Assembly (NCBI RefSeq): GCF_000826525.2
Contig: NZ_LN651331.1
Coordinates: 528,323 to 592,322 of the forward strand
Direction: 5' to 3'
Origin: Mobilicoccus massiliensis
GTDB taxonomy: Bacteria > Actinomycetota > Actinomycetes > Actinomycetales > Dermatophilaceae
Length of the DNA: 64,000 bases
Under the pieces are notes generated by a model. The model had not been told where the DNA came from, made no database searches, and saw nothing but the letters and a program-made list of their open reading frames with translations. A program made the translations under genes and the position numbers. This document shows, piece by piece, positions 1 to 64,000 of this stretch. Numbering within the stretch: position 1 is the first letter of the stretch; every line of letters begins with the position of its first letter.

Positions 1-714
1 GACGCCGTCGTCGAGCTGGGCGGCGGTCATGTAGAAGGCGGTGGGCAGGTCGACGACGATGCCGTCGATCTGGTGGTTCTTGAGGGCCTGGACGGCGAGG
101 TCGTTGGTGTCGAAGGCGTTGGGCGGGGTGGACGGCTTGATCTGCCCGGTGATGGCGGTGTAGCTGGTGGTGCCGACCTGAGCGCCGAGCTTGGCGCCCG
201 CGAGGTCGGCGACGGCGCGTTTGCCGTCCAGCGGCGACCCCTTGTAGGTGACGACGGTCTGCTGCACGTCGTAGTAGCCGGAGGAGAAGTCGACGGCCTG
301 GCGGCGGTCGTCGCTGATGGAGATCTGGTTGAGGTCGATGTCGAACTTCTTGGGGCCGGGGGCGATGGCCGTGTTGAAGGGGACGACGACCCAGCTGACC
401 TCCTTCTTGTCGAAGCCGAGCTTGTCGGCGACGGCGTAGGCGACGGCCGATTCGTATCCCTTGCCGTTGGCGGGGTCGTCGTCGGCGAACCAGGGCGCGT
501 AGGCGGGCTTGTCGGTGCCGACGGTGAGGGAGCCGGGGGTGACGACCTCGAGCGACCCCTTCTGGCATTCGGTGGTGGCGGCCGTGCCGGTCGCCTGGGG
601 CGTGTCTCCGGTCGGAGCCCCGGGCTGCGCACCGCCGCCGTCGGTGGGCGCACTGCAGGCCGTCAGGGCGGCGAGAGGCGCGAGGAGGAGGGCGAGGGCG
701 AGGCGCTGACGCAT
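1..714 (-). CDS. ABC transporter substrate-binding lipoprotein (amino-acid type), C-terminus beyond left edge
   Basis: Solute-binding protein of an ABC importer, probably for polar or basic amino acids, anchored outside the membrane. The first 20 residues form a lipoprotein signal: a short Arg-containing start, a Leu/Ala core and the lipobox LTAC with the lipid-carrying Cys at residue 20. A Gly/Thr-rich linker follows, then the bacterial SBP family 3 pattern: LTVGTDKPAYAPW, FDIDLNQISISDDRRQAVDFS, GAQVGTTSY and DGIVVDLPTAFY. The frame is open for 238 codons and still open at base 1, so part of lobe 2 is missing; this family is usually 260-300 residues. The permease and ATPase genes presumably lie beyond the edge. 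Ligand specificity cannot be read from the sequence. Confidence 0.85.
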   Translation of the reverse strand, partial: MRQRLALALLLAPLAALTACSAPTDGGGAQPGAPTGDTPQATGTAATTECQKGSLEVVTPGSLTVGTDKPAYAPWFADDDPANGKGYESAVAYAVADKLGFDKKEVSWVVVPFNTAIAPGPKKFDIDLNQISISDDRRQAVDFSSGYYDVQQTVVTYKGSPLDGKRAVADLAGAKLGAQVGTTSYTAITGQIKPSTPPNAFDTNDLAVQALKNHQIDGIVVDLPTAFYMTAAQLDDGV

Positions 715-869
715 GGGGGCCGTCCTTGGAGTTCGAGAGCAGTTCACCGCCCCCGCAGGCAGGAGACGGGGAAGGGCGACGCCACCCTACCCCGCAGTTC
801 GAGAAGGCCAACCTCACCCGAGTGAGGAGCGGAAGACGACGGCCCCGTTACCTTCTTCGCGCCCCGAAG

Positions 870-912
870 ACCCGAAACCCCCTCCGGATGGGCTCCGGAC
901 GGGGTTTCGGGT
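870..912. terminator. Strong hairpin terminator downstream of gcvT
   Basis: The arms CCCGAAACCCC (871-881) and GGGGTTTCGGG (901-911) pair perfectly over 11 bp, and an inner TCCGGA/TCCGGA pair extends the stem around a small loop. It lies between the gcvT stop and the start of the next leftward gene, so it most likely ends gcvT mRNA. There is no clear U-tract, as is common in actinobacteria. Confidence 0.7.
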
Positions 913-992
913 TCTCGTCGCTGCCGAGCGCAGTGAGGCCTGAATCGGTGGAACACGGACGCGCGCGAGCGAAGCGAACACCGCGCGAAGCG

Positions 993-2102
993 TCAGTCGT
1001 GTACTCCGGCCTCGACGAAGGGGGGTTTGGTGACGGTGGCGGGGATGTCGCGGCCGCGGACGTCGATGGTGACGTGGTCGCCTTCTTTGATGCCGCGGTC
1101 GATGAGGGCGAGGGCGATGCCTTTGCGGAGGGTGGGTGACATGGTGCCGGAGGTGACGGTGCCGATCTCGTCGCCGTTGTCGTTCTTGATGGTGCAGCCG
1201 GCGCGGGGGATGCCGCGGCCGTCGACGAGGAGGCCCCAGGAGAGGCGGCAGGTCTTCTCGGCGCGTTGGGCGGCCAGGACGTCCTTGCCCCAGAACTGGT
1301 CCTTGTTCCAGCCGACGGCCCAGCCGGCGCGGGCCATGTTGGGGGTGATGTCCATGGAGAGTTCGTGGCCGTGGAGGGCGTAGCCCATCTCGGTGCGAAG
1401 GGTGTCGCGGGCGCCGAGGCCGCAGGGGAGGCCGTCGTAGGGCTTCATGGCGTCGACGAGGGCGTCCCAGAGTGCCTCGGTGTCCTCCCAGCGGGGGACG
1501 AGTTCGTAGCCCTTCTCGCCGGTGTAGCCCGTGCGGCAGACGGTGAGGGGTTTGCCGTTCCACTCGGCGCGTTCGAACGACATGTACTCCTGGCCGGTGG
1601 GGAGGCCGAGGGCCTGCAGTACCTCGTCGGAGCGGGGGCCCTGCACGGCGATGATGCCGTAGTCCTGGTGCTGGTTCTCGAGTTCGAGACCCTCGGGGAG
1701 CTTCTCGCGCATCCGGCGAACGACCTCGGTGGTGTTGGAGGCGTTGGGGATGAGGAAGACCTCGTCGTCGCTGAAGTAGTACTGGATGAGGTCGTCGACG
1801 ACGCCGCCGGTCTCTTCGTCGCAGCACATCGTGTACTGGGCCTTGGGTGGGGAGACCTTGTGGAGGTCGTTGGTGAAGCAGGCGTTGCAGAAGTCGGCGG
1901 CGCCGGGACCGCGGACGACGGCTTTGCCGAGGTGGGAGACGTCGAAGATCCCGACGCGTTCACGCACGGCCTCGTGTTCCTTGAGGACGCCCCCGCCGGG
2001 GTATTCGATGGGCATGAGCCATCCGCCGAAGTCGGCCATCTTGGCGCCGAGTGCCGTGTGGCGTGCGTGCAGCGGGGAGGTGAGGAGGTCGGTCTCTGTC
2101 AT
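993..2102 (-). CDS. gcvT: Aminomethyltransferase, glycine cleavage system T protein
   Basis: T protein of the glycine cleavage system: it transfers the methylene group from aminomethyl-lipoyl H protein to tetrahydrofolate, releasing ammonia. The 369-residue length is normal for the family. Recognisable motifs are KMADFGGWLMPIEYPGG near the N-terminus, FDVSHLGK, the folate-site RTGYTGEKGYEL and RTEMGYALHGHEL. The ATG at 2102 begins MTETDLLTSPLHARH, where homologues start; the frame stays open far upstream but without family similarity. There is no strong ribosome binding site, so a short or absent leader is possible. The gene stands alone: gcvH and gcvP are not in the window. It is divergent from the Rieske gene across about 200 bp. 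Confidence 0.95.
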   Translation of the reverse strand: MTETDLLTSPLHARHTALGAKMADFGGWLMPIEYPGGGVLKEHEAVRERVGIFDVSHLGKAVVRGPGAADFCNACFTNDLHKVSPPKAQYTMCCDEETGGVVDDLIQYYFSDDEVFLIPNASNTTEVVRRMREKLPEGLELENQHQDYGIIAVQGPRSDEVLQALGLPTGQEYMSFERAEWNGKPLTVCRTGYTGEKGYELVPRWEDTEALWDALVDAMKPYDGLPCGLGARDTLRTEMGYALHGHELSMDITPNMARAGWAVGWNKDQFWGKDVLAAQRAEKTCRLSWGLLVDGRGIPRAGCTIKNDNGDEIGTVTSGTMSPTLRKGIALALIDRGIKEGDHVTIDVRGRDIPATVTKPPFVEAGVHD

Positions 2103-2300
2103 ACGGCCACGGTAGACGCACGCGCCGTCGATATTCTCGGGGTTGGCGCGAACCGCGGCGGGACTGGGCGGGACTGGCTGGATGGTTGGTGGCGCGTGGC
2201 GGGTGGCCGCGTCTCGTCTTGCGGCCGGTAGGGGGCGCTCGTAGCCTCGGGAGCCCGGCCCGGCGTGATCCGTGCCGTACCAACCGATGAGGTGAACGTC

Positions 2301-3161
2301 GTGATCGTGCAGATGATCGACAGGCTGATCGGCAGGATCGGCAAGTCCAAGGCGCTCGATGCGGTCGGCAAGCCGGTCGCGAGCGAGGTCCAGAAGTTGA
2401 CGGAGCCCACTGTCGTGCGCAACGCGTTGTCGGGGTCGTGGCTCGGTCATCCGCTCCACCCGGTGCTCACGGATGTGCCGATCGGGGCCTTCACGATGGC
2501 GACGGCACTGGACGTGTCGATGGGCGATGAGGGGGCGGCAGCGGCGAAGCGCCTCGTCGGGCTCGGCCTGCTCGCCTCCGCTCCGGCGGCGTGGTCGGGT
2601 GCCTCCGACTGGTCGACGTTGCACGGCGCGATCCAGCGGGTCGGCCTCGTGCACGGCGCGCTCAACGGCGCGGCGACGGGCCTGCAGGTCATGTCGTGGT
2701 TCGCGCGCGGGCGTGGCCACCGCGGCACGGGCACGATGCTGAGTCTCGGCGCCGTCGGCCTCACGGTCGGAGCCGCCTACCTCGGTGGCCATCTCAGCTT
2801 CGTCAGAGGTGTGGGCGTCAGTCACGAAGCCTTCCAGACGCGCAAGTCCGGCTGGACCGACGTCGCCGGCGCCGACGAGCTCATCGAGGGCCGACCCAAG
2901 CGGGTCATGGTGGGCGAGACTCCGGTCGTGATCGTGCGCAAGGGCGGCCACGACCACGCGTTGTCGGCCACGTGCAGCCACGCCGGCGGTCCGCTCGACG
3001 AGGGGAACGTCGAGGGCGACTGCATCGAGTGTCCGTGGCACGGGAGCCGGTTCCGTCTCGCCGATGGCGAGGTCGAGCGCGGACCCGCCTCGATCGCCCA
3101 GCCCGCGTGGCACGTACGCACCGAGGGTGATCGGATCCAGGTGCGTCCGGCGCCGCGCTGA
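2301..3161 (+). CDS. Membrane protein with DUF2231 domain fused to a Rieske [2Fe-2S] domain
   Basis: The N-terminal two thirds is a DUF2231-type membrane module: the entry motif GHPLHPVLTDVPIGAF followed by hydrophobic helices around residues 45-165. The C-terminal about 100 residues are a Rieske ferredoxin domain with both cluster motifs, CSHAGG (Cys225, His227) and CPWHGSRF (Cys244, His247), so it should bind a [2Fe-2S] cluster. The GTG at 2301 is chosen because AGGTGA (2290-2295) lies 5 nt upstream; an ATG at 2265 lacks such a site. The likely role is membrane-associated electron transfer, with unknown partner. Nothing nearby is an oxygenase subunit, so a classical ring-hydroxylating system is unlikely. 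Confidence 0.8.
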   Translation: MIVQMIDRLIGRIGKSKALDAVGKPVASEVQKLTEPTVVRNALSGSWLGHPLHPVLTDVPIGAFTMATALDVSMGDEGAAAAKRLVGLGLLASAPAAWSGASDWSTLHGAIQRVGLVHGALNGAATGLQVMSWFARGRGHRGTGTMLSLGAVGLTVGAAYLGGHLSFVRGVGVSHEAFQTRKSGWTDVAGADELIEGRPKRVMVGETPVVIVRKGGHDHALSATCSHAGGPLDEGNVEGDCIECPWHGSRFRLADGEVERGPASIAQPAWHVRTEGDRIQVRPAPR

Positions 3162-3533
3162 CGGTGGACTGCTGCCGCCGCCCGCCGCCCGGAACGGTGC
3201 ACAGGAGCCCGCGACACACGCTCCCGTGACGACGACGCAGGCCTTACGCCTTCCGGTCGGCGCCACTTTGCGCGGGTTCGCACGCGCGGAGCGCAGGCAT
3301 GGCATCCTACGAGGCAGAGAGCCCGACGACCGCTCGGGCGTCCCTCGTGACGACCGAGCAGTTCATCGATCTCGGCGCCCAGAAGATGCGCCCGGCCCGT
3401 CCGGCCCGACGACCTGATCGAGCACATCGTCCCGACGGATTGCGCTCGGGCGGGGCGTCGTCCGACGACCTTCCCGGCTGTGCCGCCCGCCCGGGCGAGT
3501 GCCGGGTCTCACCCCCGATCACAGGAGGACCAC
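3162..3533. other. 372-bp intergenic stretch, no gene recognised
   Basis: This lies between the Rieske gene and pepA. A short ATG frame beginning at 3299 has no recognisable similarity, runs out of frame into pepA and has no ribosome binding site. The end holds the pepA Shine-Dalgarno AGGAGG (3523-3528). The rest is probably the pepA promoter and leader. Confidence 0.5.
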
Positions 3534-5114
3534 GTGAAGCTCAGCTTCGCCACCATCGCCCCCGATTCGGTCAAGGCCGACGCGCTCGTCGTCTTCATGC
3601 GGCCTGCGGCCGACAAGGGTGGGACGCCGCGGCTGGTCGCGGCGGACGCGCTACCCGGTGCGTCGGTGTCGCACGTCGAGAACGCTCTTTCCGGCCTGAA
3701 GGCGAAGGGCCGGGCCGACGAGGTCGTCACGTTGACGTCGGTGCCCAAGGTCGCCGCTTCGGTGGTCGTCGTGACGGGCCTCGGCACGGCCGCCGGCGAG
3801 GCCGCACCCACCCACGAGGAGGCGCGTCGCGCTGCCGGCGCGGCGGCTCGCGCCCTGACAGGTCGTGCGAACGCGGCCGTCGTCCTGCCGGTCGCCACGC
3901 CCGAGTTCGCCGCCGCGGTCACCGGCGGCCTCGTGTTGGGTGCGTACCGGTTCGACACCCACCGCGGAGCCAAGGCCCGCGCCGCGGCCGAATCCGCGGT
4001 CGGCGAGATCGCGCTCGTCGCCGGCAAGAAGGCACTCAAGGGCGGGCTCGACGGTGATGGCGGCAAGGTCACCGAGACCACCATGAGCGAGGCCGTCGCC
4101 GCTGCCGAGACCGTCGCCCGCTACCAGTGCTGGGCCCGCGACCTCGTCAACACCGCCCCCAACCAGCTCTACCCGGCCTCCTTCGCCGACCTCGTGCAGC
4201 GTGCGGCCGGCAAGGGCGTGAAGGTCGAGGTCCTCGACGAGAAGCAGCTCCTCGACGGCGGCTTCGACGGCCTCGTCGCGGTGGGTCAGGGTTCGACCCG
4301 TCCTCCGCGCCTGGTCAAGATGACCTACGCGCCCCGCAAGGCCGGCGCCTCGCTCGCGTACGTCGGCAAGGGCATCACGTTCGACTCCGGTGGCCTGTCG
4401 CTCAAGCCCGCCGCGTCGATGATGACGATGAAGTCCGACATGGGCGGAGCCGCCGCCGTCGCGGGTGCCGTGCTCGCGATCGCCGCCCTCGGCCTGCCCG
4501 TGGCCGTCACCGGCTACCTCTGCCTCGCGGAGAACATGCCGAGCGGCGGTGCGACGCGCCCCGGCGACGTCATCACCCAGCGTGGTGGACTCACCGTCGA
4601 GGTCCTCAACACCGACGCCGAGGGCCGTCTCGTCCTCGCCGACGGCATCGCCCTCGCGGCGGAGTCGGCTCCCGACGCGATCGTCGACATCGCGACGCTC
4701 ACCGGCGCGCAGATCGTCGCGCTCGGCAAGCGCACGGCCGCCGTCCTCGCCAACGACGACGAGTTGCAGGGGGCCCTCACCCAGGCCGCCGCCGACGCCG
4801 GCGAGTCGGTGTGGCCGCTGCCCATCGTCGAGGAGGTCCGCGGTCACCTCGACAGCACCGTCGCCGACATGAAGAACATCGGCGAGGCCGGTACGGCCGG
4901 CACGCTGGCGGCGGCGGCGTTCCTGCGCGAGTTCGCCACCCCCACCGACGAGGGCAAGAAGCAGGCGGCCACCCGCACACAGCCGTGGGGGCACATCGAC
5001 ATCGCCGGCCCGTCGTTCAACGAGGGCGGCGTCTACGGCTACACGGGCAAGGGCGGCACGGGCTTCGGTGTGCCGACGTTGGTCGAGTTCGCCCGCGGGT
5101 ACGTCACCGACTGA
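3534..5114 (+). CDS. pepA: Leucyl aminopeptidase (cytosolic M17 family)
   Basis: Cytosolic di-zinc/manganese aminopeptidase removing N-terminal residues from peptides; the family works as a hexamer. The 526-residue protein has the M17 N-terminal domain (to about residue 180) and the C-terminal catalytic domain. The metal and catalytic motifs are VGKGITFDSGG with Lys279 and the signature NTDAEGRL beginning at Asn359, followed by LADGI. The GTG at 3534 is taken as start because a perfect AGGAGG sits 5 nt upstream; earlier in-frame codons lack one. PepA next to the lpdA/sucB/lip cluster is typical of actinomycetes. A long hairpin downstream suggests transcription ends there. Confidence 0.95.
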   Translation: MKLSFATIAPDSVKADALVVFMRPAADKGGTPRLVAADALPGASVSHVENALSGLKAKGRADEVVTLTSVPKVAASVVVVTGLGTAAGEAAPTHEEARRAAGAAARALTGRANAAVVLPVATPEFAAAVTGGLVLGAYRFDTHRGAKARAAAESAVGEIALVAGKKALKGGLDGDGGKVTETTMSEAVAAAETVARYQCWARDLVNTAPNQLYPASFADLVQRAAGKGVKVEVLDEKQLLDGGFDGLVAVGQGSTRPPRLVKMTYAPRKAGASLAYVGKGITFDSGGLSLKPAASMMTMKSDMGGAAAVAGAVLAIAALGLPVAVTGYLCLAENMPSGGATRPGDVITQRGGLTVEVLNTDAEGRLVLADGIALAAESAPDAIVDIATLTGAQIVALGKRTAAVLANDDELQGALTQAAADAGESVWPLPIVEEVRGHLDSTVADMKNIGEAGTAGTLAAAAFLREFATPTDEGKKQAATRTQPWGHIDIAGPSFNEGGVYGYTGKGGTGFGVPTLVEFARGYVTD

Positions 5115-5132
5115 CGTCTTCGGCCGCTCACC

Positions 5133-5193
5133 ACGGGCGGGTCCGTCCTCCTCACCGGTACGAGCCGGCGAGGGCAGGGGCGGACCCGCCCGT
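5133..5193 (+). terminator. Long hairpin after pepA
   Basis: ACGGGCGGGTCCG (5133-5145) is the exact reverse complement of CGGACCCGCCCGT (5181-5193). The intervening bases contain a second weaker inverted repeat (CTCACCGG / CCGGCGAG). It is positioned 18 nt past the pepA stop and is probably its terminator. Confidence 0.65.
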
Positions 5194-5195
5194 TC

Positions 5196-5285
5196 GCGTG
5201 CACGACACGCACCCGCCCCTCCTCCCGCCCTGCTCCGCCCCGCGTGCACGACACGCACCCGCCCCTCCTCCCGCCCTGCTCCGCC
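5196..5285. repeat. 44-bp direct tandem repeat, two copies
   Basis: Two identical 44-bp copies (5196-5239 and 5242-5285) separated by CC, each beginning GCGTGCACGACACGCACCCG and ending CTGCTCCGCC. The repeat follows the pepA hairpin and precedes the acyltransferase gene. It is not translated in any convincing frame. The region 5115-5548 otherwise shows no gene; it should hold the acyltransferase promoter. Confidence 0.85.
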
Positions 5286-5548
5286 TTGCCCCGCAGAGTG
5301 TCCCGTACGTGCTCGTGGGCGGTCGTCGTCCCCTCTGACCTGCCTCATCACGCACGTGCTTGGCCCGGTCGAACGACGAAAACCCCTCAGTTCCACCCCG
5401 ACTCGTGACGAACAGGCTCCCGATGGGCCTTCCCTCGGGCGGATGCGGGACCCCCGCCTGCCACCCGCCCGGCCCGTCGGTCCTGTCGTCGGTCGAGGAG
5501 AGCACGGGTGTTCCCACGTCTGGTCGTCCCGGCCACGAGGGCGGCTCG

Positions 5549-7729
5549 ATGAGCCGCTCCCGCGTCGACTCCCTCGACGGCCTGCGGACGATCGCCGTGC
5601 TGCTCGTCGTCGCCTTCCACGTCGGGGTTCCCGGGTTCGCCGGGGGCTACCTCGGGGTCGATGTCTTCTTCGTCCTCTCGGGGTTCCTCATCACGACCTT
5701 GCTGGTCAAGGAGCTCGGTGCGACCGGTCGCATCGACCTGGGGCGTTTCTGGTCGCGCCGCGCGCTGCGCCTCATGCCCGCCTCGCTTCTCGTCGTGCTC
5801 GCCGTCGTCGTGTGGGCCCTGTTCGTCGCCCCGCCCTACCGTCGCCCCGGCATCGGCGCCGATGCGCTGTGGTCGCTGCTCTACGTCGGCAACTGGCGCT
5901 TCATCGGCTCGGCGGGCTACTTCAGCGACGACGGCACGAGTTCGCCGTTGTTGCACGTGTGGTCCCTCGCCGTCGAGGAGCAGTTCTACCTGGCCTGGCC
6001 GCTCGTGCTCACGGTCGTCGGCGCGCTCGTCCGGCAGCGGGTGGGCCGCGGGGATCGGGGCGTCGTCGACTCCGCCACTCGCCTGGAGGGCGAACGCCGC
6101 CGCCGTCGCGCCGCCGCCGTCGCCACGGGATGCACCGCGCTCGCACTGGCGGTCGCCTCCGCCGTCTGGCTGCACGCGCTCTACGACCCCGCCGCTCCGG
6201 AGCGCGCGTACATGGGCACCGACACCAAGGTCTTCGAGCCCCTCATCGGGGCGGTCGCGGCGGCCCTGCTCACGCGCGAACGCGTCCAGCGCCTCGTCGT
6301 GCGCCATCACGCCACTCTCATGGCCGGTGGCCTGGCCGGCCTGGGGATCGGTGTCGCGACCCTGGGTGGGCCCTCCCCTCTCTACTTCGGCGGTGGTGCC
6401 GTGGCGTTCTCGATCTGCTGCGCCGTGCTCGTGGCCGCCGCCACCGCCGGAGGCAACGGCCACCTCGTCGCCAGGACGCTCGGACTCCCGCCGCTCGCCT
6501 ACGTCGGCCGGATCTCCTACGGGGTCTACCTCTGGCACTGGCCGCTGACCGTGTGGATCCTCGGCGACCACACCGGCTTCGAGCCGTGGCGGGCGCTTCT
6601 CGTCGTCGTGCTCACCCTCGCCGTCGCCTCGGTGAGCTATCACGTCGTCGAACTCCCGCTGCGCACCGGCGGGCTCACCCGCATCACTCCTCTGCAACTC
6701 CTGCCGGTCGGCGTGGGCACCCTGGCCGCGAGCGTCGTCATCTCCACGGCCCTCGGCGGCACCGCTCTCAGCCGGTTCAACCCCCTCACCGAGCACATGG
6801 CGGCGTCCATGGCGTCCAGCGGCGCCCGGCAGGACACGATGGTCGTCGTCGGCGACAGCGTCATGCGCCGTCTCACCCCCACCCTGGCGACGGAGGCCGC
6901 CACACGCGGAATCACCGTGCTCGACGCCGCCCGTGGTGGCTGCCCGGCCCTCACGGTGCCCGCCCTCGCCCCCGACGGCACACTCCTCGCCAAGGGCGCC
7001 TGCACCGACAAGGTCCGTGCCGCTCAGGACGAGGCGATCGCGCAGCACCACCCCGGAACCGTCTTGTGGTGGTCGCGCTACGAACTCGCCGACCGCCGCG
7101 GCGACGACGGTCGCCTTCTGCGTGCCGGCACTCCGGAGTTCTGGGCGGCGCAGCGAGCGTCGTTCGTCGCGGACGCCGCCCGGCTCACCTCCCACGGCGC
7201 GCGCCTCGTCGTCGTCCTCACCGACCGGCCGGGCATCGGCCTCGCCTCGCGCTGCACGCCCGACCGGTGCGATCCCTTCCTCCACCGCCTCTGGTACGAC
7301 GACGAACTGCGCCGCACCTGGAACACACTCGTCACCGAGGTCGCCGCCGACGACCCGCGGATCGAGACGATCGCGCTCGACGACGTCTTCTGCCGCGACG
7401 ACGCCGTGCCCTGCGACGATCGCCTGCCTCTCGACGCGAGCGGACTCCCCCGCGACCACACCCCACCGGGCGCCGGCGCGGCGGCGGCCGCACCGAGTTC
7501 GGTCCCGGGCTCGACGCCGGGCTCCGGCATCACCCCCGCGTCCCGCGGTTCGGTGAGCAGCGGCAGACCGCCCGCGGCTGCGCACGTCGTGCCCCGCACC
7601 CGCTCCCGCGTGGACGCCGCCGAGCTCACCGGCCTCGCGCGCCCCGACGGGTCGCACTTCTCCCCCGAGGCGGCGCCCGCCGTCTGTACCGCACTGCTCG
7701 ATCGCGTGGCGGCCGCGATCCGGGGCTGA
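5549..7729 (+). CDS. Membrane acyltransferase (OafA/YrhL type) with C-terminal SGNH hydrolase domain
   Basis: An integral membrane O-acyltransferase likely to acetylate a cell-surface glycan or peptidoglycan. Residues 1-400 form the acyltransferase-3 domain: DSLDGLRTIAVLLVVAFH at the start, GVDVFFVLSGFLITTLL, RFWSRRALRLMPA, and LWHWPLTVWIL in a late helix, with about ten membrane segments. The extracytoplasmic C-terminal half is an SGNH domain with the nucleophile motif VVVGDS (Ser437) and the catalytic pair in DGSHFSP (Asp700, His703). Between them is a low-complexity Ala/Pro/Gly/Ser stretch (about residues 640-680). The start ATG at 5549 has GAGGG upstream and sits just before the conserved motif; the frame is open earlier but without similarity. 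The gene appears monocistronic and the substrate is unknown. Confidence 0.88.
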   Translation: MSRSRVDSLDGLRTIAVLLVVAFHVGVPGFAGGYLGVDVFFVLSGFLITTLLVKELGATGRIDLGRFWSRRALRLMPASLLVVLAVVVWALFVAPPYRRPGIGADALWSLLYVGNWRFIGSAGYFSDDGTSSPLLHVWSLAVEEQFYLAWPLVLTVVGALVRQRVGRGDRGVVDSATRLEGERRRRRAAAVATGCTALALAVASAVWLHALYDPAAPERAYMGTDTKVFEPLIGAVAAALLTRERVQRLVVRHHATLMAGGLAGLGIGVATLGGPSPLYFGGGAVAFSICCAVLVAAATAGGNGHLVARTLGLPPLAYVGRISYGVYLWHWPLTVWILGDHTGFEPWRALLVVVLTLAVASVSYHVVELPLRTGGLTRITPLQLLPVGVGTLAASVVISTALGGTALSRFNPLTEHMAASMASSGARQDTMVVVGDSVMRRLTPTLATEAATRGITVLDAARGGCPALTVPALAPDGTLLAKGACTDKVRAAQDEAIAQHHPGTVLWWSRYELADRRGDDGRLLRAGTPEFWAAQRASFVADAARLTSHGARLVVVLTDRPGIGLASRCTPDRCDPFLHRLWYDDELRRTWNTLVTEVAADDPRIETIALDDVFCRDDAVPCDDRLPLDASGLPRDHTPPGAGAAAAAPSSVPGSTPGSGITPASRGSVSSGRPPAAAHVVPRTRSRVDAAELTGLARPDGSHFSPEAAPAVCTALLDRVAAAIRG

Positions 7730-7871
7730 AAGGGAGCGTTCCTCCAGCGTCCGTGCGAGGATGAGGCCCGTCGCGCCCCCGTGACCCGGGAGGCCGCACC
7801 GCCGGCGCCGGCATCCACGGCGTCGTGCCGGACTGGACCGTGCATCGCCGCCGGAGAAGGAGCCGCTCAGC

Positions 7872-9266
7872 ATGACCGACAGCAGCGAGACCTACGACCT
7901 CGTCATCCTGGGCGGAGGCAGCGGCGGATACGCGTGCGCGCTGCGTGCCGCGCAACTCGGCCTGAGCGTCGCGCTGGTGGAGAAGGACAAGCTGGGCGGC
8001 ACCTGCCTCCACAAGGGCTGCATCCCGACCAAGGCCCTGCTGCACGCGGCCGAGGTGGCGGACTCCACGCGCGAGAGTGCCAAGTTCGGCGTCAAGGCCA
8101 CCCTCGAGGGCATCGACATGCCGGGCGTCCACACCTACAAGGACGGGGTCATCGGCCGGTTGCACAAGGGCCTGCAGGGTCTCGTGAAGGCCGCGAAGGT
8201 CACCTACGTCGAGGGCGCGGGCAAGGTCGTCGGCAAGGACGACGCGGGCACGGCCGTCGAGGTCGACGGCCGCCGTCTCGTCGGACGCACTCTCGTGCTC
8301 GCCACCGGTTCGCGTCCGGTCACCCTGCCCGGCATCGAGATCACCGGCCGCGTGATGACGAGCGAGGGCGCGCTGACCCTGCAGGAGGTCCCGCAGCGGG
8401 TCGTCGTCCTCGGCGGCGGCGTCATCGGTTGCGAACTCGCCTCCGTCTTCGCGTCGTTCGGTTCGACGGTGACGATCGTCGAGGCCCTCCCCCGCCTGCT
8501 CGCACCCGAGGAGCCGTCGATCTCCAAGACGCTCGAACGCAGCTTCAAGAAGCGCAAGATCGGCGTCAAGACGAACACCCGTTGCGCCGCCGTCACGCAG
8601 AACGACGACGTCGCCACCGTGGAACTCGACAACGGCGAGAAGCTCGAGGCCGACCTCGTGCTCGTCGCGGTCGGTCGCGGCCCGGTCACCGACGGACTCG
8701 GGTACGAGGAGCTCGGCCTCGAGATGGAACGCGGGTTCGTCCTCGCCGACGAGCGCTGCCGCACCAACGTCGAGGGTGTGCGGGCCGTCGGTGACATCGT
8801 CCCCGGCCTGCAGCTCGCGCACCGCGGGTTCGCCCAGGGCATCCTCGTCGCCGAGGACATCGCCGGTCTCGACCCCGAGCCCATCGAGGAGTCCGGCATC
8901 CCCCGCATCACCTACACCGACCCCGAGGTCGCCTCCGTCGGCGTCACCGAGGCCAAGGCCAAGGAGGTGCACGGCGACGACGCCGTCGAGGCCATCGAAT
9001 TCAACCTCGGCGGCAACGGCAAGTCCCAGATGCTCGCCACGTCCGGCTTCGTCAAGGTCGTGCGGGTCAAGGACGGCCCCGTCGTCGGCATCCACATGAT
9101 CGGCGCCCGGATGGGCGAACAGATCGGCGAGGCCCAGCTCATCGTCGGATGGGAGGCCCTCCCCGAGGAGGTCGCCCAGTTCGTCCACGCCCACCCCACC
9201 CAGAACGAGGCGCTCGGCGAGGCCCACATGGCCCTCGCCGGCAAGCCGCTGCACGCCCATGCCTGA
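7872..9266 (+). CDS. lpdA: Dihydrolipoyl dehydrogenase (E3)
   Basis: FAD- and NAD-dependent E3 subunit that reoxidises dihydrolipoyl groups of 2-oxoacid dehydrogenase complexes. The length of 464 residues is standard. It shows the FAD-binding start LVILGGGSGGYACALRAA, the redox disulfide in GGTCLHKGCIPTK (Cys45 and Cys50), the NAD-binding VVVLGGGVIGCELASVF, the second FAD motif RAVGDIV, and the catalytic His-Glu motif HAHPTQNEALGEAH near the C-terminus. GGAGAAGGAG lies upstream of the ATG. It precedes sucB by 136 bp in the same direction, so E3 and E2 are likely co-expressed; lipB and lipA downstream supply the lipoyl cofactor. Confidence 0.96.
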   Translation: MTDSSETYDLVILGGGSGGYACALRAAQLGLSVALVEKDKLGGTCLHKGCIPTKALLHAAEVADSTRESAKFGVKATLEGIDMPGVHTYKDGVIGRLHKGLQGLVKAAKVTYVEGAGKVVGKDDAGTAVEVDGRRLVGRTLVLATGSRPVTLPGIEITGRVMTSEGALTLQEVPQRVVVLGGGVIGCELASVFASFGSTVTIVEALPRLLAPEEPSISKTLERSFKKRKIGVKTNTRCAAVTQNDDVATVELDNGEKLEADLVLVAVGRGPVTDGLGYEELGLEMERGFVLADERCRTNVEGVRAVGDIVPGLQLAHRGFAQGILVAEDIAGLDPEPIEESGIPRITYTDPEVASVGVTEAKAKEVHGDDAVEAIEFNLGGNGKSQMLATSGFVKVVRVKDGPVVGIHMIGARMGEQIGEAQLIVGWEALPEEVAQFVHAHPTQNEALGEAHMALAGKPLHAHA

Positions 9267-9402
9267 GTCGTCGCTCCCATCGGGACCGACATCCCGCACG
9301 ACATCCCGCACGACGCCGGAAGGGGCACCGGCCCGCCGCAGGCGGCGAACGGTTCTCTCCTAGACTCGTCGACAACACCGCACACCCGAGGAGACACGAG
9401 AA

Positions 9403-11223
9403 ATGTCAGAACGCGTGACCATGCCGGCTCTGGGCGAGTCGGTCACCGAAGGCACCGTCACCCGCTGGCTCAAGAGCGTGGGCGACTCCGTGGAGGTCGA
9501 CGAGCCCTTGCTCGAGGTCTCGACCGACAAGGTCGACACCGAGATCCCCTCCCCGGTCGCGGGCACCCTGACGAAGATCCTCGTCGACGAGGACGAGACG
9601 GTCGAGGTCGGAGCCGACCTCGCTCTCATCGGCGACTCCTCCGACGTCGAGGACGACGACTCCTCCGAGGGTGGGCAGTCGCAGGAGGAGCCGCAGGACT
9701 CCGGCAGCGACACCGAGGAGAAGAAGGAGTCCCAGGGCGCGCAGCCGGAGTCCGACGAGTCGGCGGCCGAGACCCCCACGACCCCGTCCGCCGAGTCCGA
9801 CGAGCCCAAGAAGAAGCCGACCGGCGACGTCAGGGGTGGCGACCGCGTGACGATGCCGGCCCTGGGCGAGTCGGTGACCGAGGGCACCGTCACGCGCTGG
9901 CTCAAGTCCGAGGGTGACGAGGTCGAGGTCGACGAACCGCTGCTCGAGGTCTCCACCGACAAGGTCGACACCGAGATCCCCTCCCCCATCGCGGGCACGC
10001 TCACCAAGATCCTCGTCGGTGAGGACGAGACGGTCGAGGTCGGCGCCGACCTCGCGGTCATCGGCGGCGAGGCCTCCGGCGGGGGCGACGAGGAGCCCGA
10101 GCCGGCTCAGGAGGAGCCCGAGGAGAAGCCGGGGGAGAAGCCGGAGCCCGAGCAGGAGAAGAAGCCGGAACCGGCGAAGGAGGAGAAGCCCGAGCCGAAG
10201 AAGGAGACGCCGAAGGCGGAGAGCAAGCCTGCCGCCGACGAGGGCGCTCCGGCCAAGGCCGAGCAGACCGACGCCTCCGCCTACGTCACGCCGCTCGTGC
10301 GCAAGCTCGCGGCCGACCACGGTGTCGACCTCTCCACGCTCACGGGCACCGGCGTCGGCGGCCGCATCCGTAAGCAGGACGTGCTCGACGCGGCCAAGGC
10401 CGCCGAGGACGCGAAGAAGCAGGCCGAGGCCCCGGCTCCGTCGGCGCCGGCTGCTCCCGCGGCTCAGGCACCGCAGGCGGCTCCCGCGGCCCCCACCGCG
10501 GTCCCGGTGCCCTCCGACAAGCGTGGCACCAGCGAGAAGATGTCGCGTCTGCGCAAGATCATCGCTCAGCGCATGGTCGAGTCCCTGCAGGTCTCCGCGC
10601 AGCTCACGGCCGTCGTCGAGGTCGACATGTCTCGCGTCGCGGCCCTGCGTGCCCGCGCCAAGGCCGACTTCGAGAAGCGCGAGGGTGTCAAGCTCTCGTA
10701 CCTGCCGTTCATCGCGTTGGCCACCATCGAGACGCTCAAGGCCTTCCCCACGCTCAACAGCAGCATCGAGGGTGAGGAGATCGTCTTCCACGGCGCCGAG
10801 CACCTCGGCATCGCGGTCGACACCGAGCGCGGCCTGCTCGTGCCGGTCATCAAGGATGCGGGTGACCTCAACATCGCCGGCATCGCCCGCAAGGTGGCCG
10901 ATCTCGCCGAGCGCACCCGCACGAACAAGGTGACGCCGGACGAGCTGGGTGGTGGCACGTTCACGATCAGCAACATCGGCAGCAACGGTTCGCTGCTCGA
11001 CACGCCGATCATCAACCAGCCGCAGGTCGGCATCCTCGGCACGGGTGCGATCGTCAAGCGCCCGGTCGTGGTCCAGGACGAGTACGGCAACGACTCGATC
11101 GCGATCCGGCACATGCAGTACCTCGTCCTCACCTACGACCACCGTGTGGTCGACGGCGCGGACGCGGGTCGGTTCTTGTCGGCGTTGAAGAAGCGCCTTG
11201 AAGAAGGTGCCTTCGAGGTCTGA
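9403..11223 (+). CDS. sucB: 2-oxoacid dehydrogenase E2 (dihydrolipoamide acyltransferase) with two lipoyl domains
   Basis: Core E2 acyltransferase. Two lipoyl domains (about residues 1-78 and 146-222) are nearly identical to one another and carry the lipoylation motif [12 protein letters not shown] (Lys43 and Lys187). They are joined by long acidic Glu/Pro/Lys linkers. A peripheral subunit-binding domain follows (about 290-328, [18 protein letters not shown]), then an Ala/Pro linker and the catalytic domain ending with [13 protein letters not shown] (His580). In corynebacteria and mycobacteria this SucB-type protein is the E2 of pyruvate dehydrogenase and also serves the oxoglutarate complex. 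Here aceE lies 49 kb away, and no other E2 is seen. Substrate choice (acetyl or succinyl) is inferred. Confidence 0.93.
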
Positions 11224-11236
11224 CGAAGTAGCGGCT

Positions 11237-11278
11237 CGCGGTGACACCGCACGAGCGAAGCGAGCCGGTGTCGCCGCG
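11237..11278 (+). terminator. Hairpin after sucB containing an AGCGAAGCGAG loop
   Basis: CGCGGTGACACCG (11237-11249) pairs with CGGTGTCGCCGCG (11266-11278) with one G-T wobble. The loop contains CGAGCGAAGCGAG, a sequence also found after glnA. It lies 13 nt past the sucB stop. Confidence 0.65.
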
Positions 11279-11445
11279 GGCCGCGTGAGGATGTGCGGTT
11301 CGACGGGGCGGTGGGGTCTCCTGCCGCCCCGTCGCCGTCGTGTCGGGTCTGGTTGTCGGGGCGGGAAGGGTTGTGCGATGGGGCAGGGGTTGTGCGATGG
11401 GGCGGTCGTCGGAGTTCGTGGGTCTGGGGCGAGGGGTGGGTTGAC

Positions 11446-12351
11446 GTGCGTGTTGCTCTCACGGGTGCGTCGGGTCTGATCGGGTCGGCGTTGTCGCAGG
11501 CCTTGACGACGCGGGGCGATGAGGTCGTGCATCTGGTCCGTCGTGCGCCGCGGACCTCGGCGGAGCGGGAGTGGTCTCCTGGGGAGGCGCTGGATTCGGG
11601 TGTGCTCGGCGATGTCGACGTCGTCGTGCATCTCGCGGGGGCAGGGGTGGCGGATCGGCGGTGGACGCCGGAGTATCGCAAGACGATTCGGCGATCGCGC
11701 ATCGACGGCACTCGGACGCTCGCGAACGCGGTCCTCGCGCAGGAACGGCCGGTGCGGGTCGTGAGCGGCTCGGCGGTGGGCATCTACGGCAGCGACCGAG
11801 GTGAGGAGGTCCTCACCGAGACGAGCGCTGCCGGCAAGGGATTCCTCGCCGACGTGGTGCGGGCGTGGGAGGGCGAGATGCGCCCGGTCGCGGCGGCGGG
11901 GATTCCGGTGGCGTTCGCGCGCACCGGCATCGTCCTGTCTGCCGACGGCGGTGCGATGGCCAAGGTGCTCCCGCTGGCGAAGGCGGCTCTGGGCGGTCCG
12001 CTCGGGGACGGTCACCAGTGGTGGCCGGTGGTGACGTTGGACGACGAGGTGGCGGCGCTCGTCTGGCTCGTCGATCACCCGGAGATCACCGGGCCGGTCA
12101 ACATCGCGATTCCCGAGCCCGTACGGCAGGGGGAGTTCATGGCTCTGCTGGGTGAGGAGTTGCACCGGCCGTCGGTGATTCCCGCTCCCGCGTTCGCGCT
12201 GCGTGCGATGCTCGGCGGGTTCGCCGACGACGTCCTCGGCAGCCAGCGGGTCGCCCCCAGGGTGCTCGAGGAATCCGGCTTCACGTTCGCCCAGGGCGAC
12301 GGCACGAGCGCCGCCCGTTGGCTCACGTCGCGTCGCGACAGGCAGGAGTGA
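11446..12351 (+). CDS. TIGR01777 family NAD(P)-binding epimerase-like protein
   Basis: An extended short-chain dehydrogenase fold protein of the TIGR01777/YfcH family, related to the cell-division protein SulA of cyanobacteria and plants; its reaction is not established. The N-terminal nucleotide site reads VALTGASGLIGSAL, followed by LVRR, DVVVHLAGA and SGSAVGIYG. The DUF1731 C-terminal region includes LGGFADDVLGSQRVAPRVLEE. The GTG at 11446 is chosen because the Rossmann motif begins immediately after it and GAGGGGTGGG lies upstream; the frame is open earlier without similarity. It sits 3 bp before lipB, so the two are co-transcribed. This pairing is common in actinomycetes. Confidence 0.88.
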   Translation: MRVALTGASGLIGSALSQALTTRGDEVVHLVRRAPRTSAEREWSPGEALDSGVLGDVDVVVHLAGAGVADRRWTPEYRKTIRRSRIDGTRTLANAVLAQERPVRVVSGSAVGIYGSDRGEEVLTETSAAGKGFLADVVRAWEGEMRPVAAAGIPVAFARTGIVLSADGGAMAKVLPLAKAALGGPLGDGHQWWPVVTLDDEVAALVWLVDHPEITGPVNIAIPEPVRQGEFMALLGEELHRPSVIPAPAFALRAMLGGFADDVLGSQRVAPRVLEESGFTFAQGDGTSAARWLTSRRDRQE

Positions 12352-12354
12352 GGA

Positions 12355-13026
12355 ATGCGTTACGAGGAACTGGGGTTCGCGCCCGACTACGTGGACTACG
12401 TGCAGGCGTGGGATCACCAGCGTGAGGTGCACGCGGCGGTGGTCGCGGGTGAGCTGCCCGACACCGTGCTGCTGCTCGAGCACGCTGCCACGTACACCGC
12501 GGGCAAGCGCACCGAGCCTCACGAGCGGCCGTTCGACGGCACCCCGGTCGTCGAGGTCGACCGCGGGGGCAAGATCACGTGGCACGGCCCCGGGCAGCTC
12601 GTCGGCTATCCGATCGTGCACCTGCCCTCGCCGGTCGACGTCGTCGCGCACGTCCGTCGTCTCGAGGAGGCGATGATCGGCGTGTGCGCCGACCTCGGTG
12701 TGGACGCCGGGCGCGTCGAGGGCCGAAGCGGTGTGTGGATCGCCGCCGACGACCGTGGGCCGTGCCGCAAGATCGGCGCGATCGGCATCCGGGTCAGCCA
12801 GGAGGTGACGATGCACGGGTTCGCGCTCAACTGCGACTGCGACCTCTCGTGGGGTCAGGTGATCGTGCCGTGCGGCATCTCCGACGCCGGGGTCACGAGC
12901 CTGTCGACGGAGCTCGGGCGTGACGTCTCGGTGGCGGAGGTCCTTCCGCTCGCGAAGGCGCACCTCGATCGCGTGCTCGACCCGGTCTCCCTCCACGAGG
13001 CCACCGCCGCCCCGCTCGGCGCCTGA
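12355..13026 (+). CDS. lipB: Lipoyl(octanoyl) transferase
   Basis: Transfers octanoyl groups from acyl carrier protein to the lipoyl-domain lysines of E2 and H proteins, the first step of endogenous lipoate synthesis. The 223-residue length matches the family. Signatures are [42 protein letters not shown] with the conserved catalytic Lys, [12 protein letters not shown], and the acyl-thioester Cys in [13 protein letters not shown]. The ATG lies 3 bp after the preceding stop, with an AGGAGTGAGG ribosome-binding region inside the end of that gene. It works with LipA immediately downstream, and its acceptors include SucB encoded just upstream. Confidence 0.95.
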
Positions 13027-13030
13027 CCGG

Positions 13031-13073
13031 GCCGCTGCAGGCGGACGGACATGTGCCCGGGACGCCTGCGGCG
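13031..13073 (+). terminator. Hairpin between lipB and lipA
   Basis: CGCTGCAGGCG (13033-13043) pairs with CGCCTGCGGCG (13063-13073), with one wobble. It begins a few nt past the lipB stop, in the 242-bp gap before lipA. It may terminate or attenuate read-through. The same gap has two adjacent copies of GCACCACGTACA near 13222-13246. Confidence 0.5.
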
Positions 13074-13268
13074 CTCCGACCTCCCCCGGGTACCCTGGGA
13101 GACCCACCACGGACGGGCCCATCGACAACCCGACTCGAACACGGCGCCGCGAACGAGACGCCGGCAACACGGCGACGACCGAGGCGCCATGGACCGGCAG
13201 CACGAGCAGGCATCACGCACAGGCACCACGTACAAGCACCACGTACAGGTACGGAAAGGATGGTCTTC

Positions 13269-14300
13269 GTGACCGTCGCACCAGAGGGACGCAGGCTCCT
13301 GCGCGTCGAGGCGCGCAACGCAGAGACCCCGATCGAACGCAAGCCGTCGTGGATCCGCACGACCGCCAAGATGGGGCCGGAGTACGCCGCCATGTCCAAG
13401 CGGGTCACGGGTCAGGGCCTGCACACCGTGTGTCAGGAGGCGGGCTGCCCCAACATCTTCGAGTGCTGGGAGGACCGGGAGGCCACCTTCCTCATCGGCG
13501 GTGACACGTGCACGCGCCGCTGCGACTTCTGCGACATCGCGACCGGCCGGCCCGGGCCGTTGGACGTCGACGAGCCGCGCAAGGTCGCGGAGTCCATCGT
13601 GCAGATGAACCTGCGTTACGCCACGGTCACCGGTGTCGCTCGCGACGACCTGCCCGACGGCGCGGCCAAGTTGTACGCCGACACGATCCGCGAGATCCAC
13701 GCGCTCAACCCGAACACCGGCGTCGAGATCCTCCCGCCCGACTTCGGCGCCCGGCCCGAGCTCGTCGGTCAGGTCTTCGACGCGCGGCCGGAGGTGTTCG
13801 CGCACAACCTCGAGACCGTCGCCCGCATCTTCCGCAAGATCCGGCCGGCGTTCACGTACGAGAAGTCCCTCAAGGTCATCACGATGGCCAAGGAGGAGGG
13901 CCTCGTCACCAAGTCCAACCTCATCCTCGGCATGGGCGAGGAGGAGCACGAGATCGCCCAGGCCATCCGCGACCTGCACGACGCGGGCTGCGACATCCTC
14001 ACGATCACCCAGTACCTGCGCCCCTCCAAGCTCCACCACCCGATCGACCGGTGGGTCAAGCCCGAGGAGTTCATCGCCTGGTCGGAGTTCGCCGAGGAGA
14101 CCGGCATGCTCGGTGTCATGGCCGGCCCGCTCGTGCGCTCGTCCTACCGCGCCGGCCGCCTCTGGGCCCAGGCCATGCGCAAGGCGGGACGCGAGCTGCC
14201 CGACAACCTCGCCCACCTGGCGCAGAGTGCCGACGAGCCGGCCCGCCAGGAGGCGGCCACCCTCGTCGAGCGACGCCTCACCCCGACCACCTCTCGCTGA
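13269..14300 (+). CDS. lipA: Lipoyl synthase (radical SAM)
   Basis: Inserts two sulfur atoms into protein-bound octanoyl groups. Both [4Fe-4S] clusters are visible. The auxiliary-cluster cysteines are in [12 protein letters not shown] (Cys55, Cys60, Cys66). The radical SAM cluster is in CTRRCDFC (Cys81, Cys85, Cys88). The C-terminal RSSYRAG serine ligand motif is also present. The start is between ATG 13260 and GTG 13269. I prefer the GTG, giving [16 protein letters not shown] as in other actinobacteria, with GGAAAGG at suitable spacing upstream. The product is 343 residues, the usual size, and DUF4191 follows after 28 bp. Together with lipB and lpdA/sucB it forms a lipoate-dependent functional block. 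Confidence 0.95.
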
Positions 14301-14328
14301 ACCCCGACCAAGGAGCACGACCACCACG

Positions 14329-15081
14329 ATGGCCCGCACGTCCAAGGGCGCGAGTGCCGCGCCGGCGCCGCCGAAGAAGCCGCGGTTCGAGAAGCTGCGT
14401 CAGATCTACACCCTCGCCAAGAACGACGACCCGCAGATCCTGGTCAAGCTCGTCGGGATCACGCTGGCGGTCGTTCTCGTCGGTCTCGTCATCGGGCTCG
14501 TCGTCAAGCACCCGCTCTACTGGAGTCTCGTCTTCCTGCCCCTCGGTGTGCTCGCCGCGTTCATCTACCTCACGCGTCGGGCCGAGCGGGCGGCGTACAA
14601 CGCCATCGAGGGGCGTCCCGGAGCCTCGGGAGCGGTGCTGCAGGGATTGCGCCGGGGGTGGAGCTACTCCGAGGAGCCCGTCGCCGTCGAGGGCGGCCGA
14701 GGCCAGAACATGCAGGACGCGGCGATGGTGTTCCGCGCCGTCGGGCGCGCGGGCGTCGTGCTCATCGGCGAGGGACCGCAGGGCCGGGCCTCGAAGCTGC
14801 TCCTGGGCGAGAAGCGCAAGGTCAACCGCCTCACCCCGAACGTGCCGGTGACGTTGTTCCGCGTCGGCTCGGGCGAGCCCAACCCGAAGACGGGCGAGGA
14901 GGTGCTCGCGCCCCGCGACATCGTGCGTCGCATGGGCAGGCTCAAGAAGACCCTCACCCCCACCGAGGTCACCGAGGTCGACCGGCGGCTGCGGGCCCTC
15001 GGCGCCCAGCGGCCTCCGATTCCCAAGGGCATGGATCCCAACCGCGTCCGCTCGATGGGCCGGGGCAGCCAGTTCCGCTGA
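14329..15081 (+). CDS. DUF4191 membrane protein
   Basis: Conserved actinobacterial protein of unknown function that habitually follows lipA. A Lys-rich cytoplasmic N-terminus (about 45 residues) precedes two closely spaced membrane helices (about residues 45-85: KLVGITLAVVLVGLVIGLVV and YWSLVFLPLGVLAAFIYL). A soluble domain follows with the conserved patterns RRAERAAYNAIEG, LRRGWSYSEEPV and PKGMDPNRVRSMGRG. The length of 250 residues is typical. AAGGAG lies upstream of the ATG. Gene order suggests a link with lipA, but no role is established. Confidence 0.88.
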   Translation: MARTSKGASAAPAPPKKPRFEKLRQIYTLAKNDDPQILVKLVGITLAVVLVGLVIGLVVKHPLYWSLVFLPLGVLAAFIYLTRRAERAAYNAIEGRPGASGAVLQGLRRGWSYSEEPVAVEGGRGQNMQDAAMVFRAVGRAGVVLIGEGPQGRASKLLLGEKRKVNRLTPNVPVTLFRVGSGEPNPKTGEEVLAPRDIVRRMGRLKKTLTPTEVTEVDRRLRALGAQRPPIPKGMDPNRVRSMGRGSQFR

Positions 15082-15137
15082 CCCGGCTCGATCCGGCTCT
15101 GCGACGCGGCTGCGTGGGGTCGACGTGGCGGTGGGGT

Positions 15138-15602
15138 TCAGCGGGCGCGGACGAGCACCGTTCCGGGCAGCTTGTCGTGCAGGCCGCGTTCGTCGCGGTC
15201 GTAGATCAGGCCCGGCACGACGAGGGCGATGAGCACGGTCCGCCAGAGGGCGGCCACCGGCCCGGCCCATCCGCCGTCGACGCGCACGACCCGCAGCCCG
15301 AGGATCCGGTGACCGATCGTCGAGCCGGTCGTGCCGACGAGCAGCAGGTGCATCGCGAGGAAGACGAGGCTGGGCAGGAACACGCCGAGACCGCCCTCGC
15401 CCTGCCGGTAGCCGAGGAACGCCATCGCGATCAGCTGGCAGACGACTCCGTCGACGAGCAGGGCCGGGATGCGCCGGGTGAACGGGGCGATCGAACCGGG
15501 ACCGTGCTCCGGGAGGCCGAGCCGTTCCCCGGGGTAACGGTGATCGTCGGGAGTCGTGGGGGGTCCGGAGAGCCAGGATCCGACGTCACGACGTTCCACC
15601 AT
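15138..15602 (-). CDS. RDD family membrane protein
   Basis: Small polytopic membrane protein with the RDD architecture: FTRRIPALLVDGVVCQLIAM (Arg and Asp of the first helix), a second hydrophobic segment, GTTGSTIGHRILGLRVVRVDG, and the C-terminal DRDERGLHDKLPGTVLV motif that marks the family. The start MVERRDVGSWLSG at 15602 is used; the frame is open upstream but overlaps the glnA regulatory region. It converges with DUF4191 and is divergent from glnA. In actinomycetes an RDD gene regularly sits between DUF4191 and glnA. Its function is unknown; transport is sometimes proposed. Confidence 0.88.
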   Translation of the reverse strand: MVERRDVGSWLSGPPTTPDDHRYPGERLGLPEHGPGSIAPFTRRIPALLVDGVVCQLIAMAFLGYRQGEGGLGVFLPSLVFLAMHLLLVGTTGSTIGHRILGLRVVRVDGGWAGPVAALWRTVLIALVVPGLIYDRDERGLHDKLPGTVLVRAR

Positions 15603-15680
15603 GCCGGTCAGCCTATCGGCCGCGCACTCCCCTTCCCTTCGCGTCTCTCCCCCGCCGTCGCCACCGGCGGGCCGCGACAC

Positions 15681-15718
15681 GAAACACCGGTGAAACACAG
15701 CGGTGACGAGCACTTAAC
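15681..15718 (+). promoter_or_regulatory. Predicted GlnR operator ladder upstream of glnA
   Basis: Four half-sites spaced exactly 11 bp apart: GAAAC (15681), GAAAC (15692), GTGAC (15703) and TTAAC (15714), each separated by 6 nt. This matches the actinobacterial GlnR consensus gTnAC-n6-GaAAC repeated. A plausible -10 (TAGTGT, about 15729-15734) follows, and the glnA start is 67 nt beyond the last box. Confidence 0.6.
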
Positions 15719-15784
15719 GGCGACTCGTTAGTGTCGCCTCGACAGTGGACGCCGACCCGGTGTCCGGATCCTGAGGAGAGCAGC

Positions 15785-17209
15785 GTGTTCACCACACCAG
15801 AAGAGGTTCTTGCGTTCATCGAGGACGAGGGTGTCGAGTTCGTCGACATCCGGTTCTGCGATCTTCCCGGTGTGATGCAGCACTTCAACATCCCTGCGAG
15901 CACGGTCGACATCGACTTCTTCACCGAGGGACAGGCGTTCGACGGCTCGTCGATCCGCGGATTCCAGGCCATCCACGAGTCCGACATGAAGCTCATCCCG
16001 GATGTGACGACGGCGTATCTCGATCCGTTCCGGGACCACAAGACGCTCATCATGAACTTCTCGATCGTCGACCCGTTCACCGACGAGCCGTACTCGCGCG
16101 ATCCGCGGAACATCGCGGCGCGTTCCGAGGCCTACCTGCGGTCGACGGGAATCGCCGACACGGTGTTCTTCGGGGCCGAGGCGGAGTTCTACGTCTTCGA
16201 CGACATCCGCTTCGAGAACTCGCCGCAGTCGACGTTCTACAAGCTCGACTCCGTCGAGGCGGCGTGGAACACCTCACGTGAGGAGGAGGGCGGCAACAAG
16301 GGGTACAAGACGGCGTTCAAGGGCGGCTACTTTCCCGTGCCGCCGGTCGACCACTTCGCCGACATCCGCGACGCGATGTGCCTGCGGATGGCCGAGGTGG
16401 GCCTCAAGGTCGAACGCAGCCACCACGAGGTCGGCACCGCCGGTCAGCAGGAGATCAACTACCGGTTCGATTCCCTGCTCGCGGCGGCGGACGACGTGAT
16501 GAAGTTCAAGTACGTCATCAAGAACACGGCCTGGGAGTTCGGCAAGAGCGCGACGTTCATGCCCAAGCCCCTGCTCGGCGACAACGGCTCGGGAATGCAC
16601 ACGCACCAGTCGCTGTGGAAGGACGGCGAGCCGCTGTTCTACGACGAGCAGGGTTACGGCGGCCTGTCGGATCTCGCCCGCTGGTACATCGGTGGGCTGC
16701 TCACGCACGCGCCGGCGCTGCTGGCGTTCACGAACCCCTCGGCGAACTCCTACCACCGGCTCGTGCCGGGTTTCGAGGCGCCGGTGAACCTCGTCTATTC
16801 GGCGCGGAACCGTTCGGCGTGTATCCGCATTCCGGTGGCGGGGGCGTCGCCGAAGGCGAAGCGCATCGAGTTCCGCATTCCCGACCCGTCGGCGAACCCG
16901 TACCTGTCGTTCGCGGCACAGCTCATGGCGGGGTTGGACGGCATCCGTAACCGCATCGAGCCGCCGGAGCCGATCGACAAGGACCTCTACGAGTTGCCGC
17001 CGGAGGAGCACGCGGACATCGAGCAGGTGCCGTGCACGTTGGAGCAGGTGCTCGACGCGCTCGAGGCCGACCACGAGTTCCTGCTCGAGGGTGACGTGTT
17101 CAGCGAGGACCTGATCCGCACGTGGATCGACTGGAAGCGGGAGAACGAGGTCGCGCCATTGCGTCTGCGGCCGCATCCGTACGAGTTCCAGATGTATTAC
17201 GACATCTGA
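15785..17209 (+). CDS. glnA: Glutamine synthetase type I (beta subtype)
   Basis: Main ammonium-assimilating enzyme, ATP-dependent glutamate to glutamine, a cytosolic dodecamer. The 474-residue length is standard. Visible motifs are [21 protein letters not shown], the metal/ammonia site [58 protein letters not shown] and the adenylylation loop [10 protein letters not shown] with Tyr402, the target of GlnE encoded 8 kb downstream. The GTG start at 15785 ([11 protein letters not shown]) has GAGGAGAG upstream; the frame is open 18 codons earlier without similarity. Expression is probably nitrogen-controlled through the GlnR-like boxes. Its last codons are the beginning of a tandem repeat array. 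Confidence 0.97.
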
Positions 17210-17532
17210 CGAAGATGAGGCCGGGGGTAGGAGCGCAGCGAAGCGAGCATCCTGCCTCGGGTCGAATCGAGGAAGATTCGCCGACGATTACGACATCTGA
17301 GGAACAGAGCCCGGAGGTAGGAACCGCAGCGGGGCGAGGATTCCTGCCGCAGGGTGATGGGACTCAGATGGCGTCGAGAACATCGCCATCTGTCCCCTGA
17401 TCCGGAAGTAGGAACCGCAGCGCAGCGAGGATTCCTGCCGCAGGGTGATGGGACTCAGATGGCGTCGAGAACATCGCCATCTGTCCCCTGATCCGGAAGT
17501 AGGAACCGCAGCGCAGCGAGGATTCCTGCCGC
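17196..17532 (+). repeat. 91-bp tandem repeat array starting in the glnA 3' end
   Basis: The sequence ATTACGACATCTGA (last glnA codons and stop, 17196-17209) recurs at 17287, exactly 91 bp on. GTAGGAACCGCAGC recurs at 17317, 17408 and 17499, also at 91-bp period. The later copies are almost identical over the full unit. Each later unit carries two hairpins: AGGAACC...GGATTCCT, and a perfect 9-bp stem CAGATGGCG/CGCCATCTG with flanking GGGA/TCCC. The 431-bp gap to 17640 holds no gene; these stems probably terminate or stabilise the glnA transcript. Confidence 0.85.
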
Positions 17533-17640
17533 ACGAGCCGTCATCGCGTCGTCGGTGGCGGCTCGTGTCGTGTTCGGGTGTGGTGACGATCTCAGGCCGT
17601 CCCGGGGACCGCGCCCTCGTGTCGGGCCGAGACTGGCGGT

Positions 17641-18495
17641 ATGGAGATCGCGGTGTTGGGGACGGGGTCGTATCTGCCGGAGCGGGTCGTGGACAACGAC
17701 GAGGTGGGTCGCGCGGCGGGTGTCGACGACGAGTGGATCGTGTCGAAGACGGGGATCCGGCAGCGGCGGTGGGTGGCGGAGGAGCAGGCGACGTCGGATC
17801 TGGCGATCGAGGCGGCCCGGGCTGCGCTCGACTCGGCCGGGGTGGTGGCCGAGGACATCGCGTTCGTCGTCGTGGCCACGTCCTCGCCGGATCATCCGCA
17901 GCCGCCGACGGCGGTGTACGTCCAGGACGCGGTCGGTGCGTCGGGGGCGGCGGCGTTCGACATGAACGCGGTGTGCAGCGGGTTCGTGTTCGCGGTGGCG
18001 GTCGTGGCTCGGATGCTCGCGGGCGGGGGTGGATACGCGCTGGTGGTGGGGGCCGACATCTACTCCCACATCCTCAACCCGGAGGACCGGCGCACGGTCG
18101 CGTTGTTCGGTGACGGGGCCGGGGCGGTCATGCTGGGGCCGGCGGGCGGCGTCGGCCATGAAGAGGGGCGGGCGGTCAAGGAGTTCGTGCTCGAGGAACT
18201 GCCGCCGCTTGTGGCGGCCTTCCTCGACGAGGCGGGTGTCGACCCCGCCGACGTCGATCATTTCGTGCCGCACCAGGCCAACCGCCTCATGCTCGCCGAG
18301 CTGTTCCCGCGGCTCGGTCTCACGGACGCGCGGATGCACGAGACGATCGTGGAGTACGGCAACACCGGCGCCGCCTCGGTCGGCATCACCCTCGACGAGG
18401 CCGCCCGCGCAGGCGAGTTCGATCGAGGTGACCTCGTCCTCCTCGCGGGGTTCGGCGGCGGGATGGCCGCCGGTCTCGCGCTCCTGCGGTGGTGA
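17641..18495 (+). CDS. Beta-ketoacyl-ACP synthase III-like protein with internal deletion
   Basis: Thiolase-fold condensing enzyme of the FabH type. It begins MEIAVLGTGSYLPERVVDN, followed by WIVSKTGIRQRRW, and has the complete catalytic triad: Cys112 in NAVCSGF, His211 in VPHQANRLM and Asn241 in EYGNTGAAS. In E. coli FabH the triad is Cys112, His244, Asn274. The Cys-His distance is therefore 33 residues short, while the His-Asn distance is identical. The gap falls just after FGDGAGAVMLGP, removing the segment before the NG-R-VF helix. Total length is 284 residues against about 310-335 in the family. It has no fab neighbours, so its acyl substrate is unknown. The ATG lacks a clear ribosome binding site. 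Confidence 0.82.
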   Translation: MEIAVLGTGSYLPERVVDNDEVGRAAGVDDEWIVSKTGIRQRRWVAEEQATSDLAIEAARAALDSAGVVAEDIAFVVVATSSPDHPQPPTAVYVQDAVGASGAAAFDMNAVCSGFVFAVAVVARMLAGGGGYALVVGADIYSHILNPEDRRTVALFGDGAGAVMLGPAGGVGHEEGRAVKEFVLEELPPLVAAFLDEAGVDPADVDHFVPHQANRLMLAELFPRLGLTDARMHETIVEYGNTGAASVGITLDEAARAGEFDRGDLVLLAGFGGGMAAGLALLRW

Positions 18496-18562
18496 TCTAG
18501 GCCACGATGTCCCGCATTCCAGACACCAATCCGGCGACAGTCGGCACCCGCAAGGCGATTCG

Positions 18563-18610
18563 CTGAGAGGCTGCACCCCGTACCTCATACGACGATGTAG
18601 CGAGGAAGTG
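18563..18610 (+). promoter_or_regulatory. Possible TPP-riboswitch-like core in permease leader
   Basis: CTGAGA (18563-18568), ACCTCA (18582-18587) and GCGAGGAAGT (18600-18609) occur in the order and spacing of the TPP riboswitch elements CTGAGA, ACCTGA and GCGnAGGGAAG, directly before the permease start. The 5' partner of CACCCCG is not obvious and the UAAUGC loop is altered, so this is tentative. Confidence 0.2.
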
Positions 18611-18619
18611 AGTCAGCGG

Positions 18620-20155
18620 ATGACGCTTCGACAACAGATCATGCGCCGCAAGCCTCTGGCAGCGGCAGACGAGGGTTCCGACGAGGCCGGCCATCTCAAA
18701 CGGTCCATCGGCACCTTCCAGCTCACGATGTTCGGTGTGGGCGCCACCGTCGGCACCGGAATCTTCTTCGTGTTGCAGGAGGCCGTGCCCCACGCCGGCC
18801 CGGCCGTGCTCATCTCGTTCCTCATCGCCGGCATCGCGGCGGGCCTGTCGGTGCTGTGCTACGCCGAACTCGCGGCCGCCATCCCGGTCAGCGGGTCGAC
18901 GTACTCCTACGCCTACCACACGCTCGGCGAGGGCATGGCCATGGTCATCGCGGCGTGCGTGCTGCTCGAGTACGGCGTGTCGACGTCGGCCGTGGCCGTC
19001 GGGTGGAGCGGGTACTTCAACGAGCTGACCCACGGTCTGTTCGGCTGGCAGCTTCCGCAGAGCTTGTCGTACGCCCCCATCCCCTTCTACGAGCCGGACG
19101 GATCGATCGCCGATCCCACGGGCATCGTCAACCTGCCGGCGGTTGTCCTCGTGTTCCTCTGCATGTTCCTGCTGCTGCGTGGCGCGACGGAGTCGGCGAC
19201 GGTGAACACGATCATGGTGCTCATCAAGCTCTCGGTGCTCATCATGTTCGCGGTCATCGCGTTCACCGCGTTCCAGGCCGACCGTTTCGACAACTTCTGG
19301 TCGGCGGGTGCGGGTGGGATCAGTACCGCCGCCGCGACGATCTTCTTCTCGTTCATCGGTCTGGATGCGGTCGCGACGGCCGGTGAGGAGGTCAGGGATC
19401 CACAGCGGGCGTTGCCGCGGGCGCTCATGGCCGCGCTCTTCGTCGTCATCGGCGTCTACCTGCTCGTCGCGGCCGCCGGCGTCGGTTCCCAGCCGCTGCA
19501 GGAGTTCTCGAGTCCCGACCAGCAAAGTGCCGGCCTCGCGGTCATCCTCCGCAACGTCACGGGCTCGGAGATCCCGGCGATCATCCTGGCGGCCGGCGCC
19601 GTCATCTCGGTGTTCTCGGTCACCCTCGTCACGCTCTACGGCCAGACCCGCATCCTCTTCGCGATGGGTCGTGACGGCATGGTCTCCCCCAGGTTCGCGC
19701 ACGTGAACCCGCGCACGATGACGCCGAACTACAACACCGTGGTCGTCTCGATCGTCATCGCGATCATCGCGGGCATCGTGCCTGCGGGGTATCTGTGGGA
19801 CACGGTCTCGATCGGCACGCTCGTCGCGTTCACCGTGGTCGCGGTCGCCGTCGTCGTGTTGCGACGCACGCAGCGTGACCTCTACCGGCCGTTCCGGGTG
19901 CCGGGATACCCCGTCACCCCGGTCCTCGCCGTCGTCGCGTGCGTCTACGTGCTCTGGGGCCTGCCGTGGCACACGTGGGCCGCGTTCTTCGTCTGGCTCG
20001 CGATCGTGCTGGCCTTCTACTACGTCTACGGCCGCAAGCACGCCGCATTGGCCCGGCTGCGGCACGTCCCCGAGGATGTTCTCGAGCCGGGCGCCGGCGT
20101 GCACGCGTCCGAGGCCACCCGTACCCGCATCGACCCCGAGGAGGATCCCCGATGA
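18620..20155 (+). CDS. APC superfamily amino-acid permease (cationic amino-acid transporter type)
   Basis: Integral membrane transporter of 511 residues with about twelve helices. The family signature is GVGATVGTGIFFVLQE in the first helix, followed by ISFLIAGIAAGLSVLCYAEL and PVSGSTYSYAYHTLGE, and FFSFIGLDAVATAGEEVRDPQRALP in the sixth, as in bacterial YfnA/CAT-type permeases. The ATG at 18620 has GGAAGTGAG upstream; a GTG at 18608 is possible but poorly placed. The last four bases overlap the start of a universal stress protein (ATGA), indicating translational coupling. Comparable permease-USP pairs are known where the USP regulates the transporter. The substrate is unknown; amino acid is likely. 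Confidence 0.88.
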   Translation: MTLRQQIMRRKPLAAADEGSDEAGHLKRSIGTFQLTMFGVGATVGTGIFFVLQEAVPHAGPAVLISFLIAGIAAGLSVLCYAELAAAIPVSGSTYSYAYHTLGEGMAMVIAACVLLEYGVSTSAVAVGWSGYFNELTHGLFGWQLPQSLSYAPIPFYEPDGSIADPTGIVNLPAVVLVFLCMFLLLRGATESATVNTIMVLIKLSVLIMFAVIAFTAFQADRFDNFWSAGAGGISTAAATIFFSFIGLDAVATAGEEVRDPQRALPRALMAALFVVIGVYLLVAAAGVGSQPLQEFSSPDQQSAGLAVILRNVTGSEIPAIILAAGAVISVFSVTLVTLYGQTRILFAMGRDGMVSPRFAHVNPRTMTPNYNTVVVSIVIAIIAGIVPAGYLWDTVSIGTLVAFTVVAVAVVVLRRTQRDLYRPFRVPGYPVTPVLAVVACVYVLWGLPWHTWAAFFVWLAIVLAFYYVYGRKHAALARLRHVPEDVLEPGAGVHASEATRTRIDPEEDPR

Positions 20156-21024
20156 CGTCGACCTACGTCGTGGGCTGGACCCCGTTCCACCGTGACGCCG
20201 GATCCATCGAGCTGGCCTGCCGCTTCGCGCGATCCACGGGAGCCCGGCTGCACGTCGTCTCGGTGTTGCCGAGCGGGTGGGGTGGCATCGCGCGCCGCGA
20301 TCCCCAGTCCGCCGAGGCCGAGGCCGAGCGGGCCCTGCACGAGGCTCGCAGCGTCATGGACGCCGCCGGCGTCGAGGGCGAGACCGTCGCCACGACCGGC
20401 CGGTCCGTTCCGCAGACCCTGCTCGACGCCGTCCGTGAGACCGAGGCCCGCTGCCTCGTCCTCGGTTCGGGCACGGAGGCGGGCATCGGTCACATCGACG
20501 TCTCGTCGAAGGCCGGCCGGTTGCTGCACTCCAGCCCGGTCGCCGTCGCCGTCGCCCCGCGCGGCTATCGCGGCAAGGACGGCAAGCTCTCACGCGTCAC
20601 GTGTGCCTACCGAGACCACGAGTCCTCCGAGCCGGCACTGAACCGTGCGGCGATCCTCGCCGAGGCGGCCGACGTTCCCCTGCGGGTCGTCACGTTCGGC
20701 GTCGAGCCTCGCCGCATGGTGCCCACGGAGGTCAGCGGTGACGCCGAGATGGTCCTGGAGCAGTGGCGCACCCAGGCCGCCGCCGCCCTCGACCGCGCGA
20801 TCGCCTCCCTGCCCGACGACCAGCAGCACACCGGTGACATCTTCATCGGCCGCACGTGGGACGAGGCGCTGAACGAGGCGGATTGGGAGGACGGTGACGT
20901 CCTCATCGTCGGGTCGTCCTCGACGAGCCAGATCGCCCAGGTGTTCCTCGGTTCCAGTGCGACCAAGATCGTGCGCCAGTCCCCGGTGCCGGTCGTCGTC
21001 GTGCCCAGCCGAACCGCCGATTGA
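20152..21024 (+). CDS. Tandem-domain universal stress protein
   Basis: A 290-residue cytosolic protein of two UspA domains (about 1-140 and 145-290). Each ends in the nucleotide-binding G-x2-G-x9-G(S/T) region: VLGSGTEAGIGHIDVSSKAGRL in the first and VGSSSTSQIAQVFLGSSATK in the second. ATP binding is therefore possible in both. Its ATG lies inside the last codons of the permease gene (4-bp overlap), so the two are made together. It may tune the permease in response to energy state, which is inference from arrangement. A 12-bp hairpin 40 bp downstream ends the operon. Confidence 0.85.
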   Translation: MTSTYVVGWTPFHRDAGSIELACRFARSTGARLHVVSVLPSGWGGIARRDPQSAEAEAERALHEARSVMDAAGVEGETVATTGRSVPQTLLDAVRETEARCLVLGSGTEAGIGHIDVSSKAGRLLHSSPVAVAVAPRGYRGKDGKLSRVTCAYRDHESSEPALNRAAILAEAADVPLRVVTFGVEPRRMVPTEVSGDAEMVLEQWRTQAAAALDRAIASLPDDQQHTGDIFIGRTWDEALNEADWEDGDVLIVGSSSTSQIAQVFLGSSATKIVRQSPVPVVVVPSRTAD

Positions 21025-21337
21025 TCCCTCAGGTTGCGTATCGAACGCGGCCCGAGGACACGACACGCCCTTCGGCTCGTTCCATCGAACGGACCGAAGG
21101 GCGTGCCGCTCACTACCCCGAGTTCGGCGCCTTCAGGAAGCCGTGCGCCGGCGACAGCATTACAGGTGAGCGGGGCTTCTCGAACGGACGAGGAGCACGA
21201 CCCGGCGCGGGCCGGAGCCAGTTGTCCTGTGGTCGCGGCGGATCAGCCATGTCGACATCCCCGTGGCCGTCTCAGCTTTCGGGCACGCCGTCCGGTGCGG
21301 GGCCTGGGGGCTCGTGGCGGCGGGAGCCGGGACCGGC
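21025..21337. other. 313-bp convergent gap, terminator only
   Basis: Apart from the hairpin at 21064-21105, I see no gene, repeat or motif here. It separates the rightward permease/USP operon from the leftward HTH gene. Confidence 0.5.
21064..21105. terminator. 12-bp perfect hairpin after the USP gene
   Basis: CACGCCCTTCGG (21064-21075) pairs with CCGAAGGGCGTG (21094-21105) around an 18-nt loop. It lies between convergent genes and may serve both. Confidence 0.7.
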
Positions 21338-21766
21338 CTACGCGGGTGCCGCCGGGTCGGCCAGAGCAGCGTCGACCCGCTCTCGTAGGTCGGCCGGCAG
21401 GTCGTCCACGGCCCGCGTGGCGGTGCGCAGCGCGGCCCGGGCGGCGGTGACCGTGGCCTGGGCGGAGACGGCGGCGCGTTCGGCCTCCTCGCAACGCGTG
21501 AGATGACCGCGCACCGCAAGGTGTTCGGGACGCGTCTCCGACAGGCCGGCGAGTTCGAGGAGGTCGACCTGCAGCACCGAGGACAGATCGCAGGCCTCGG
21601 TGAGCCGCACCGGCCGCAATCCCTTCTCGGTCTTGACGACGGTCTGCTGGTGCCACGGATGCCCGAGTGCCGCCATCTCCTCGGCGAGCCGGGCCTGAGT
21701 CATGCCCAGGTGCTCCCGCAGCCTCTGCATTCCCGCGCCGATCCGCGCGTCCGTCGTCGCCGTCAT
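21338..21766 (-). CDS. XRE-type helix-turn-helix protein
   Basis: Small 142-residue DNA-binding protein. The N-terminal half contains a Cro/C1-type helix-turn-helix: IGAGMQRLREHLGMTQARLAEEMAALGHPWHQQTVVKTEKGLR is the classical helix 1-3 pattern (residues about 10-53). The C-terminal half is a predicted Ala/Arg/Glu-rich helix (about 85-135). The ATG at 21766 is used; the frame is open further upstream but without similarity. It lies 119 bp downstream of the DevS-like kinase on the same strand and could be part of that transcript. The target is unknown. Confidence 0.7.
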   Translation of the reverse strand: MTATTDARIGAGMQRLREHLGMTQARLAEEMAALGHPWHQQTVVKTEKGLRPVRLTEACDLSSVLQVDLLELAGLSETRPEHLAVRGHLTRCEEAERAAVSAQATVTAARAALRTATRAVDDLPADLRERVDAALADPAAPA

Positions 21767-21885
21767 GGCGTCGACCCTACTGCGCGCCACGGACGACCCG
21801 AGGCACTCGTCGTCTCCTGCCCTACCGACGCCGTGACCTGCGCCTCTTCGTGAAGTGGCCGGAAACGGCGGCTGTCTCGGCGCGG

Positions 21886-23727
21886 TCAGGCGTCCAGGGC
21901 GTGACCGTCGTGGGGCCTCTTCGGCCCGCTCACGTCCTGTTCGTCGTCGTGGGTCTCCTCGTGCATGCGGTCGAGCGCTGCGGCTTCGAGCGTCTCGCCC
22001 GCGAGCGGTACCGACCATCGCAGCAACGTGCCGGAGGGCTGGGTGGACGTGGCCTCGAACGTGCCTCCGTGGCGGGTGGCGCGGCCGGCGAGGTTGGCCA
22101 GGCCGCTGCGATCGGCGTCCTGGCGAAGGCCCACGCCGTTGTCGACGACGGTGACGACGAGGTCGTCGCCCGTGTTGCTCACCCGCACCCGGGCATCGGT
22201 GGCACGGGCGTGCCGGGCGACGTTGGCGAGGGCCTCGCGCACCACGGCGACGACGTCGGGGACGAGGGTCTCGGGGATGTCGGAGAGGCGGCCCTCGAAC
22301 GAGACGTCCGGAACGAATCCGAAGGCCACCGTGGCCTTCTCGACGACCGACTCGAGCTCCGGCCCGAGCCCGCCCTGCGGAAAACCATGGTGCAGTTCAA
22401 AGATCGCCGAGCGGATGTCCTTGACGGCGAGATCGAGTTCGTCGACGACGAACTCGATGCGTTCGGCGACCTTGCCCTCGGCGATGCGGCCCACGGCCTG
22501 CAGAGTGAGACCGGCGGCGAAGAGTCGTTGGATGACGTGGTCGTGCATGTCGCGCGCGATGCGGTCGCGGTCCTCGAGCAACACGGCGCGCGAACGGTGC
22601 CGCTGAGCGCGCGCGGCCTCGATGGCGAGGCCCATGCTGTCGGCGAAGCCACCGAGCAGGTCCATCGTCTCCACAACCCCCGCGGGCGCATCGGCCCCCC
22701 AGCTCAGCACGACGAGCCCGACCTCCACCTCACCGACGGCCATGGGCACGACCACGGTCGTCGCGGGGCGCGGCAGTCCTGCCGGAACCCGGAGTTGGTT
22801 GGACAGCTCGCCGCCGCCGATGTCACCGGGCTCGAACCGCAGCTGCACCGGGGTGCGGCTCGCCATGAGCATCCGCCACCGGTGGTCGTCGAGCACTCGC
22901 CCGCGCACGTCGAGCCCCTTGCCGTCGGTGTCGACGGCCTGCACCACGAGGCCGCCCTCGGTGTCGGGAACGAGCAACGCGCACATCTCGGCCTCGCCGA
23001 GCTCGCGGGCCTGTTTGACCATGCGGGCCAACGCCGAACGCTCGTTGCGACCTTCGAGGAGGGTCTGGGTGAGCTCCCCCACGGCCTTGGACCACTCCTC
23101 GGCCCGCCGCGCGCGCCGGTACAGCTGAGCGTTGTCGACCGCGATGCCCGCCGCCGCTGCCAGTGCGACGAGCACCGACTCGTCGTCCTCGGTGAAGGTC
23201 TGCCCGTCGGCCTTCTCGGTGAGGTAGAGGTTGCCGAACACCGCGTCGTGCACACGGATCGGGGCGCCGATGAACGTGCGCATCGGGGGGTGTCCGGGCG
23301 GAAAGCCCACGGCCTGCGGGTGGCTCCCCATGTCGTCGACGCGCTGGGGCACGGGATCCTCCAGCAGGAGGCCCAGCAGCCCCTCACCGTGGGGCAAGGT
23401 GCCGATGCGCTCGGCCTCCCCCGGTTCGAGCCCGTGGTGCACGAACTCGATGAGCTGTCCCCCGGCCGGGTCGATGACACCGATGGCCCCGTAGCGCGCC
23501 TCGAGCAGGGTGCAGGCCGACTCGATGACCTGGGTGAGCACCACCGACAAGTCGAGTTCGCTGCTCATCGCGACGACCGCGTCGAGAAGCGCGGCCAGGC
23601 GGGTCTGGGAGCGGCTCGCGCCCTGGGTGCGCTGCCGGATCTCGTCGAACAGATCCTCGAGGTCCAGGCTCGACGGCCGGGTGAAGCCCCGCAGCGGGGG
23701 GCCCGGGGTCGCGTCGGGGTCGCTCAT
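21886..23727 (-). CDS. devS: DevS/DosS-like GAF-GAF sensor histidine kinase
   Basis: A 613-residue soluble sensor kinase. A first GAF domain (about 50-195) contains VGFPPGHPPMRTFIGAPIRV, which aligns with the heme-ligand region of mycobacterial DosS; its His146 corresponds to DosS His149. A second GAF domain (about 215-365) follows. The HisKA_3 dimerisation motif DRIARDMHDHVIQRLF has the phospho-acceptor near His395. The C-terminal HATPase has REALANVARHA, DNGVGL and SGLANLAGRA. The likely role is sensing oxygen, NO, CO or redox state and phosphorylating the NarL-type regulator at 24392-25057. The gene lies in a leftward cluster devR, USP, devS with about 60-bp gaps. The start ATG at 23727 gives MSDPDATPGPP. 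Confidence 0.88.
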   Translation of the reverse strand: MSDPDATPGPPLRGFTRPSSLDLEDLFDEIRQRTQGASRSQTRLAALLDAVVAMSSELDLSVVLTQVIESACTLLEARYGAIGVIDPAGGQLIEFVHHGLEPGEAERIGTLPHGEGLLGLLLEDPVPQRVDDMGSHPQAVGFPPGHPPMRTFIGAPIRVHDAVFGNLYLTEKADGQTFTEDDESVLVALAAAAGIAVDNAQLYRRARRAEEWSKAVGELTQTLLEGRNERSALARMVKQARELGEAEMCALLVPDTEGGLVVQAVDTDGKGLDVRGRVLDDHRWRMLMASRTPVQLRFEPGDIGGGELSNQLRVPAGLPRPATTVVVPMAVGEVEVGLVVLSWGADAPAGVVETMDLLGGFADSMGLAIEAARAQRHRSRAVLLEDRDRIARDMHDHVIQRLFAAGLTLQAVGRIAEGKVAERIEFVVDELDLAVKDIRSAIFELHHGFPQGGLGPELESVVEKATVAFGFVPDVSFEGRLSDIPETLVPDVVAVVREALANVARHARATDARVRVSNTGDDLVVTVVDNGVGLRQDADRSGLANLAGRATRHGGTFEATSTQPSGTLLRWSVPLAGETLEAAALDRMHEETHDDEQDVSGPKRPHDGHALDA

Positions 23728-23789
23728 GCTCCCGATGGTACGAGGGCCGTTCGACGCGGCGATCGGGGACGCTCGACCCGCCGCCGCAC

Positions 23790-24329
23790 TCAGGCGTCCT
23801 GTCGCGCGCGGCGACCGCGTCCCGGGGTGCCGACCGTGCCCCCGGCGGTCGCGCCGGACTGTGCAGGCTCGGCCCGCTCGGAAGCCGACGTCGACTCCTC
23901 GGGTGCCGACGCCGTCGGGCGCGCCGTGCGCACGTCGCACGCGGCGTGTTCGAGGCAGTACATCGCGAGGGCAGACATCTCCTCGGGGTCGTCGCTGCCG
24001 ATGACGAGCACGCCGGCGCTGCGGCTGCGTTCGACGAGCACCGGGCCGGGCTCCCCGACGGCGATCTCGAACGAGACCGGAACCCGCGAGGACTCGCGCA
24101 GCGCCTTGAGGGCGGCCGCGAACGTGTTCGCGCCGGCCGCGTCGCGTTCGGACGCCGTGGAGCCGGGCTCGATGACCTGGACGAACCGGACCCGCGCCCC
24201 GCGTGCCGCGGCCTCACGGACGGCAGCGCGTGCGACCCGTCCCGCCGACGGGCCCGGGACGAGTCCGGCCACGACATCGAGAACGGGTGCGGACGCCCGG
24301 TCGGCGTGTTCCCAGCGGCCACGAGTCAT
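23790..24329 (-). CDS. Universal stress-like protein between devR and devS
   Basis: A 179-residue protein resembling a single UspA domain: VARAAVREAAARGARVRFVQVIEPG, RVPVSFEIAVGEPGPVLVER, VLVIGSDDPEEMSALAMYCLEHAACDV. The full G-x2-G-x9-G ATP motif is not intact, so it may not bind nucleotide. The last about 45 residues are a low-complexity Ser/Glu/Gly/Arg tail. It lies 62 bp from both neighbours on the same strand, and mycobacterial dosRS also travels with a USP gene (Rv3134c). A role in the same hypoxia/dormancy response is inferred from context. Confidence 0.65.
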   Translation of the reverse strand: MTRGRWEHADRASAPVLDVVAGLVPGPSAGRVARAAVREAAARGARVRFVQVIEPGSTASERDAAGANTFAAALKALRESSRVPVSFEIAVGEPGPVLVERSRSAGVLVIGSDDPEEMSALAMYCLEHAACDVRTARPTASAPEESTSASERAEPAQSGATAGGTVGTPGRGRRARQDA

Positions 24330-24391
24330 GCCGACAGAGTCCGACGAAACCGCAGCTGAGGCCAAGGGTCCAAGGTCCTGCGGCACCCCGG

Positions 24392-25057
24392 TCACCGCTC
24401 GGATCGGCCCGGTCGCTCGGCGAGTTCGTCGGCGTGCGTGGCGGCGAAGACGGCGGCCTGGGTGCGTCGTTCCATGCCCAGTTTGGCGAGCACGGCGGTG
24501 ATGTAGTTCTTCACGGTCTTCTCGGCGAGGAAGAGTTCCGCGCCGATCTGCCGGTTGGTGAGGCCCTTGGCGACGTGCAGCAGGATGCGGCGTTCCTGCG
24601 GGGTGAGGCTGCGCAACCGGGGGTCGCCCGGCTCGGCGGCGGCGAGCTTGTCCTGGATCGAGCGCACGTCGTCCTCGGCGAGCAACCGCTCCCCCGCGGC
24701 CACGCGGCGCACGGCGTCGACGAAGTCGGCCCCGCGGATGTCCTTGAGCAGATAACCGGAGGCGCCGGCGAGCACGGCGGCGGTGAGCGCCCGCTCGTCG
24801 TCGAACGACGTGAGGATGAGTCCGGCGATGTTCTCGTCGAGCGACCGCACCGTGCGACACACCTCGATCCCCGAACCATCGGGCAGCCGTGCGTCGAGGA
24901 CGGCGACGTCGGGGCGCAGGGCGGGGATGCGGCGGGCGGCCTCCTCGGCGGACCCGGATTCGCCCACGACCTGCAGATCGTCCTCGAGCTCCAGCAGTTC
25001 GCGCAGGCCTCGCCGCACGATCTCGTGGTCGTCGAGCAGGTACACCGTGATCGACAT
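24392..25057 (-). CDS. devR: NarL/DevR-type response regulator
   Basis: A 221-residue two-component regulator. The receiver domain (about 1-120) has the acidic pair in LLDDHEIV, the phosphorylated aspartate at about Asp55 in VAVLDARLPDGSG, the switch Thr in LTSFDDE and Lys in GYLLKDIRGAD. The LuxR-type DNA-binding domain (about 150-210) reads LTPQERRILLHVAKGLTNRQ followed by IGAELFLAEKTVKNYITAVL, typical of DevR. GAGGTGA precedes the ATG at 25057. It is the first gene of the leftward cluster and is presumably phosphorylated by the DevS-like kinase. I saw no clear DosR-box palindrome in the window. Confidence 0.87.
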   Translation of the reverse strand: MSITVYLLDDHEIVRRGLRELLELEDDLQVVGESGSAEEAARRIPALRPDVAVLDARLPDGSGIEVCRTVRSLDENIAGLILTSFDDERALTAAVLAGASGYLLKDIRGADFVDAVRRVAAGERLLAEDDVRSIQDKLAAAEPGDPRLRSLTPQERRILLHVAKGLTNRQIGAELFLAEKTVKNYITAVLAKLGMERRTQAAVFAATHADELAERPGRSER

Positions 25058-25108
25058 CGTCACCTCGTCTTCGGCCCTGGAGGGCGGATCGGACACACTC
25101 GGTCGTCC

Positions 25109-25114
25109 ATTATC
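25109..25114 (-). promoter_or_regulatory. Candidate -10 box for the devR cluster
   Basis: On the minus strand this reads GATAAT, an unusually A/T-rich hexamer for this DNA, about 50 nt before the devR start. The -35 is not recognisable. Confidence 0.3.
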
Positions 25115-25244
25115 GACATACCGCGTTCCTCGCGCGGACCACTCCTGCTGTCGGCGCCGATTCCGCTGTGGGCCGCGCGCGTCGACGGTCAGGGACAAAC
25201 CGGGCGAATCCGGGGACGTCGGGCAGAACGAGGGTGTGGGGCGG

Positions 25245-28200
25245 TCAGGGCCGACCGCGCAGGTCGTCCCCGACCGGGTGACCCCGCCGGCGTTCGGGCT
25301 CCTCGGCGCGACCGTAGAAGAGGCGATCGGTCACCGCCCGGGCTCGGCGTGCCGCGCGCAGGTAGCGCTCGGTGAGGTCGACACCACTGCCGGGTGGCCC
25401 CCCGAGGATGCGGTGCATCGCCTCCGCGTCGCGCATGCTGACCGGCAGGGAGTCGCCGACGCGGGCGCGCCACAGCACAGCGGCGTTGCGGATCTCCGAG
25501 GCGAGTCGCCACGCCTGTTCCAACGCGTCGGCGTCGCCCGGGTCGATAAGCGAGGCATCCTTCGCCGCCGTCAGCGCACCCAGCGTGGACGTGGTGCGCA
25601 GCGCGGGCACCGCGTGGGCGTGACGCATCTGCACGAGCTGGGTCGTCCATTCGACGTCCGAGAGCCCGCCACGGCCGAGCTTGACGTGCCGCTTCGGATC
25701 GGCGCCACGAGGAAGGCGTTCGGCCTCCATGCGCGCCTTGAGACGCCGGATCTCGCGCACCGCGGTCTCGTCGAGCACACCCGGGGCATAGCGCACCTCG
25801 TCGGCCATGCGCGCGAACTCCGCACCGAGCGCGGCGTCCCCCGCGACCGGGCGTGCGCGCAGCAGCGCCTGGTGCTCCCAGGCCTGCGACCACCGCGCGT
25901 AGTACGTGCGATATCCCTCGAGCGTTCGGGTGAGCGGGCCGTTCTTGCCCTCGGGCCGCAGGTCGACGTCGATCTCCAGGGCGGGGTCGGGCCTGTTCTG
26001 GCGGGTCGAGCGACGCAGCTCCTGCACGACCGCGGTGACGGCGGCTGCGACCTGCTGGGGATCGGCGCCCGGGTACGGGCGGTGGACGACCATGACGTCG
26101 GCGTCGGAGCCGTACCCGAGTTCGCGTCCGCCGAGCCGGCCCATGCCGATGAGCGCGATGTCGGCCTCGACGGGCTCGCCCCGCTCGGCGGCGACCTTGG
26201 CCGTCGCGAGGTCGAGGGCGACGTCGAGCAGCGCCTCGGTGATGTCGGTGAGCCCGGCTCCGACCTGCTCGAGCGTGAGTTCGCCGACGAGATCGGCGAG
26301 CGCGACGCGAAAGAGCTCGAGGCGGCGCACGACCCGGGCCGCCTGCACGGCCGTCCCGGGGTCGTCCTTGCGGGCCGCGGCGCTGCGCATGGTGCGGGCG
26401 ATCGCCTCCGCGTCACGCGGCCGCAGGCCGGAGTCCTCGCCGAGCATCCTGACCGATTCCGGTGCGCGCTCGAGCAGTTCGGCCGCGTACCGGCTGCGGG
26501 CGAGGACGTGGGCGAGACGTTCGGCGGCCCGGCCCTCGTCGCGCAGCATCCGCAGGTACCACGGGGACCGCCCCAGCGATTCGCTCACCTGCCGGAACGC
26601 GAGCAGTCCCGCGTCGGGGTCGGCCTCGTCGGCGAACCAGCCGAGCATGACCGGCAGCAGGGTGCGTTGGATGGCGGCCGTGCGCGAGGGCCCCGCCGTG
26701 AGGGCCTCGAGGTGGCGCAAGGCCCCGGCCGGGTCGCGGTACCCGAGTGCGGCGAGCCGGTCGCGCGCCGCGTCGGGGCTGAGCCTGGCCTCGTCGGAGG
26801 AGAGGCGGGCCACCGCCGCGAGCAGGGGACGGTAGAACAGGGACTCGTGAAGGCGGCGCACCTCGCGGGATTCCTCGGCCCACCGATCGGCGACGGCCGT
26901 CTCGGGATCGGCGCGCAGCCCGAGGGAGCGCCCGATGCGGCGCAGCTCGGCACCGGCGGTGGGCATGAGGTGCGTCCGGCGCATCTTGTAGACCTGGATG
27001 CGGTGTTCGAGGCTGCGCAGCAGGCGGTAGGCCTGGTCGAGTCGGGCCGCATCCCGCCGGGCGACGTAACCACCGGCGGCGAGCTGCTCGAGTGCCTCCA
27101 GCGTGCGCGGGGAACGCACCGAAGGGTCGGTTCGTCCGTGCACGAGCTGCAGGAGTTGGGCGCTGAACTCGATGTCGCGCAGACCGCCGACGCCCAGCTT
27201 GATCTCGCGAGGCGCCTCGGCGCGCGGCAGTTGGGCCTCGACGCGCAGTCGCATCGCCTGCACGTCCTCGACGAAGTGGTCACGCGAGGCGACCTCCCAC
27301 ACCATCGGAGACACGGCGTCGAGGTAGGCCTGCCCGACCTCCGCGTCCCCCGCGACGACGCGCGCCTTGAGCAGCGCCTGGAACTCCCACGTCTTGGCCC
27401 AACGCGTGTAGTAGGCGAGATGGCTCGCGACCGTGCGCACGAGCGGGCCCTGCCGGCCCTCGGGTCGCAGCGCGGCGTCGACCTGCCAGAGCGTGCCCTC
27501 CGTGGTGTGCGCCGAACAGATCCTCATCAGCGCCGAGGCCAGCCGCGTCGCGGCGGCGATCGCCTCGGCCTCGGAGACCGCCTGCTCGTCGGCCTCCCCG
27601 TTCGTCCCGTGGGCGCCGCCCGGGGTGCCCGGCGGCTCGGCCACGAAGATCACGTCGACGTCGGAGACGTAGTTGAGTTCGCGCCCGCCGGTCTTGCCCA
27701 TGCCGATGACCGCGAGACGGCACCGGGTGGCGTCCTCGGGGTGCTCCTCGCGGGCCAGGTCGAGGGCGGCTTCGAGGGCCGCCGCGGCGAGGTCGGCCAG
27801 CGCCTCGGCGGTCGGTTCGAGCGTCGAGATCGGGTCGGGGGACGCGAGGTCGGCGGCCGCGATGCCGAGGAGTTGACGGCGGTAGGCGACGCGCAGCGCG
27901 TCCGGCCCCGACACGTCGCCACGGGCCCCCGGCGAGACCCGCCGGCACAGATCCGTGGCCCGGCCCACCGCGTCGAGGGGCTCGGGACGGGCGGCGTCGA
28001 TCCACTGATCGGGATGACGCACGAGGTGGTCGCCGAGCGCGCTGGAGGCACCGAGCACCGCGAGCAACCGGTCCCGATCCTCGCCGTGCCGGGACAGCGT
28101 CTCGCGCAGCTCCCCGGCCCGGGCGTCCGCCTGCCCATCGGCCGCCTCGAGGAGCCGGACCAGCGCGAGCAACGCGAGGTCGGGGTCCGCGGTCCACGCG

Positions 28201-28346
28201 ACGGCGCGCAACAGGCCGGTCGAGTCGTTCTCGAGGTCGACGAGGCCGTCGAGCACCGCAGATGCGGCGAGCGACAGCGCCCGGCGCGTGTCGTCGAACC
28301 CCAGCCGGGCGACGTAGCCCGTGGTGCTCTGCGCGCGGGCGGCCAT
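25245..28346 (-). CDS. glnE: Bifunctional glutamine synthetase adenylyltransferase/adenylyl-removing enzyme
   Basis: Controls GlnA by attaching or removing AMP at Tyr402. The 1,033-residue protein has two nucleotidyltransferase domains, each with its metal-binding motif: GGRELNYVSDVDVIFV near residue 220 (deadenylylase half) and GGRELGYGSDADVMVV near residue 740 (adenylylating half). Each is followed by its helical GlnD-like domain (KLGVGGLRDIEFSAQ and KLGRGGLSDVEWTTQ). The ATG at 28346 overlaps the glnA2 stop by one base (TGATG), so translation is coupled; the frame is open further upstream only as a shadow of glnA2. Such linkage with a second glutamine synthetase is usual in actinomycetes. 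Confidence 0.95.
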   Translation of the reverse strand: MAARAQSTTGYVARLGFDDTRRALSLAASAVLDGLVDLENDSTGLLRAVAWTADPDLALLALVRLLEAADGQADARAGELRETLSRHGEDRDRLLAVLGASSALGDHLVRHPDQWIDAARPEPLDAVGRATDLCRRVSPGARGDVSGPDALRVAYRRQLLGIAAADLASPDPISTLEPTAEALADLAAAALEAALDLAREEHPEDATRCRLAVIGMGKTGGRELNYVSDVDVIFVAEPPGTPGGAHGTNGEADEQAVSEAEAIAAATRLASALMRICSAHTTEGTLWQVDAALRPEGRQGPLVRTVASHLAYYTRWAKTWEFQALLKARVVAGDAEVGQAYLDAVSPMVWEVASRDHFVEDVQAMRLRVEAQLPRAEAPREIKLGVGGLRDIEFSAQLLQLVHGRTDPSVRSPRTLEALEQLAAGGYVARRDAARLDQAYRLLRSLEHRIQVYKMRRTHLMPTAGAELRRIGRSLGLRADPETAVADRWAEESREVRRLHESLFYRPLLAAVARLSSDEARLSPDAARDRLAALGYRDPAGALRHLEALTAGPSRTAAIQRTLLPVMLGWFADEADPDAGLLAFRQVSESLGRSPWYLRMLRDEGRAAERLAHVLARSRYAAELLERAPESVRMLGEDSGLRPRDAEAIARTMRSAAARKDDPGTAVQAARVVRRLELFRVALADLVGELTLEQVGAGLTDITEALLDVALDLATAKVAAERGEPVEADIALIGMGRLGGRELGYGSDADVMVVHRPYPGADPQQVAAAVTAVVQELRRSTRQNRPDPALEIDVDLRPEGKNGPLTRTLEGYRTYYARWSQAWEHQALLRARPVAGDAALGAEFARMADEVRYAPGVLDETAVREIRRLKARMEAERLPRGADPKRHVKLGRGGLSDVEWTTQLVQMRHAHAVPALRTTSTLGALTAAKDASLIDPGDADALEQAWRLASEIRNAAVLWRARVGDSLPVSMRDAEAMHRILGGPPGSGVDLTERYLRAARRARAVTDRLFYGRAEEPERRRGHPVGDDLRGRP

Positions 28347-29683
28347 CAGAGGAGCGGCAGCAGCCGCTCGAGCTCGAACGGCGTCACCTGGGCGCGGTAG
28401 TCGGCCCATTCGCGGCGCTTGTTGCGCAGGAACACGTCGAAGACGTGCTCGCCGAGAGCGCCGGCGACGAGGTCGGAGCGAGCCATCGCCGACGTCGCCT
28501 CGTCGAGGGAGGAAGGCAGCGGCACGATGCCGAGGGCATGCCGTTCGCCGTCGGTGAGCTGCCACACGTCGTCCTCCGCCTCCTCCGGCAACTCGTACTC
28601 GTGCTCGATGCCGGCGAGCCCGGCGGTGAGGAGCACGGCGAAGGCCAGATAGGGGTTGCAGGCCGGATCGACCGTGCGCACCTCGATGCGGCTGCTGTTC
28701 TCCTTGCCCGGCTTGTACAGGGGGACGCGCACCATCGCGCTGCTGTTGTTGTGCCCCCAGCAGATGTGCGCGGGCGCCTCTCCCCCACCCCACAGGCGCT
28801 TGTAGCTGTTGACCCATTGGTTGGTGACCGCGCTGATCTCGGGCCCGTGGTGGAGCAGGCCGGCGATGAACTGTCGTCCGATCCTGCTGAGCTGGTAGGG
28901 CGCTCCCGCTTCGTGGAACGCGTTGTGATCGCCCTCGAACAGCGACAGGTGGGTGTGCATGCCCGAGCCCGGAACGCCCGAGAGGGGCTTGGGCATGAAC
29001 GAGGCGTAGCAGTTCTGTTGGGCCGCGACCTCCTTGATCACGGCGCGGAAAGTCATGATGTTGTCGGCGGTCGACAGTGCGTCGGCGTAACGCAGGTCGA
29101 TCTCGTTCTGGCCCGGGCCGCCCTCGTGATGGCTGAACTCCACCGAGATGCCCATCGACTCGAGGATCGTCGTCGCCTCGCGGCGGAAGTCCTGCCCCAG
29201 GCCGTCGTGGACGTGGTCGAAGTAGCCCGCGTGGTCGATGGGGCGGGGGGCGACGCCCGGCACGATCGGGTTCTCGAAGAGGTAGAACTCGATCTCGGGG
29301 TGGGTGTAGAAGGTGAACCCGAGATCGGCCGCCTTGTCGAGGGCGCGGCGCAGGACCTGGCGCGGGTCTCCCGGGCTCGGGGAGCCGTCGGGGGTGTGGA
29401 TGTCGGCAAACATGCGTGCCGTGAGCGGCGGCTCGTTCGGCCACGGCAGCACCTGGAACGTGGCGGGATCGGGTCGCACGAGCATGTCGGACTCGGTGAT
29501 GCGCGAGAACCCCTCGATCGCCGACCCGTCGAAGCCGAGCCCCTCCTCGAACGCGCTCTCGAGCTCGGCCGGGGCCACGGCCACGGACTTCAGCGTGCCG
29601 ACGACGTCGGTGAACCACAGCCGGATGAACCGGATGTCGCGTTCCTCGATCGCCCTCAGCACGTATTCCTGTTGCCGATCCAT
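28346..29683 (-). CDS. glnA2: Glutamine synthetase-like protein GlnA2
   Basis: A 445-residue type I glutamine synthetase homologue. Motifs include TDVVGTLKSVAV, GFDGSAIEGFSRI, EIEFYLF, FSHHEGGPGQNEIDLRYADA, KPLSGVPGSGMHTHLSL and NSYKRLWGGGEAPAHICWG. At the position of the adenylylated tyrosine it has DDVWQLTDGER (Trp374), so GlnE cannot modify it. In Streptomyces the GlnA2 relatives are gamma-glutamylpolyamine synthetases, so the substrate here may be a polyamine rather than ammonia; this is family knowledge and not visible in the sequence. It is the first gene of a two-gene operon with glnE. Confidence 0.9.
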   Translation of the reverse strand: MDRQQEYVLRAIEERDIRFIRLWFTDVVGTLKSVAVAPAELESAFEEGLGFDGSAIEGFSRITESDMLVRPDPATFQVLPWPNEPPLTARMFADIHTPDGSPSPGDPRQVLRRALDKAADLGFTFYTHPEIEFYLFENPIVPGVAPRPIDHAGYFDHVHDGLGQDFRREATTILESMGISVEFSHHEGGPGQNEIDLRYADALSTADNIMTFRAVIKEVAAQQNCYASFMPKPLSGVPGSGMHTHLSLFEGDHNAFHEAGAPYQLSRIGRQFIAGLLHHGPEISAVTNQWVNSYKRLWGGGEAPAHICWGHNNSSAMVRVPLYKPGKENSSRIEVRTVDPACNPYLAFAVLLTAGLAGIEHEYELPEEAEDDVWQLTDGERHALGIVPLPSSLDEATSAMARSDLVAGALGEHVFDVFLRNKRREWADYRAQVTPFELERLLPLL

Positions 29684-29697
29684 GCCTCAATCCTGCC

Positions 29698-30240
29698 TCA
29701 TCGGCCGGCTCGTCGGCCCGTGCCGGGAAGCGGGCCGCAGCGCGGGTGTCGGCCTCGTGCCTGGTCGCGGCGGGTGCCGGACGAGGTGGGCGGGGTGCCG
29801 GTGTCGGCGGCGGACCCCGGCCCGACGAGCGCGGCGAGGGTGAAGACCCAGAACGGCAACCCGGTGAAGACGACGACCCCGACGACGACGACCACGGCGA
29901 CGTCGAGCACATGCCCCTTCTCGGCCGGCGGAGCGGTCGCGTCGAAGCCGACGGCCGTGAGGAGGGCGAGCAGCACGACCGCGACGATCGCCGCCACCGT
30001 CGTCACCGCGGCGAACATCCAGCGGGCACGGTCGGAGGCCCACACCCGGCCCCGGCGGGTCCGGTGATGGACGAGGACGGTGAACGCGGCCACGAGGATC
30101 GGGAACGCCACGAGCGGAACGAGATCGGTGACGGCGGCACCGGCCTCGGCGAGGTCGCCGAGGGTGAGCGCGCCGAACCCGATCGAGACGAGCAGCGCCA
30201 CGACCGACACCGCACCCGAGCGCACCGCGATCTCTCGCAT
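29698..30240 (-). CDS. Small membrane protein of unknown function
   Basis: Unrecognised 180-residue protein with about four hydrophobic segments: SGAVSVVALLVSIGFGALTL, VPLVAFPILVAAFTVLVHH, MFAAVTTVAAIVAVVLLALL and a Val-rich VLDVAVVVVVGVVVFTGLPF region. An Arg/Gly/Pro-rich cytoplasmic tail of about 35 residues follows. The ATG at 30240 has GGAGACGGGA upstream; an ATG eight codons earlier (30264) is the alternative. It ends 14 bp before the glnA2 start on the same strand, so it may be co-transcribed with glnA2-glnE. No function is suggested. Confidence 0.6.
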   Translation of the reverse strand: MREIAVRSGAVSVVALLVSIGFGALTLGDLAEAGAAVTDLVPLVAFPILVAAFTVLVHHRTRRGRVWASDRARWMFAAVTTVAAIVAVVLLALLTAVGFDATAPPAEKGHVLDVAVVVVVGVVVFTGLPFWVFTLAALVGPGSAADTGTPPTSSGTRRDQARGRHPRCGPLPGTGRRAGR

Positions 30241-30417
30241 TCCCGTCTCCGTCCCACGTTGCATCGCCCGAGAGCGCCGGCGTCGTCGTTCTCCGCCCCG
30301 GCCCCGCCCAGGATCGTACGGCCACGAGACGATCGCCGTTCGACGCCGCCGGCGGACGCGCGGTGTCGCGACGGGCTCGTCGTCTCGGCGCCCACCTGCC
30401 GAACGCGGACCAAAAAG

Positions 30418-30450
30418 AGGGCCCAAAGTCATGGACGCCGCGGGCCCTCA
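30418..30450 (-). terminator. Minus-strand Rho-independent terminator with U-tract
   Basis: Read leftward, GAGGGCCC (30450-30443) pairs with GGGCCCTC (30425-30418) and is followed at once by TTTTT, one of the few hairpins here with a U-run. No annotated minus-strand gene lies just upstream; the nearest is the small protein at 31086-31292. Confidence 0.65.
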
Positions 30451-30478
30451 GGTGGTGTGGTGGTCAGACGAGTTCTCC

Positions 30479-30503
30479 CCCGCCGAGGGGCAGCCTCGGC
30501 GGG
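30479..30503 (+). promoter_or_regulatory. 10-bp hairpin just before the SRPBCC gene
   Basis: CCCGCCGAGG (30479-30488) pairs perfectly with CCTCGGCGGG (30494-30503) around a 5-nt loop, 8 nt before the ribosome binding site. It could stabilise the 5' end or act as an attenuator. Confidence 0.45.
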
Positions 30504-30522
30504 ATGTCAACGAGGAGGTCCC

Positions 30523-30933
30523 ATGTCTCTTCAGAACGACACCGAGGTGGCGAGCGCGCCCGACGGTGAAGATTCGATCGAGGTCGTCCAGCAAGTCTCT
30601 CGCCCTCTCGGCGAGATCTGGTCGCTGCTCACTCGCACGGAGGGCGTCGAGGCCCTGCTCGGCGAGGGCGCGACGCTGGGCGACAAGGGTGATCCGTGGC
30701 GCGCGGCCGACGGCACGTGCGGCGTGACCCGCAGTTACCACCCCGAGCAGCAGATCCGGGTCTCCTGGCACGCCGACCCCGACTCACCTCCCACGCTGGT
30801 CGACCTCCAGATGGAGCCCGAAGGCGAGGGCACCCTCCTCGTCCTGCGCCACGAGCACCTCGACGCCTCCGCCGACCGCGAGGCCCTGCGGCGCCGCTGG
30901 GACGAAGCGCTGCACCGCCTGACCTCGATCTGA
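30523..30933 (+). CDS. SRPBCC/AHSA1-like domain protein
   Basis: A 136-residue protein with the START/Bet v1-like layout of the SRPBCC superfamily: an opening strand IEVVQQVSRPLGEIWSLLT with helix, a middle of beta strands (GVTRSYHPEQQIRVSWHAD, TLVDLQMEPEGEGTLLVLRH) and a closing helix (DREALRRRWDEALHRLTSI) where SRPBCC members have W-x3-L. This fold binds hydrophobic ligands; no ligand or partner is evident. A strong GAGGAGG lies 4 nt before the ATG. The gene is alone, preceded by a hairpin and followed by a very strong terminator. Confidence 0.65.
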   Translation: MSLQNDTEVASAPDGEDSIEVVQQVSRPLGEIWSLLTRTEGVEALLGEGATLGDKGDPWRAADGTCGVTRSYHPEQQIRVSWHADPDSPPTLVDLQMEPEGEGTLLVLRHEHLDASADREALRRRWDEALHRLTSI

Positions 30934-30977
30934 CCCGGCGCTGCGACGCATCCACCCGCACCCATCCACCCGTACGC

Positions 30978-31017
30978 ACGAGGAGAGGCCCCGCGCGATC
31001 GCGGGGCCTCTCCTCGT
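30978..31017. terminator. 18-bp perfect hairpin terminator
   Basis: ACGAGGAGAGGCCCCGCG (30978-30995) and its exact complement (31000-31017) enclose the loop CGAT. It lies between convergent genes (the SRPBCC gene and the small SPOR-like gene) and should work in both directions. Confidence 0.85.
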
Positions 31018-31085
31018 CGTGATCAATCGGCCGTCGCGGCGAATCGGCCGTCGTGGCGAATCGGCGGTGTCGGCGGGACCGGAGG

Positions 31086-31292
31086 TCACCACGCGTCGTC
31101 GTCGGGATCCTTGCCGTCCTCCTCCGCGCGGCGGCGGTCCTCCTCGTCCCAGGCCGCAGTGCGCTCGGCCGCGCTCTGCAGCGCGTTCTCCGCGGCCTCG
31201 CGAGTGGGGTACGGCCCCATGAGGTGGTCCTTGCTCGAGGTGGTCGCGTCTTCCTCGACCTGACGTGTGTCGAGGTTGTACCAGTACGTCAT
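31086..31292 (-). CDS. Small SPOR-like acidic protein next to map
   Basis: A 68-residue protein starting MTYWYNLDTRQVEEDA, with GPYPTREAAENAL in the middle, which resembles the G-x-Y-x-T-x3-A pattern of SPOR-type repeats. It ends with a very acidic tail (WDEEDRRRAEEDGKDPDDD). Short proteins of this kind are widespread in actinobacteria, often beside map, and are frequently labelled SPOR-domain proteins. A true peptidoglycan-binding role is doubtful because there is no signal peptide. It is divergent from map across 244 bp. Confidence 0.7.
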   Translation of the reverse strand: MTYWYNLDTRQVEEDATTSSKDHLMGPYPTREAAENALQSAAERTAAWDEEDRRRAEEDGKDPDDDAW

Positions 31293-31536
31293 CGGCCGTC
31301 CTTCGTCTCGTCCGTCATCTCGTCCACCGTCCGAGGCGCCGTCACGACCGGGCGCACCTCGACCGGTGCGCTGGTCCTGCGCCTGAACTCGTCCCGCCAC
31401 TGTAGTCGGCGAGGCCCGCCCGGGCGCCGTCACGCGAGCCGACACGGGTCCGTACGGATGTGCGCTCGCGGATGTGCACGCGGGCGCGTCGCGAGGCCGG
31501 CGAGGGGTGTCGGAGGCGCCACCTAGAGTGGGAGCC

Positions 31537-32400
31537 ATGCCCACCAGCTCTCCCGTCGTCGCCGGGCGCGTCGGCCCACGACGCCCCGTCCCGTCCACCA
31601 TCGTCCGGCCCGCGTACGTCGACCGGGACGCCCCGGAGGCCTACGGCGGCAGCGATGTGCAGGACGCCGAGACGATCGAGCGCATGCGGCACGCGGGCCG
31701 GGTCGCCGCGCGGGCTCTCGCCGCCGCCGGCGCCGCGGTGGCGCCCGGAGTCACCACCGACGAGCTCGACCGCATCGCCCACGAGTCGATGGTGGCGGCC
31801 GGGGCCTACCCCTCCACCCTCGGCTACCAGCGATTCCCCAAGTCGTGCTGCACGAGCGTCAACGAGGTCGTCTGCCACGGCATCCCCGACGATCGGCCGC
31901 TGGCCGAGGGCGACATCGTCAACATCGACGTCACCGCGTTCATCGACGGCGTGCACGGCGACACCAACGCGACGTTCCTCGTCGGCGACGTCGACGAGGA
32001 GTCACGGCTGCTCGTCGAGCGCACCGCCGAATCGCTGCGACGCGCGATCAAAGCCGTCGCGCCCGGCCGGCAGATCAACGTCATCGGCCGGGTCATCGAG
32101 AGCTACGCCAAGCGTTTCGGCTACGGCGTGGTGCGGGACTACACCGGCCACGGCATCAACACGGCGTTCCACAGCGGCCTCATCGTGCCCCACTACGACG
32201 CCGCGCCGGGGTACGACACCGTCATGGAGCCGGGGATGACGTTCACCATCGAGCCCATGCTCAGCCTCGGGACGTACGAATGCGAGGTCTGGGACGACGA
32301 CTGGACGGTGGTCACCGCCGACGGCCGTCGAAGTGCCCAGTTCGAACACACGGTCCTCGTCACCGATCGCGGCGCGGAGGTGCTCACCCTGCCGGAGTGA
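31537..32400 (+). CDS. map: Methionine aminopeptidase type I
   Basis: Removes the initiator methionine from nascent proteins using a di-metal centre. All five metal ligands are in place: Asp in VNIDVTAF, Asp in [11 protein letters not shown], His in YTGHGIN, Glu in FTIEPML and Glu in QFEHTVLV. The 287-residue length includes an N-terminal extension of about 40 residues with a Pro-rich start ([17 protein letters not shown]), typical of actinobacterial MapB-type enzymes that interact with the ribosome. GGAG lies just before the ATG at 31537. It precedes polyphosphate glucokinase by 152 bp on the same strand. Confidence 0.95.
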
Positions 32401-32552
32401 CGAGCGCGACACCGCCACGAACCACCTTGGCGGACACCGCGCTTCGACGGCCGACTCCACCGGTTCGGTGCGCCCGCGGCGGCGTGGTCGGCGAGTTCAC
32501 CTCCTGGTCCTATCCTGTTCGCCTCATGTCCACGACCGAGGAGTCCCGACCC

Positions 32553-33323
32553 ATGACCGGCACCCACCTTCCGCTCGGCATCGACATCGGTGGCAGCGGC
32601 ATCAAGGGCGCCCCGGTGGATCTCGAGGCGGGCGGCTTCGCCGCGGACCGCATCCGCATCGAGACCCCCGGAAGATCCACCCCCAAGGCCGTCGTCAAGA
32701 TCGCCACCGAGATCGCCAACGAGTTCGCCGGCGTCACCGGCGACGGGCCCGTCGGCGTCACGGTGCCTGCCGTGACCTCCGGCGGCACCGTGCTGTCCGC
32801 GGCGAACATCGACAACGCCTGGATCGGGACCGACGCGGGCGCCATGCTCGCCGATGCGCTCGGTCGCCCCGTGACCCTGCTCAACGACGCCGACGCCGCG
32901 GGCGTGGCCGAGGTGCGGTACGGCGCGGCCCGGGACACGGCCGGAACGGTGCTCGTCGCGACGCTGGGCACGGGCATCGGCTCGGCGTTGTTCGTCGACG
33001 GTCGCCTCGTGCCCAACACCGAGCTCGGCCACCTCGAGATCGACGGTCACGACGCCGAGAGGCGCGCCTCCAACGGCGCCCGCGAGGCCGACGACCTGTC
33101 GTGGGAGAAGTGGGCCAAGCGCCTGCAGCGTTACTTCCGGCACGTCGAGGATCTCCTGTGGCCCGACCTCATCGTCATCGGCGGCGGAGTGTCGAAGAAG
33201 GCCGACAAGTTCCTCCCCCTGCTCGATCTGCGGACCCCGATCGTCCCCGCGGCCCTGCGCAACGACGCCGGCATCATCGGCGCGGCCTGGACGGCGTCCC
33301 AGGCGGCCGGCGAGGCGGTCTGA
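32553..33323 (+). CDS. ppgK: Polyphosphate glucokinase
   Basis: ROK-family kinase phosphorylating glucose with polyphosphate or ATP, linked in actinobacteria to polyphosphate use. The N-terminal phosphate-binding motif reads LGIDIGGSGIKGAPVDLEAG. VTLLNDADAAGVAE contains the catalytic Asp, and TLGTGIGSALFVDG is the second phosphate motif. ELGHLEIDGHDAE and the late VIGGGVSKKADKF are also family features. I take the ATG at 32553, which has GAGGAG 9 nt upstream (256 residues). An in-frame ATG at 32526 would add nine residues and has TATCCT shortly before it. Confidence 0.92.
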   Translation: MTGTHLPLGIDIGGSGIKGAPVDLEAGGFAADRIRIETPGRSTPKAVVKIATEIANEFAGVTGDGPVGVTVPAVTSGGTVLSAANIDNAWIGTDAGAMLADALGRPVTLLNDADAAGVAEVRYGAARDTAGTVLVATLGTGIGSALFVDGRLVPNTELGHLEIDGHDAERRASNGAREADDLSWEKWAKRLQRYFRHVEDLLWPDLIVIGGGVSKKADKFLPLLDLRTPIVPAALRNDAGIIGAAWTASQAAGEAV

Positions 33324-35742
<2,419 letters not shown>

Positions 35743-35799
35743 CGCGCAACCCCGAGCAACCGGAGCACCCCCGACTCCGCCCCTCCCCTCATGAAGGAA

Positions 35800-35857
35800 G
35801 ACGGGATGGCAGCGATCGCGGGGTGATCACCCCCGTTCGGCTGCCATCCCATCTTCC
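35800..35857. repeat. 58-bp palindromic element, copy 1
   Basis: GACGGGATGGC at the left and GCCATCCCATCTTCC at the right form an outer stem; in the middle lies the perfect palindrome GGGGTGATCACCCC (35820-35833). The element has the same length and layout as the one at 55431-55488. It sits between convergent genes and would also work as a terminator. Confidence 0.8.
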
Positions 35858-35885
35858 ACGTCGGGTGGGCGGCGGGGGGCGTTGC

Positions 35886-36545
35886 TCAGCGCGGCGGCTC
35901 CAGCGCCGCGTCGAAGAACGCGAGCTCGCACGTCACCGCTCGCGCGAAGAGGTCCTCGACGAGCGCCTTCTCCTCGGGGTCGCGCGGTTCGTGGGCGTCG
36001 AGCTGTTCGCGCAGCCACCGCACCCACGCCTCGAACTCCGGGCCGCGGTGCAGGTCGACCCAGCCGACGTGCTCGGGACGCGTCGCCGCGAGGGGGTCGG
36101 CGGCCGGCCGGGTCGCCCAGTCGAGATAGAGCCACTCCGCGACGACGAGCACCGCGAGCACCCCGGCGTACGAGCGGGATGCGACGGCGTCGCGCATGAC
36201 CCGGTCGAAGTCGCGGGTCGCGTCGGTGAGCACCGGGTCGACGCGGTCGCGCTCGCTCACCCCCAGGGCGTCGAAGGAGTCGACGAAGTAGGTGTTCTCG
36301 TCGGCGGCGAAGAACCCGAGCTGGCGGGCGAACCGGAGGCGGGTCTCGAGATTCGGTGCCGAGGCGCACGCCTGACCGAGCATCGCGACGAACGCGTCGC
36401 AGAACCGGTAGTCCTGGACGAGGTAGTGCGCGAGCTTGGCGTCGTCGACCGTGCCCGCGAGCAGTTCGTCGACGAACCGGTGACACACCGCCGCGTCCCA
36501 TTCCGACGCGTTGGCGTCGCGGAGCCGGACGGAGAACCGTGTCAT
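35886..36545 (-). CDS. tenA: TenA family thiaminase II-like aminohydrolase
   Basis: A 219-residue all-helical TenA/THI-4 protein, usually hydrolysing aminopyrimidines for thiamin salvage. Typical features are FVDELLAGTVDDAKLAHYLVQDYRF, the substrate-pocket Asp/Tyr residues, YAGVLAVLVVAEWLYLDWA, and the C-terminal TCELAFFDAAL with the expected Cys and Glu. The ATG overlaps the preceding stop codon by four bases (ATGA at 36542-36545), so it is coupled to the small SAP-like gene and fumC. Some TenA relatives of this E-type lack thiaminase activity, so substrate assignment is tentative. Confidence 0.82.
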   Translation of the reverse strand: MTRFSVRLRDANASEWDAAVCHRFVDELLAGTVDDAKLAHYLVQDYRFCDAFVAMLGQACASAPNLETRLRFARQLGFFAADENTYFVDSFDALGVSERDRVDPVLTDATRDFDRVMRDAVASRSYAGVLAVLVVAEWLYLDWATRPAADPLAATRPEHVGWVDLHRGPEFEAWVRWLREQLDAHEPRDPEEKALVEDLFARAVTCELAFFDAALEPPR

Positions 36546-36802
36546 CGTTTACCTTCCCGCAGCGCCTTGATGAGCTCGTCCTTGTTCATGCTCGAACGGC
36601 CCTCGACGTCGAGCTCCGCGGCGCGCTTGCGCAGTTCGTCGACCGTCCAGTCGTCGTACGAGCCGTGCTCGCCGCCCTTGCGTCCGACGGCCGAGCGCGA
36701 GGAGTTCGCCGCCGCGTTCGAGATCGCCGCGGCCTTGGACTTGCTGTTGCCCTCCTCACGCAGCTTCTCGTACATCTCCGGGTCCTTGATGGAATCGGCC
36801 AT
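36542..36802 (-). CDS. Small SAP/Rho-N-like protein
   Basis: An 86-residue protein. The N-terminal part, MYEKLREEGNSKSKAAAISNA, resembles a stress-type KGG-like helix. The C-terminal part, DDWTVDELRKRAAELDVEGR followed by SSMNKDELIKALREGKR, matches the helix-extended-loop-helix of Rho N-terminal/SAP domains, which bind nucleic acid. It begins 3 bp after fumC stops and overlaps tenA by 4 bp, so it belongs to one operon. A DNA- or RNA-binding role is inferred from the fold only. Confidence 0.75.
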   Translation of the reverse strand: MADSIKDPEMYEKLREEGNSKSKAAAISNAAANSSRSAVGRKGGEHGSYDDWTVDELRKRAAELDVEGRSSMNKDELIKALREGKR

Positions 36803-36805
36803 CGG

Positions 36806-38230
<1,425 letters not shown>

Positions 38231-38398
38231 ACGGCCACCCTAGGAGCCGCGAGGGCGGCCTGCACGGCGGGCGAGCCTTACGCCACGAGGACGCGCAGCC
38301 CCCAGAGCAGGGCGCCGACCAGCACCGACGCGATGACGAACCTCGGTGGAAGCGTCGAGGCGAGTGTCGCGCGATGAGCAGATCGGGCCGTCGACTGG

Positions 38399-38920
38399 TC
38401 ATCGGCGAAAGTGCAGCTCGTACACGTCGTCGACGTGGCCGCCCCGCTCGCTGGGCACCCGGGCGACGCGACTGAAGCCGACTCGGGAGAGCACGCGCGC
38501 GCTGGTCGTGTTCTCGGTGTGAACCCGGGAGGAGACGGCCTTCGCCCTCAGCTCTCCGAAGGCCCAGTCGCACACGCGGCACAGCGCGGCCGTGGCGATT
38601 CCCCGGCGACGGAAGCGGGGGTGCACGAAGTAGGCGACGTTCCACCGGTCGTCGAGGCGGCTCAGGTCGATGCCGCCGGCGAAGCCGTCGGCGGTGCGGA
38701 TCGCCCAGACGAACGAGCCGGGGAACTCACCCGCGACGACCCGCTCGAGGTAGCTCCGGCACCGCTTCACCCCCGGCGGCGCGGGCCAGCCGAACCAGCG
38801 CGCGCACTCCTCGTCCTGTGCCTGCGCCCAGTCCTCGGCGTCGGCCACCACGGCCTGGTTGAGAACGAGACCGTCGATCACCAGCTCGGGAGCCCGTGGC
38901 GGCGTGGACTCCGCTCCCAC
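38399..38920 (-). CDS. GNAT family N-acetyltransferase
   Basis: A 173-residue acetyltransferase of the RimJ/RimL type: FGWPAPPGVKRCRSYLERV, WNVAYFVHPRFRRRGIATAALCRVCDWAF with the acetyl-CoA-binding R-x2-G-x-A pattern, then SRVHTENTTSARVLSRVGFSRV, which is characteristic of ribosomal-protein or small-molecule N-acetyltransferases. The GTG at 38920 with GAGGTGA upstream is the start. The acceptor is unknown. The 168 bp between its stop and fumC has only a short frame encoding a hydrophobic stretch without a start codon. Confidence 0.83.
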   Translation of the reverse strand: MGAESTPPRAPELVIDGLVLNQAVVADAEDWAQAQDEECARWFGWPAPPGVKRCRSYLERVVAGEFPGSFVWAIRTADGFAGGIDLSRLDDRWNVAYFVHPRFRRRGIATAALCRVCDWAFGELRAKAVSSRVHTENTTSARVLSRVGFSRVARVPSERGGHVDDVYELHFRR

Positions 38921-38974
38921 CTCTGTTCACCTCGCCCTCGTCGTGCCGGAGGTGTCGTGCCGGAAAGGCCCTCG

Positions 38975-39220
38975 TCAGTTGCGGTAGTTCTCCACGGTGC
39001 GTGCAGAACGTTCCTGCGCCTCGTCGGGGTCGCGACCGAACTCGCGCTGTGCGTCGCGCTGGCGCAGCAGGTCCCAGAGACGGTCGAGCTCGACCTCCGC
39101 GGCGCGCAGTTGCTCCCGCTTCTCGTCCCCGGCGACCGGGTCACTGCTCAACTCGTCGCGCAGTCGGCGCTCGGTGTCGACGAGTTCGGTGATACGGGCG
39201 TGGATGCTGTCGTCGGTCAT
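38975..39220 (-). CDS. DUF2630 family protein
   Basis: An 81-residue helical protein: IHARITELVDTERRLRDELS, EKREQLRAAEVELDRLWDLL, and the conserved RQRDAQREFGRDPDEAQERS with VENYRN at the C-terminus, which mark the actinobacterial DUF2630 family. It is predicted to be two antiparallel helices. Its function is unknown. It ends 54 bp before the GNAT gene on the same strand and is divergent from the maleylpyruvate isomerase-like gene across 47 bp. Confidence 0.85.
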   Translation of the reverse strand: MTDDSIHARITELVDTERRLRDELSSDPVAGDEKREQLRAAEVELDRLWDLLRQRDAQREFGRDPDEAQERSARTVENYRN

Positions 39221-39267
39221 GGCCTCATCGTGGCATGGGCGCCGTCGTGCGGCATACGGTGAGGACC

Positions 39268-39837
39268 ATGACGGAGACCACGCTGTTGTTCGCCGACGGG
39301 CTCGACCTCGTGTCGGCCCAGGTCGATTCGACCGACGCCGAGGCCTGGCAGAACCCCTCGCCGTGCGCCGGGTGGCGCGCGGTCGACGTGCTCGCGCACG
39401 TCACCGGCACCGTGCACAAGGCGCTGAACTCCCTCGGTGGCGGTGACTACGCGTCCTCGCCGGCCGAGGCCGCGGGCGAGGTCGACACCACGGAGGTGCT
39501 CGCCCGTTGGCGGGACACCGCGGGTCGCGCCGCCGACGCTATCGTCACCGCCGACCTCGACCGTGTGGTCCCCTCACCGCGCGGTGACGTGCCACTGCGC
39601 GAGGCCCTCGCCCTGCCCACCGCCGACCTGGCTGTGCACGCGTGGGATCTCGCCGCGTCCGCCGGACAGGACCTGGAGCTGCCGAGCGAGCTGCGCGAGC
39701 TGGTCGAGCGCCTCGTGCGGGGCATGCCCGAGGAGATCCTCCGCAGCGATCAGACCTTCGGCCCGGCGGTCGAGCCACCGGCGGGTGCGAACGAGACCGC
39801 GCGGCTCATGGCCTTCCTCGGCCGTCGTCGCCCGTAA
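39268..39837 (+). CDS. TIGR03086/DinB-like maleylpyruvate isomerase family protein
   Basis: A 189-residue protein of the mycothiol-dependent enzyme superfamily (DinB four-helix bundle). PSPCAGWRAVDVLAHVTGTVH contains the conserved C-x-GW-x4-VLAH pattern whose His is a metal ligand. PTADLAVHAWDLAASAGQD supplies the typical H-x-WDLA motif. The C-terminal half ends FGPAVEPPAGANETARLMAFLGRRR, the usual TIGR03086 tail. These are widespread in mycothiol-producing actinobacteria; the substrate is unknown. The ATG at 39268 has GTGAGGAC upstream, while an earlier in-frame ATG at 39235 lies in the overlapping divergent promoter. Confidence 0.82.
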   Translation: MTETTLLFADGLDLVSAQVDSTDAEAWQNPSPCAGWRAVDVLAHVTGTVHKALNSLGGGDYASSPAEAAGEVDTTEVLARWRDTAGRAADAIVTADLDRVVPSPRGDVPLREALALPTADLAVHAWDLAASAGQDLELPSELRELVERLVRGMPEEILRSDQTFGPAVEPPAGANETARLMAFLGRRRP

Positions 39838-39870
39838 CCTTCCCCGCCTCCGCAGCTCCGGCACCTGCCG

Positions 39871-40254
39871 TCACGGGTGCTCCACCTGCGGTGACGCGTC
39901 CGAATCACGCGGCAGCCCTGCGGGTTCTCGCACCGCCGGGCGCACCCCCGATGCCTCGAGCCAGCGCACCGAGAGGGCCCGGCTGCCGTCGGGCTGCGCC
40001 TCGACGAGCGCGACGAGCACCTGCCAGCCGGACTCACCGCGCCGTTGCTCGACGACGAGACCCGGCGCACCCTCCGGGCCGACGAACACGAACGGCAGCC
40101 GCCGCGGCGGCACCGATCTCGCGGTCGCGGGGCGCCCTGGCGCCCGAGACGTCACGCCGGAGCCGTTCTGCTCCCCCGCCGCCTCCACGCCGCCAGGATG
40201 CCGTTCCCCGATGGGGATGCCGAGTGCGCCGCGAGAGGTCCATCCGCCTGCCAT
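39871..40254 (-). CDS. Hypothetical protein, actinobacterial type
   Basis: Unrecognised protein of about 127 residues. A mixed beta segment, RRLPFVFVGPEGAPGLVVEQRRGESGWQVLVALVEAQPDGSRAL, is followed by SVRWLEASGVRPA near the C-terminus. The N-terminal part is Gly/Arg-rich and poorly structured. Start choice is uncertain: ATG 40254 (MAGGWTS) is used, and an ATG at 40284 would add ten residues. It converges with the gene at 39268. The regular charged pattern and absence of a better frame support coding, but no domain is evident. Confidence 0.5.
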   Translation of the reverse strand: MAGGWTSRGALGIPIGERHPGGVEAAGEQNGSGVTSRAPGRPATARSVPPRRLPFVFVGPEGAPGLVVEQRRGESGWQVLVALVEAQPDGSRALSVRWLEASGVRPAVREPAGLPRDSDASPQVEHP

Positions 40255-40320
40255 GAGCGGCAGCCTCTCAGCGGCCACCGACAACGCGTGACCACGTGCT
40301 CCCCCGGGCCGCTCCGAGTC

Positions 40321-40707
40321 TCAGGCTCCGTCGACGAGCCTCTGTTCGAGGTCTTCACGCAGGCCCTCGGCCTCCCCGGCCTGCTCTTCCCGAGCGGCCG
40401 CGCGGCGAGCGGCCTCCTCGGTGGCCCCGGCAACGGCGTCCTTCAGGTGCGCGAGCTGCTTGCCGGGTTCGTCCCGGTTGGCGGTGACGACCTCGACCCC
40501 GTCGGCCGAGACGCCGCGCACGACGTCGAAGCGACCGAGCGACTCCGCGACCACGGCGAGCTCGTCCTCGGTCGGTCGGCGGTTGAAGGCGAGAACGTAC
40601 CGCACGTGGGTGGGCACGATCTCGCCGCCGACGGCGACGCGGTCCTCGGCCTCGGCCACCTCCGAGAGGGCGAGCGGGTCGGCGGGTGCTGCGCGGTGAG
40701 CGGTCAT
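40321..40707 (-). CDS. Hypothetical protein
   Basis: Unrecognised 128-residue protein. The middle reads VPTHVRYVLAFNRRPTEDELAVVAESLGRFDVVRGVSADGVEVVTANRD, which looks like a compact alpha/beta fold. A long C-terminal helix rich in Glu, Ala and Arg (KQLAHLKDAVAGATEEAARRAAAREEQ) is a possible coiled coil. The ATG at 40707 is used. It lies between the hypothetical gene at 39871 and the P450, all leftward, but gaps of 66 and 145 bp leave operon structure open. No signal peptide or membrane segment is seen. Confidence 0.55.
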   Translation of the reverse strand: MTAHRAAPADPLALSEVAEAEDRVAVGGEIVPTHVRYVLAFNRRPTEDELAVVAESLGRFDVVRGVSADGVEVVTANRDEPGKQLAHLKDAVAGATEEAARRAAAREEQAGEAEGLREDLEQRLVDGA

Positions 40708-40852
40708 GCCCTCCTGTCGGCCGAAACGGCCGCGGCGCAAGCAAGCAAGCAAGAGGATGACGCGTCCGAGACGCCGGGTTCCGCGCGTGGGTCGTCGAGC
40801 GCCGTCGCGACCGTCGCCGCAGGGCGGTCCGGACGTCCCGCGCCGGGGCTGC

Positions 40853-41995
40853 TCAGCGTTCGAGGCGGATGCCGATCGCGCGCCAGCCTCCGACTGGGTA
40901 GGTCTCCCGTTGCGCCGGGCCGTCCGCGGCGAGCGACAGCGACGTCGTCGCGGCGAGCAACTCCGCGGTGAGCGCGACGAGCTCCATCGTCGCGAGCGGA
41001 CGACCCGGGCAAAGGTGGATGCCGGAGCCGTACACGAGGTTGTGCACGGCGTTCTCCAGTGGCCGGTAGGCGTCGGGGTCACCGACAACCCGAGGATCGC
41101 GGTTGGCCGACGTCCAGTTGAGATAGAGCCGGGTCTGCGGTTCGAGGTCATGCCCGGCCACCTGCGCCGGACAGGTCACGACCCGGCGGTTGACGAGGAA
41201 GGGATCGTCGAGCCTGAGCATCTCGTCGATCGCCCCCGCCAGCCCGCTGGGGTCGGCGCGCAACTCCGTCTGCACCTGCGGATGGGTGGCGAGGAAATGG
41301 AGGATGACGCCGACGCAGGCCGCGATGGACCCGAGGTCGCCCGCCGTCCAGTTGCGCAGGATCGAGACGATCTCGGCGTCGGTCAGCGCCCGGCCGTCGA
41401 CCTCGGTGCGCATGAGTTCGGTCGTCGGATCCGCAGGTGCGTCCTCGCCGAGGGCCCGTCGCCGCTGGACCTGGTCGGCGACGATCGCGTCGAACGCCGC
41501 GGCGACCGCGGCCGTGCGGGTCCGATCGGCCGACCGTGTCGCCGCGTGGTTGTCGGCCATCCACCCGAGCAGGCGATCCTCCGTCCCGGTCCAGCCGAGC
41601 CATCGGGCCTGGGCCCGGGCGGCGAACGGGTACCCGAGGTCGTGGACCGCGTCGATCGTCTCCGGCGCCGTGGCGACGAGGTCGGCGGCGATCCGGCGGA
41701 CGCCCGGCTCGAGCTCGGCGATGCGTTCGGCGCCGAAGAAGGGGTCGGTGGCGGCCCGGTAGGCGGCATGCTCGGGAGGATCGAGGCTGTTCGGCACCTG
41801 CCGCCGCTCGGAGGCGCCCGACGAGAAGGTCACCGGGTCCGCTGCCACGGCGACGACGTCCTCGTGCCGGAAGACCGTGACACCCCGCGGGGATCGGGCC
41901 AGCGGGGTGTCCTCGCGGTACGCGTCGTACATCCTGACCTGGTCGGCCTGGGCCGCGTCGTCGAGCGGCTCCCAGTCGGGGATCGAAGAGCGCAT
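40853..41995 (-). CDS. Cytochrome P450
   Basis: A soluble 380-residue P450. The heme-binding loop YGSGIHLCPGRPLA carries the axial thiolate Cys329, the K-helix ExxR is IDEMLRL, and PFLVNRRVV and RLYLNWTSANRDPRVVGDPD follow as usual. The oxygen-activating I-helix reads WTAGDLGSIAACVG, with Ser in place of the usual Thr after the acidic-residue motif, so proton delivery may differ. The ATG at 41995 (MRSSIPDWEPLDD) is the natural start. No ferredoxin or ferredoxin reductase gene is nearby, so the redox partner is elsewhere. The substrate is unknown. Confidence 0.88.
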   Translation of the reverse strand: MRSSIPDWEPLDDAAQADQVRMYDAYREDTPLARSPRGVTVFRHEDVVAVAADPVTFSSGASERRQVPNSLDPPEHAAYRAATDPFFGAERIAELEPGVRRIAADLVATAPETIDAVHDLGYPFAARAQARWLGWTGTEDRLLGWMADNHAATRSADRTRTAAVAAAFDAIVADQVQRRRALGEDAPADPTTELMRTEVDGRALTDAEIVSILRNWTAGDLGSIAACVGVILHFLATHPQVQTELRADPSGLAGAIDEMLRLDDPFLVNRRVVTCPAQVAGHDLEPQTRLYLNWTSANRDPRVVGDPDAYRPLENAVHNLVYGSGIHLCPGRPLATMELVALTAELLAATTSLSLAADGPAQRETYPVGGWRAIGIRLER

Positions 41996-42083
41996 ACGCC
42001 CATCTTGCCGGTCGCGCTTCGCGGCCGGACGAGGGGTGAGTCGTCGGCGCCGAGCGCCCGGACCGCGCCCTCGAGCGTGAAGC

Positions 42084-42456
42084 GGATGAGCCGGCCGATA
42101 CGCCGGGTTCTGTCGTTGAGCGGTCATCCATCTAGGCCATGCGTTGCCGCATGGCTCGAGCGACCTACCCGTGTGCTCGGGCGGGCAGCCCTCGAACGCA
42201 CACTGTCTGGTCTTGCTCCGGGTGGGGTTTACCGAGCCGCCTTCGTCACCGAAGGCGCTGGTGGTCTCTTACACCACCGTTTCACCCTCACCCACGCCTG
42301 CTCGCACGCGAGTGGTTCGTGGGCGGTCTGTTCTCTGTGGCACTGTCCCGCGGGTCACCCCGGGTGGCTGTTGGCCACCACCCTGCCCTGTGGAGCCCGG
42401 ACGTTCCTCGGCGGCGACCCGAAGATCACCGACGCGACCGCCTGGCCGACTCATCC
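42084..42456 (-). ncRNA. rnpB: RNase P RNA, bacterial type A
   Basis: Catalytic RNA of RNase P, which trims tRNA 5' ends. On the minus strand the terminal P1 helix is GGATGAGTCGGCC (5', 42456-42444) with GGCCGGCTCATCC (3', 42096-42084), differing by one G-U pair. Just inside are the conserved GAGGAACGTCCGGGCTCC and CAGGG near the 5' side, and ACAGAACCCGGCGTATCGG near the 3' end. The length of about 373 nt fits actinobacterial type A RNAs. A -10-like TAGACT (42469-42464) lies about 7 nt before the 5' end, consistent with transcription starting there. Exact ends may differ by a few bases. Confidence 0.93.
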
Positions 42457-42520
42457 ACGCCCCAGTCTACCGGCCGCACACGCACGTCGACGCGCCCGAC
42501 CGCGCCCGTCAGTGTGCAGG

Positions 42521-45214
42521 TCAGAGCGCGAGCTGGGGACGCAGTCGCTGCGGGGTCCAGGTGCGTTGTGCGCGAGCGGCGAGGACGGTGACGACGAACG
42601 ATGCGAGGATCCAGGCGAGGAGGGCGAACACCGCCGATCCCACGTGCAGCCCTCCACCCGCGATGAGCGAGCGGAACGCGTTGACGCCGTAGGTGAGCGG
42701 CAGCAGCGGGTGCAGCCACTGGAAGAACGCCGGGGAACTCTCGATGGGATACGTCGCCCCGGCGGCCGAGAGCTGCAGCACGACGATGATGAGCGCCACG
42801 AACCTGCCCTTGGTGCCGAGCGCCGCGACGAGCGCCTGGTTGATCGCGACGAACGCCAGCGACGTGAGGGCCGCCAGAGCGAACAGCGCGGGCAGATGCG
42901 CGACCGTGAGGTGGACCCAGTAGCGGACGACGAGCACCTGCAGAATCGCCTGGCACAAGCCCAACAGGGCCGGCGGCGCGAACCCGGCGAGCGCGACCCG
43001 CCACGACGGTGCGGTCGAGGCGATGGCGCGCCTCGAGATCGGCCGGATGACGAAGAACATGCCCATCGCTCCGACCCACAGGCCGATCGCCATGAAGTAC
43101 GGCGCGAGTCCGTGACCGTACCCGGGGACGGCGTTGAGGCGGCTCACGTCGGCGCGCACCGGGTCGGGGACGACGTCTTCGAGCCGCTCGCGGTCGCTCT
43201 TCGAGTACGACGGCGCCTTCTCGGCACCCTCCTGCAAGCCGTCGGCCAGCTTCTCGGTGTTCGTCGACAGGGTCTTCGAACCCTTCGCGAGTTGGTCGGC
43301 GCCGCCGTCGAGCTTGCTCGCGCCGTCACGGGCGCCATGGGCTCCGGTGGCGAGCTGGTCGGCCCCACCTGCCAGTTGCTGAGCGCCCTGCGCGGCCGAG
43401 CCGGCGCCGTCGGAGAGCGACGTCGCCCCCGAGGCCACCTTGGCCGAGCCGTCGGCCAGTTGGTTCGCCGCCGACGAGGCCCGGTCGATACCGCCGACCA
43501 GTGCCGGCGCGGCGTCCGCGAACCGCTGCAGGCCGCGTGCGAGACGCTCGGCGCCCGTCGCCAACTGGTCGGTGCCGGAGGCGAGGCGGTCGGCACCCGT
43601 CGAAGCGGCCGTGATGCCCTCGGAGAGGGCGGGGATGCCCTGGGCGAGCTTCGTCAGCCCGTCGCGCAAGGGCACCGCGCCCTCGCCGAGCTCCGTCGCT
43701 CCATCGGCGAGCGCGGTCGCACCCGCCGCGTACTTCGCGGCGCCGTCGGCGTACTTCGTGGCAGCGCCGGCGAACTCGCTGGCGCCCTTCGAGAGGGTGT
43801 CTGCGCCCGTGGCGAGGGGCGCCGTGCCGGTGGCCAGCTTCTCTGCGCCGGTGGCGACTTCGCGACTTCCCTCTCGCACCGCGGAGCCCTGCTCGGCGAC
43901 CGCGGCGAGCTGAGCGCAGTACTGCGGGGCCGCCCCCGACTTCTCGCACGACTGCGAGAGCTGTGAGACCGCACCGGTGTACTTCGCGACGCCGTCGGAG
44001 GCATCACGTGCCCCGGTCGAGAGCTCCCGTGTCCCCTGCGCGAGGACGGTCGCTCCGGCGCCGAGCCGATCGGAGGCGTCGGAGAGCTTCTCGGCTCCGG
44101 TCGTGAGCCCGGCCGCGCCCGTCTCGAGAGCCTCCGCTGCCGGAGTCAGCTGCCGACCACCCTCACCGAGCCGGGCGGCGCCGTCGGTGAGCTTCGTGGC
44201 GCCGTCGGCCAAGGCCTTGGTCTGGGCCGGCAGCTGCGTCACCGGTCCCTGGGCCTTCTTCAGCCCGTCACGCAGTTCGGCAGCGCCGTCGGCGAGCTCG
44301 CGGTTACCGGCGGCGAGTCGCGTCGCCCCGGCCTGGAGCTGCCCGATCTGTTCGGGCAGCGCCGAGGCGCCGTTCGACAACTGGCCGAGGCCCTGCGAGA
44401 GCTGCGCGTTGCCGCTCGCGACCTGACCGGCCCCCGAGGCGAGTTGGTCGGCGCCACTGGAGAGGCGTCCCACGCCGCCCGCGAGGTCACCGGTGCCGGC
44501 GGCGAGACGGTCGGCACCGGAGGCGAGGTCGGTCAGCCCGACGGTGAGTCGACCGGTGCCGGCGTCGAGCTCGCTCGCGCCGTTCGCGAGCTTCTTCGAG
44601 CCGTCGGCGAGCTTGCCGGCACCGTCGCCGGCCTCGGTGAGGTTCTTCTTCACCGAGTTCAGTCCGAGGTAGACCTTGTCGAGGTACTGCGCACTAAGGC
44701 TGTCGCCCACCTCCGAGGCGACGACGCGGCCGATCGTCGCGGCGATGTTGCCGGACAGGTAGCTCACGGCGTCGTTGGTCTGCAGATCCATCGTGGCCGC
44801 TCGCACGGTCTTGGCGTCCTGCGTCGAGACCGCGGCGGCCGAGAAGCCCTTCGGGATCGTCAGGACGGCGTAGTACGTGCCGTCCTCGAGCCCCGCCCGC
44901 GCCTTCTCGGCGTCGGTGAGTTCCCAGTTCATGTTCTGGGGGTCGTCGCTCGTCGTCAGCCGCCCCGCCACGAGACGACCGACCATCACCGGTTGCTTCT
45001 TGCCCTTCGAGTCGGTGATCTCGACCATCTCGTCCTGGTTGACGACCGCGGCACGCATGCCGTCGAGGTGCGTCGTCACGTCGCGGTTGGCCCACACGAG
45101 CAGACCGCCGTAGAGGCTCGGCACGACCATGATCGCCACGAGCACGATGCGGCTGAACCACCCGCCGGTGAAACGGGCGAGCTCGGAGCTGCTGAGCGAG
45201 GGGAGCAGAGGCAT
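42521..45214 (-). CDS. YhgE/Pip family membrane protein with long heptad-repeat stalk
   Basis: An 897-residue protein. One membrane helix near the N-terminus (about 20-42) and a family-typical extracytoplasmic lobe (to about 190) come first. Then about 465 residues (195-660) are built of seven-residue repeats of the form GADxLAx/GAxxLxx, predicted to be a very long helical stalk. The stalk contains a Cys pair (Cys423, Cys433) that could form a disulfide. The C-terminal part has five hydrophobic segments (about 705-725, 740-765, 775-798, 805-822, 860-880), resembling an ABC-2-type permease. Pip-family members include phage-receptor and type VII secretion proteins (YueB/EsaA). Its ATG overlaps the preceding MMPL-ATPase stop (TGATG), so the two are coupled. 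Regulation probably comes from the upstream TetR operators. Confidence 0.85.
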   Translation of the reverse strand: MPLLPSLSSSELARFTGGWFSRIVLVAIMVVPSLYGGLLVWANRDVTTHLDGMRAAVVNQDEMVEITDSKGKKQPVMVGRLVAGRLTTSDDPQNMNWELTDAEKARAGLEDGTYYAVLTIPKGFSAAAVSTQDAKTVRAATMDLQTNDAVSYLSGNIAATIGRVVASEVGDSLSAQYLDKVYLGLNSVKKNLTEAGDGAGKLADGSKKLANGASELDAGTGRLTVGLTDLASGADRLAAGTGDLAGGVGRLSSGADQLASGAGQVASGNAQLSQGLGQLSNGASALPEQIGQLQAGATRLAAGNRELADGAAELRDGLKKAQGPVTQLPAQTKALADGATKLTDGAARLGEGGRQLTPAAEALETGAAGLTTGAEKLSDASDRLGAGATVLAQGTRELSTGARDASDGVAKYTGAVSQLSQSCEKSGAAPQYCAQLAAVAEQGSAVREGSREVATGAEKLATGTAPLATGADTLSKGASEFAGAATKYADGAAKYAAGATALADGATELGEGAVPLRDGLTKLAQGIPALSEGITAASTGADRLASGTDQLATGAERLARGLQRFADAAPALVGGIDRASSAANQLADGSAKVASGATSLSDGAGSAAQGAQQLAGGADQLATGAHGARDGASKLDGGADQLAKGSKTLSTNTEKLADGLQEGAEKAPSYSKSDRERLEDVVPDPVRADVSRLNAVPGYGHGLAPYFMAIGLWVGAMGMFFVIRPISRRAIASTAPSWRVALAGFAPPALLGLCQAILQVLVVRYWVHLTVAHLPALFALAALTSLAFVAINQALVAALGTKGRFVALIIVVLQLSAAGATYPIESSPAFFQWLHPLLPLTYGVNAFRSLIAGGGLHVGSAVFALLAWILASFVVTVLAARAQRTWTPQRLRPQLAL

Positions 45215-48200
45215 CAGCGGGTCACCTTCGCGTATCCGTCGTGGTCGTCGTGTCCGTCATCGCCGTATCCGTCATCGCCGTCGTATCCGACGTGGCCGTC
45301 ATGTCCGTCATGGCCGTCGCGGTCAGCGTGGTGGTCGTCAGCGTGGTGGTCGTCGGAGCCTCCGTCGCGGCCGCCATCGTCGCCGTGATGAGCGTGATCA
45401 CCCCGCCCACCACCGGCCGGACGATCGTCGATCGCTTCCCCGGGGCCGGCACCGGCGACGGTGAACGAGCTGCGGTGACCGAGGTCGAGGGTCACGATCG
45501 ACACGTTCTCCAGGGGCACTCCGGCGAGTCGGGCCGGCGCGGCCGGATCGACGGGCGCGGTCGTCGCACCGATCACGGAGACGACGCGACCCGCCTCACG
45601 CTCGGTGCGCAGCAGGTGTCCGACGGCCGTCATGACGGCGAGTCGGTCGGCATCGGAGCGCAGTTCGCCGTTCTCGTCGATGACGAGCACCCGTGGGCGC
45701 TCGACGAGGGCGAGCACGATGCCGAAGAGCTCGCGCTCGACGCCGTTGAGGTCGCCGACGACCCAGCGCGGATCGATCTCGGTGCGCGGCACGGAGGAAC
45801 CCTTGACGCCCTTGGCCGCGACGAGCGCTGCCGTGTACTGGTCCATGACCCGCTCGACGTCGCGGGATCGCGCCCAGGGCATGAGGGTGCGCGCCGAGAG
45901 CCGCTCGGCGATGTGGTCACCCAGCTTGAGGGAGTTGTCGAGGTCGTTGACGTTGCGCATCTCCGCGAGGGCGACTCGGCGTTGGACGGCCGCCGCCTGC
46001 TCGGGCAGCACGTATCCGGCGATCTCGATGCATCCCGACTCGAACGGCATGCGGCCGGCGAGGGTGAGGAGCACCGACGTCTTTCCGGTGCCGTCGGGCC
46101 CCTGCACGATGCAGACCCCCGGCTCGTCCACGTGCAGGTCGAGGCCGGTGACGACCGGCCCACGCGCTCCGCGGATGTCGACGTCGCGGGCCTCGACGAC
46201 GCGGCGGGGATGCTCTCGGATCTGCCGGGATCGCTCGAGGTGATCGTGCACGATTCCGCCTTCGACGTCGACGTGCGGGAGGATCCGGTCGAGCGCCGCC
46301 GGGATCATCCAGGTGTGACGACCGCACAACGTGAGAGCCGCGGGGATGAAGATCATCCGGATCACGACCGCGTCGAGCAGCACGCCGATGGCAAGGCCGG
46401 CGGCGATCGGCTTGAGGTTGGCGTCGGCGTGCGGGACGAACGAGGCGAAGACCGCGACCATGATTGCGGCGGCCGCGGCGACGACCGGGCCGGAGGAGAC
46501 GAAGCCGTCGACGACGGCCGCCTTGGGTGAGGCGCCACGCACGTAGGCCTCGCGCATCCGGGAGACGAGGAAGACCTGGTAGTCCATCGCGAGGCCGAAG
46601 AGCACGCCCATGACGATGATCGGCATGAAGCTGATGACTGGCCCGAGACGGGTCACGCCGAGCATGTCGGCCAGCCACCCGTGCTCGAAGACGAGGGTGA
46701 TGACGCCGAATGCGGCCGTCGTCGAGAGTACGAAGCCGATCGTCGCGGTGAGCGGCACGAGCAGCGACCGGAAGACGATGGTCAGCAGCAGCAACGACAG
46801 CCCCATGACCACCGCCGCGAAGGGCAGGACGGCCTTGCCGAGCCGGTCGGAGACGTCGATCTGAATGGCGGTGTGGCCGGTGACCGCGAGCGTGGTGTCG
46901 TACTTCTCGCCCAGGCCAGGCAGGCGACCGCGCAGGTCTCGCACGAGATCGGCGGTGCGCGCGTCCATCGGGCCGGTCTCGGGCACCGCGACGATCACGC
47001 CGGTGTCGGCGTCGCGGTTGGGGGTGGCGAGCGAGATGCGTTCGATGCCCGACACCGCGGCGATCTCCCTCTCGAGGTCGTCCACGAGGCCGACGGGGTC
47101 GTCGGAGCCGATGATGTCGGCCGTGACGAGCAGCGGGCCGTTCGCGCCCGGGCCGAAGTGCTCGCCGATGAGGTCGTAGGCACGGCGGGGAGACTCCGTC
47201 GTCGGTATCGAGCCGTTGTCGGGCAGCGCCAGGCGTAGACCCAGCGCCGGAACGGCGAGTGCGACGAGACCGGCCGTGACGACGACGAGGGTCAACGCGG
47301 GGACCGCGGTGACGGTCCGGGCCCACGCACCCGCCCAGCCGCCCGTCCTCCGCCGGGCCGATGCCCCCGGACCGGTGTCGTCGTCGGCGTTCGTGCGCCG
47401 GCCCGGCTCGTGCGCGGCCGACTCGCCGTCCGCGCCCGGACCGGACTCGGGCTCGTCGTCGTGTTCGTCGTCGTGTTCGGGCTGGTCAGTCTGTGTATGG
47501 ACGTCGCCCTCACGCGACGGCTCCTGAGCGTCGGCCCCTGCTCGAGCGACGGCATCGCGACTCCGGCGGTCGTCCTCGCGGAGGCGCCCGCGGCCCCGCG
47601 TGCGCGGTGCGAGTCGCTCTCCCAGGAGGCTCATGAGCGCGGGCAGGAGGGTGATCGACGCGAGGACGGCGACCGCCACCCCGCAGGACCCCGCGATGCC
47701 CATCGCCGTGAGGAACGGCAGGCCGGCGAGGCCGAGACCCAACAGGGCGATGAGCACGGTGAGGCCCGCGAAGACGACGGCGCCACCGGCCGTGGCGTTC
47801 GACAGTGCGACCGACTCCTCCAGGTCGAGGCCGTCCGCGAGCTGTTCGCGATGACGAGCGAGGATGAAGAGCGCGTAGTCGATCCCCACCGCGATGCCGA
47901 TCATCAGCGCGAGCAACGGCGCTGTTCCCGGGATCTTCGCGACCGACGTGGCGATCATGACGAGACAGGCCGTCGTGCCGGCTCCGGCCAGCGCGGAGAC
48001 GACGGGCAGGGCTGCGGCGCGCACCGAACGGAACGTCAGGTACAGCACGAACATCGCGATCCCGAGGCCCACGGCCTCCATCCACGAGATCGTCGGCGGC
48101 GGCAGCATGAAGACGCCCCCACCCACCTCGGCGACGTACCCCGCGCGACGCAGTGGATCGACCGAGTTCAGCAACTTCTGCCGAGTCGCCTCGTCGACGT

Positions 48201-48609
48201 CGGTGGCCTGCGCGTCGAGCTGGGCCTCGACGAGCACCGCGCGTCGGTCGTCGCTCACGGCGACGTTCTCGTCGTAGGGGTCGGCGACCTCAGACACGCC
48301 GTCGATACGCTCGAGACGCTGCACGAGGGCGGCGACATCGTGGCGTGTGCGCTCGTCCGCCGCGGTGCGCCCTTCGGGCACCTGGACGACGACCTGCGCT
48401 CCGGCGCCGCTCAACTCGGGGAATCGGCCTTCGAGATCGTCGATCGCCTCCTGCCCTTGCGACCCCGGAACGGTGTAGACCTCGCTCGTGCCCTTGGACA
48501 GCAGGCCCATTCCGGCGCCCAGCAGGATGAGTAGCACGAACCACACGCCGAGCACCTGCTTGGCGTGTCGGTGGCAATAGCTCCCCAGGTCGAACAGTGA
48601 CGACGACAC
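45214..48609 (-). CDS. MMPL/RND exporter fused to a degenerate ABC ATPase and a His/Asp-rich tail
   Basis: One uninterrupted 1,131-residue frame. Residues 1-780 are an MMPL transporter with about twelve helices, two extracytoplasmic loops and the proton-relay motifs GIDYALFILARHRE (Asp244) and AMDYQVFLVSRMRE (Asp676); an acidic cytoplasmic insert spans 335-425. Residues 804-1047 resemble an ABC ATPase: Walker A GPDGTGKTS (837-845), signature-like DLNGVERE (953-960) and Walker B VLVIDE (974-979). However, the Q-loop Gln and switch His are not recognisable. Residues 1065-1131 are almost only His, Asp and Gly. The GTG at 48609 has AGGAG upstream. It is likely to export lipid or hydrophobic compounds together with the YhgE partner; the substrate is unknown. 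Confidence 0.85.
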   Translation of the reverse strand: MSSSLFDLGSYCHRHAKQVLGVWFVLLILLGAGMGLLSKGTSEVYTVPGSQGQEAIDDLEGRFPELSGAGAQVVVQVPEGRTAADERTRHDVAALVQRLERIDGVSEVADPYDENVAVSDDRRAVLVEAQLDAQATDVDEATRQKLLNSVDPLRRAGYVAEVGGGVFMLPPPTISWMEAVGLGIAMFVLYLTFRSVRAAALPVVSALAGAGTTACLVMIATSVAKIPGTAPLLALMIGIAVGIDYALFILARHREQLADGLDLEESVALSNATAGGAVVFAGLTVLIALLGLGLAGLPFLTAMGIAGSCGVAVAVLASITLLPALMSLLGERLAPRTRGRGRLREDDRRSRDAVARAGADAQEPSREGDVHTQTDQPEHDDEHDDEPESGPGADGESAAHEPGRRTNADDDTGPGASARRRTGGWAGAWARTVTAVPALTLVVVTAGLVALAVPALGLRLALPDNGSIPTTESPRRAYDLIGEHFGPGANGPLLVTADIIGSDDPVGLVDDLEREIAAVSGIERISLATPNRDADTGVIVAVPETGPMDARTADLVRDLRGRLPGLGEKYDTTLAVTGHTAIQIDVSDRLGKAVLPFAAVVMGLSLLLLTIVFRSLLVPLTATIGFVLSTTAAFGVITLVFEHGWLADMLGVTRLGPVISFMPIIVMGVLFGLAMDYQVFLVSRMREAYVRGASPKAAVVDGFVSSGPVVAAAAAIMVAVFASFVPHADANLKPIAAGLAIGVLLDAVVIRMIFIPAALTLCGRHTWMIPAALDRILPHVDVEGGIVHDHLERSRQIREHPRRVVEARDVDIRGARGPVVTGLDLHVDEPGVCIVQGPDGTGKTSVLLTLAGRMPFESGCIEIAGYVLPEQAAAVQRRVALAEMRNVNDLDNSLKLGDHIAERLSARTLMPWARSRDVERVMDQYTAALVAAKGVKGSSVPRTEIDPRWVVGDLNGVERELFGIVLALVERPRVLVIDENGELRSDADRLAVMTAVGHLLRTEREAGRVVSVIGATTAPVDPAAPARLAGVPLENVSIVTLDLGHRSSFTVAGAGPGEAIDDRPAGGGRGDHAHHGDDGGRDGGSDDHHADDHHADRDGHDGHDGHVGYDGDDGYGDDGHDDHDGYAKVTR

Positions 48610-48631
48610 GGGCGACTCCTGAATGGCGGGT

Positions 48632-48649
48632 GGATACGAGTGTGTATCC
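48632..48649. promoter_or_regulatory. Predicted TetR operator 1
   Basis: GGATAC-GAGTGT-GTATCC is an 18-bp palindrome with perfect 6-bp arms, shared in form with the site at 48666. It lies just downstream of the predicted transcription start of the leftward MMPL gene. Confidence 0.65.
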
Positions 48650-48657
48650 GAAACGGA

Positions 48658-48687
48658 ACTGTACTGGATACGGTTGTGTATCGTGAA
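48658..48687 (-). promoter_or_regulatory. Predicted promoter of the MMPL-YhgE operon
   Basis: Minus strand: TTCACG (48687-48682) and TACAGT (48663-48658) are separated by 18 nt. Operator 2 fills the spacer and touches the -35, and operator 1 covers the start region, an arrangement suited to repression. Confidence 0.45.
48666..48683. promoter_or_regulatory. Predicted TetR operator 2
   Basis: GGATAC-GGTTGT-GTATCG differs from operator 1 at only three of 18 positions and is 34 bp from it, about three helical turns. It lies in the spacer of the leftward promoter and upstream of the tetR start at 48743. Confidence 0.65.
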
Positions 48688-48742
48688 CTCAGATCATCGG
48701 GATCCCCCGCACGAAAGGCGCCCCGCCAGGGGCTGAATCGCC

Positions 48743-49435
48743 GTGACACAGTCGAATTCGGGCCTGCCGGCCTCATCGTCGCAGGACGACGTCGCGATCT
48801 CCACGCGTCGACTCGCGACTCGCACCCGCCTCCTCGACGCGACGCGAGAGGTCGTCGCCGCCAAAGGAGTGCACGGCGCGAGCGTCGAGGAGATCTGCGA
48901 GGTCGCGGGGTTCACGCGCGGTGCCTTCTACTCCAACTACGCCGACAAGGACGAGATCCTGCTGGACCTCGTGCGGCGCGATCAGAGCCGGATCTTCGAC
49001 CCCGTCGCTCTCGGGGGCGAGGAGGAAGGGATCGATGCGATGGTCGAGGCCGTGCTGGCCGCCGTCGCACAACCCGACCTCGACTACTTCCTCGTGCACG
49101 CGGAGATCGCCCTGCACGGTATCCGCACGCCGGAGTTCGCCCCGGTGGCGACGGCCACCGACGGAGCCATGCGTGACCGGATCCGCACGATCCTCGCCGC
49201 CGGCCTGGCGCGACTGGACCGTGAACCCCTCGTGCATCTGGACGATCTCGCGGAGTGCGTGAGCGCGGTCAACGAGCGGTCGATCCGGCACGCCGCCCTC
49301 GCCGGTGAGCGCGACCTGCGGCGGATGGCCCGCGCCACGCTCCCCCACGTGCTGCGGGGACTCACCCGCCCCCGACAGCACGCGCATTCGCGGGATGACG
49401 GCGACGCCGACCGCACCGTGACCGACGACGCCTGA
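48743..49435 (+). CDS. TetR family transcriptional regulator
   Basis: A 230-residue repressor-type protein. The N-terminal helix-turn-helix is LLDATREVVAAKGVHGASVE followed by EICEVAGFTRGAFYSNYADKDEIL (about residues 30-75), the canonical TetR pattern. The C-terminal ligand-binding half is helical and not specific. GTG 48743 is the start. It is divergent from the MMPL-ATPase/YhgE operon, with two matching palindromes in the 133-bp gap, so it most likely represses that operon and itself and is released by an exported compound or lipid. The C-terminus has a short His/Asp/Arg-rich tail (RPRQHAHSRDDGDADR). Confidence 0.88.
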   Translation: MTQSNSGLPASSSQDDVAISTRRLATRTRLLDATREVVAAKGVHGASVEEICEVAGFTRGAFYSNYADKDEILLDLVRRDQSRIFDPVALGGEEEGIDAMVEAVLAAVAQPDLDYFLVHAEIALHGIRTPEFAPVATATDGAMRDRIRTILAAGLARLDREPLVHLDDLAECVSAVNERSIRHAALAGERDLRRMARATLPHVLRGLTRPRQHAHSRDDGDADRTVTDDA

Positions 49436-49562
49436 CGCGAGCAGGCGCCGGCCGTCGCGTCACGAGCGGTTCGCCTGTGGCACAAGGAGCCTCACGGCTG
49501 CCCGGAGACGACGGCATTCCGATTCCCATTGATTCGGCGGCGACGAGGCCGATGGGACGGCG

Positions 49563-50423
49563 ATGGCCGCGAACCCTCCTCCTCGTCTCGGCGCGCACCG
49601 GCTCCCGGGAAACCCGAGCCCGCCCGCGCGTCGCTCGGTGCTGCTCGGCGGTCTCGGCGCCGGAGTGCTCGTGCTCGGATCCCGTCTCGCACCGGGCCTT
49701 GTCCCGCCGCAGGCCCCCTCTGCCGCCGGTTCCACGACTCCCCTGGCTTCGACGACGAGACGCACCGGGGCAGCTCTGCCCGCTCCACCGCCGCCCCCAC
49801 CCGCGGGCGCGCGACCGCGGGAGCCGTGGTCGTCGGGCGCGATCGGCGACTGGCGTGCCTCGGCGCACTCCGCCTCCACACCCGAGGAGGACGCGCGAGC
49901 CGCGGCGCAGGCCGGGGTCCATCTCGTCGGCGACTCGATCGCGACGCGGCTCCTGCCCGCCCTCCGCAGCCGGCTCGGGAAGCGCCCGCTGTCTCACGAC
50001 GTGTGGAACGGACGCCCCACCGCCCCCGCGCTCGATCATCTCGAACAGGCCGCCGCCGAGGGCAGACTCGCCCCCACGGTCGTCGCGGTCCTCGGCAGCA
50101 ACGACATCTTCGACCCATGGGAGTTCGAGAACCAGGTGCAGCGGTGCCGCACGATCGTCGGCGAGCGACGCCTACTGTGGGTCACCCCGTACGTGAGCCG
50201 CCCGGCGGCGCCGTCGGCCGACGTGCGCAACTGCGCTCCTCTCGGCCTGGTCCTCGAACGCGCCGCTGCCGGAGGCGGAATCGAACTCGTCCGGTGGTTC
50301 GAGTTGCTCGCGCGCACGGCCGACCGCCTCGAGGACCACCTCGACGACGGCGTCCATCCCACCGCTCGCGGCGCCGCCGCGCTGGCCGACCTCGTGACCG
50401 CCGTCCTCACGCGCTCCGCCTGA
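49563..50423 (+). CDS. Exported SGNH hydrolase-like protein (Tat signal)
   Basis: A 286-residue protein. The N-terminal region contains a twin-arginine motif before a hydrophobic stretch (ARRSVLLGGLGAGVLVLG, about 22-40), so secretion by Tat is likely. A Pro/Ala-rich linker (PAPPPPPPAGARPRE) leads to an SGNH-type domain: VHLVGDSIATRL (nucleophile Ser in GDS), VVAVLGSNDIFDP (oxyanion Gly/Asn) and the C-terminal catalytic pair DDGVHPTARG. It is a probable esterase or acyl hydrolase of cell-surface material, similar to the C-terminal domain of the acyltransferase at 5549. The ATG at 49563 is used. A 31-bp repeat array follows the stop. Confidence 0.8.
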   Translation: MAANPPPRLGAHRLPGNPSPPARRSVLLGGLGAGVLVLGSRLAPGLVPPQAPSAAGSTTPLASTTRRTGAALPAPPPPPPAGARPREPWSSGAIGDWRASAHSASTPEEDARAAAQAGVHLVGDSIATRLLPALRSRLGKRPLSHDVWNGRPTAPALDHLEQAAAEGRLAPTVVAVLGSNDIFDPWEFENQVQRCRTIVGERRLLWVTPYVSRPAAPSADVRNCAPLGLVLERAAAGGGIELVRWFELLARTADRLEDHLDDGVHPTARGAAALADLVTAVLTRSA

Positions 50424-50451
50424 GTCACCCACACCCCTGCGCCCCCGGACG

Positions 50452-50630
50452 CTCGAACAGGCGGTTCCACCCCACGTCTGCCGCTCGAACAGGCGGTTCC
50501 ACCCACGCTTGCCGCTGGGACAGGCGGTTTCACCCACGCTTGCCGCTGGGACAGGCGGTTTCACCCACGTTTGTCGCTGGGACAGGCGGCTCCGGCCGGG
50601 CGCACGCCGGGTGTCCGGTGGAACCGCCTG
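50452..50630. repeat. Five 31-32 bp tandem repeats capped by an inverted copy
   Basis: CAGGCGG recurs at 50458, 50490, 50521, 50552 and 50583 (periods 32, 31, 31, 31). Each copy continues as CAGGCGGTTYCACCCACG followed by a short TTGCCGCTGGGA-like stretch. At 50617-50630, GGTGGAACCGCCTG is the exact reverse complement of the first copy's CAGGCGGTTCCACC. The array lies between convergent genes and can fold into alternative hairpins, so it may terminate both. The period is not a multiple of three, so it is not coding. Confidence 0.85.
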
Positions 50631-50643
50631 TGTGGGCGAAGAG

Positions 50644-52092
50644 CTACCGGATCGCGAAGCGGATGCGGCGGGTCATGATGTCGGCCTTCGTCAACCGAAC
50701 CCGCACCCGGGCTCCCGGTTCGGCGGTGCCGTCGGCGACACCCACCACCGCGGGGTCGGCGAGCTGGACGACGAGACCCTTCTCGCCGCGGTCCTCGACG
50801 ACGACCGCGTCGAACGTCTCGCCGACGCGGCGGGTGAGTTCGGCGGCCTCGGCGGCGTCGGTGCACGCCCGGGCGACCCCCGACGCGCGGCGGTCTCCGT
50901 CCTTCATGGCCTCCGGCAGACCCGGCAGTGCCTCGCGCACCCACGCCGGCACCTCCTCGCCGGCGTCGAGTGCGGCGCACACCGCGAGCCCGAACCGGTC
51001 GACCAGCCGCCGCAGCGGGGCCGTGACGTGCGCGTACGGCGCCGCGATCGCGGCGTGCTCGGTCTGTTCGGGCGCCTCGCCGTCGACGGCGGTGTACCCG
51101 GCGCCGCGAAAGAGACTCGTCGCCGCGTGGAGCAGCGCGAGGTGGCGCGGGTCGTCCCCGTCGAGGGTGCGCAGGAACGCGCCGTACGGCTGATCCGCCG
51201 GCCAGTCGAGCCCGAGGGCGCGGGCCTGCAGCCGAAACCGGCGCACGTCCTTCTCGCTCGGGGGCGGCATCGTGCGCAGGATGCCCACGCCCCCGGCGAG
51301 CATCATGTCGGCGGCGGCCATGCCGGTGAGCAGGGAGATCTGCGCGTTGTGGTCCTCCGCGGGCACGACGGGCCGGAACTCGAGGCGGTAGGAGCCGTCC
51401 TCCTCCCGGACGATCTCCTGATCGGGCATCGGCAGGCTCGCGCCACCCCGCCGCAGCTCGGCCTCCGCACGAAGTTCACCGATGCGCGCGAGCAGCGGCA
51501 GTTGCGCGTCGGTCTCCGGCGTCACCCCGCTGCCGTGGCCGTCGAGCAGCTCCTGGACCTGCCCGTAGTCGTAACGGGCGACGCTGCGCACGCGCATGCG
51601 GGTGACGTGGGCCTTCGTGAGCTCACCACGCGCGTCGAGCCGCAGGTCCCAGACGTACGCGGCGCGTTCGACACCGGGAAGGAGGCTGCAGGCCCCTTCG
51701 CTGAGCACCTGCGGATGCAGGGGGGCCTTCTCGTCGGGCAGATAGATCGTCTGCCCGCGGCGGCGCGCCTCGGCGTCGATCGCGCCGCCGGGCCTCACCG
51801 CGTCGGAGAGGTCGGCGATCGCGTAGCGGATGCGAAAGCCCTCCCCCTCGGAGGCGAGGTGCATGGCCTGGTCGAGGTCCATGCTGCCGGGCGGGTCGAT
51901 CGTGAGGAACGGCAGCTCGGTCGCGTCGGGTAGCGCCGCGGCCACGGCGTCGGCGCGTTCGGCCGCGGCCTGCGCCTCGGTGAGGACGTCGGGCGTGAAC
52001 TCCCCCGGTACGTCGAACTCGGCACGGATCGCGTCGAACGCCGCCTCGAGGGTGGCGTCCGCGGTGGCCAGGCGATAACTCGGCAGCGGCAT
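50644..52092 (-). CDS. RNase II/RNB-domain exoribonuclease-like protein
   Basis: A 482-residue protein with the RNB catalytic domain of RNase II/R. The acidic active-site motif is LTIDPPGSMDLDQAM, followed by YAIADLSDAVRPGGAIDAEARRRGQTIYLPD, LLTGMAAADMMLAGGVGILR and APYAHVTAPLRRLVDRFG. It is shorter than RNase R (about 700-800): there are no cold-shock domains at the N-terminus, and the C-terminal about 60 residues look like a short S1-like barrel (VVVEDRGEKGLVVQLADPAVVGV). This short form is common in actinobacteria. The ATG at 52092 (MPLPSYRLATAD) is chosen. It is a 3'-5' RNA decay enzyme by family. Confidence 0.87.
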   Translation of the reverse strand: MPLPSYRLATADATLEAAFDAIRAEFDVPGEFTPDVLTEAQAAAERADAVAAALPDATELPFLTIDPPGSMDLDQAMHLASEGEGFRIRYAIADLSDAVRPGGAIDAEARRRGQTIYLPDEKAPLHPQVLSEGACSLLPGVERAAYVWDLRLDARGELTKAHVTRMRVRSVARYDYGQVQELLDGHGSGVTPETDAQLPLLARIGELRAEAELRRGGASLPMPDQEIVREEDGSYRLEFRPVVPAEDHNAQISLLTGMAAADMMLAGGVGILRTMPPPSEKDVRRFRLQARALGLDWPADQPYGAFLRTLDGDDPRHLALLHAATSLFRGAGYTAVDGEAPEQTEHAAIAAPYAHVTAPLRRLVDRFGLAVCAALDAGEEVPAWVREALPGLPEAMKDGDRRASGVARACTDAAEAAELTRRVGETFDAVVVEDRGEKGLVVQLADPAVVGVADGTAEPGARVRVRLTKADIMTRRIRFAIR

Positions 52093-52299
52093 GGGGCCAA
52101 GGCTACGGAACCCGAGGTCAGGACACGAGACGATCGTCGGGCCGCGACGCTTGCGCTGGCCCTCCCTCACCGCCGGAGAACCCGGGACAGAACCCGTCGA
52201 GCACCTCCCCCGACGCGGTCCCCGCTGCGACGTCGAGCACGGAGGCCGGTACCTCGGAGCCGGCGCGACAGCCGAAGAACGTCTGCCCCGGCGCCGGCG

Positions 52300-53607
52300 T
52301 CAGCGCAGGTGAGAGGTGTCGTTGACGAACTCGACGACGACGCCCCCGTCCTTCCACCGGCGGATCGAGGTCATCGAGCACGGGTTGGTGGCCATCCGCC
52401 ACACGTGGGGCAGGTCGAGCCCGAGGGCCTCGGCGAGGATCACGCCGATCGGCCCGCGATGGGTCACGAGGACGAGCGTGGGGGCGGCCCCCTCGGCGGC
52501 GTTCCTTCGCGACTGCTCCACGAGCCGCGCGACGGCAGGCCGCACCCGGTCGGTGAGCTCGCCGTAGCTCTCCCCACCGGGAGGCGGGACGTCCTCGGCG
52601 TTGCGCGAGCGCTGCAGCGCCTCCGGATCCGCTCGGGAGATGTCGGCGACCGTGCGCCCTTCCCACTCCCCGAAACACAGTTCGTCGAGGTCGGGCTCGA
52701 CCTCGGTGCCCACGCCGAGTCTCGCCGCGATGAGCTGGCCGGTCTGCCGGGCCCGTTGCAACGACGAGGTGACGACGCGCACGCCGTCGCCCGTTCCGAG
52801 GAACGCCTCCACTCCCTGCCCGGCTGCTCGCGCCTGCGCCGCCCCCTCCACGGTGAGCTGGGGGTCGGCGCCGCCGCGGCCGTCGAGACGTCCTTCGCGG
52901 GTGTATTCGGTGACTCCGTGACGCACGAGAACGATGCGCACCGGAGGCGACATGTCCGGCGCCTCGCCCGACGTCGGGGCACCCGGCATCGCGGACAGCG
53001 GTGCGGGCGGCGGCACGAGATCCTCGGTGTCGGCCTCGCGTTCGTCGGCGGCGCGGCCCTCCTCGGTCACCTCGGGGCTCGTCCCAGCCTCCTCGCCGAC
53101 GAGCGCACCCTCCACGGCTGCCGCGTCGGTCGCGCTCGTGCTCGCCGCCTGCTCGTTCGGCGTGCGATCCACGTGGTGCCCGTCCATCCCCTCGTTGGAG
53201 AGGGCGTCGGCGTCCTTGTTCCGGGCACGTGGGATCCACGTGAACGTCACCGACCCGCCGTCGTCGCGGATCTCGGCGACGATCTCGCGCGCCTGCGCCG
53301 CGAGCCGCTGCATGTCGGCGTGCTTGATCTTCCAGCGGCCCGACATCTGCTCGACGACGAGCTTGGAGTCCATCCGCACGTCCACGGTCACCGGCTCTCC
53401 GGCGGCGAGGTCGCGGGCTGCCTCGAGGCCGACGATGAGGCCGGTGTACTCGGCGACGTTGTTGCTGGCCCGCCCGAGAGGGGCGGCAAGCTCGCGCAGG
53501 ATCCGGCCGTCCTCGCGCACGAGAGCGCCGTAGCCCGCGACGCCGGGGTTGCCCCGAGAGCCGCCGTCGGCCTCGACGACGAGTGTGCGCGTCGAGCGGG
53601 TGGTCAC
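52300..53607 (-). CDS. Bifunctional RNase HI / histidine (acid) phosphatase
   Basis: A 435-residue fusion. Residues 1-140 form an RNase HI domain with all acidic residues: VEADGGSRGNPG, NVAEYTGLIVGLEAA, VRMDSKLVVEQMSG and NKDADALSNEGMDG. A Glu/Ala/Pro-rich linker of about 90 residues follows. The C-terminal 200 residues are a histidine phosphatase (LVRHGVTEYTREGRLDGRG, SSLQRARQTGQLIA, LVTHRGPIGVIL), related to alpha-ribazole phosphatase CobC. The same architecture is known from mycobacteria (Rv2228c), where the phosphatase part is active. The GTG at 53607 overlaps the zinc-ribbon gene stop (GTGA), indicating coupling. It should remove RNA from RNA-DNA hybrids; the phosphatase substrate here is not known. 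Confidence 0.9.
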   Translation of the reverse strand: MTTRSTRTLVVEADGGSRGNPGVAGYGALVREDGRILRELAAPLGRASNNVAEYTGLIVGLEAARDLAAGEPVTVDVRMDSKLVVEQMSGRWKIKHADMQRLAAQAREIVAEIRDDGGSVTFTWIPRARNKDADALSNEGMDGHHVDRTPNEQAASTSATDAAAVEGALVGEEAGTSPEVTEEGRAADEREADTEDLVPPPAPLSAMPGAPTSGEAPDMSPPVRIVLVRHGVTEYTREGRLDGRGGADPQLTVEGAAQARAAGQGVEAFLGTGDGVRVVTSSLQRARQTGQLIAARLGVGTEVEPDLDELCFGEWEGRTVADISRADPEALQRSRNAEDVPPPGGESYGELTDRVRPAVARLVEQSRRNAAEGAAPTLVLVTHRGPIGVILAEALGLDLPHVWRMATNPCSMTSIRRWKDGGVVVEFVNDTSHLR

Positions 53608-54341
53608 AGTCCCGACTCGGCGGTACGCACGAGGATGCGGCGGCACTCGTCGCAGCGGACGACCTCGTCCTCGGCCGCTCGACGGATGCGGTCGAGGTCG
53701 GCGGACATGAGTTCGAGGTTGCAGCCCTCGCAGCGACGCTGGGTCAGCGGGGCCGCGCCCATGCCCGTGGTGGCGCGGATCTTCTCGTAGAGAGCGAGCA
53801 GTTCTCCGCCGACGCCCGCCGCGATGTTCTCGCGTCGGGTCGCGACGTCGGTGCGCTCCTGGTCGAGCCCGGCAACCGCTGCGTCGCGGGCGTGTTCGGC
53901 CTCGGCCAGGGCGGCATCCAGGGGCGCGCGTCGCTCGGTGAGCGCCGTCAGGCGACCCGTGGCCGCCTCGGCCCGTTCCATGATCTCGAGCTCGATCTCC
54001 TCGAGCTCGCTCTGGCGCCGGGCGAGCGACTGCAGTTCGTGGGTGAGCGCCTGCATGTCCTTGGCCGAGCCCTGGCCGGCATCGAGTCGCTGCCGGTTGC
54101 GTGCGGCGCGATCGCGCACGAGTGCGACGTCGTTCTCGGCCTTGGTGAGTTCTCGCTGCACGTCCTCGTCGTCGACGCGGGCCCGGGCGATCTCGGAGTC
54201 GAGCGTGGCGATCTCGGCGGTGCGGGCCTCGACCGCGGCGGCTTCGGGGAGGTTCTTGGCGCGGTGCGCGATCTGGGCGAGGCGCGTGTCGGCGGTCTGC
54301 AGGTCGAGCAGGCGCCACTGGAGCTGTGGATCGGCCTTCAC
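53604..54341 (-). CDS. C4-type zinc-ribbon coiled-coil protein
   Basis: A 245-residue protein. Residues about 20-185 are a long coiled coil (EAAAVEARTAEIATLDSEIA, MQALTHELQSLARRQSELEE). The C-terminal 55 residues carry a zinc ribbon with four cysteines in two C-x2-C pairs (RRCEGCNLEL and VVRCDECRRIL). Members of this family, annotated as C4-type zinc ribbon or CdsZ proteins, are thought to bind nucleic acids or ribosomes. It lies in a tight leftward operon: Nif3-like protein, this gene (63 bp later), then the RNase H fusion (4-bp overlap), a conserved actinobacterial grouping. Confidence 0.88.
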   Translation of the reverse strand: MKADPQLQWRLLDLQTADTRLAQIAHRAKNLPEAAAVEARTAEIATLDSEIARARVDDEDVQRELTKAENDVALVRDRAARNRQRLDAGQGSAKDMQALTHELQSLARRQSELEEIELEIMERAEAATGRLTALTERRAPLDAALAEAEHARDAAVAGLDQERTDVATRRENIAAGVGGELLALYEKIRATTGMGAAPLTQRRCEGCNLELMSADLDRIRRAAEDEVVRCDECRRILVRTAESGL

Positions 54342-54404
54342 CGGGGTCCTTTCGTCGGGCGGGTGTCGCAGGTGCCGGGGGCGTCGGTCACGCCGACGCC
54401 GGTT

Positions 54405-55277
54405 CTATGTCGGGGAGTCGAGGTCGTCGAGGTCATCGAGATCGACGGCGCCGACCGTGAACGTCCACGGGTCGGTGACGAGTTCGCTGATGTGGTGCTC
54501 GACGTCCGTGCCCGCCGGGCCGAGGTCGGCGAGGGCGGTGGCGAGCCGGTCCCGCACGTCGGCGAGCCAGAGGTACTCGGTGGCGTAGTGGCCGGCGTCG
54601 ACGAGGTACGGGGTGCGTCCGCGCGCCTCCTCACGAGCCTCGAGGGCCGGATGATGCCGCAGGTCGGAGGTGACGTAGACGTCGGCGTCACACGCCCGGA
54701 CGGCGTCGAACAACGAGTCCCCTGCCCCGCCGAGCACGGCGATGCGTCGCACGGGAGCGGCGGGCGGGCCGGAGACGCGGATACCCCCGGCCGTGGCCGG
54801 CAGACGCGAGACGAGCCGGCGGGCGAGATCGCCGAGCGAGATGGCCTCGGGCAGGTTGCCGACGCGGCCGAGATCGGCGCCCTCGGAGACGGTGAGCGTC
54901 TCGAGCTCGTCGAGCCCGCAGGCGGCGCCGAGCGCGTCGCACACCCCGGGCCACGCGACGTCGGCGTTGGTGTGGGCGGTGAAGAGGGCGATGTCGGCGA
55001 CGACGAGCGCGGTGACCGTCGCCCCCTTGGCCGTCGTGGTGGCCACCGAGTGCACCCCGCGCAGCAGCAACGGGTGGTGCGTGACGAGCAGGTCGGCACC
55101 GGCGTCCCGTGCCTCCTCGACGACGGCGAGCGTCGGGTCGACCGCGTAGTGGACGCGCCGCACGGGCTGCTCGGGGTCTCCGGTGGTCAGCCCGACACGG
55201 TCCCACGACTGCGCCGAGTCGTGCGGGTAGAAGCCCTCGAGCACCTCGAGGACCTGCCGCAGGGTCACGGTCTGCAT
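54405..55277 (-). CDS. Nif3-like dinuclear metal-centre protein (GTP cyclohydrolase I type 2 family)
   Basis: A 290-residue cytosolic protein of the NIF3/YbgI family. Conserved features are AQSWDRVGLTTGDPEQPV, LLVTHHPLLLRG with metal-ligand histidines, the FTAHTNADVAWPGV motif, and late in the sequence VDAGHYATEYLWLADV, which completes the di-metal site. The length matches the shorter form without the inserted PII-like domain. Homologues have been given the name GTP cyclohydrolase I type 2, but the physiological reaction is uncertain. It starts the operon with the zinc-ribbon and RNase H genes. Confidence 0.9.
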   Translation of the reverse strand: MQTVTLRQVLEVLEGFYPHDSAQSWDRVGLTTGDPEQPVRRVHYAVDPTLAVVEEARDAGADLLVTHHPLLLRGVHSVATTTAKGATVTALVVADIALFTAHTNADVAWPGVCDALGAACGLDELETLTVSEGADLGRVGNLPEAISLGDLARRLVSRLPATAGGIRVSGPPAAPVRRIAVLGGAGDSLFDAVRACDADVYVTSDLRHHPALEAREEARGRTPYLVDAGHYATEYLWLADVRDRLATALADLGPAGTDVEHHISELVTDPWTFTVGAVDLDDLDDLDSPT

Positions 55278-55430
55278 TGCCGGCGCACCTTTCTGTCGGG
55301 GTCGGCCCAGCCTACGCAGGACCCACGGGTCACCGCGTCACCGCCGATCACCACCGATCGCCGCCGATCGCCGCGACGCATCGAATCGGGTGATTCGCTC
55401 CATCCACCACCGCGCCCATCCGAGACGGCA

Positions 55431-55488
55431 GACGGGATGGCGACCGGACCGGGGTCATCACCCCACCCTCGCCGCCATCCCATTTCCC
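55431..55488. repeat. 58-bp palindromic element, copy 2
   Basis: It has the same segment lengths as the element at 35800: GACGGGATGGC, 9 nt, GGGGTCATCACCCC, 9 nt, GCCATCCCATTTCCC. The stem-forming parts are conserved while the two 9-nt joints differ. It lies in the gap between tRNA-Val and the Nif3-like gene. Confidence 0.8.
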
Positions 55489-55560
55489 ATCTCGTGGGAA
55501 CGGATGACCGGACGCGAGACGGCGGGGACGCCGCACGGTGGGGTGAGGAGAGAACGTGAG

Positions 55561-55633
55561 TGGGCCCGGCCGGGCTCGAACCGACGACACCCGCGGTGTA
55601 AACGCGGTGCTCTACCAACTGAGCTACAGGCCC
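55561..55633 (-). tRNA. tRNA-Val (anticodon TAC)
   Basis: A 73-nt cloverleaf on the minus strand. The acceptor arms are GGGCCTG and CGGGCCC with discriminator A, the D-stem pairs are GCTC/GAGC, and the anticodon stem CCGCG/CGCGG encloses loop TTTACAC with anticodon TAC. The T-stem GTCGG/CCGGC encloses loop TTCGAGC. CCA is not encoded. A -10-like CACAAT lies about 32 nt upstream of the 5' end. Confidence 0.96.
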
Positions 55634-55859
55634 TCCCACCCGGAGTCGCCGGGTGACCTCGGCCATTGTGACACCTCCGCCCGGTCGCGACGGACGCCAC
55701 GCGGCCGGATCCCGCTCCGCCACACCACGAACGTCCCTCGAACGCCCCCGACGAGCGTCCCGCCGGGGGATGCGGGGGTGATCACACCGACTTCACCGCG
55801 TCACGGCTAGCCCACCTGGGAGGATCGGGGTGGAGGATCGGGGTGGAGGTGGAGTCGGC

Positions 55860-56795
55860 ATGGCCATCACGACCGCGCAGGCCCTCGCACGGGCCGCCGT
55901 GACCGGAACGGGTGAGCTGTTGCTGCACGCCTTCACCCCGCCGCGGGTCGGGACCACACCGGCGAGGCAGTCGGGTGCGGCGAACAGACTGCGCCGCCGA
56001 CTGGCGCTCATCCGCCCGGACGCCGTCGTCGCCTACGACCTCGTCGACGAGTCCGAGCGCACCGCCGCCGAGCGACCTTGCCCCTTCTCCCCGGTCGTCG
56101 ATCCCGCGGAGTTCGCCCGGATCCACCTCACGGGCTGCACGACGCCACGCGTGCTCTACCGCGGCATCGGCTCCCGCACCGAGCAGGAGTTCACTCGGTG
56201 GCTGGCCGGTCTGCCCGCGGGCACCGCGGTCGTACCGGTCGGCGCGGTCGCCCCGGACGCGCGCATGATCACCTCCTTGCCTCGAGCGCACGAGATCGTC
56301 CGCATCGCCCGACCCGACATCCTGCTCGGCGGCATCACCGTCCCCGAACGCCACACCCTGGGCCGGGACGAGGACCGTCGTCTGCTGCTCAAACAGCGAT
56401 CGGGCTGCTCCTTCTTCATCTCCCAGCTCGTCTACGACCCCCTCCCCGCGGCCGCCGTCGCCGAGGCGTACGCGGTACGGGTGCGGGCCGACGGCCTGCG
56501 ACCGGCCCCGCTGATCTTCGCCCTGGCACCGTGCGGCTCACCCCGTCAGCTGGACCTGCTCCATTGGCTCGGGGTCGCCGTGCCACCGCAGGTCGCGCGC
56601 CGTCTGCGTACCTCTCGCGACCCCCGCCGCGACTCCTCCGAGCACTGTCTGGCCGTCGCCCGCGAGTTGGCGGTCGTCTGCCGGGGATTGGGCCTCCCGT
56701 TCGGGTTCTCCGTCGAGGGTCTCTCGCAGTCCCCGGCCGACACGGACGCGGCCGTGCGTCTCGCCGCCGAGCTCGGGAGCGTTCTTCGACGGTGA
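55860..56795 (+). CDS. Methylenetetrahydrofolate reductase-like TIM-barrel protein
   Basis: A 311-residue protein that resembles the MTHFR/FAD-linked oxidoreductase superfamily. Early it has LLHAFTPPRVG (cf. E-x-FPP-x). In the middle are AVVAYDLVDESERT and ILLGGITVPERH. Then KQRSGCSFFISQLVYDP matches the G-x-FF-I-TQ-x-FFD motif of MTHFR. The second half is diverged, and the family's catalytic Glu/Asp positions cannot be assigned with confidence. The ATG at 55860 has GGAGGTGGAG upstream; a GTG at 55830 is an alternative. It precedes the EEP-family gene by 113 bp. It is possibly involved in one-carbon or methyl metabolism, with the reaction unproven. Confidence 0.6.
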   Translation: MAITTAQALARAAVTGTGELLLHAFTPPRVGTTPARQSGAANRLRRRLALIRPDAVVAYDLVDESERTAAERPCPFSPVVDPAEFARIHLTGCTTPRVLYRGIGSRTEQEFTRWLAGLPAGTAVVPVGAVAPDARMITSLPRAHEIVRIARPDILLGGITVPERHTLGRDEDRRLLLKQRSGCSFFISQLVYDPLPAAAVAEAYAVRVRADGLRPAPLIFALAPCGSPRQLDLLHWLGVAVPPQVARRLRTSRDPRRDSSEHCLAVARELAVVCRGLGLPFGFSVEGLSQSPADTDAAVRLAAELGSVLRR

Positions 56796-56908
56796 GGCAA
56801 CCGATGGCACCCGCCCGGCGGCGCCACCTTCGCCTTGCCGTCGATCGTTCCGGCCGTCCAGGACATCCTCAGGTGATCACGGAAGCATCGGGCCCCAAGG
56901 GGGTTCGG

Positions 56909-57865
56909 ATGAACTGGTCTGCGGTCGGTCGCGTGCTGGTCTGGCTGCTCGTCGGATGCGGTGTGCTGCTCGCGCCGCTGCCGTACGTCGATGCCGGTGG
57001 CCCGCTACCGACCGTGCAGGCGGTGCTTCCGGTCGTCGGACTGTTCGGACTCGCGGTGGCCGCCCTCGCGCTGCTCGTTCGCGCGAGGCTCGCGGCCGCG
57101 CTCGCCGTGGTGGCCGCCCTCGCGCTGCTCGCCCCGGCGCTGCCGCTGGCACCCCGCCCGGACACCCCGGCGGCGGGAGGTGACCTGCGGGTCGTCACCC
57201 TCAACACCGAGTTCGGTCAGGCCGATCCGACCGGCGTCGTCAAGGCCGTCCACACCCGCGATGCCGACGTACTCGTGCTGCTGGAGGCGACCCCCGCGCA
57301 CTGGGCGGCGTTGAAGGCCCACGGACTGCGCAGCCTGCTGCCCCACGCCACCGGGACGGTCCACGGGAGCGCCGCCGGGACCGTCGTCGCGACGCGAGAA
57401 CCCGTCACCTGCCCCGACCCCGCCACCGCGTGTGGCCGGGTCGTCACCGCGACACGGGCGGCGGACGAACCGTTCTCGCAGGTGGACGTGCGCCTGCCCG
57501 ACGGCACAGTCGTGCGGGGAGCCCACCCGTTCCCGCCCGTCGGCCAGGGCGAGAGATCCTGGCGACTCTCCCTCGGCCGGCTCGACCGATGGATCCACCA
57601 GGTTCATGCCGGGGAGCGGATCGTCGTCACCGGCGACTTCAACGCCGGGCCCGTGCACCCCGCCTTCCGCCGAATCGCGGACGGGCTCGTGCAGGCGCCC
57701 CGAGCGTGGCCCTGGCAGCCGACATGGCCGCAGGAATCCGGGGTTCCCCCGTTCGTCCAGATCGACCACGTGCTCGCCCGCGGGTTCGCCGTCGCCGAGG
57801 AGGGGACGTTCCTCGTGCCCGGCACCGATCACGCGGGGGTGAGCGCCACCCTGCGCCCCCGGTGA
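56909..57865 (+). CDS. Membrane-anchored endonuclease/exonuclease/phosphatase family protein
   Basis: A 318-residue protein. Three N-terminal membrane helices (about 5-25, 36-58, 62-85, the last Ala/Leu-rich) are followed by an extracytoplasmic EEP domain. Visible motifs are LRVVTLNTEFG with metal-ligand Asn, VLVLLEATPAHW with catalytic Glu, VTGDFNAGPVHPAFR with Asp/Asn, and VQIDHVLARGF and PGTDHAGVSATL at the end, the Asp-His pair. It is likely a surface phosphodiesterase or phosphatase acting on lipids or nucleotides. The ATG at 56909 has AAGGGGG upstream. It converges with ahpE. Confidence 0.85.
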   Translation: MNWSAVGRVLVWLLVGCGVLLAPLPYVDAGGPLPTVQAVLPVVGLFGLAVAALALLVRARLAAALAVVAALALLAPALPLAPRPDTPAAGGDLRVVTLNTEFGQADPTGVVKAVHTRDADVLVLLEATPAHWAALKAHGLRSLLPHATGTVHGSAAGTVVATREPVTCPDPATACGRVVTATRAADEPFSQVDVRLPDGTVVRGAHPFPPVGQGERSWRLSLGRLDRWIHQVHAGERIVVTGDFNAGPVHPAFRRIADGLVQAPRAWPWQPTWPQESGVPPFVQIDHVLARGFAVAEEGTFLVPGTDHAGVSATLRPR

Positions 57866-57889
57866 GAGGCGGGGTGCCGCGCGGACACC

Positions 57890-58360
57890 TCAGTCGCCGA
57901 TGAGCTCGGCGAGGGTGGAGTGAAAGCCCGAGAAGTCGCGTCGCTCACCGGGATCCGTCGTGAGGGTCCAGGCGATCGTGCCGTCGGGCAGGACGAGGAA
58001 GGTTCCGCGGGTGGCGAATCCGCCCTGCTCCTCGAACACGCCGTAGGAGCGGGCGACCTCGCCGTGCGGCCAGAAGTCGGAGAGCAGCGGGAAGAAGAAC
58101 GCCTCCCGGTCGTCGTAGGCGCGCAGGGCGAACATCGGGTCGCAGCTGATCGCGACCGTCGTGACGTGCTCGCTCTGGAACTTGGCGAGGTCGTCGCGGA
58201 TCTCCTGCAGTTCCCCGGTGCAGATGCCCGAGAACGCGAACGGGTAGAACACGAGTAGGGCGGCCCGCTCGGCCGTGAGCTCCTCGAGGGTCACGACCTT
58301 GCCGAACTGGTTCGACAGGGAGAAGGCGGGGGCGTCGTCGCCGACCGTGAGAGGCGTCAT
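57890..58360 (-). CDS. ahpE: AhpE-type peroxiredoxin
   Basis: A 156-residue thiol peroxidase reducing hydroperoxides. The peroxidatic cysteine is Cys47 in FYPFAFSGICTGELQEIRDD, the form typical of the 1-Cys AhpE family of actinobacteria. An additional Cys in AISCDPMFALRAY is at a non-resolving position, so recycling probably depends on mycothiol or another thiol system. The ATG at 58360 gives MTPLTVGDDAPAF, a normal start. AhpE next to a DUF3052 gene and aceE is the mycobacterial arrangement too. Confidence 0.93.
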   Translation of the reverse strand: MTPLTVGDDAPAFSLSNQFGKVVTLEELTAERAALLVFYPFAFSGICTGELQEIRDDLAKFQSEHVTTVAISCDPMFALRAYDDREAFFFPLLSDFWPHGEVARSYGVFEEQGGFATRGTFLVLPDGTIAWTLTTDPGERRDFSGFHSTLAELIGD

Positions 58361-58409
58361 GCGCCCAGTGTGCCAGCGCGCGAGCCCGATTCGAGGCAGC
58401 TCGAACCGG

Positions 58410-58826
58410 TCAGCGACGCGCGGTCTTGGGTGCGACGAGCCGCGTGGCCGACCACTCGGGAGTGAGGTTGACGCTCGCGGAGGCGTGCAGCCCGGCGGTG
58501 TCGGCGGCCTCCGCCACGTCGCTGGGGTCGACCTCGCCGTTGCGCCCCACCTTGGGCGTGAGCAGCACGATGAAGCCGTGGTCCTCGAGGGTGACGAGGG
58601 CGTCGACGAGGGCGTCGGTGAGGTCACCGTCGTTGTCGCGCCACCAGAGGAGAACGGCGTCGACCACGTCCTCGTAGTCCTCGTCCTCGAGCTGGCCGTC
58701 GATGACGCCCTCGATCTGCGTGCGGAGCTCGTCGTCGACGTCGTCGTCGTACCCGAGCTCGAGAACTACCTGGTCTTCGGTGAAACCCAGCTTGGAAACC
58801 GGTCCCGCCGTGGACGTGCCAACCAC
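58410..58826 (-). CDS. DUF3052 family protein
   Basis: A 138-residue acidic protein of the actinobacterial DUF3052 family: KLGFTEDQVVLELGYDDDVDDELR, DEDYEDVVDAVLLWWRDND, LVTLEDHGFIVLLTPKVGRN and SVNLTPEWSATRLVAPK. No catalytic motif is seen. It is conserved beside aceE in this phylum and is predicted to be cytosolic. The start at 58826 is preferred because the frame shows family similarity almost from the first residues. It is leftward, 49 bp before ahpE, so the two may be co-transcribed. Confidence 0.88.
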   Translation of the reverse strand: MVGTSTAGPVSKLGFTEDQVVLELGYDDDVDDELRTQIEGVIDGQLEDEDYEDVVDAVLLWWRDNDGDLTDALVDALVTLEDHGFIVLLTPKVGRNGEVDPSDVAEAADTAGLHASASVNLTPEWSATRLVAPKTARR

Positions 58827-58990
58827 GCGTGTCTACCTCTCTGGAGTGGGCGGCATGGCCGTCCCGATGTACCGTTTCGACTCTAGTGCAGCGGCTCACG
58901 TGCGATCTTGCAAGCACGTGGGCGTATCCGACGCGGTGATCAACCGGCTCGCAGGGCCCTCGCACCCCTCCCGACAGGACTGAAAGACAC

Positions 58991-59854
58991 ATGGGTCGAC
59001 GCACCACACGCACCCCGTCGGTGCGTGTCGAGCTCACCGACTCCGGCCCCCGACTGCACCGGCGACCCGACACCGTGGCCGTCGAGGAGCCGCTGGAGAT
59101 CCGCGTCGATGGCGAGTCGCTCTCGACGACGATGCGCACGCCCGGCGACGACTTCGACCTCGCGCTGGGCTGGTTGCTCGGCGAGCGCGCGATCTCCGAC
59201 GCCGAGGCGGTCGCGGCCATGCGCCACTGCACCGACCTCGACGAATCCGGCCGCCCGACGTTCAACGTCGTCGAGGTGAGCCTGGCCCCCGGCGCGCGAC
59301 TCGCGCCGGGCGTCTCGGCGCGTCGCTCGTACACCTCCAGCGCCTGCGGCATCTGCGGCACCGAGAGCATCGAGGCCGTGATGCACGGCGACGTGCCCGA
59401 TCTCCACGCCGACGACTCGTCGGTCGCTCCCGAGGTACTCGCCGGCCTCGTCGAGACGATGCGCGAACACCAGGCGAGCTTCGACCGCACGGGCGGGGTG
59501 CACGCGGCGGCCCTCTTCACCGCCGACGGCGAGTTGCTCTGCCTGCGCGAGGACATCGGTCGCCACAACGCCGTCGACAAGGTCGTGGGCTGGGCCGCGC
59601 GCGAAGTCGGCCGGATCGGTCGCGCCCCCGCCGATCGCACCGGGCTGCCACACGTGCTGCTCGTCAGCGGGCGCGCCGGGTTCGAACTCGTGCAGAAGTG
59701 CGTCGTCGCGGGCATCCCGGTCATGGCCGCGGTCTCGGCGCCCTCGAGCCTGGCCGTCGACCTGGCCGAGCGCGCCAGCCTCACCCTCGTGGGATTCCTC
59801 CGCCCTCCGACTTTCACGGTATATTCCGGTCAATACCGTCTCGGCCTCGGTTGA
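58991..59854 (+). CDS. fdhD: Formate dehydrogenase accessory sulfurtransferase
   Basis: Delivers sulfur from a cysteine desulfurase to the molybdenum cofactor of formate dehydrogenase. The 287-residue protein has the conserved TMRTPGDDFDLALGWLLGE, the sulfur-carrying SACGICG motif (Cys119 and Cys122, as in E. coli FdhD) and EDIGRHNAVDKVVG. RAGFELVQKCVVAGIPV and SAPSSLAVDLAE follow, all typical. The ATG follows a weak site (GAAAGACAC). No formate dehydrogenase or molybdopterin genes are in the window. A short hairpin lies between it and aceE. Confidence 0.93.
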   Translation: MGRRTTRTPSVRVELTDSGPRLHRRPDTVAVEEPLEIRVDGESLSTTMRTPGDDFDLALGWLLGERAISDAEAVAAMRHCTDLDESGRPTFNVVEVSLAPGARLAPGVSARRSYTSSACGICGTESIEAVMHGDVPDLHADDSSVAPEVLAGLVETMREHQASFDRTGGVHAAALFTADGELLCLREDIGRHNAVDKVVGWAAREVGRIGRAPADRTGLPHVLLVSGRAGFELVQKCVVAGIPVMAAVSAPSSLAVDLAERASLTLVGFLRPPTFTVYSGQYRLGLG

Positions 59855-59883
59855 CGCGCGCTGCCCATCCGATCGGAGTGCTC

Positions 59884-59899
59884 GCCCCCTCCAGGGGGC
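59884..59899 (+). terminator. Small GC hairpin between fdhD and aceE
   Basis: GCCCCCT and AGGGGGC pair around a 2-nt loop about 30 bp after fdhD. It is a weak candidate terminator; aceE presumably has its own promoter in the following 80 bp. Confidence 0.35.
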
Positions 59900-59983
59900 A
59901 TGCCGCAGTGCGACAACTATTGTGACTGTGACGAAGGTCGCTCGTCGGCGACCGCTGGCTTCACCGGCAGAAAGGACACCCAC

Positions 59984-62752
59984 GTGCGCCCGGTTGATGC
60001 AGGCCCGATCATCAACGGCCTTCCGAGCAACTTCCCCGACATCGATCCCGAGGAGACGCAGGAGTGGCGTGACGCCCTCGACCAGCTCATCGCGGCCTAC
60101 GGCCAGGAGCGGGCTCGCTACATCATGCTCAGCCTCCTCGAGCATTCGCGGGTGCGGCAGGTCGGTGTCCCTTCGCTGACCACGACCGACTACGTCAACA
60201 CCATCCCGTTCGAGGCCGAGCCGTGGTTCCCCGGCGACGAGGACATGGAACGCTCCTTCCGCCGCCTCATCCGCTGGAACGCCGCGGTGCTCGTGCACCG
60301 GGCCCAGCGTCCCGGCATCGGCGTGGGCGGCCACATCTCGACGTACGCCTCCGCGGCGACGCTGTACGAGGTCGGCTTCAACCACTTCTTCCGCGGGCAG
60401 GACGCCCCCGGTGGTGGCGACCAGGTGTTCTTCCAGGGTCACGCCTCCCCCGGCATGTACGCTCGCGCGTTCCTCGAGGGCCGCATCCCCGAGGCGCAGA
60501 TGGACGGGTTCCGACAGGAGCACAGCCACCTCGTCGACGGCAAACCGCTCGCGCTGCCGAGCTACCCGCACCCGCGGCTCATGCCCGACTTCTGGCAGTT
60601 CCCGACGGTGTCGATGGGTCTGGGCCCGATCAACGCGATCTATCAGGCGCAGTTCAACAAGTACCTCACCAACCGCGGGCTCAAGGACACCTCCGACCAG
60701 CATGTGTGGGCGTTCCTCGGCGACGGCGAGATGGACGAGATCGAGAGCCGCGGCGCCCTGCAGTGGGCGGCGATGGAGGAGCTCGACAACCTCACGTTCG
60801 TCATCAACTGCAACCTGCAGCGTCTCGACGGCCCGGTCCGCGGCAACGGCAAGATCATCCAGGAGCTCGAGGCGTTCTTCCGCGGCGCCGGCTGGAACGT
60901 CATCAAGGTCATCTGGGGCAGCGGCTGGGACGAGCTGCTCGCCGCCGACAACCAGGGCGCACTGCGGCACGTCATGAACAGCACGCCCGACGGCGACTAC
61001 CAGACGTTCCGCGCCAACGACGGCAAGTACGTGCGCGACTTCTTCTTCGGCCGCGACCCGCGCACCCGCAAGCTCGTCGAGAACTGGAGCGACGACGACA
61101 TCTGGTGGAAGCTGCGCCGCGGTGGCCACGACTACCGCAAGGTGTACGCCGCCTACGACCGCGCGGTGCGCCACACGGGCCAGCCGACCGTCATCCTCGC
61201 CAAGACGATCAAGGGCTTCACGCTGGGCTCCTCGTTCGCCGGCCGCAACGCGACGCACCAGATGAAGAAGCTCGCGCTCGACGACCTCAAGGCGCTGCGC
61301 GACACCCTGCACATCCCGCTCACCGACGAGCAGCTCGAGGCCGACCCCTACCAGCCGCCGTTCTACAACCCCGGGCCCGGCGACGAGCGCATCCAGTACA
61401 TGCTCGAGCGGCGCGAGAAGCTCGGCGGCTTCGTACCGGAGCGTCGGCACGGTCAGCAGCACATCCACCTGCCCGACTCCTCGGCCTACAACTCGGTCAA
61501 GAAGGGCTCGGGCAAGCAGCAGGTCGCCACGACGATGGCGTTCGTGCGTCTGCTCAAGGACCTCATGCGCGACAAGGAGTTCGGCAAGCGCGTCGTGCCG
61601 ATCATCCCCGACGAGGCCCGCACGTTCGGCATGGACTCGTTCTTCCCGACGGCCAAGATCTACAACCCGCACGGGCAGAACTACACCGCCGTCGACGCCG
61701 AGCTGATGCTCGCGTACAAGGAGTCGACCCAGGGCCAGATGCTGCACCTCGGCATCAACGAGGCCGGCTCGGTCGCGGCGTTCACCGCCGTCGGCACGAG
61801 CTACTCCACGCACGACGAGCCGATGCTGCCGGTGTACGTCTTCTACTCGATGTTCGGGTTCCAGCGCACCGGTGACGCGATCTGGGCGGCTGCCGACCAG
61901 ATGGCCCGCGGGTTCCTCATCGGCGCCACCGCCGGACGCACCACCCTGACCGGTGAGGGCCTGCAGCACATGGACGGCCACTCCCCGATCCTCGCGGCCA
62001 CCAACCCGGCCGTCGTGCACTACGACCCGGCGTTCGCGTTCGAGATCGCCCACATCATGGAGTCGGGCCTGGAGCGCATGTACGGCGACGACCCCGAGGA
62101 CGTCATCTTCTACCTCACGGTCTACAACGAGCCGATGCAGCAGCCGGCCGAGCCCGATGAGGTCGACGTCGAGGGCATCCTTCGGGGCATGTACCTGTTC
62201 CGCGCCGGTGACGGCGAGGGCCTGGACAACCCCGACTCGGCTCCCCACGCGCAGCTCCTCGCCTCGGGCGTGGGCGTGCCGTGGGCCCTCGAGGCGCAGA
62301 AGCTCCTCAAGGAGGACTGGGGCGTGATCGCCGACGTCTGGAGCGTCACGAGCTGGGGCGAGCTGCGTCGCGAGGCCCGGGCCTGCGACGAGCAGCGGTT
62401 CCTCCACCCCGAGAGTGACGAGCGCGTGCCCTACGTCACCCGCTGCCTGCAGGATCGGCCCGGTCCGGTCGTCGCCACCAGCGACTACGCCAGCGAGCTG
62501 CAGGACTTCATCGCCCCGTGGGTGCCCGGTGACTTCTCGGCACTCGGCGCCGACGGCTTCGGGTTCTCCGACACCCGCCAGGCCGCCCGCCGGTTCTTCC
62601 ACATCGACGGCCCGTCGATGGTCGTGCGCACGCTGCAGATGCTCGCCGAGCGTGGCGAGGTCGAGGACTCGGTGCCGCACGCCGCGGCCACCAAGTACAA
62701 GCTGCTCGACGTCACCGCCGGAGCCTCCGGCAACGCGGGCGGGGAGTCCTGA
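59984..62752 (+). CDS. aceE: Pyruvate dehydrogenase E1 component (homodimeric)
   Basis: Thiamine-diphosphate-dependent decarboxylase of the pyruvate dehydrogenase complex. The 922-residue length is typical of the AceE type. Motifs include [48 protein letters not shown], the TPP/Mg site [10 protein letters not shown] through [32 protein letters not shown] and [12 protein letters not shown]. The GTG at 59984 ([14 protein letters not shown]) has AGAAAGGA upstream; the frame is open 28 codons earlier to an ATG without similarity. The E2 and E3 partners are most likely SucB and LpdA encoded 50 kb to the left. Transcription probably ends at the strong hairpin at 62781. Confidence 0.96.
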
Positions 62753-62780
62753 GCCACGGACTGCTCACCCGGCACGACGA

Positions 62781-62818
62781 AGGCGGGGCCTCCACCGATC
62801 TCGGTGGGGGCCCCGCCT
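62781..62818. terminator. Strong bidirectional hairpin after aceE
   Basis: AGGCGGGGCC (62781-62790) pairs with GGCCCCGCCT (62809-62818), and the inner CCACCGA/TCGGTGG (62792-62798 and 62801-62807) extends the helix. It lies between convergent aceE and the glycerophosphodiesterase gene. Confidence 0.85.
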
Positions 62819-62854
62819 CGTGTGCGGTGCTCGCGTCGCGTGGGAGTCAGGGCG

Positions 62855-64000
62855 TCACTTGGACGACCAGAAGTCGTTGCGCGCGGCGACGCCGGTGTCG
62901 GGGTTGTCGGTGAACAGCCCGTCGAGGCCGGTGCGCAGGTAGACGACCTGCTCCTCGATCGCCTTGCCGTGGGCGTTGGGGTCGGTGCCGTTCCAGAAGT
63001 CCTTGGCCATGAACTGGTTCTCGTTGCGGAACGTCCAGGGGATGACCTTGAGGCCGACGCGGTGGGCGTCGGCGACGAGGGTCGTGGGTGCGCCGAGGGT
63101 GCCGTCGGCCTTCTTGGGGATGACGAAGAACTTCTCCGGGCCGATGCCGTCGGCGAAGCGGGAGATCTCCGCAAGTCCCTTGGGCGTCATCCAGTCGCGG
63201 TACTTGCGGGTGTCGCCCTTGGAGATCAGGTCGTACGGGCCGTCGTACTTGCCGTCGCCGGTCCAGGCGAGGAACGTCGACCTGCCGCGGTAGCCCATCG
63301 TGCGCACCGACTTGAGGTTGGTGATCTCGAAGGACTGCAGCCAGATATGGGCGCGCTTGGAGTTCAGGCGGTGCTTGCGCACGAGCTCGACGAACGGCTT
63401 CTCGGGGTTGAGGCCCTTGTCGTGGAAGTACGTCGAGTGCTTGATCTCGGGGATGACGCCGATCGCGCGGCCGTACTTCTTCGACAGCCGTTCGCGCAGC
63501 TCGAGGACCTCCTCGAAGGTGGGCACCTCGTCGCGACCGTCGTAGACGGTGTTGTGCTGACGCACCTTGGGCAGACGTTCCTTGGCCCGCAACGTCTTGA
63601 GCTCGGCGAGGGTGAAGTCCTCGGTGAACCAGCCCGTGACGTCGGTGCCGTCGACGTTCTTCGTCGTCTTGCGCGACGCGAACTCGGGGTGAGCGGCGAC
63701 GTCGGTGGTGCCGGAGATCTCGGGTTCGTGCCGGTCGACGAGGACGCCGTCCTTCGTCATGACCAGGTCGGGCTCGATGTAGTCGGCACCCATCGCGACG
63801 GCGAGCTCGTACGCGGAGACGGTGTGTTCGGGGCGGTAACCCGACGCGCCGCGGTGCGCGACGACCAGCGGGCTCGGCATCGAGGAACGATGGGTCATCC
63901 GGTCATGATGCCTCCGGTCGTGGCCCCGGTCGTGACCCCGGGAATGTCCGCGGTCGCGGTCGGCGGTAGCGGCCTGGGACGACGTGGCGGCGGCAGGCGT
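62855..64000 (-). CDS. glpQ: Exported glycerophosphodiester phosphodiesterase (GlpQ type), N-terminus beyond right edge
   Basis: Hydrolyses glycerophosphodiesters to glycerol 3-phosphate and an alcohol. The catalytic motifs are VVAHRGASGYRPEHTVSAY (His and Arg-Gly), ADYIEPDLVMTKDG (metal Glu/Asp), DRHEP, IPEIKHSTYF, IWLQSFE and the terminal GLDGLFTDNPD. An ATG at 63898 could start a 347-residue form. The frame stays open to the window edge, where it reads TPAAATSSQAATADRDRG and a His/Arg/Asp-rich stretch. That looks like the region after a signal peptide. GlpQ-type enzymes are normally secreted, so I annotate it as partial. Confidence 0.85.
   Translation of the reverse strand, partial: TPAAATSSQAATADRDRGHSRGHDRGHDRRHHDRMTHRSSMPSPLVVAHRGASGYRPEHTVSAYELAVAMGADYIEPDLVMTKDGVLVDRHEPEISGTTDVAAHPEFASRKTTKNVDGTDVTGWFTEDFTLAELKTLRAKERLPKVRQHNTVYDGRDEVPTFEEVLELRERLSKKYGRAIGVIPEIKHSTYFHDKGLNPEKPFVELVRKHRLNSKRAHIWLQSFEITNLKSVRTMGYRGRSTFLAWTGDGKYDGPYDLISKGDTRKYRDWMTPKGLAEISRFADGIGPEKFFVIPKKADGTLGAPTTLVADAHRVGLKVIPWTFRNENQFMAKDFWNGTDPNAHGKAIEEQVVYLRTGLDGLFTDNPDTGVAARNDFWSSK

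Follow-up and report, generated by a model that had tools for sequence, protein, structure and literature searches.

The window, a 64,000-nucleotide stretch of the Mobilicoccus massiliensis genome, carries on its minus strand a single intact frame (48609..45214, 1131 residues) in which an MMPL pump is followed by an ABC-type nucleotide-binding domain (NBD). The frame opens with GTG at 48609, closes with the stop codon at 45216-45214 and has no internal stops; a preliminary description of this DNA had given its coordinates correctly and had left the strand unstated. As also described there, the stop codon overlaps the start of the next gene (TGATG). This gene (42521..45214, minus strand) encodes a YhgE/Pip protein of 897 residues, in which a long region of Leu-x-x-Gly heptads is accompanied by C-terminal helices resembling an ABC-2 permease (ABC2_membrane_3, PF12698, E 2.1e-22); it scores above cut-off with TIGR03061 (E 9e-38, 129.5 bits versus 96.15) and TIGR03062 (E 4.2e-61, 206.2 bits versus 102.2), and TIGR03057 matches it in 20 stretches.

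The MMPL (RND superfamily) part comprises residues 1-785 (46255..48609, minus strand; PF03176, E 2.3e-69), and its match falls into two stretches, with an MMPL domain in both halves. The two Asp-Tyr pairs expected in TM4 and TM10 of MMPL/RND transporters are both present, D244-Y245 (47875..47880, minus strand) and D676-Y677 (46579..46584, minus strand), and are putative proton-relay pairs by homology to MmpL3 (PMC11481577). The NBD spans residues from about 801 to 1042 (45484..46209, minus strand; PF00005, E 7.2e-7), the ABC_tran match at residues 822-979 scoring 30.3 bits where the gathering threshold is 25. An ABC-type fold is predicted for it by AlphaFold2 (pLDDT 81.7), the model aligning to 4yer_B with a Z score of 21.6 (VIA-align; rmsd 2.6, 213 residues aligned). 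Motif alignment places Walker A (GPDGTGKT) at residues 837-844 (46078..46101, minus strand) and Walker B (VLVIDE) at residues 974-979 (45673..45690, minus strand), so that Pfam matches and motifs agree with the original account of a complete MMPL transporter with both Asp motifs joined to an NBD with intact Walker A and Walker B.

The other catalytic motifs of the NBD are partly degenerate. No LSGGQ-type signature occurs in the signature region (GDLNGVEREL, 45727..45756, minus strand), where LNGVE (residues 954-958) occupies the signature position as originally reported. The switch His and the Q-loop Gln had both been called unrecognisable. For the former this stands, the column being occupied by T1017 where two of three ordinary ATPases have His; for the latter, E883-M884 provide no Gln, in a poorly aligned place at which the ordinary ATPases have no Gln in the column either. 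E883 was for this reason dropped as the counterpart of the Q-loop Gln, and a phmmer alignment pairs M884 with the Gln of ABCA3.

The C-terminal tail (45217..45483, minus strand) is rich in His, Asp and Gly, and had been called metal-binding-like. Comparison of 11 window-type tails found this His/Asp-rich composition in the window only, the congener (L040) having a long tail that is unlike it and contains some His, and we have discarded a metal-binding tail as a conserved functional part. A divergent TetR-family regulator (48743..49435, plus strand; PF00440, E 5.7e-11; start codon uncertain) is accompanied by two operator-like sites, one palindromic with a GATAC-N6-GTATC core (48632..48649) and the other, GATAC-N6-GTATC, 34 bases on (48667..48682); in a set of 19 further fused loci, 15 have a TetR homologue next to the fused gene. 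A P450 gene lies downstream at 40853-42127 (PF00067), and was excluded as a member of the system after no match was found in the loci L038-L057 (20 in all), which reach only a few kb beyond yhgE.

Recurrence of the fusion and its pairing with yhgE

The MMPL-NBD join was seen again in 43 fused proteins from other genomes, all of which share with the window a C-terminal part that opens with D-x-E-G. The join therefore does not stem from a misassembly here, and the artefact between residues 780 and 804 (a missed stop or frameshift) that the preliminary description had allowed for is excluded; as the 43 proteins were selected for being fused, they speak for the recurrence of the join and not for its rate. 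If a fusion is taken to be any match that starts at profile position 1 in an open frame of 880 residues or more, a hand count gives at least 76 rows, from at least 74 of the 248 genomes searched in the order. It is thus common in the order rather than one of a kind, and we found no description of it in the open-access literature among the matches listed. A scan of named genomes gave 6 loci, one of which (L113, 24% identity) is unconvincing. The searches for fused proteins required the C-terminal domain and pumps without it lay outside their view, so that finding it in all of the fused proteins carries no weight as evidence.

The gene that follows the fusion is yhgE in 43 of 44 fused loci, and the 44th (L174) stops at its contig end. 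Standalone relatives of the NBD are likewise encoded directly upstream of yhgE, and no MMPL match was found in the fetched flanks of these standalone loci. A census across the class addressed the proposed count of fused against split forms: in 148 genomes there are 35 places with a YhgE match above cut-off, and a profile built from the same loci detects an NBD-type ORF at 34 of them, of which 4 are fused and 30 separate, three weak matches included; one (L137) has no detected NBD. This census is less biased than the locus sets chosen by a match to the window clade, whose percentages of standalone and fused forms are biased for the class because the loci were partly chosen by that match. Gene order thus supports the conclusion that the NBD belongs with YhgE/Pip.

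Motif erosion across the NBD family

We aligned 63 NBDs of the family (11 window-type fused and 52 standalone) with three ordinary ABC ATPases, one of them from L149. Left out were L137, in which no NBD was found, two pieces of an NBD with a broken frame in L107, and L115 and L126, which repeat the regions of L096 and L101. LSGGQ or LSGGE occurs in 0 of the 63, an absence that is not decisive because LSGGQ is equally missing at this position from two of the three ordinary ATPases. His stands at the switch column in one NBD (1/11 fused, 0/52 standalone, two standalone NBDs having it one place on), and is missing from one of the three ordinary ATPases as well. With the controls partly devoid of both features, less weight falls on these two absences than on the losses of Walker A; the Walker A Lys and the Walker B Asp-Glu are present in 3/3 controls. 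The Walker A Lys is kept in only 8 of the 52 standalone NBDs versus all 11 window-type fused ones, and Walker A as a whole in 18 of 18 window-type fusions; the Walker B Asp is found in 11/11 of the latter NBDs, and the Glu following it in 4/11 and in 4 of all 63. The window, L038, L039 and L040 keep both Walker A and the Asp-Glu, and L038 has, with LSGIE, the closest approach to a signature, which makes ATPase activity conceivable in these four. Strong erosion is also seen in the standalone NBDs without an MMPL partner and hence is not attributable to the pump taking over. Of the original proposal that the ATPase serves the Pip permease, the pairing is borne out by gene order, while a fully working ATPase is doubtful given the LSGGQ and Walker A Lys counts, the signature again not being decisive.

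We consider it unlikely that the NBD still works on ATP as the motor, possibly a slow one, of an ABC exporter formed with YhgE, and that the MMPL part is an additional pump, driven by protons and attached so that the two are co-regulated and substrate can be handed over. The Walker A and Walker B residues kept in the window-type fusions argue for such a motor, as do the two ordinary ATPases that equally lack LSGGQ, and a window-type fused protein (L043, putatively from Agilicoccus flavus) that has lost both Asp-Tyr pairs and retains Walker A together with the Walker B Asp; the near-complete absence of the switch-column His, the few standalone relatives with a Walker A Lys, and a derived clade without Walker A in 25 of 26 members (see below) argue against it. 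Improbable, too, in our judgement is a nucleotide switch, in which the NBD would bind ATP without turnover and the bound state would gate the MMPL pump or the assembly with YhgE, a function then lost in the derived clade. In the window's own clade, where all 18 window-type fusions keep Walker A, a switch is conceivable: the Walker A lysine is invariant and is followed by an invariant Leu-Ala-Glu (11/11), and just one of these NBDs has the switch His. The 25 derived-clade members without Walker A nevertheless have pump and YhgE, so the machine can, in general, do without Walker A.

A nested clade without Walker A

In a YhgE tree of 64 rows (24 hand-picked standalone and 40 of the 44 fused loci; in L039, L047, L056 and L174 yhgE is cut off or has no C-terminal match), one branch parts the fused from the standalone forms (100/99), and the derived, Walker-less clade is nested with the same support (100/99); another tree had 75 rows, 54 of them standalone. 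The tree being unrooted, that the standalone form came first is suggested by the likeness of the NBD to ABC ATPases. Within the nested clade the NBD is shortened and L055 is the one member of 26 to retain Walker A, yet both Asp-Tyr pairs are kept in 26/26; across all fused proteins they are kept in 43 of 44, L043 being the exception.

A fused NBD that has no job and is merely decaying is, in our view, very unlikely. Mean pairwise identity in the derived clade does drop from 52% in the MMPL part to 34% in the first half of the NBD and 20% in its remainder (13 proteins), a gradient such decay might leave. However, the domain of this clade is still confidently predicted as an ABC NBD (pLDDT 83.8; Z 16.0, rmsd 3.1, 157 residues aligned to 4yer_A), and the D-x-E-G, a Leu-Pro stretch and a Gly-Arg that follows the position of the lost Walker A are kept in most of the 44 fused proteins. 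The opposite motif losses, of Walker A with the relay kept in the derived clade and of the relay with the Walker motifs kept in L043, also raise the tentative and rather doubtful prospect of a dual-engine class of transporters, in which MMPL pump, YhgE permease and ABC NBD form one complex and either engine can die; if true, nature would here have provided a series in which a transporter switches from one power source to another.

A candidate hybrid exporter and its relatives

Taken together, these results lead us to favour, with a probability of roughly 0.5, a TetR-controlled, two-gene envelope export machine in which a proton-driven exporter is docked to YhgE via a largely inactive ABC domain. 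The MMPL part would be the engine, energized by the proton gradient through the two Asp-Tyr pairs, and its cargo may be lipid-like or amphiphilic, judging from homology to MmpL3. Classical ABC-type ATP hydrolysis is most likely absent because the catalytic motifs of the NBD are eroded. We infer that the fused NBD, as kin of the dedicated cytoplasmic NBD of YhgE/Pip, would dock at the cytoplasmic face of YhgE, whereby the pump would be covalently tied to YhgE, which would in turn guide or receive the cargo; in the window clade the NBD may still bind nucleotide and serve as an assembly clamp. A purely proton-driven machine fits badly with L043, in which both Asp-Tyr pairs are gone while Walker A and the Asp of Walker B remain. 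As for the cargo, the Saccharopolyspora hirsuta YhgE gene F1721_04135 is up 3.82-fold with cholesterol, among 28 listed genes, and the MMPL gene with the neighbouring tag, F1721_04140, a candidate fused form, is up 3.33-fold (PMC9782250); steroid or cholesterol export by the MMPL-NBD/YhgE machine is a lead only.

Pump, worn-down ATP-motor domain and YhgE may thus make up one undescribed hybrid machine. Actinobacterial YhgE/Pip proteins, of a family known mainly via phage infection and without a settled function, would gain a probable partner family and a role in export that can be put to the test. The graded natural series from standalone through fused to Walker-less NBD, together with one pump without a proton relay, lets one ask how the energy source of a transport complex comes to be changed or shared.

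MmpL3 functions in proton-driven lipid export (PMC11481577), and the window protein resembles this MMPL branch of the RND transporters in its two-stretch MMPL domain and two Asp-Tyr pairs, but bears a C-terminal ABC-type NBD and scores far below cut-off with the MmpL3 (164.7 of 1400 bits) and actII (144.8 of 874.7 bits) models. The partner protein scores above cut-off with both models of the YhgE/Pip family (Lactococcus PIP, Enterococcus PIP-EF, EsaA/YueB). In the cited passages on the Enterococcus protein, it is studied as required for phage DNA entry, with its natural function not known, and no NBD or MMPL partner is mentioned (PMC4999554). With the ABC-2 type exporters the system shares the predicted NBD fold and, in the standalone form, an NBD gene directly before an ABC-2-like membrane gene; it differs in its eroded catalytic motifs, the standalone form mostly lacking the Walker A Lys. 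Such exporters, of which DrrAB is an example, have a separate NBD and ABC-2 permease, whereas in the window the NBD belongs to the polypeptide of a different transporter.

Architecture and spread of the fused protein

The MMPL pump and the ABC-type nucleotide-binding domain (NBD) share a single frame on the minus strand (48609..45214), open over 1131 codons, as the preliminary description had proposed without naming the strand. Residues 1-785 form the MMPL transporter (PF03176, E 2.3e-69), in which the two proton-relay Asp motifs claimed earlier are found as Asp-Tyr pairs at residues 244-245 and 676-677, and residues ~801-1042 form the NBD, which matches PF00005 over the gathering score (E 7.2e-7). 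An AlphaFold2 model of the window-type NBD (from the group of fusions to which the window protein belongs), built from seven sequences (pLDDT 81.7), aligned with the ABC ATPase 4yer_B over 213 residues (Z 21.6, rmsd 2.6). In the window NBD Walker A and Walker B are both intact, the signature place holds LNGVE and the switch-His column holds T1017; the NBD alignment, in which the Q-loop place was poorly aligned, thus agrees with the earlier claims of intact Walker motifs, a degenerate signature and no recognizable switch His. The overlap with the following gene noted earlier was likewise confirmed, the fusion stop and the yhgE start being joined as TGATG.

The MMPL-NBD fusion is a recurrent architecture. 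A search with the window protein gave matches that begin in the MMPL part and reach at least residue 878 in 20 of 97 genomes, one of them that of the window itself (rows counted by hand). A C-terminal-domain profile matched 147 of the 248 genomes searched in the order at E 1e-12 or better, and a hand count among the matches listed placed the fused form in at least 74 of the 248. Within the window's family a window-type fused frame was present in 10 of 186 genomes, with a standalone match in one more, and in the class sample (394 genomes) eight further window-type fused frames lie in two other families, f35 and f45. In G002, a genome of the same genus (89% complete), no match reached E 1e-20.

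Next to the fusion lies a divergent TetR-family gene (PF00440, E 5.7e-11); a homologue was found at 15 of the 19 further fused loci. Exactly two copies of the motif RATAC-N6-GTATY are present in the 64-kb window (expected 0.01), lying 34 bases apart in the TetR-MMPL gap as palindromic GATAC-N6-GTATC sites (48632-48682). Of the 13 window-type loci examined, 12 have the motif (all but L104), and coordinates confirmed its position within the gap for the window, L038, L039 and L040. The pair is likely a TetR operator. Past the TetR-family gene lies an RNB-domain gene (50644-52170; PF00773, E 9.2e-48), whose place near the fusion is kept in five related loci; downstream of yhgE lies a cytochrome P450 gene (40853-42127; PF00067, E 1.1e-13), which had no match in the short flanking stretches of 20 related loci.

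Pairing of the NBD with YhgE

Many matches of the class search (394 genomes) sit in frames of ~230-500 aa, and in the surroundings fetched a yhgE/Pip gene comes immediately downstream of these standalone NBDs, whose flanks (a few kilobases each side) gave no match to the MMPL profile. Among 148 class genomes, 31 carried a total of 35 YhgE places scoring over the TIGR03062 cut-off, accompanied by the fusion at 4, by a standalone NBD-type ORF at 30 (three of them weak matches, E 2e-8 to 5e-10) and by no NBD at one (L137). Conversely, yhgE follows the fusion in 43 of 44 fused loci examined, the remaining locus stopping at a contig end. The window organism itself carries a standalone NBD (PF00005, E 1.4e-11) and YhgE pair outside the window (L114:3850-6982, C5 ~629-632 kb), whose YhgE is highly divergent (end branch of 1.28 in the YhgE tree). 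This pairing, seen in standalone and fused loci alike, makes a strong circumstantial case for the NBD working together with YhgE. The earlier suggestion that the ATPase belongs with the Pip permease is upheld in this respect, although a fully working ATPase is doubtful given its eroded motifs.

Motif erosion, two groups of fusions and order of events

We aligned the NBDs of 11 window-type fusions and 52 standalone ORFs with three ordinary ABC ATPases. The Walker A Lys was present in 11/11 fused, 8/52 standalone and 3/3 ordinary proteins, and the Walker B Asp in 11/11, 39/52 and 3/3. The Glu following the latter was found in four fused NBDs, including that of the window, in no standalone NBD and in all three ordinary ATPases. 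LSGGQ or LSGGE occurred in none of the 63 NBDs, a weakly controlled result as only one of the three ordinary ATPases has it there, and a His occupied the switch column in one fused NBD (L041), no standalone NBD (two have it one place on) and two ordinary ATPases. From these counts, controls included, the evidence is clear in the Walker A and Walker B columns and weaker in those of the signature and the switch His. Among the standalone NBDs beside yhgE, Arg replaces the Walker A Lys in 36 of 52 (e.g. L090, L096 and L117) and Asp-Asp is common at Walker B. Judged by sequence, they are an atypical ABC ATPase family, of which we found no description. Since these NBDs are eroded without any MMPL partner, the fusion is not the cause of erosion.

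The 44 fused proteins examined fall into 18 of window type (Walker A in 18/18, both Asp-Tyr pairs in 17/18) and a second group of 26 (Walker A only in L055, both pairs in 26/26), with C-terminal parts of 258-441 and 178-282 residues, respectively. The shorter part is still predicted to fold as an ABC NBD (13 sequences, pLDDT 83.8; 4yer_A, Z 16.0, rmsd 3.1, 157 aligned), and in our reading of the alignments it is without much of the helical subdomain. The Agilicoccus fusion (L043:6764-10081) is the mirror image of this second group, as a single case: its frame is intact, Walker A is kept, as is the Asp of Walker B, and it still matches MMPL (E 4.6e-42), but GA and AA replace the Asp-Tyr pairs within otherwise alignable helices. 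Here the pump has possibly been turned into a scaffold.

In an unrooted YhgE tree (64 rows, with NBD and MMPL columns left out), a single branch (100/99) divides fused from standalone loci, and the Walker-less group is one clade (100/99) among the window-type fusions; a quick tree with 75 rows gave the same picture. The standalone NBD may be ancestral, as suggested by its likeness to ABC ATPases, and if so, one fusion would have been followed by further decay.

A proposed machine and its known relatives

The MMPL part would act as a proton-driven exporter, linked to YhgE through an ABC domain that is largely inactive and that may bind nucleotide in the window clade. We infer docking, cargo and direction in this reading; the proton relay as engine is proposed by homology to MmpL3, from the available part of PMC11481577. 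In Saccharopolyspora hirsuta a YhgE gene and an MMPL gene beside it, putatively of the fused form, rise jointly with cholesterol (PMC9782250, Table 2), and that source, in the portion available, briefly proposes a role in lipid export for the YhgE gene; this response may offer a lead on the cargo.

Among the matches listed in open-access literature on YhgE with MMPL, ABC or EsaA/YueB, neither the fusion nor the YhgE-NBD pairing was found described, and the two papers with both YhgE and MMPL name them, in the portions available, as entries in gene lists. The candidate for an undescribed system recurs in the order and is no isolated case. Its parts are of known kinds, with no description of their union among those open-access matches. 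A transport survey, in the part available, places the PIP family close to the ABC-2 superfamily (PMC3924187), in line with the reading given here.
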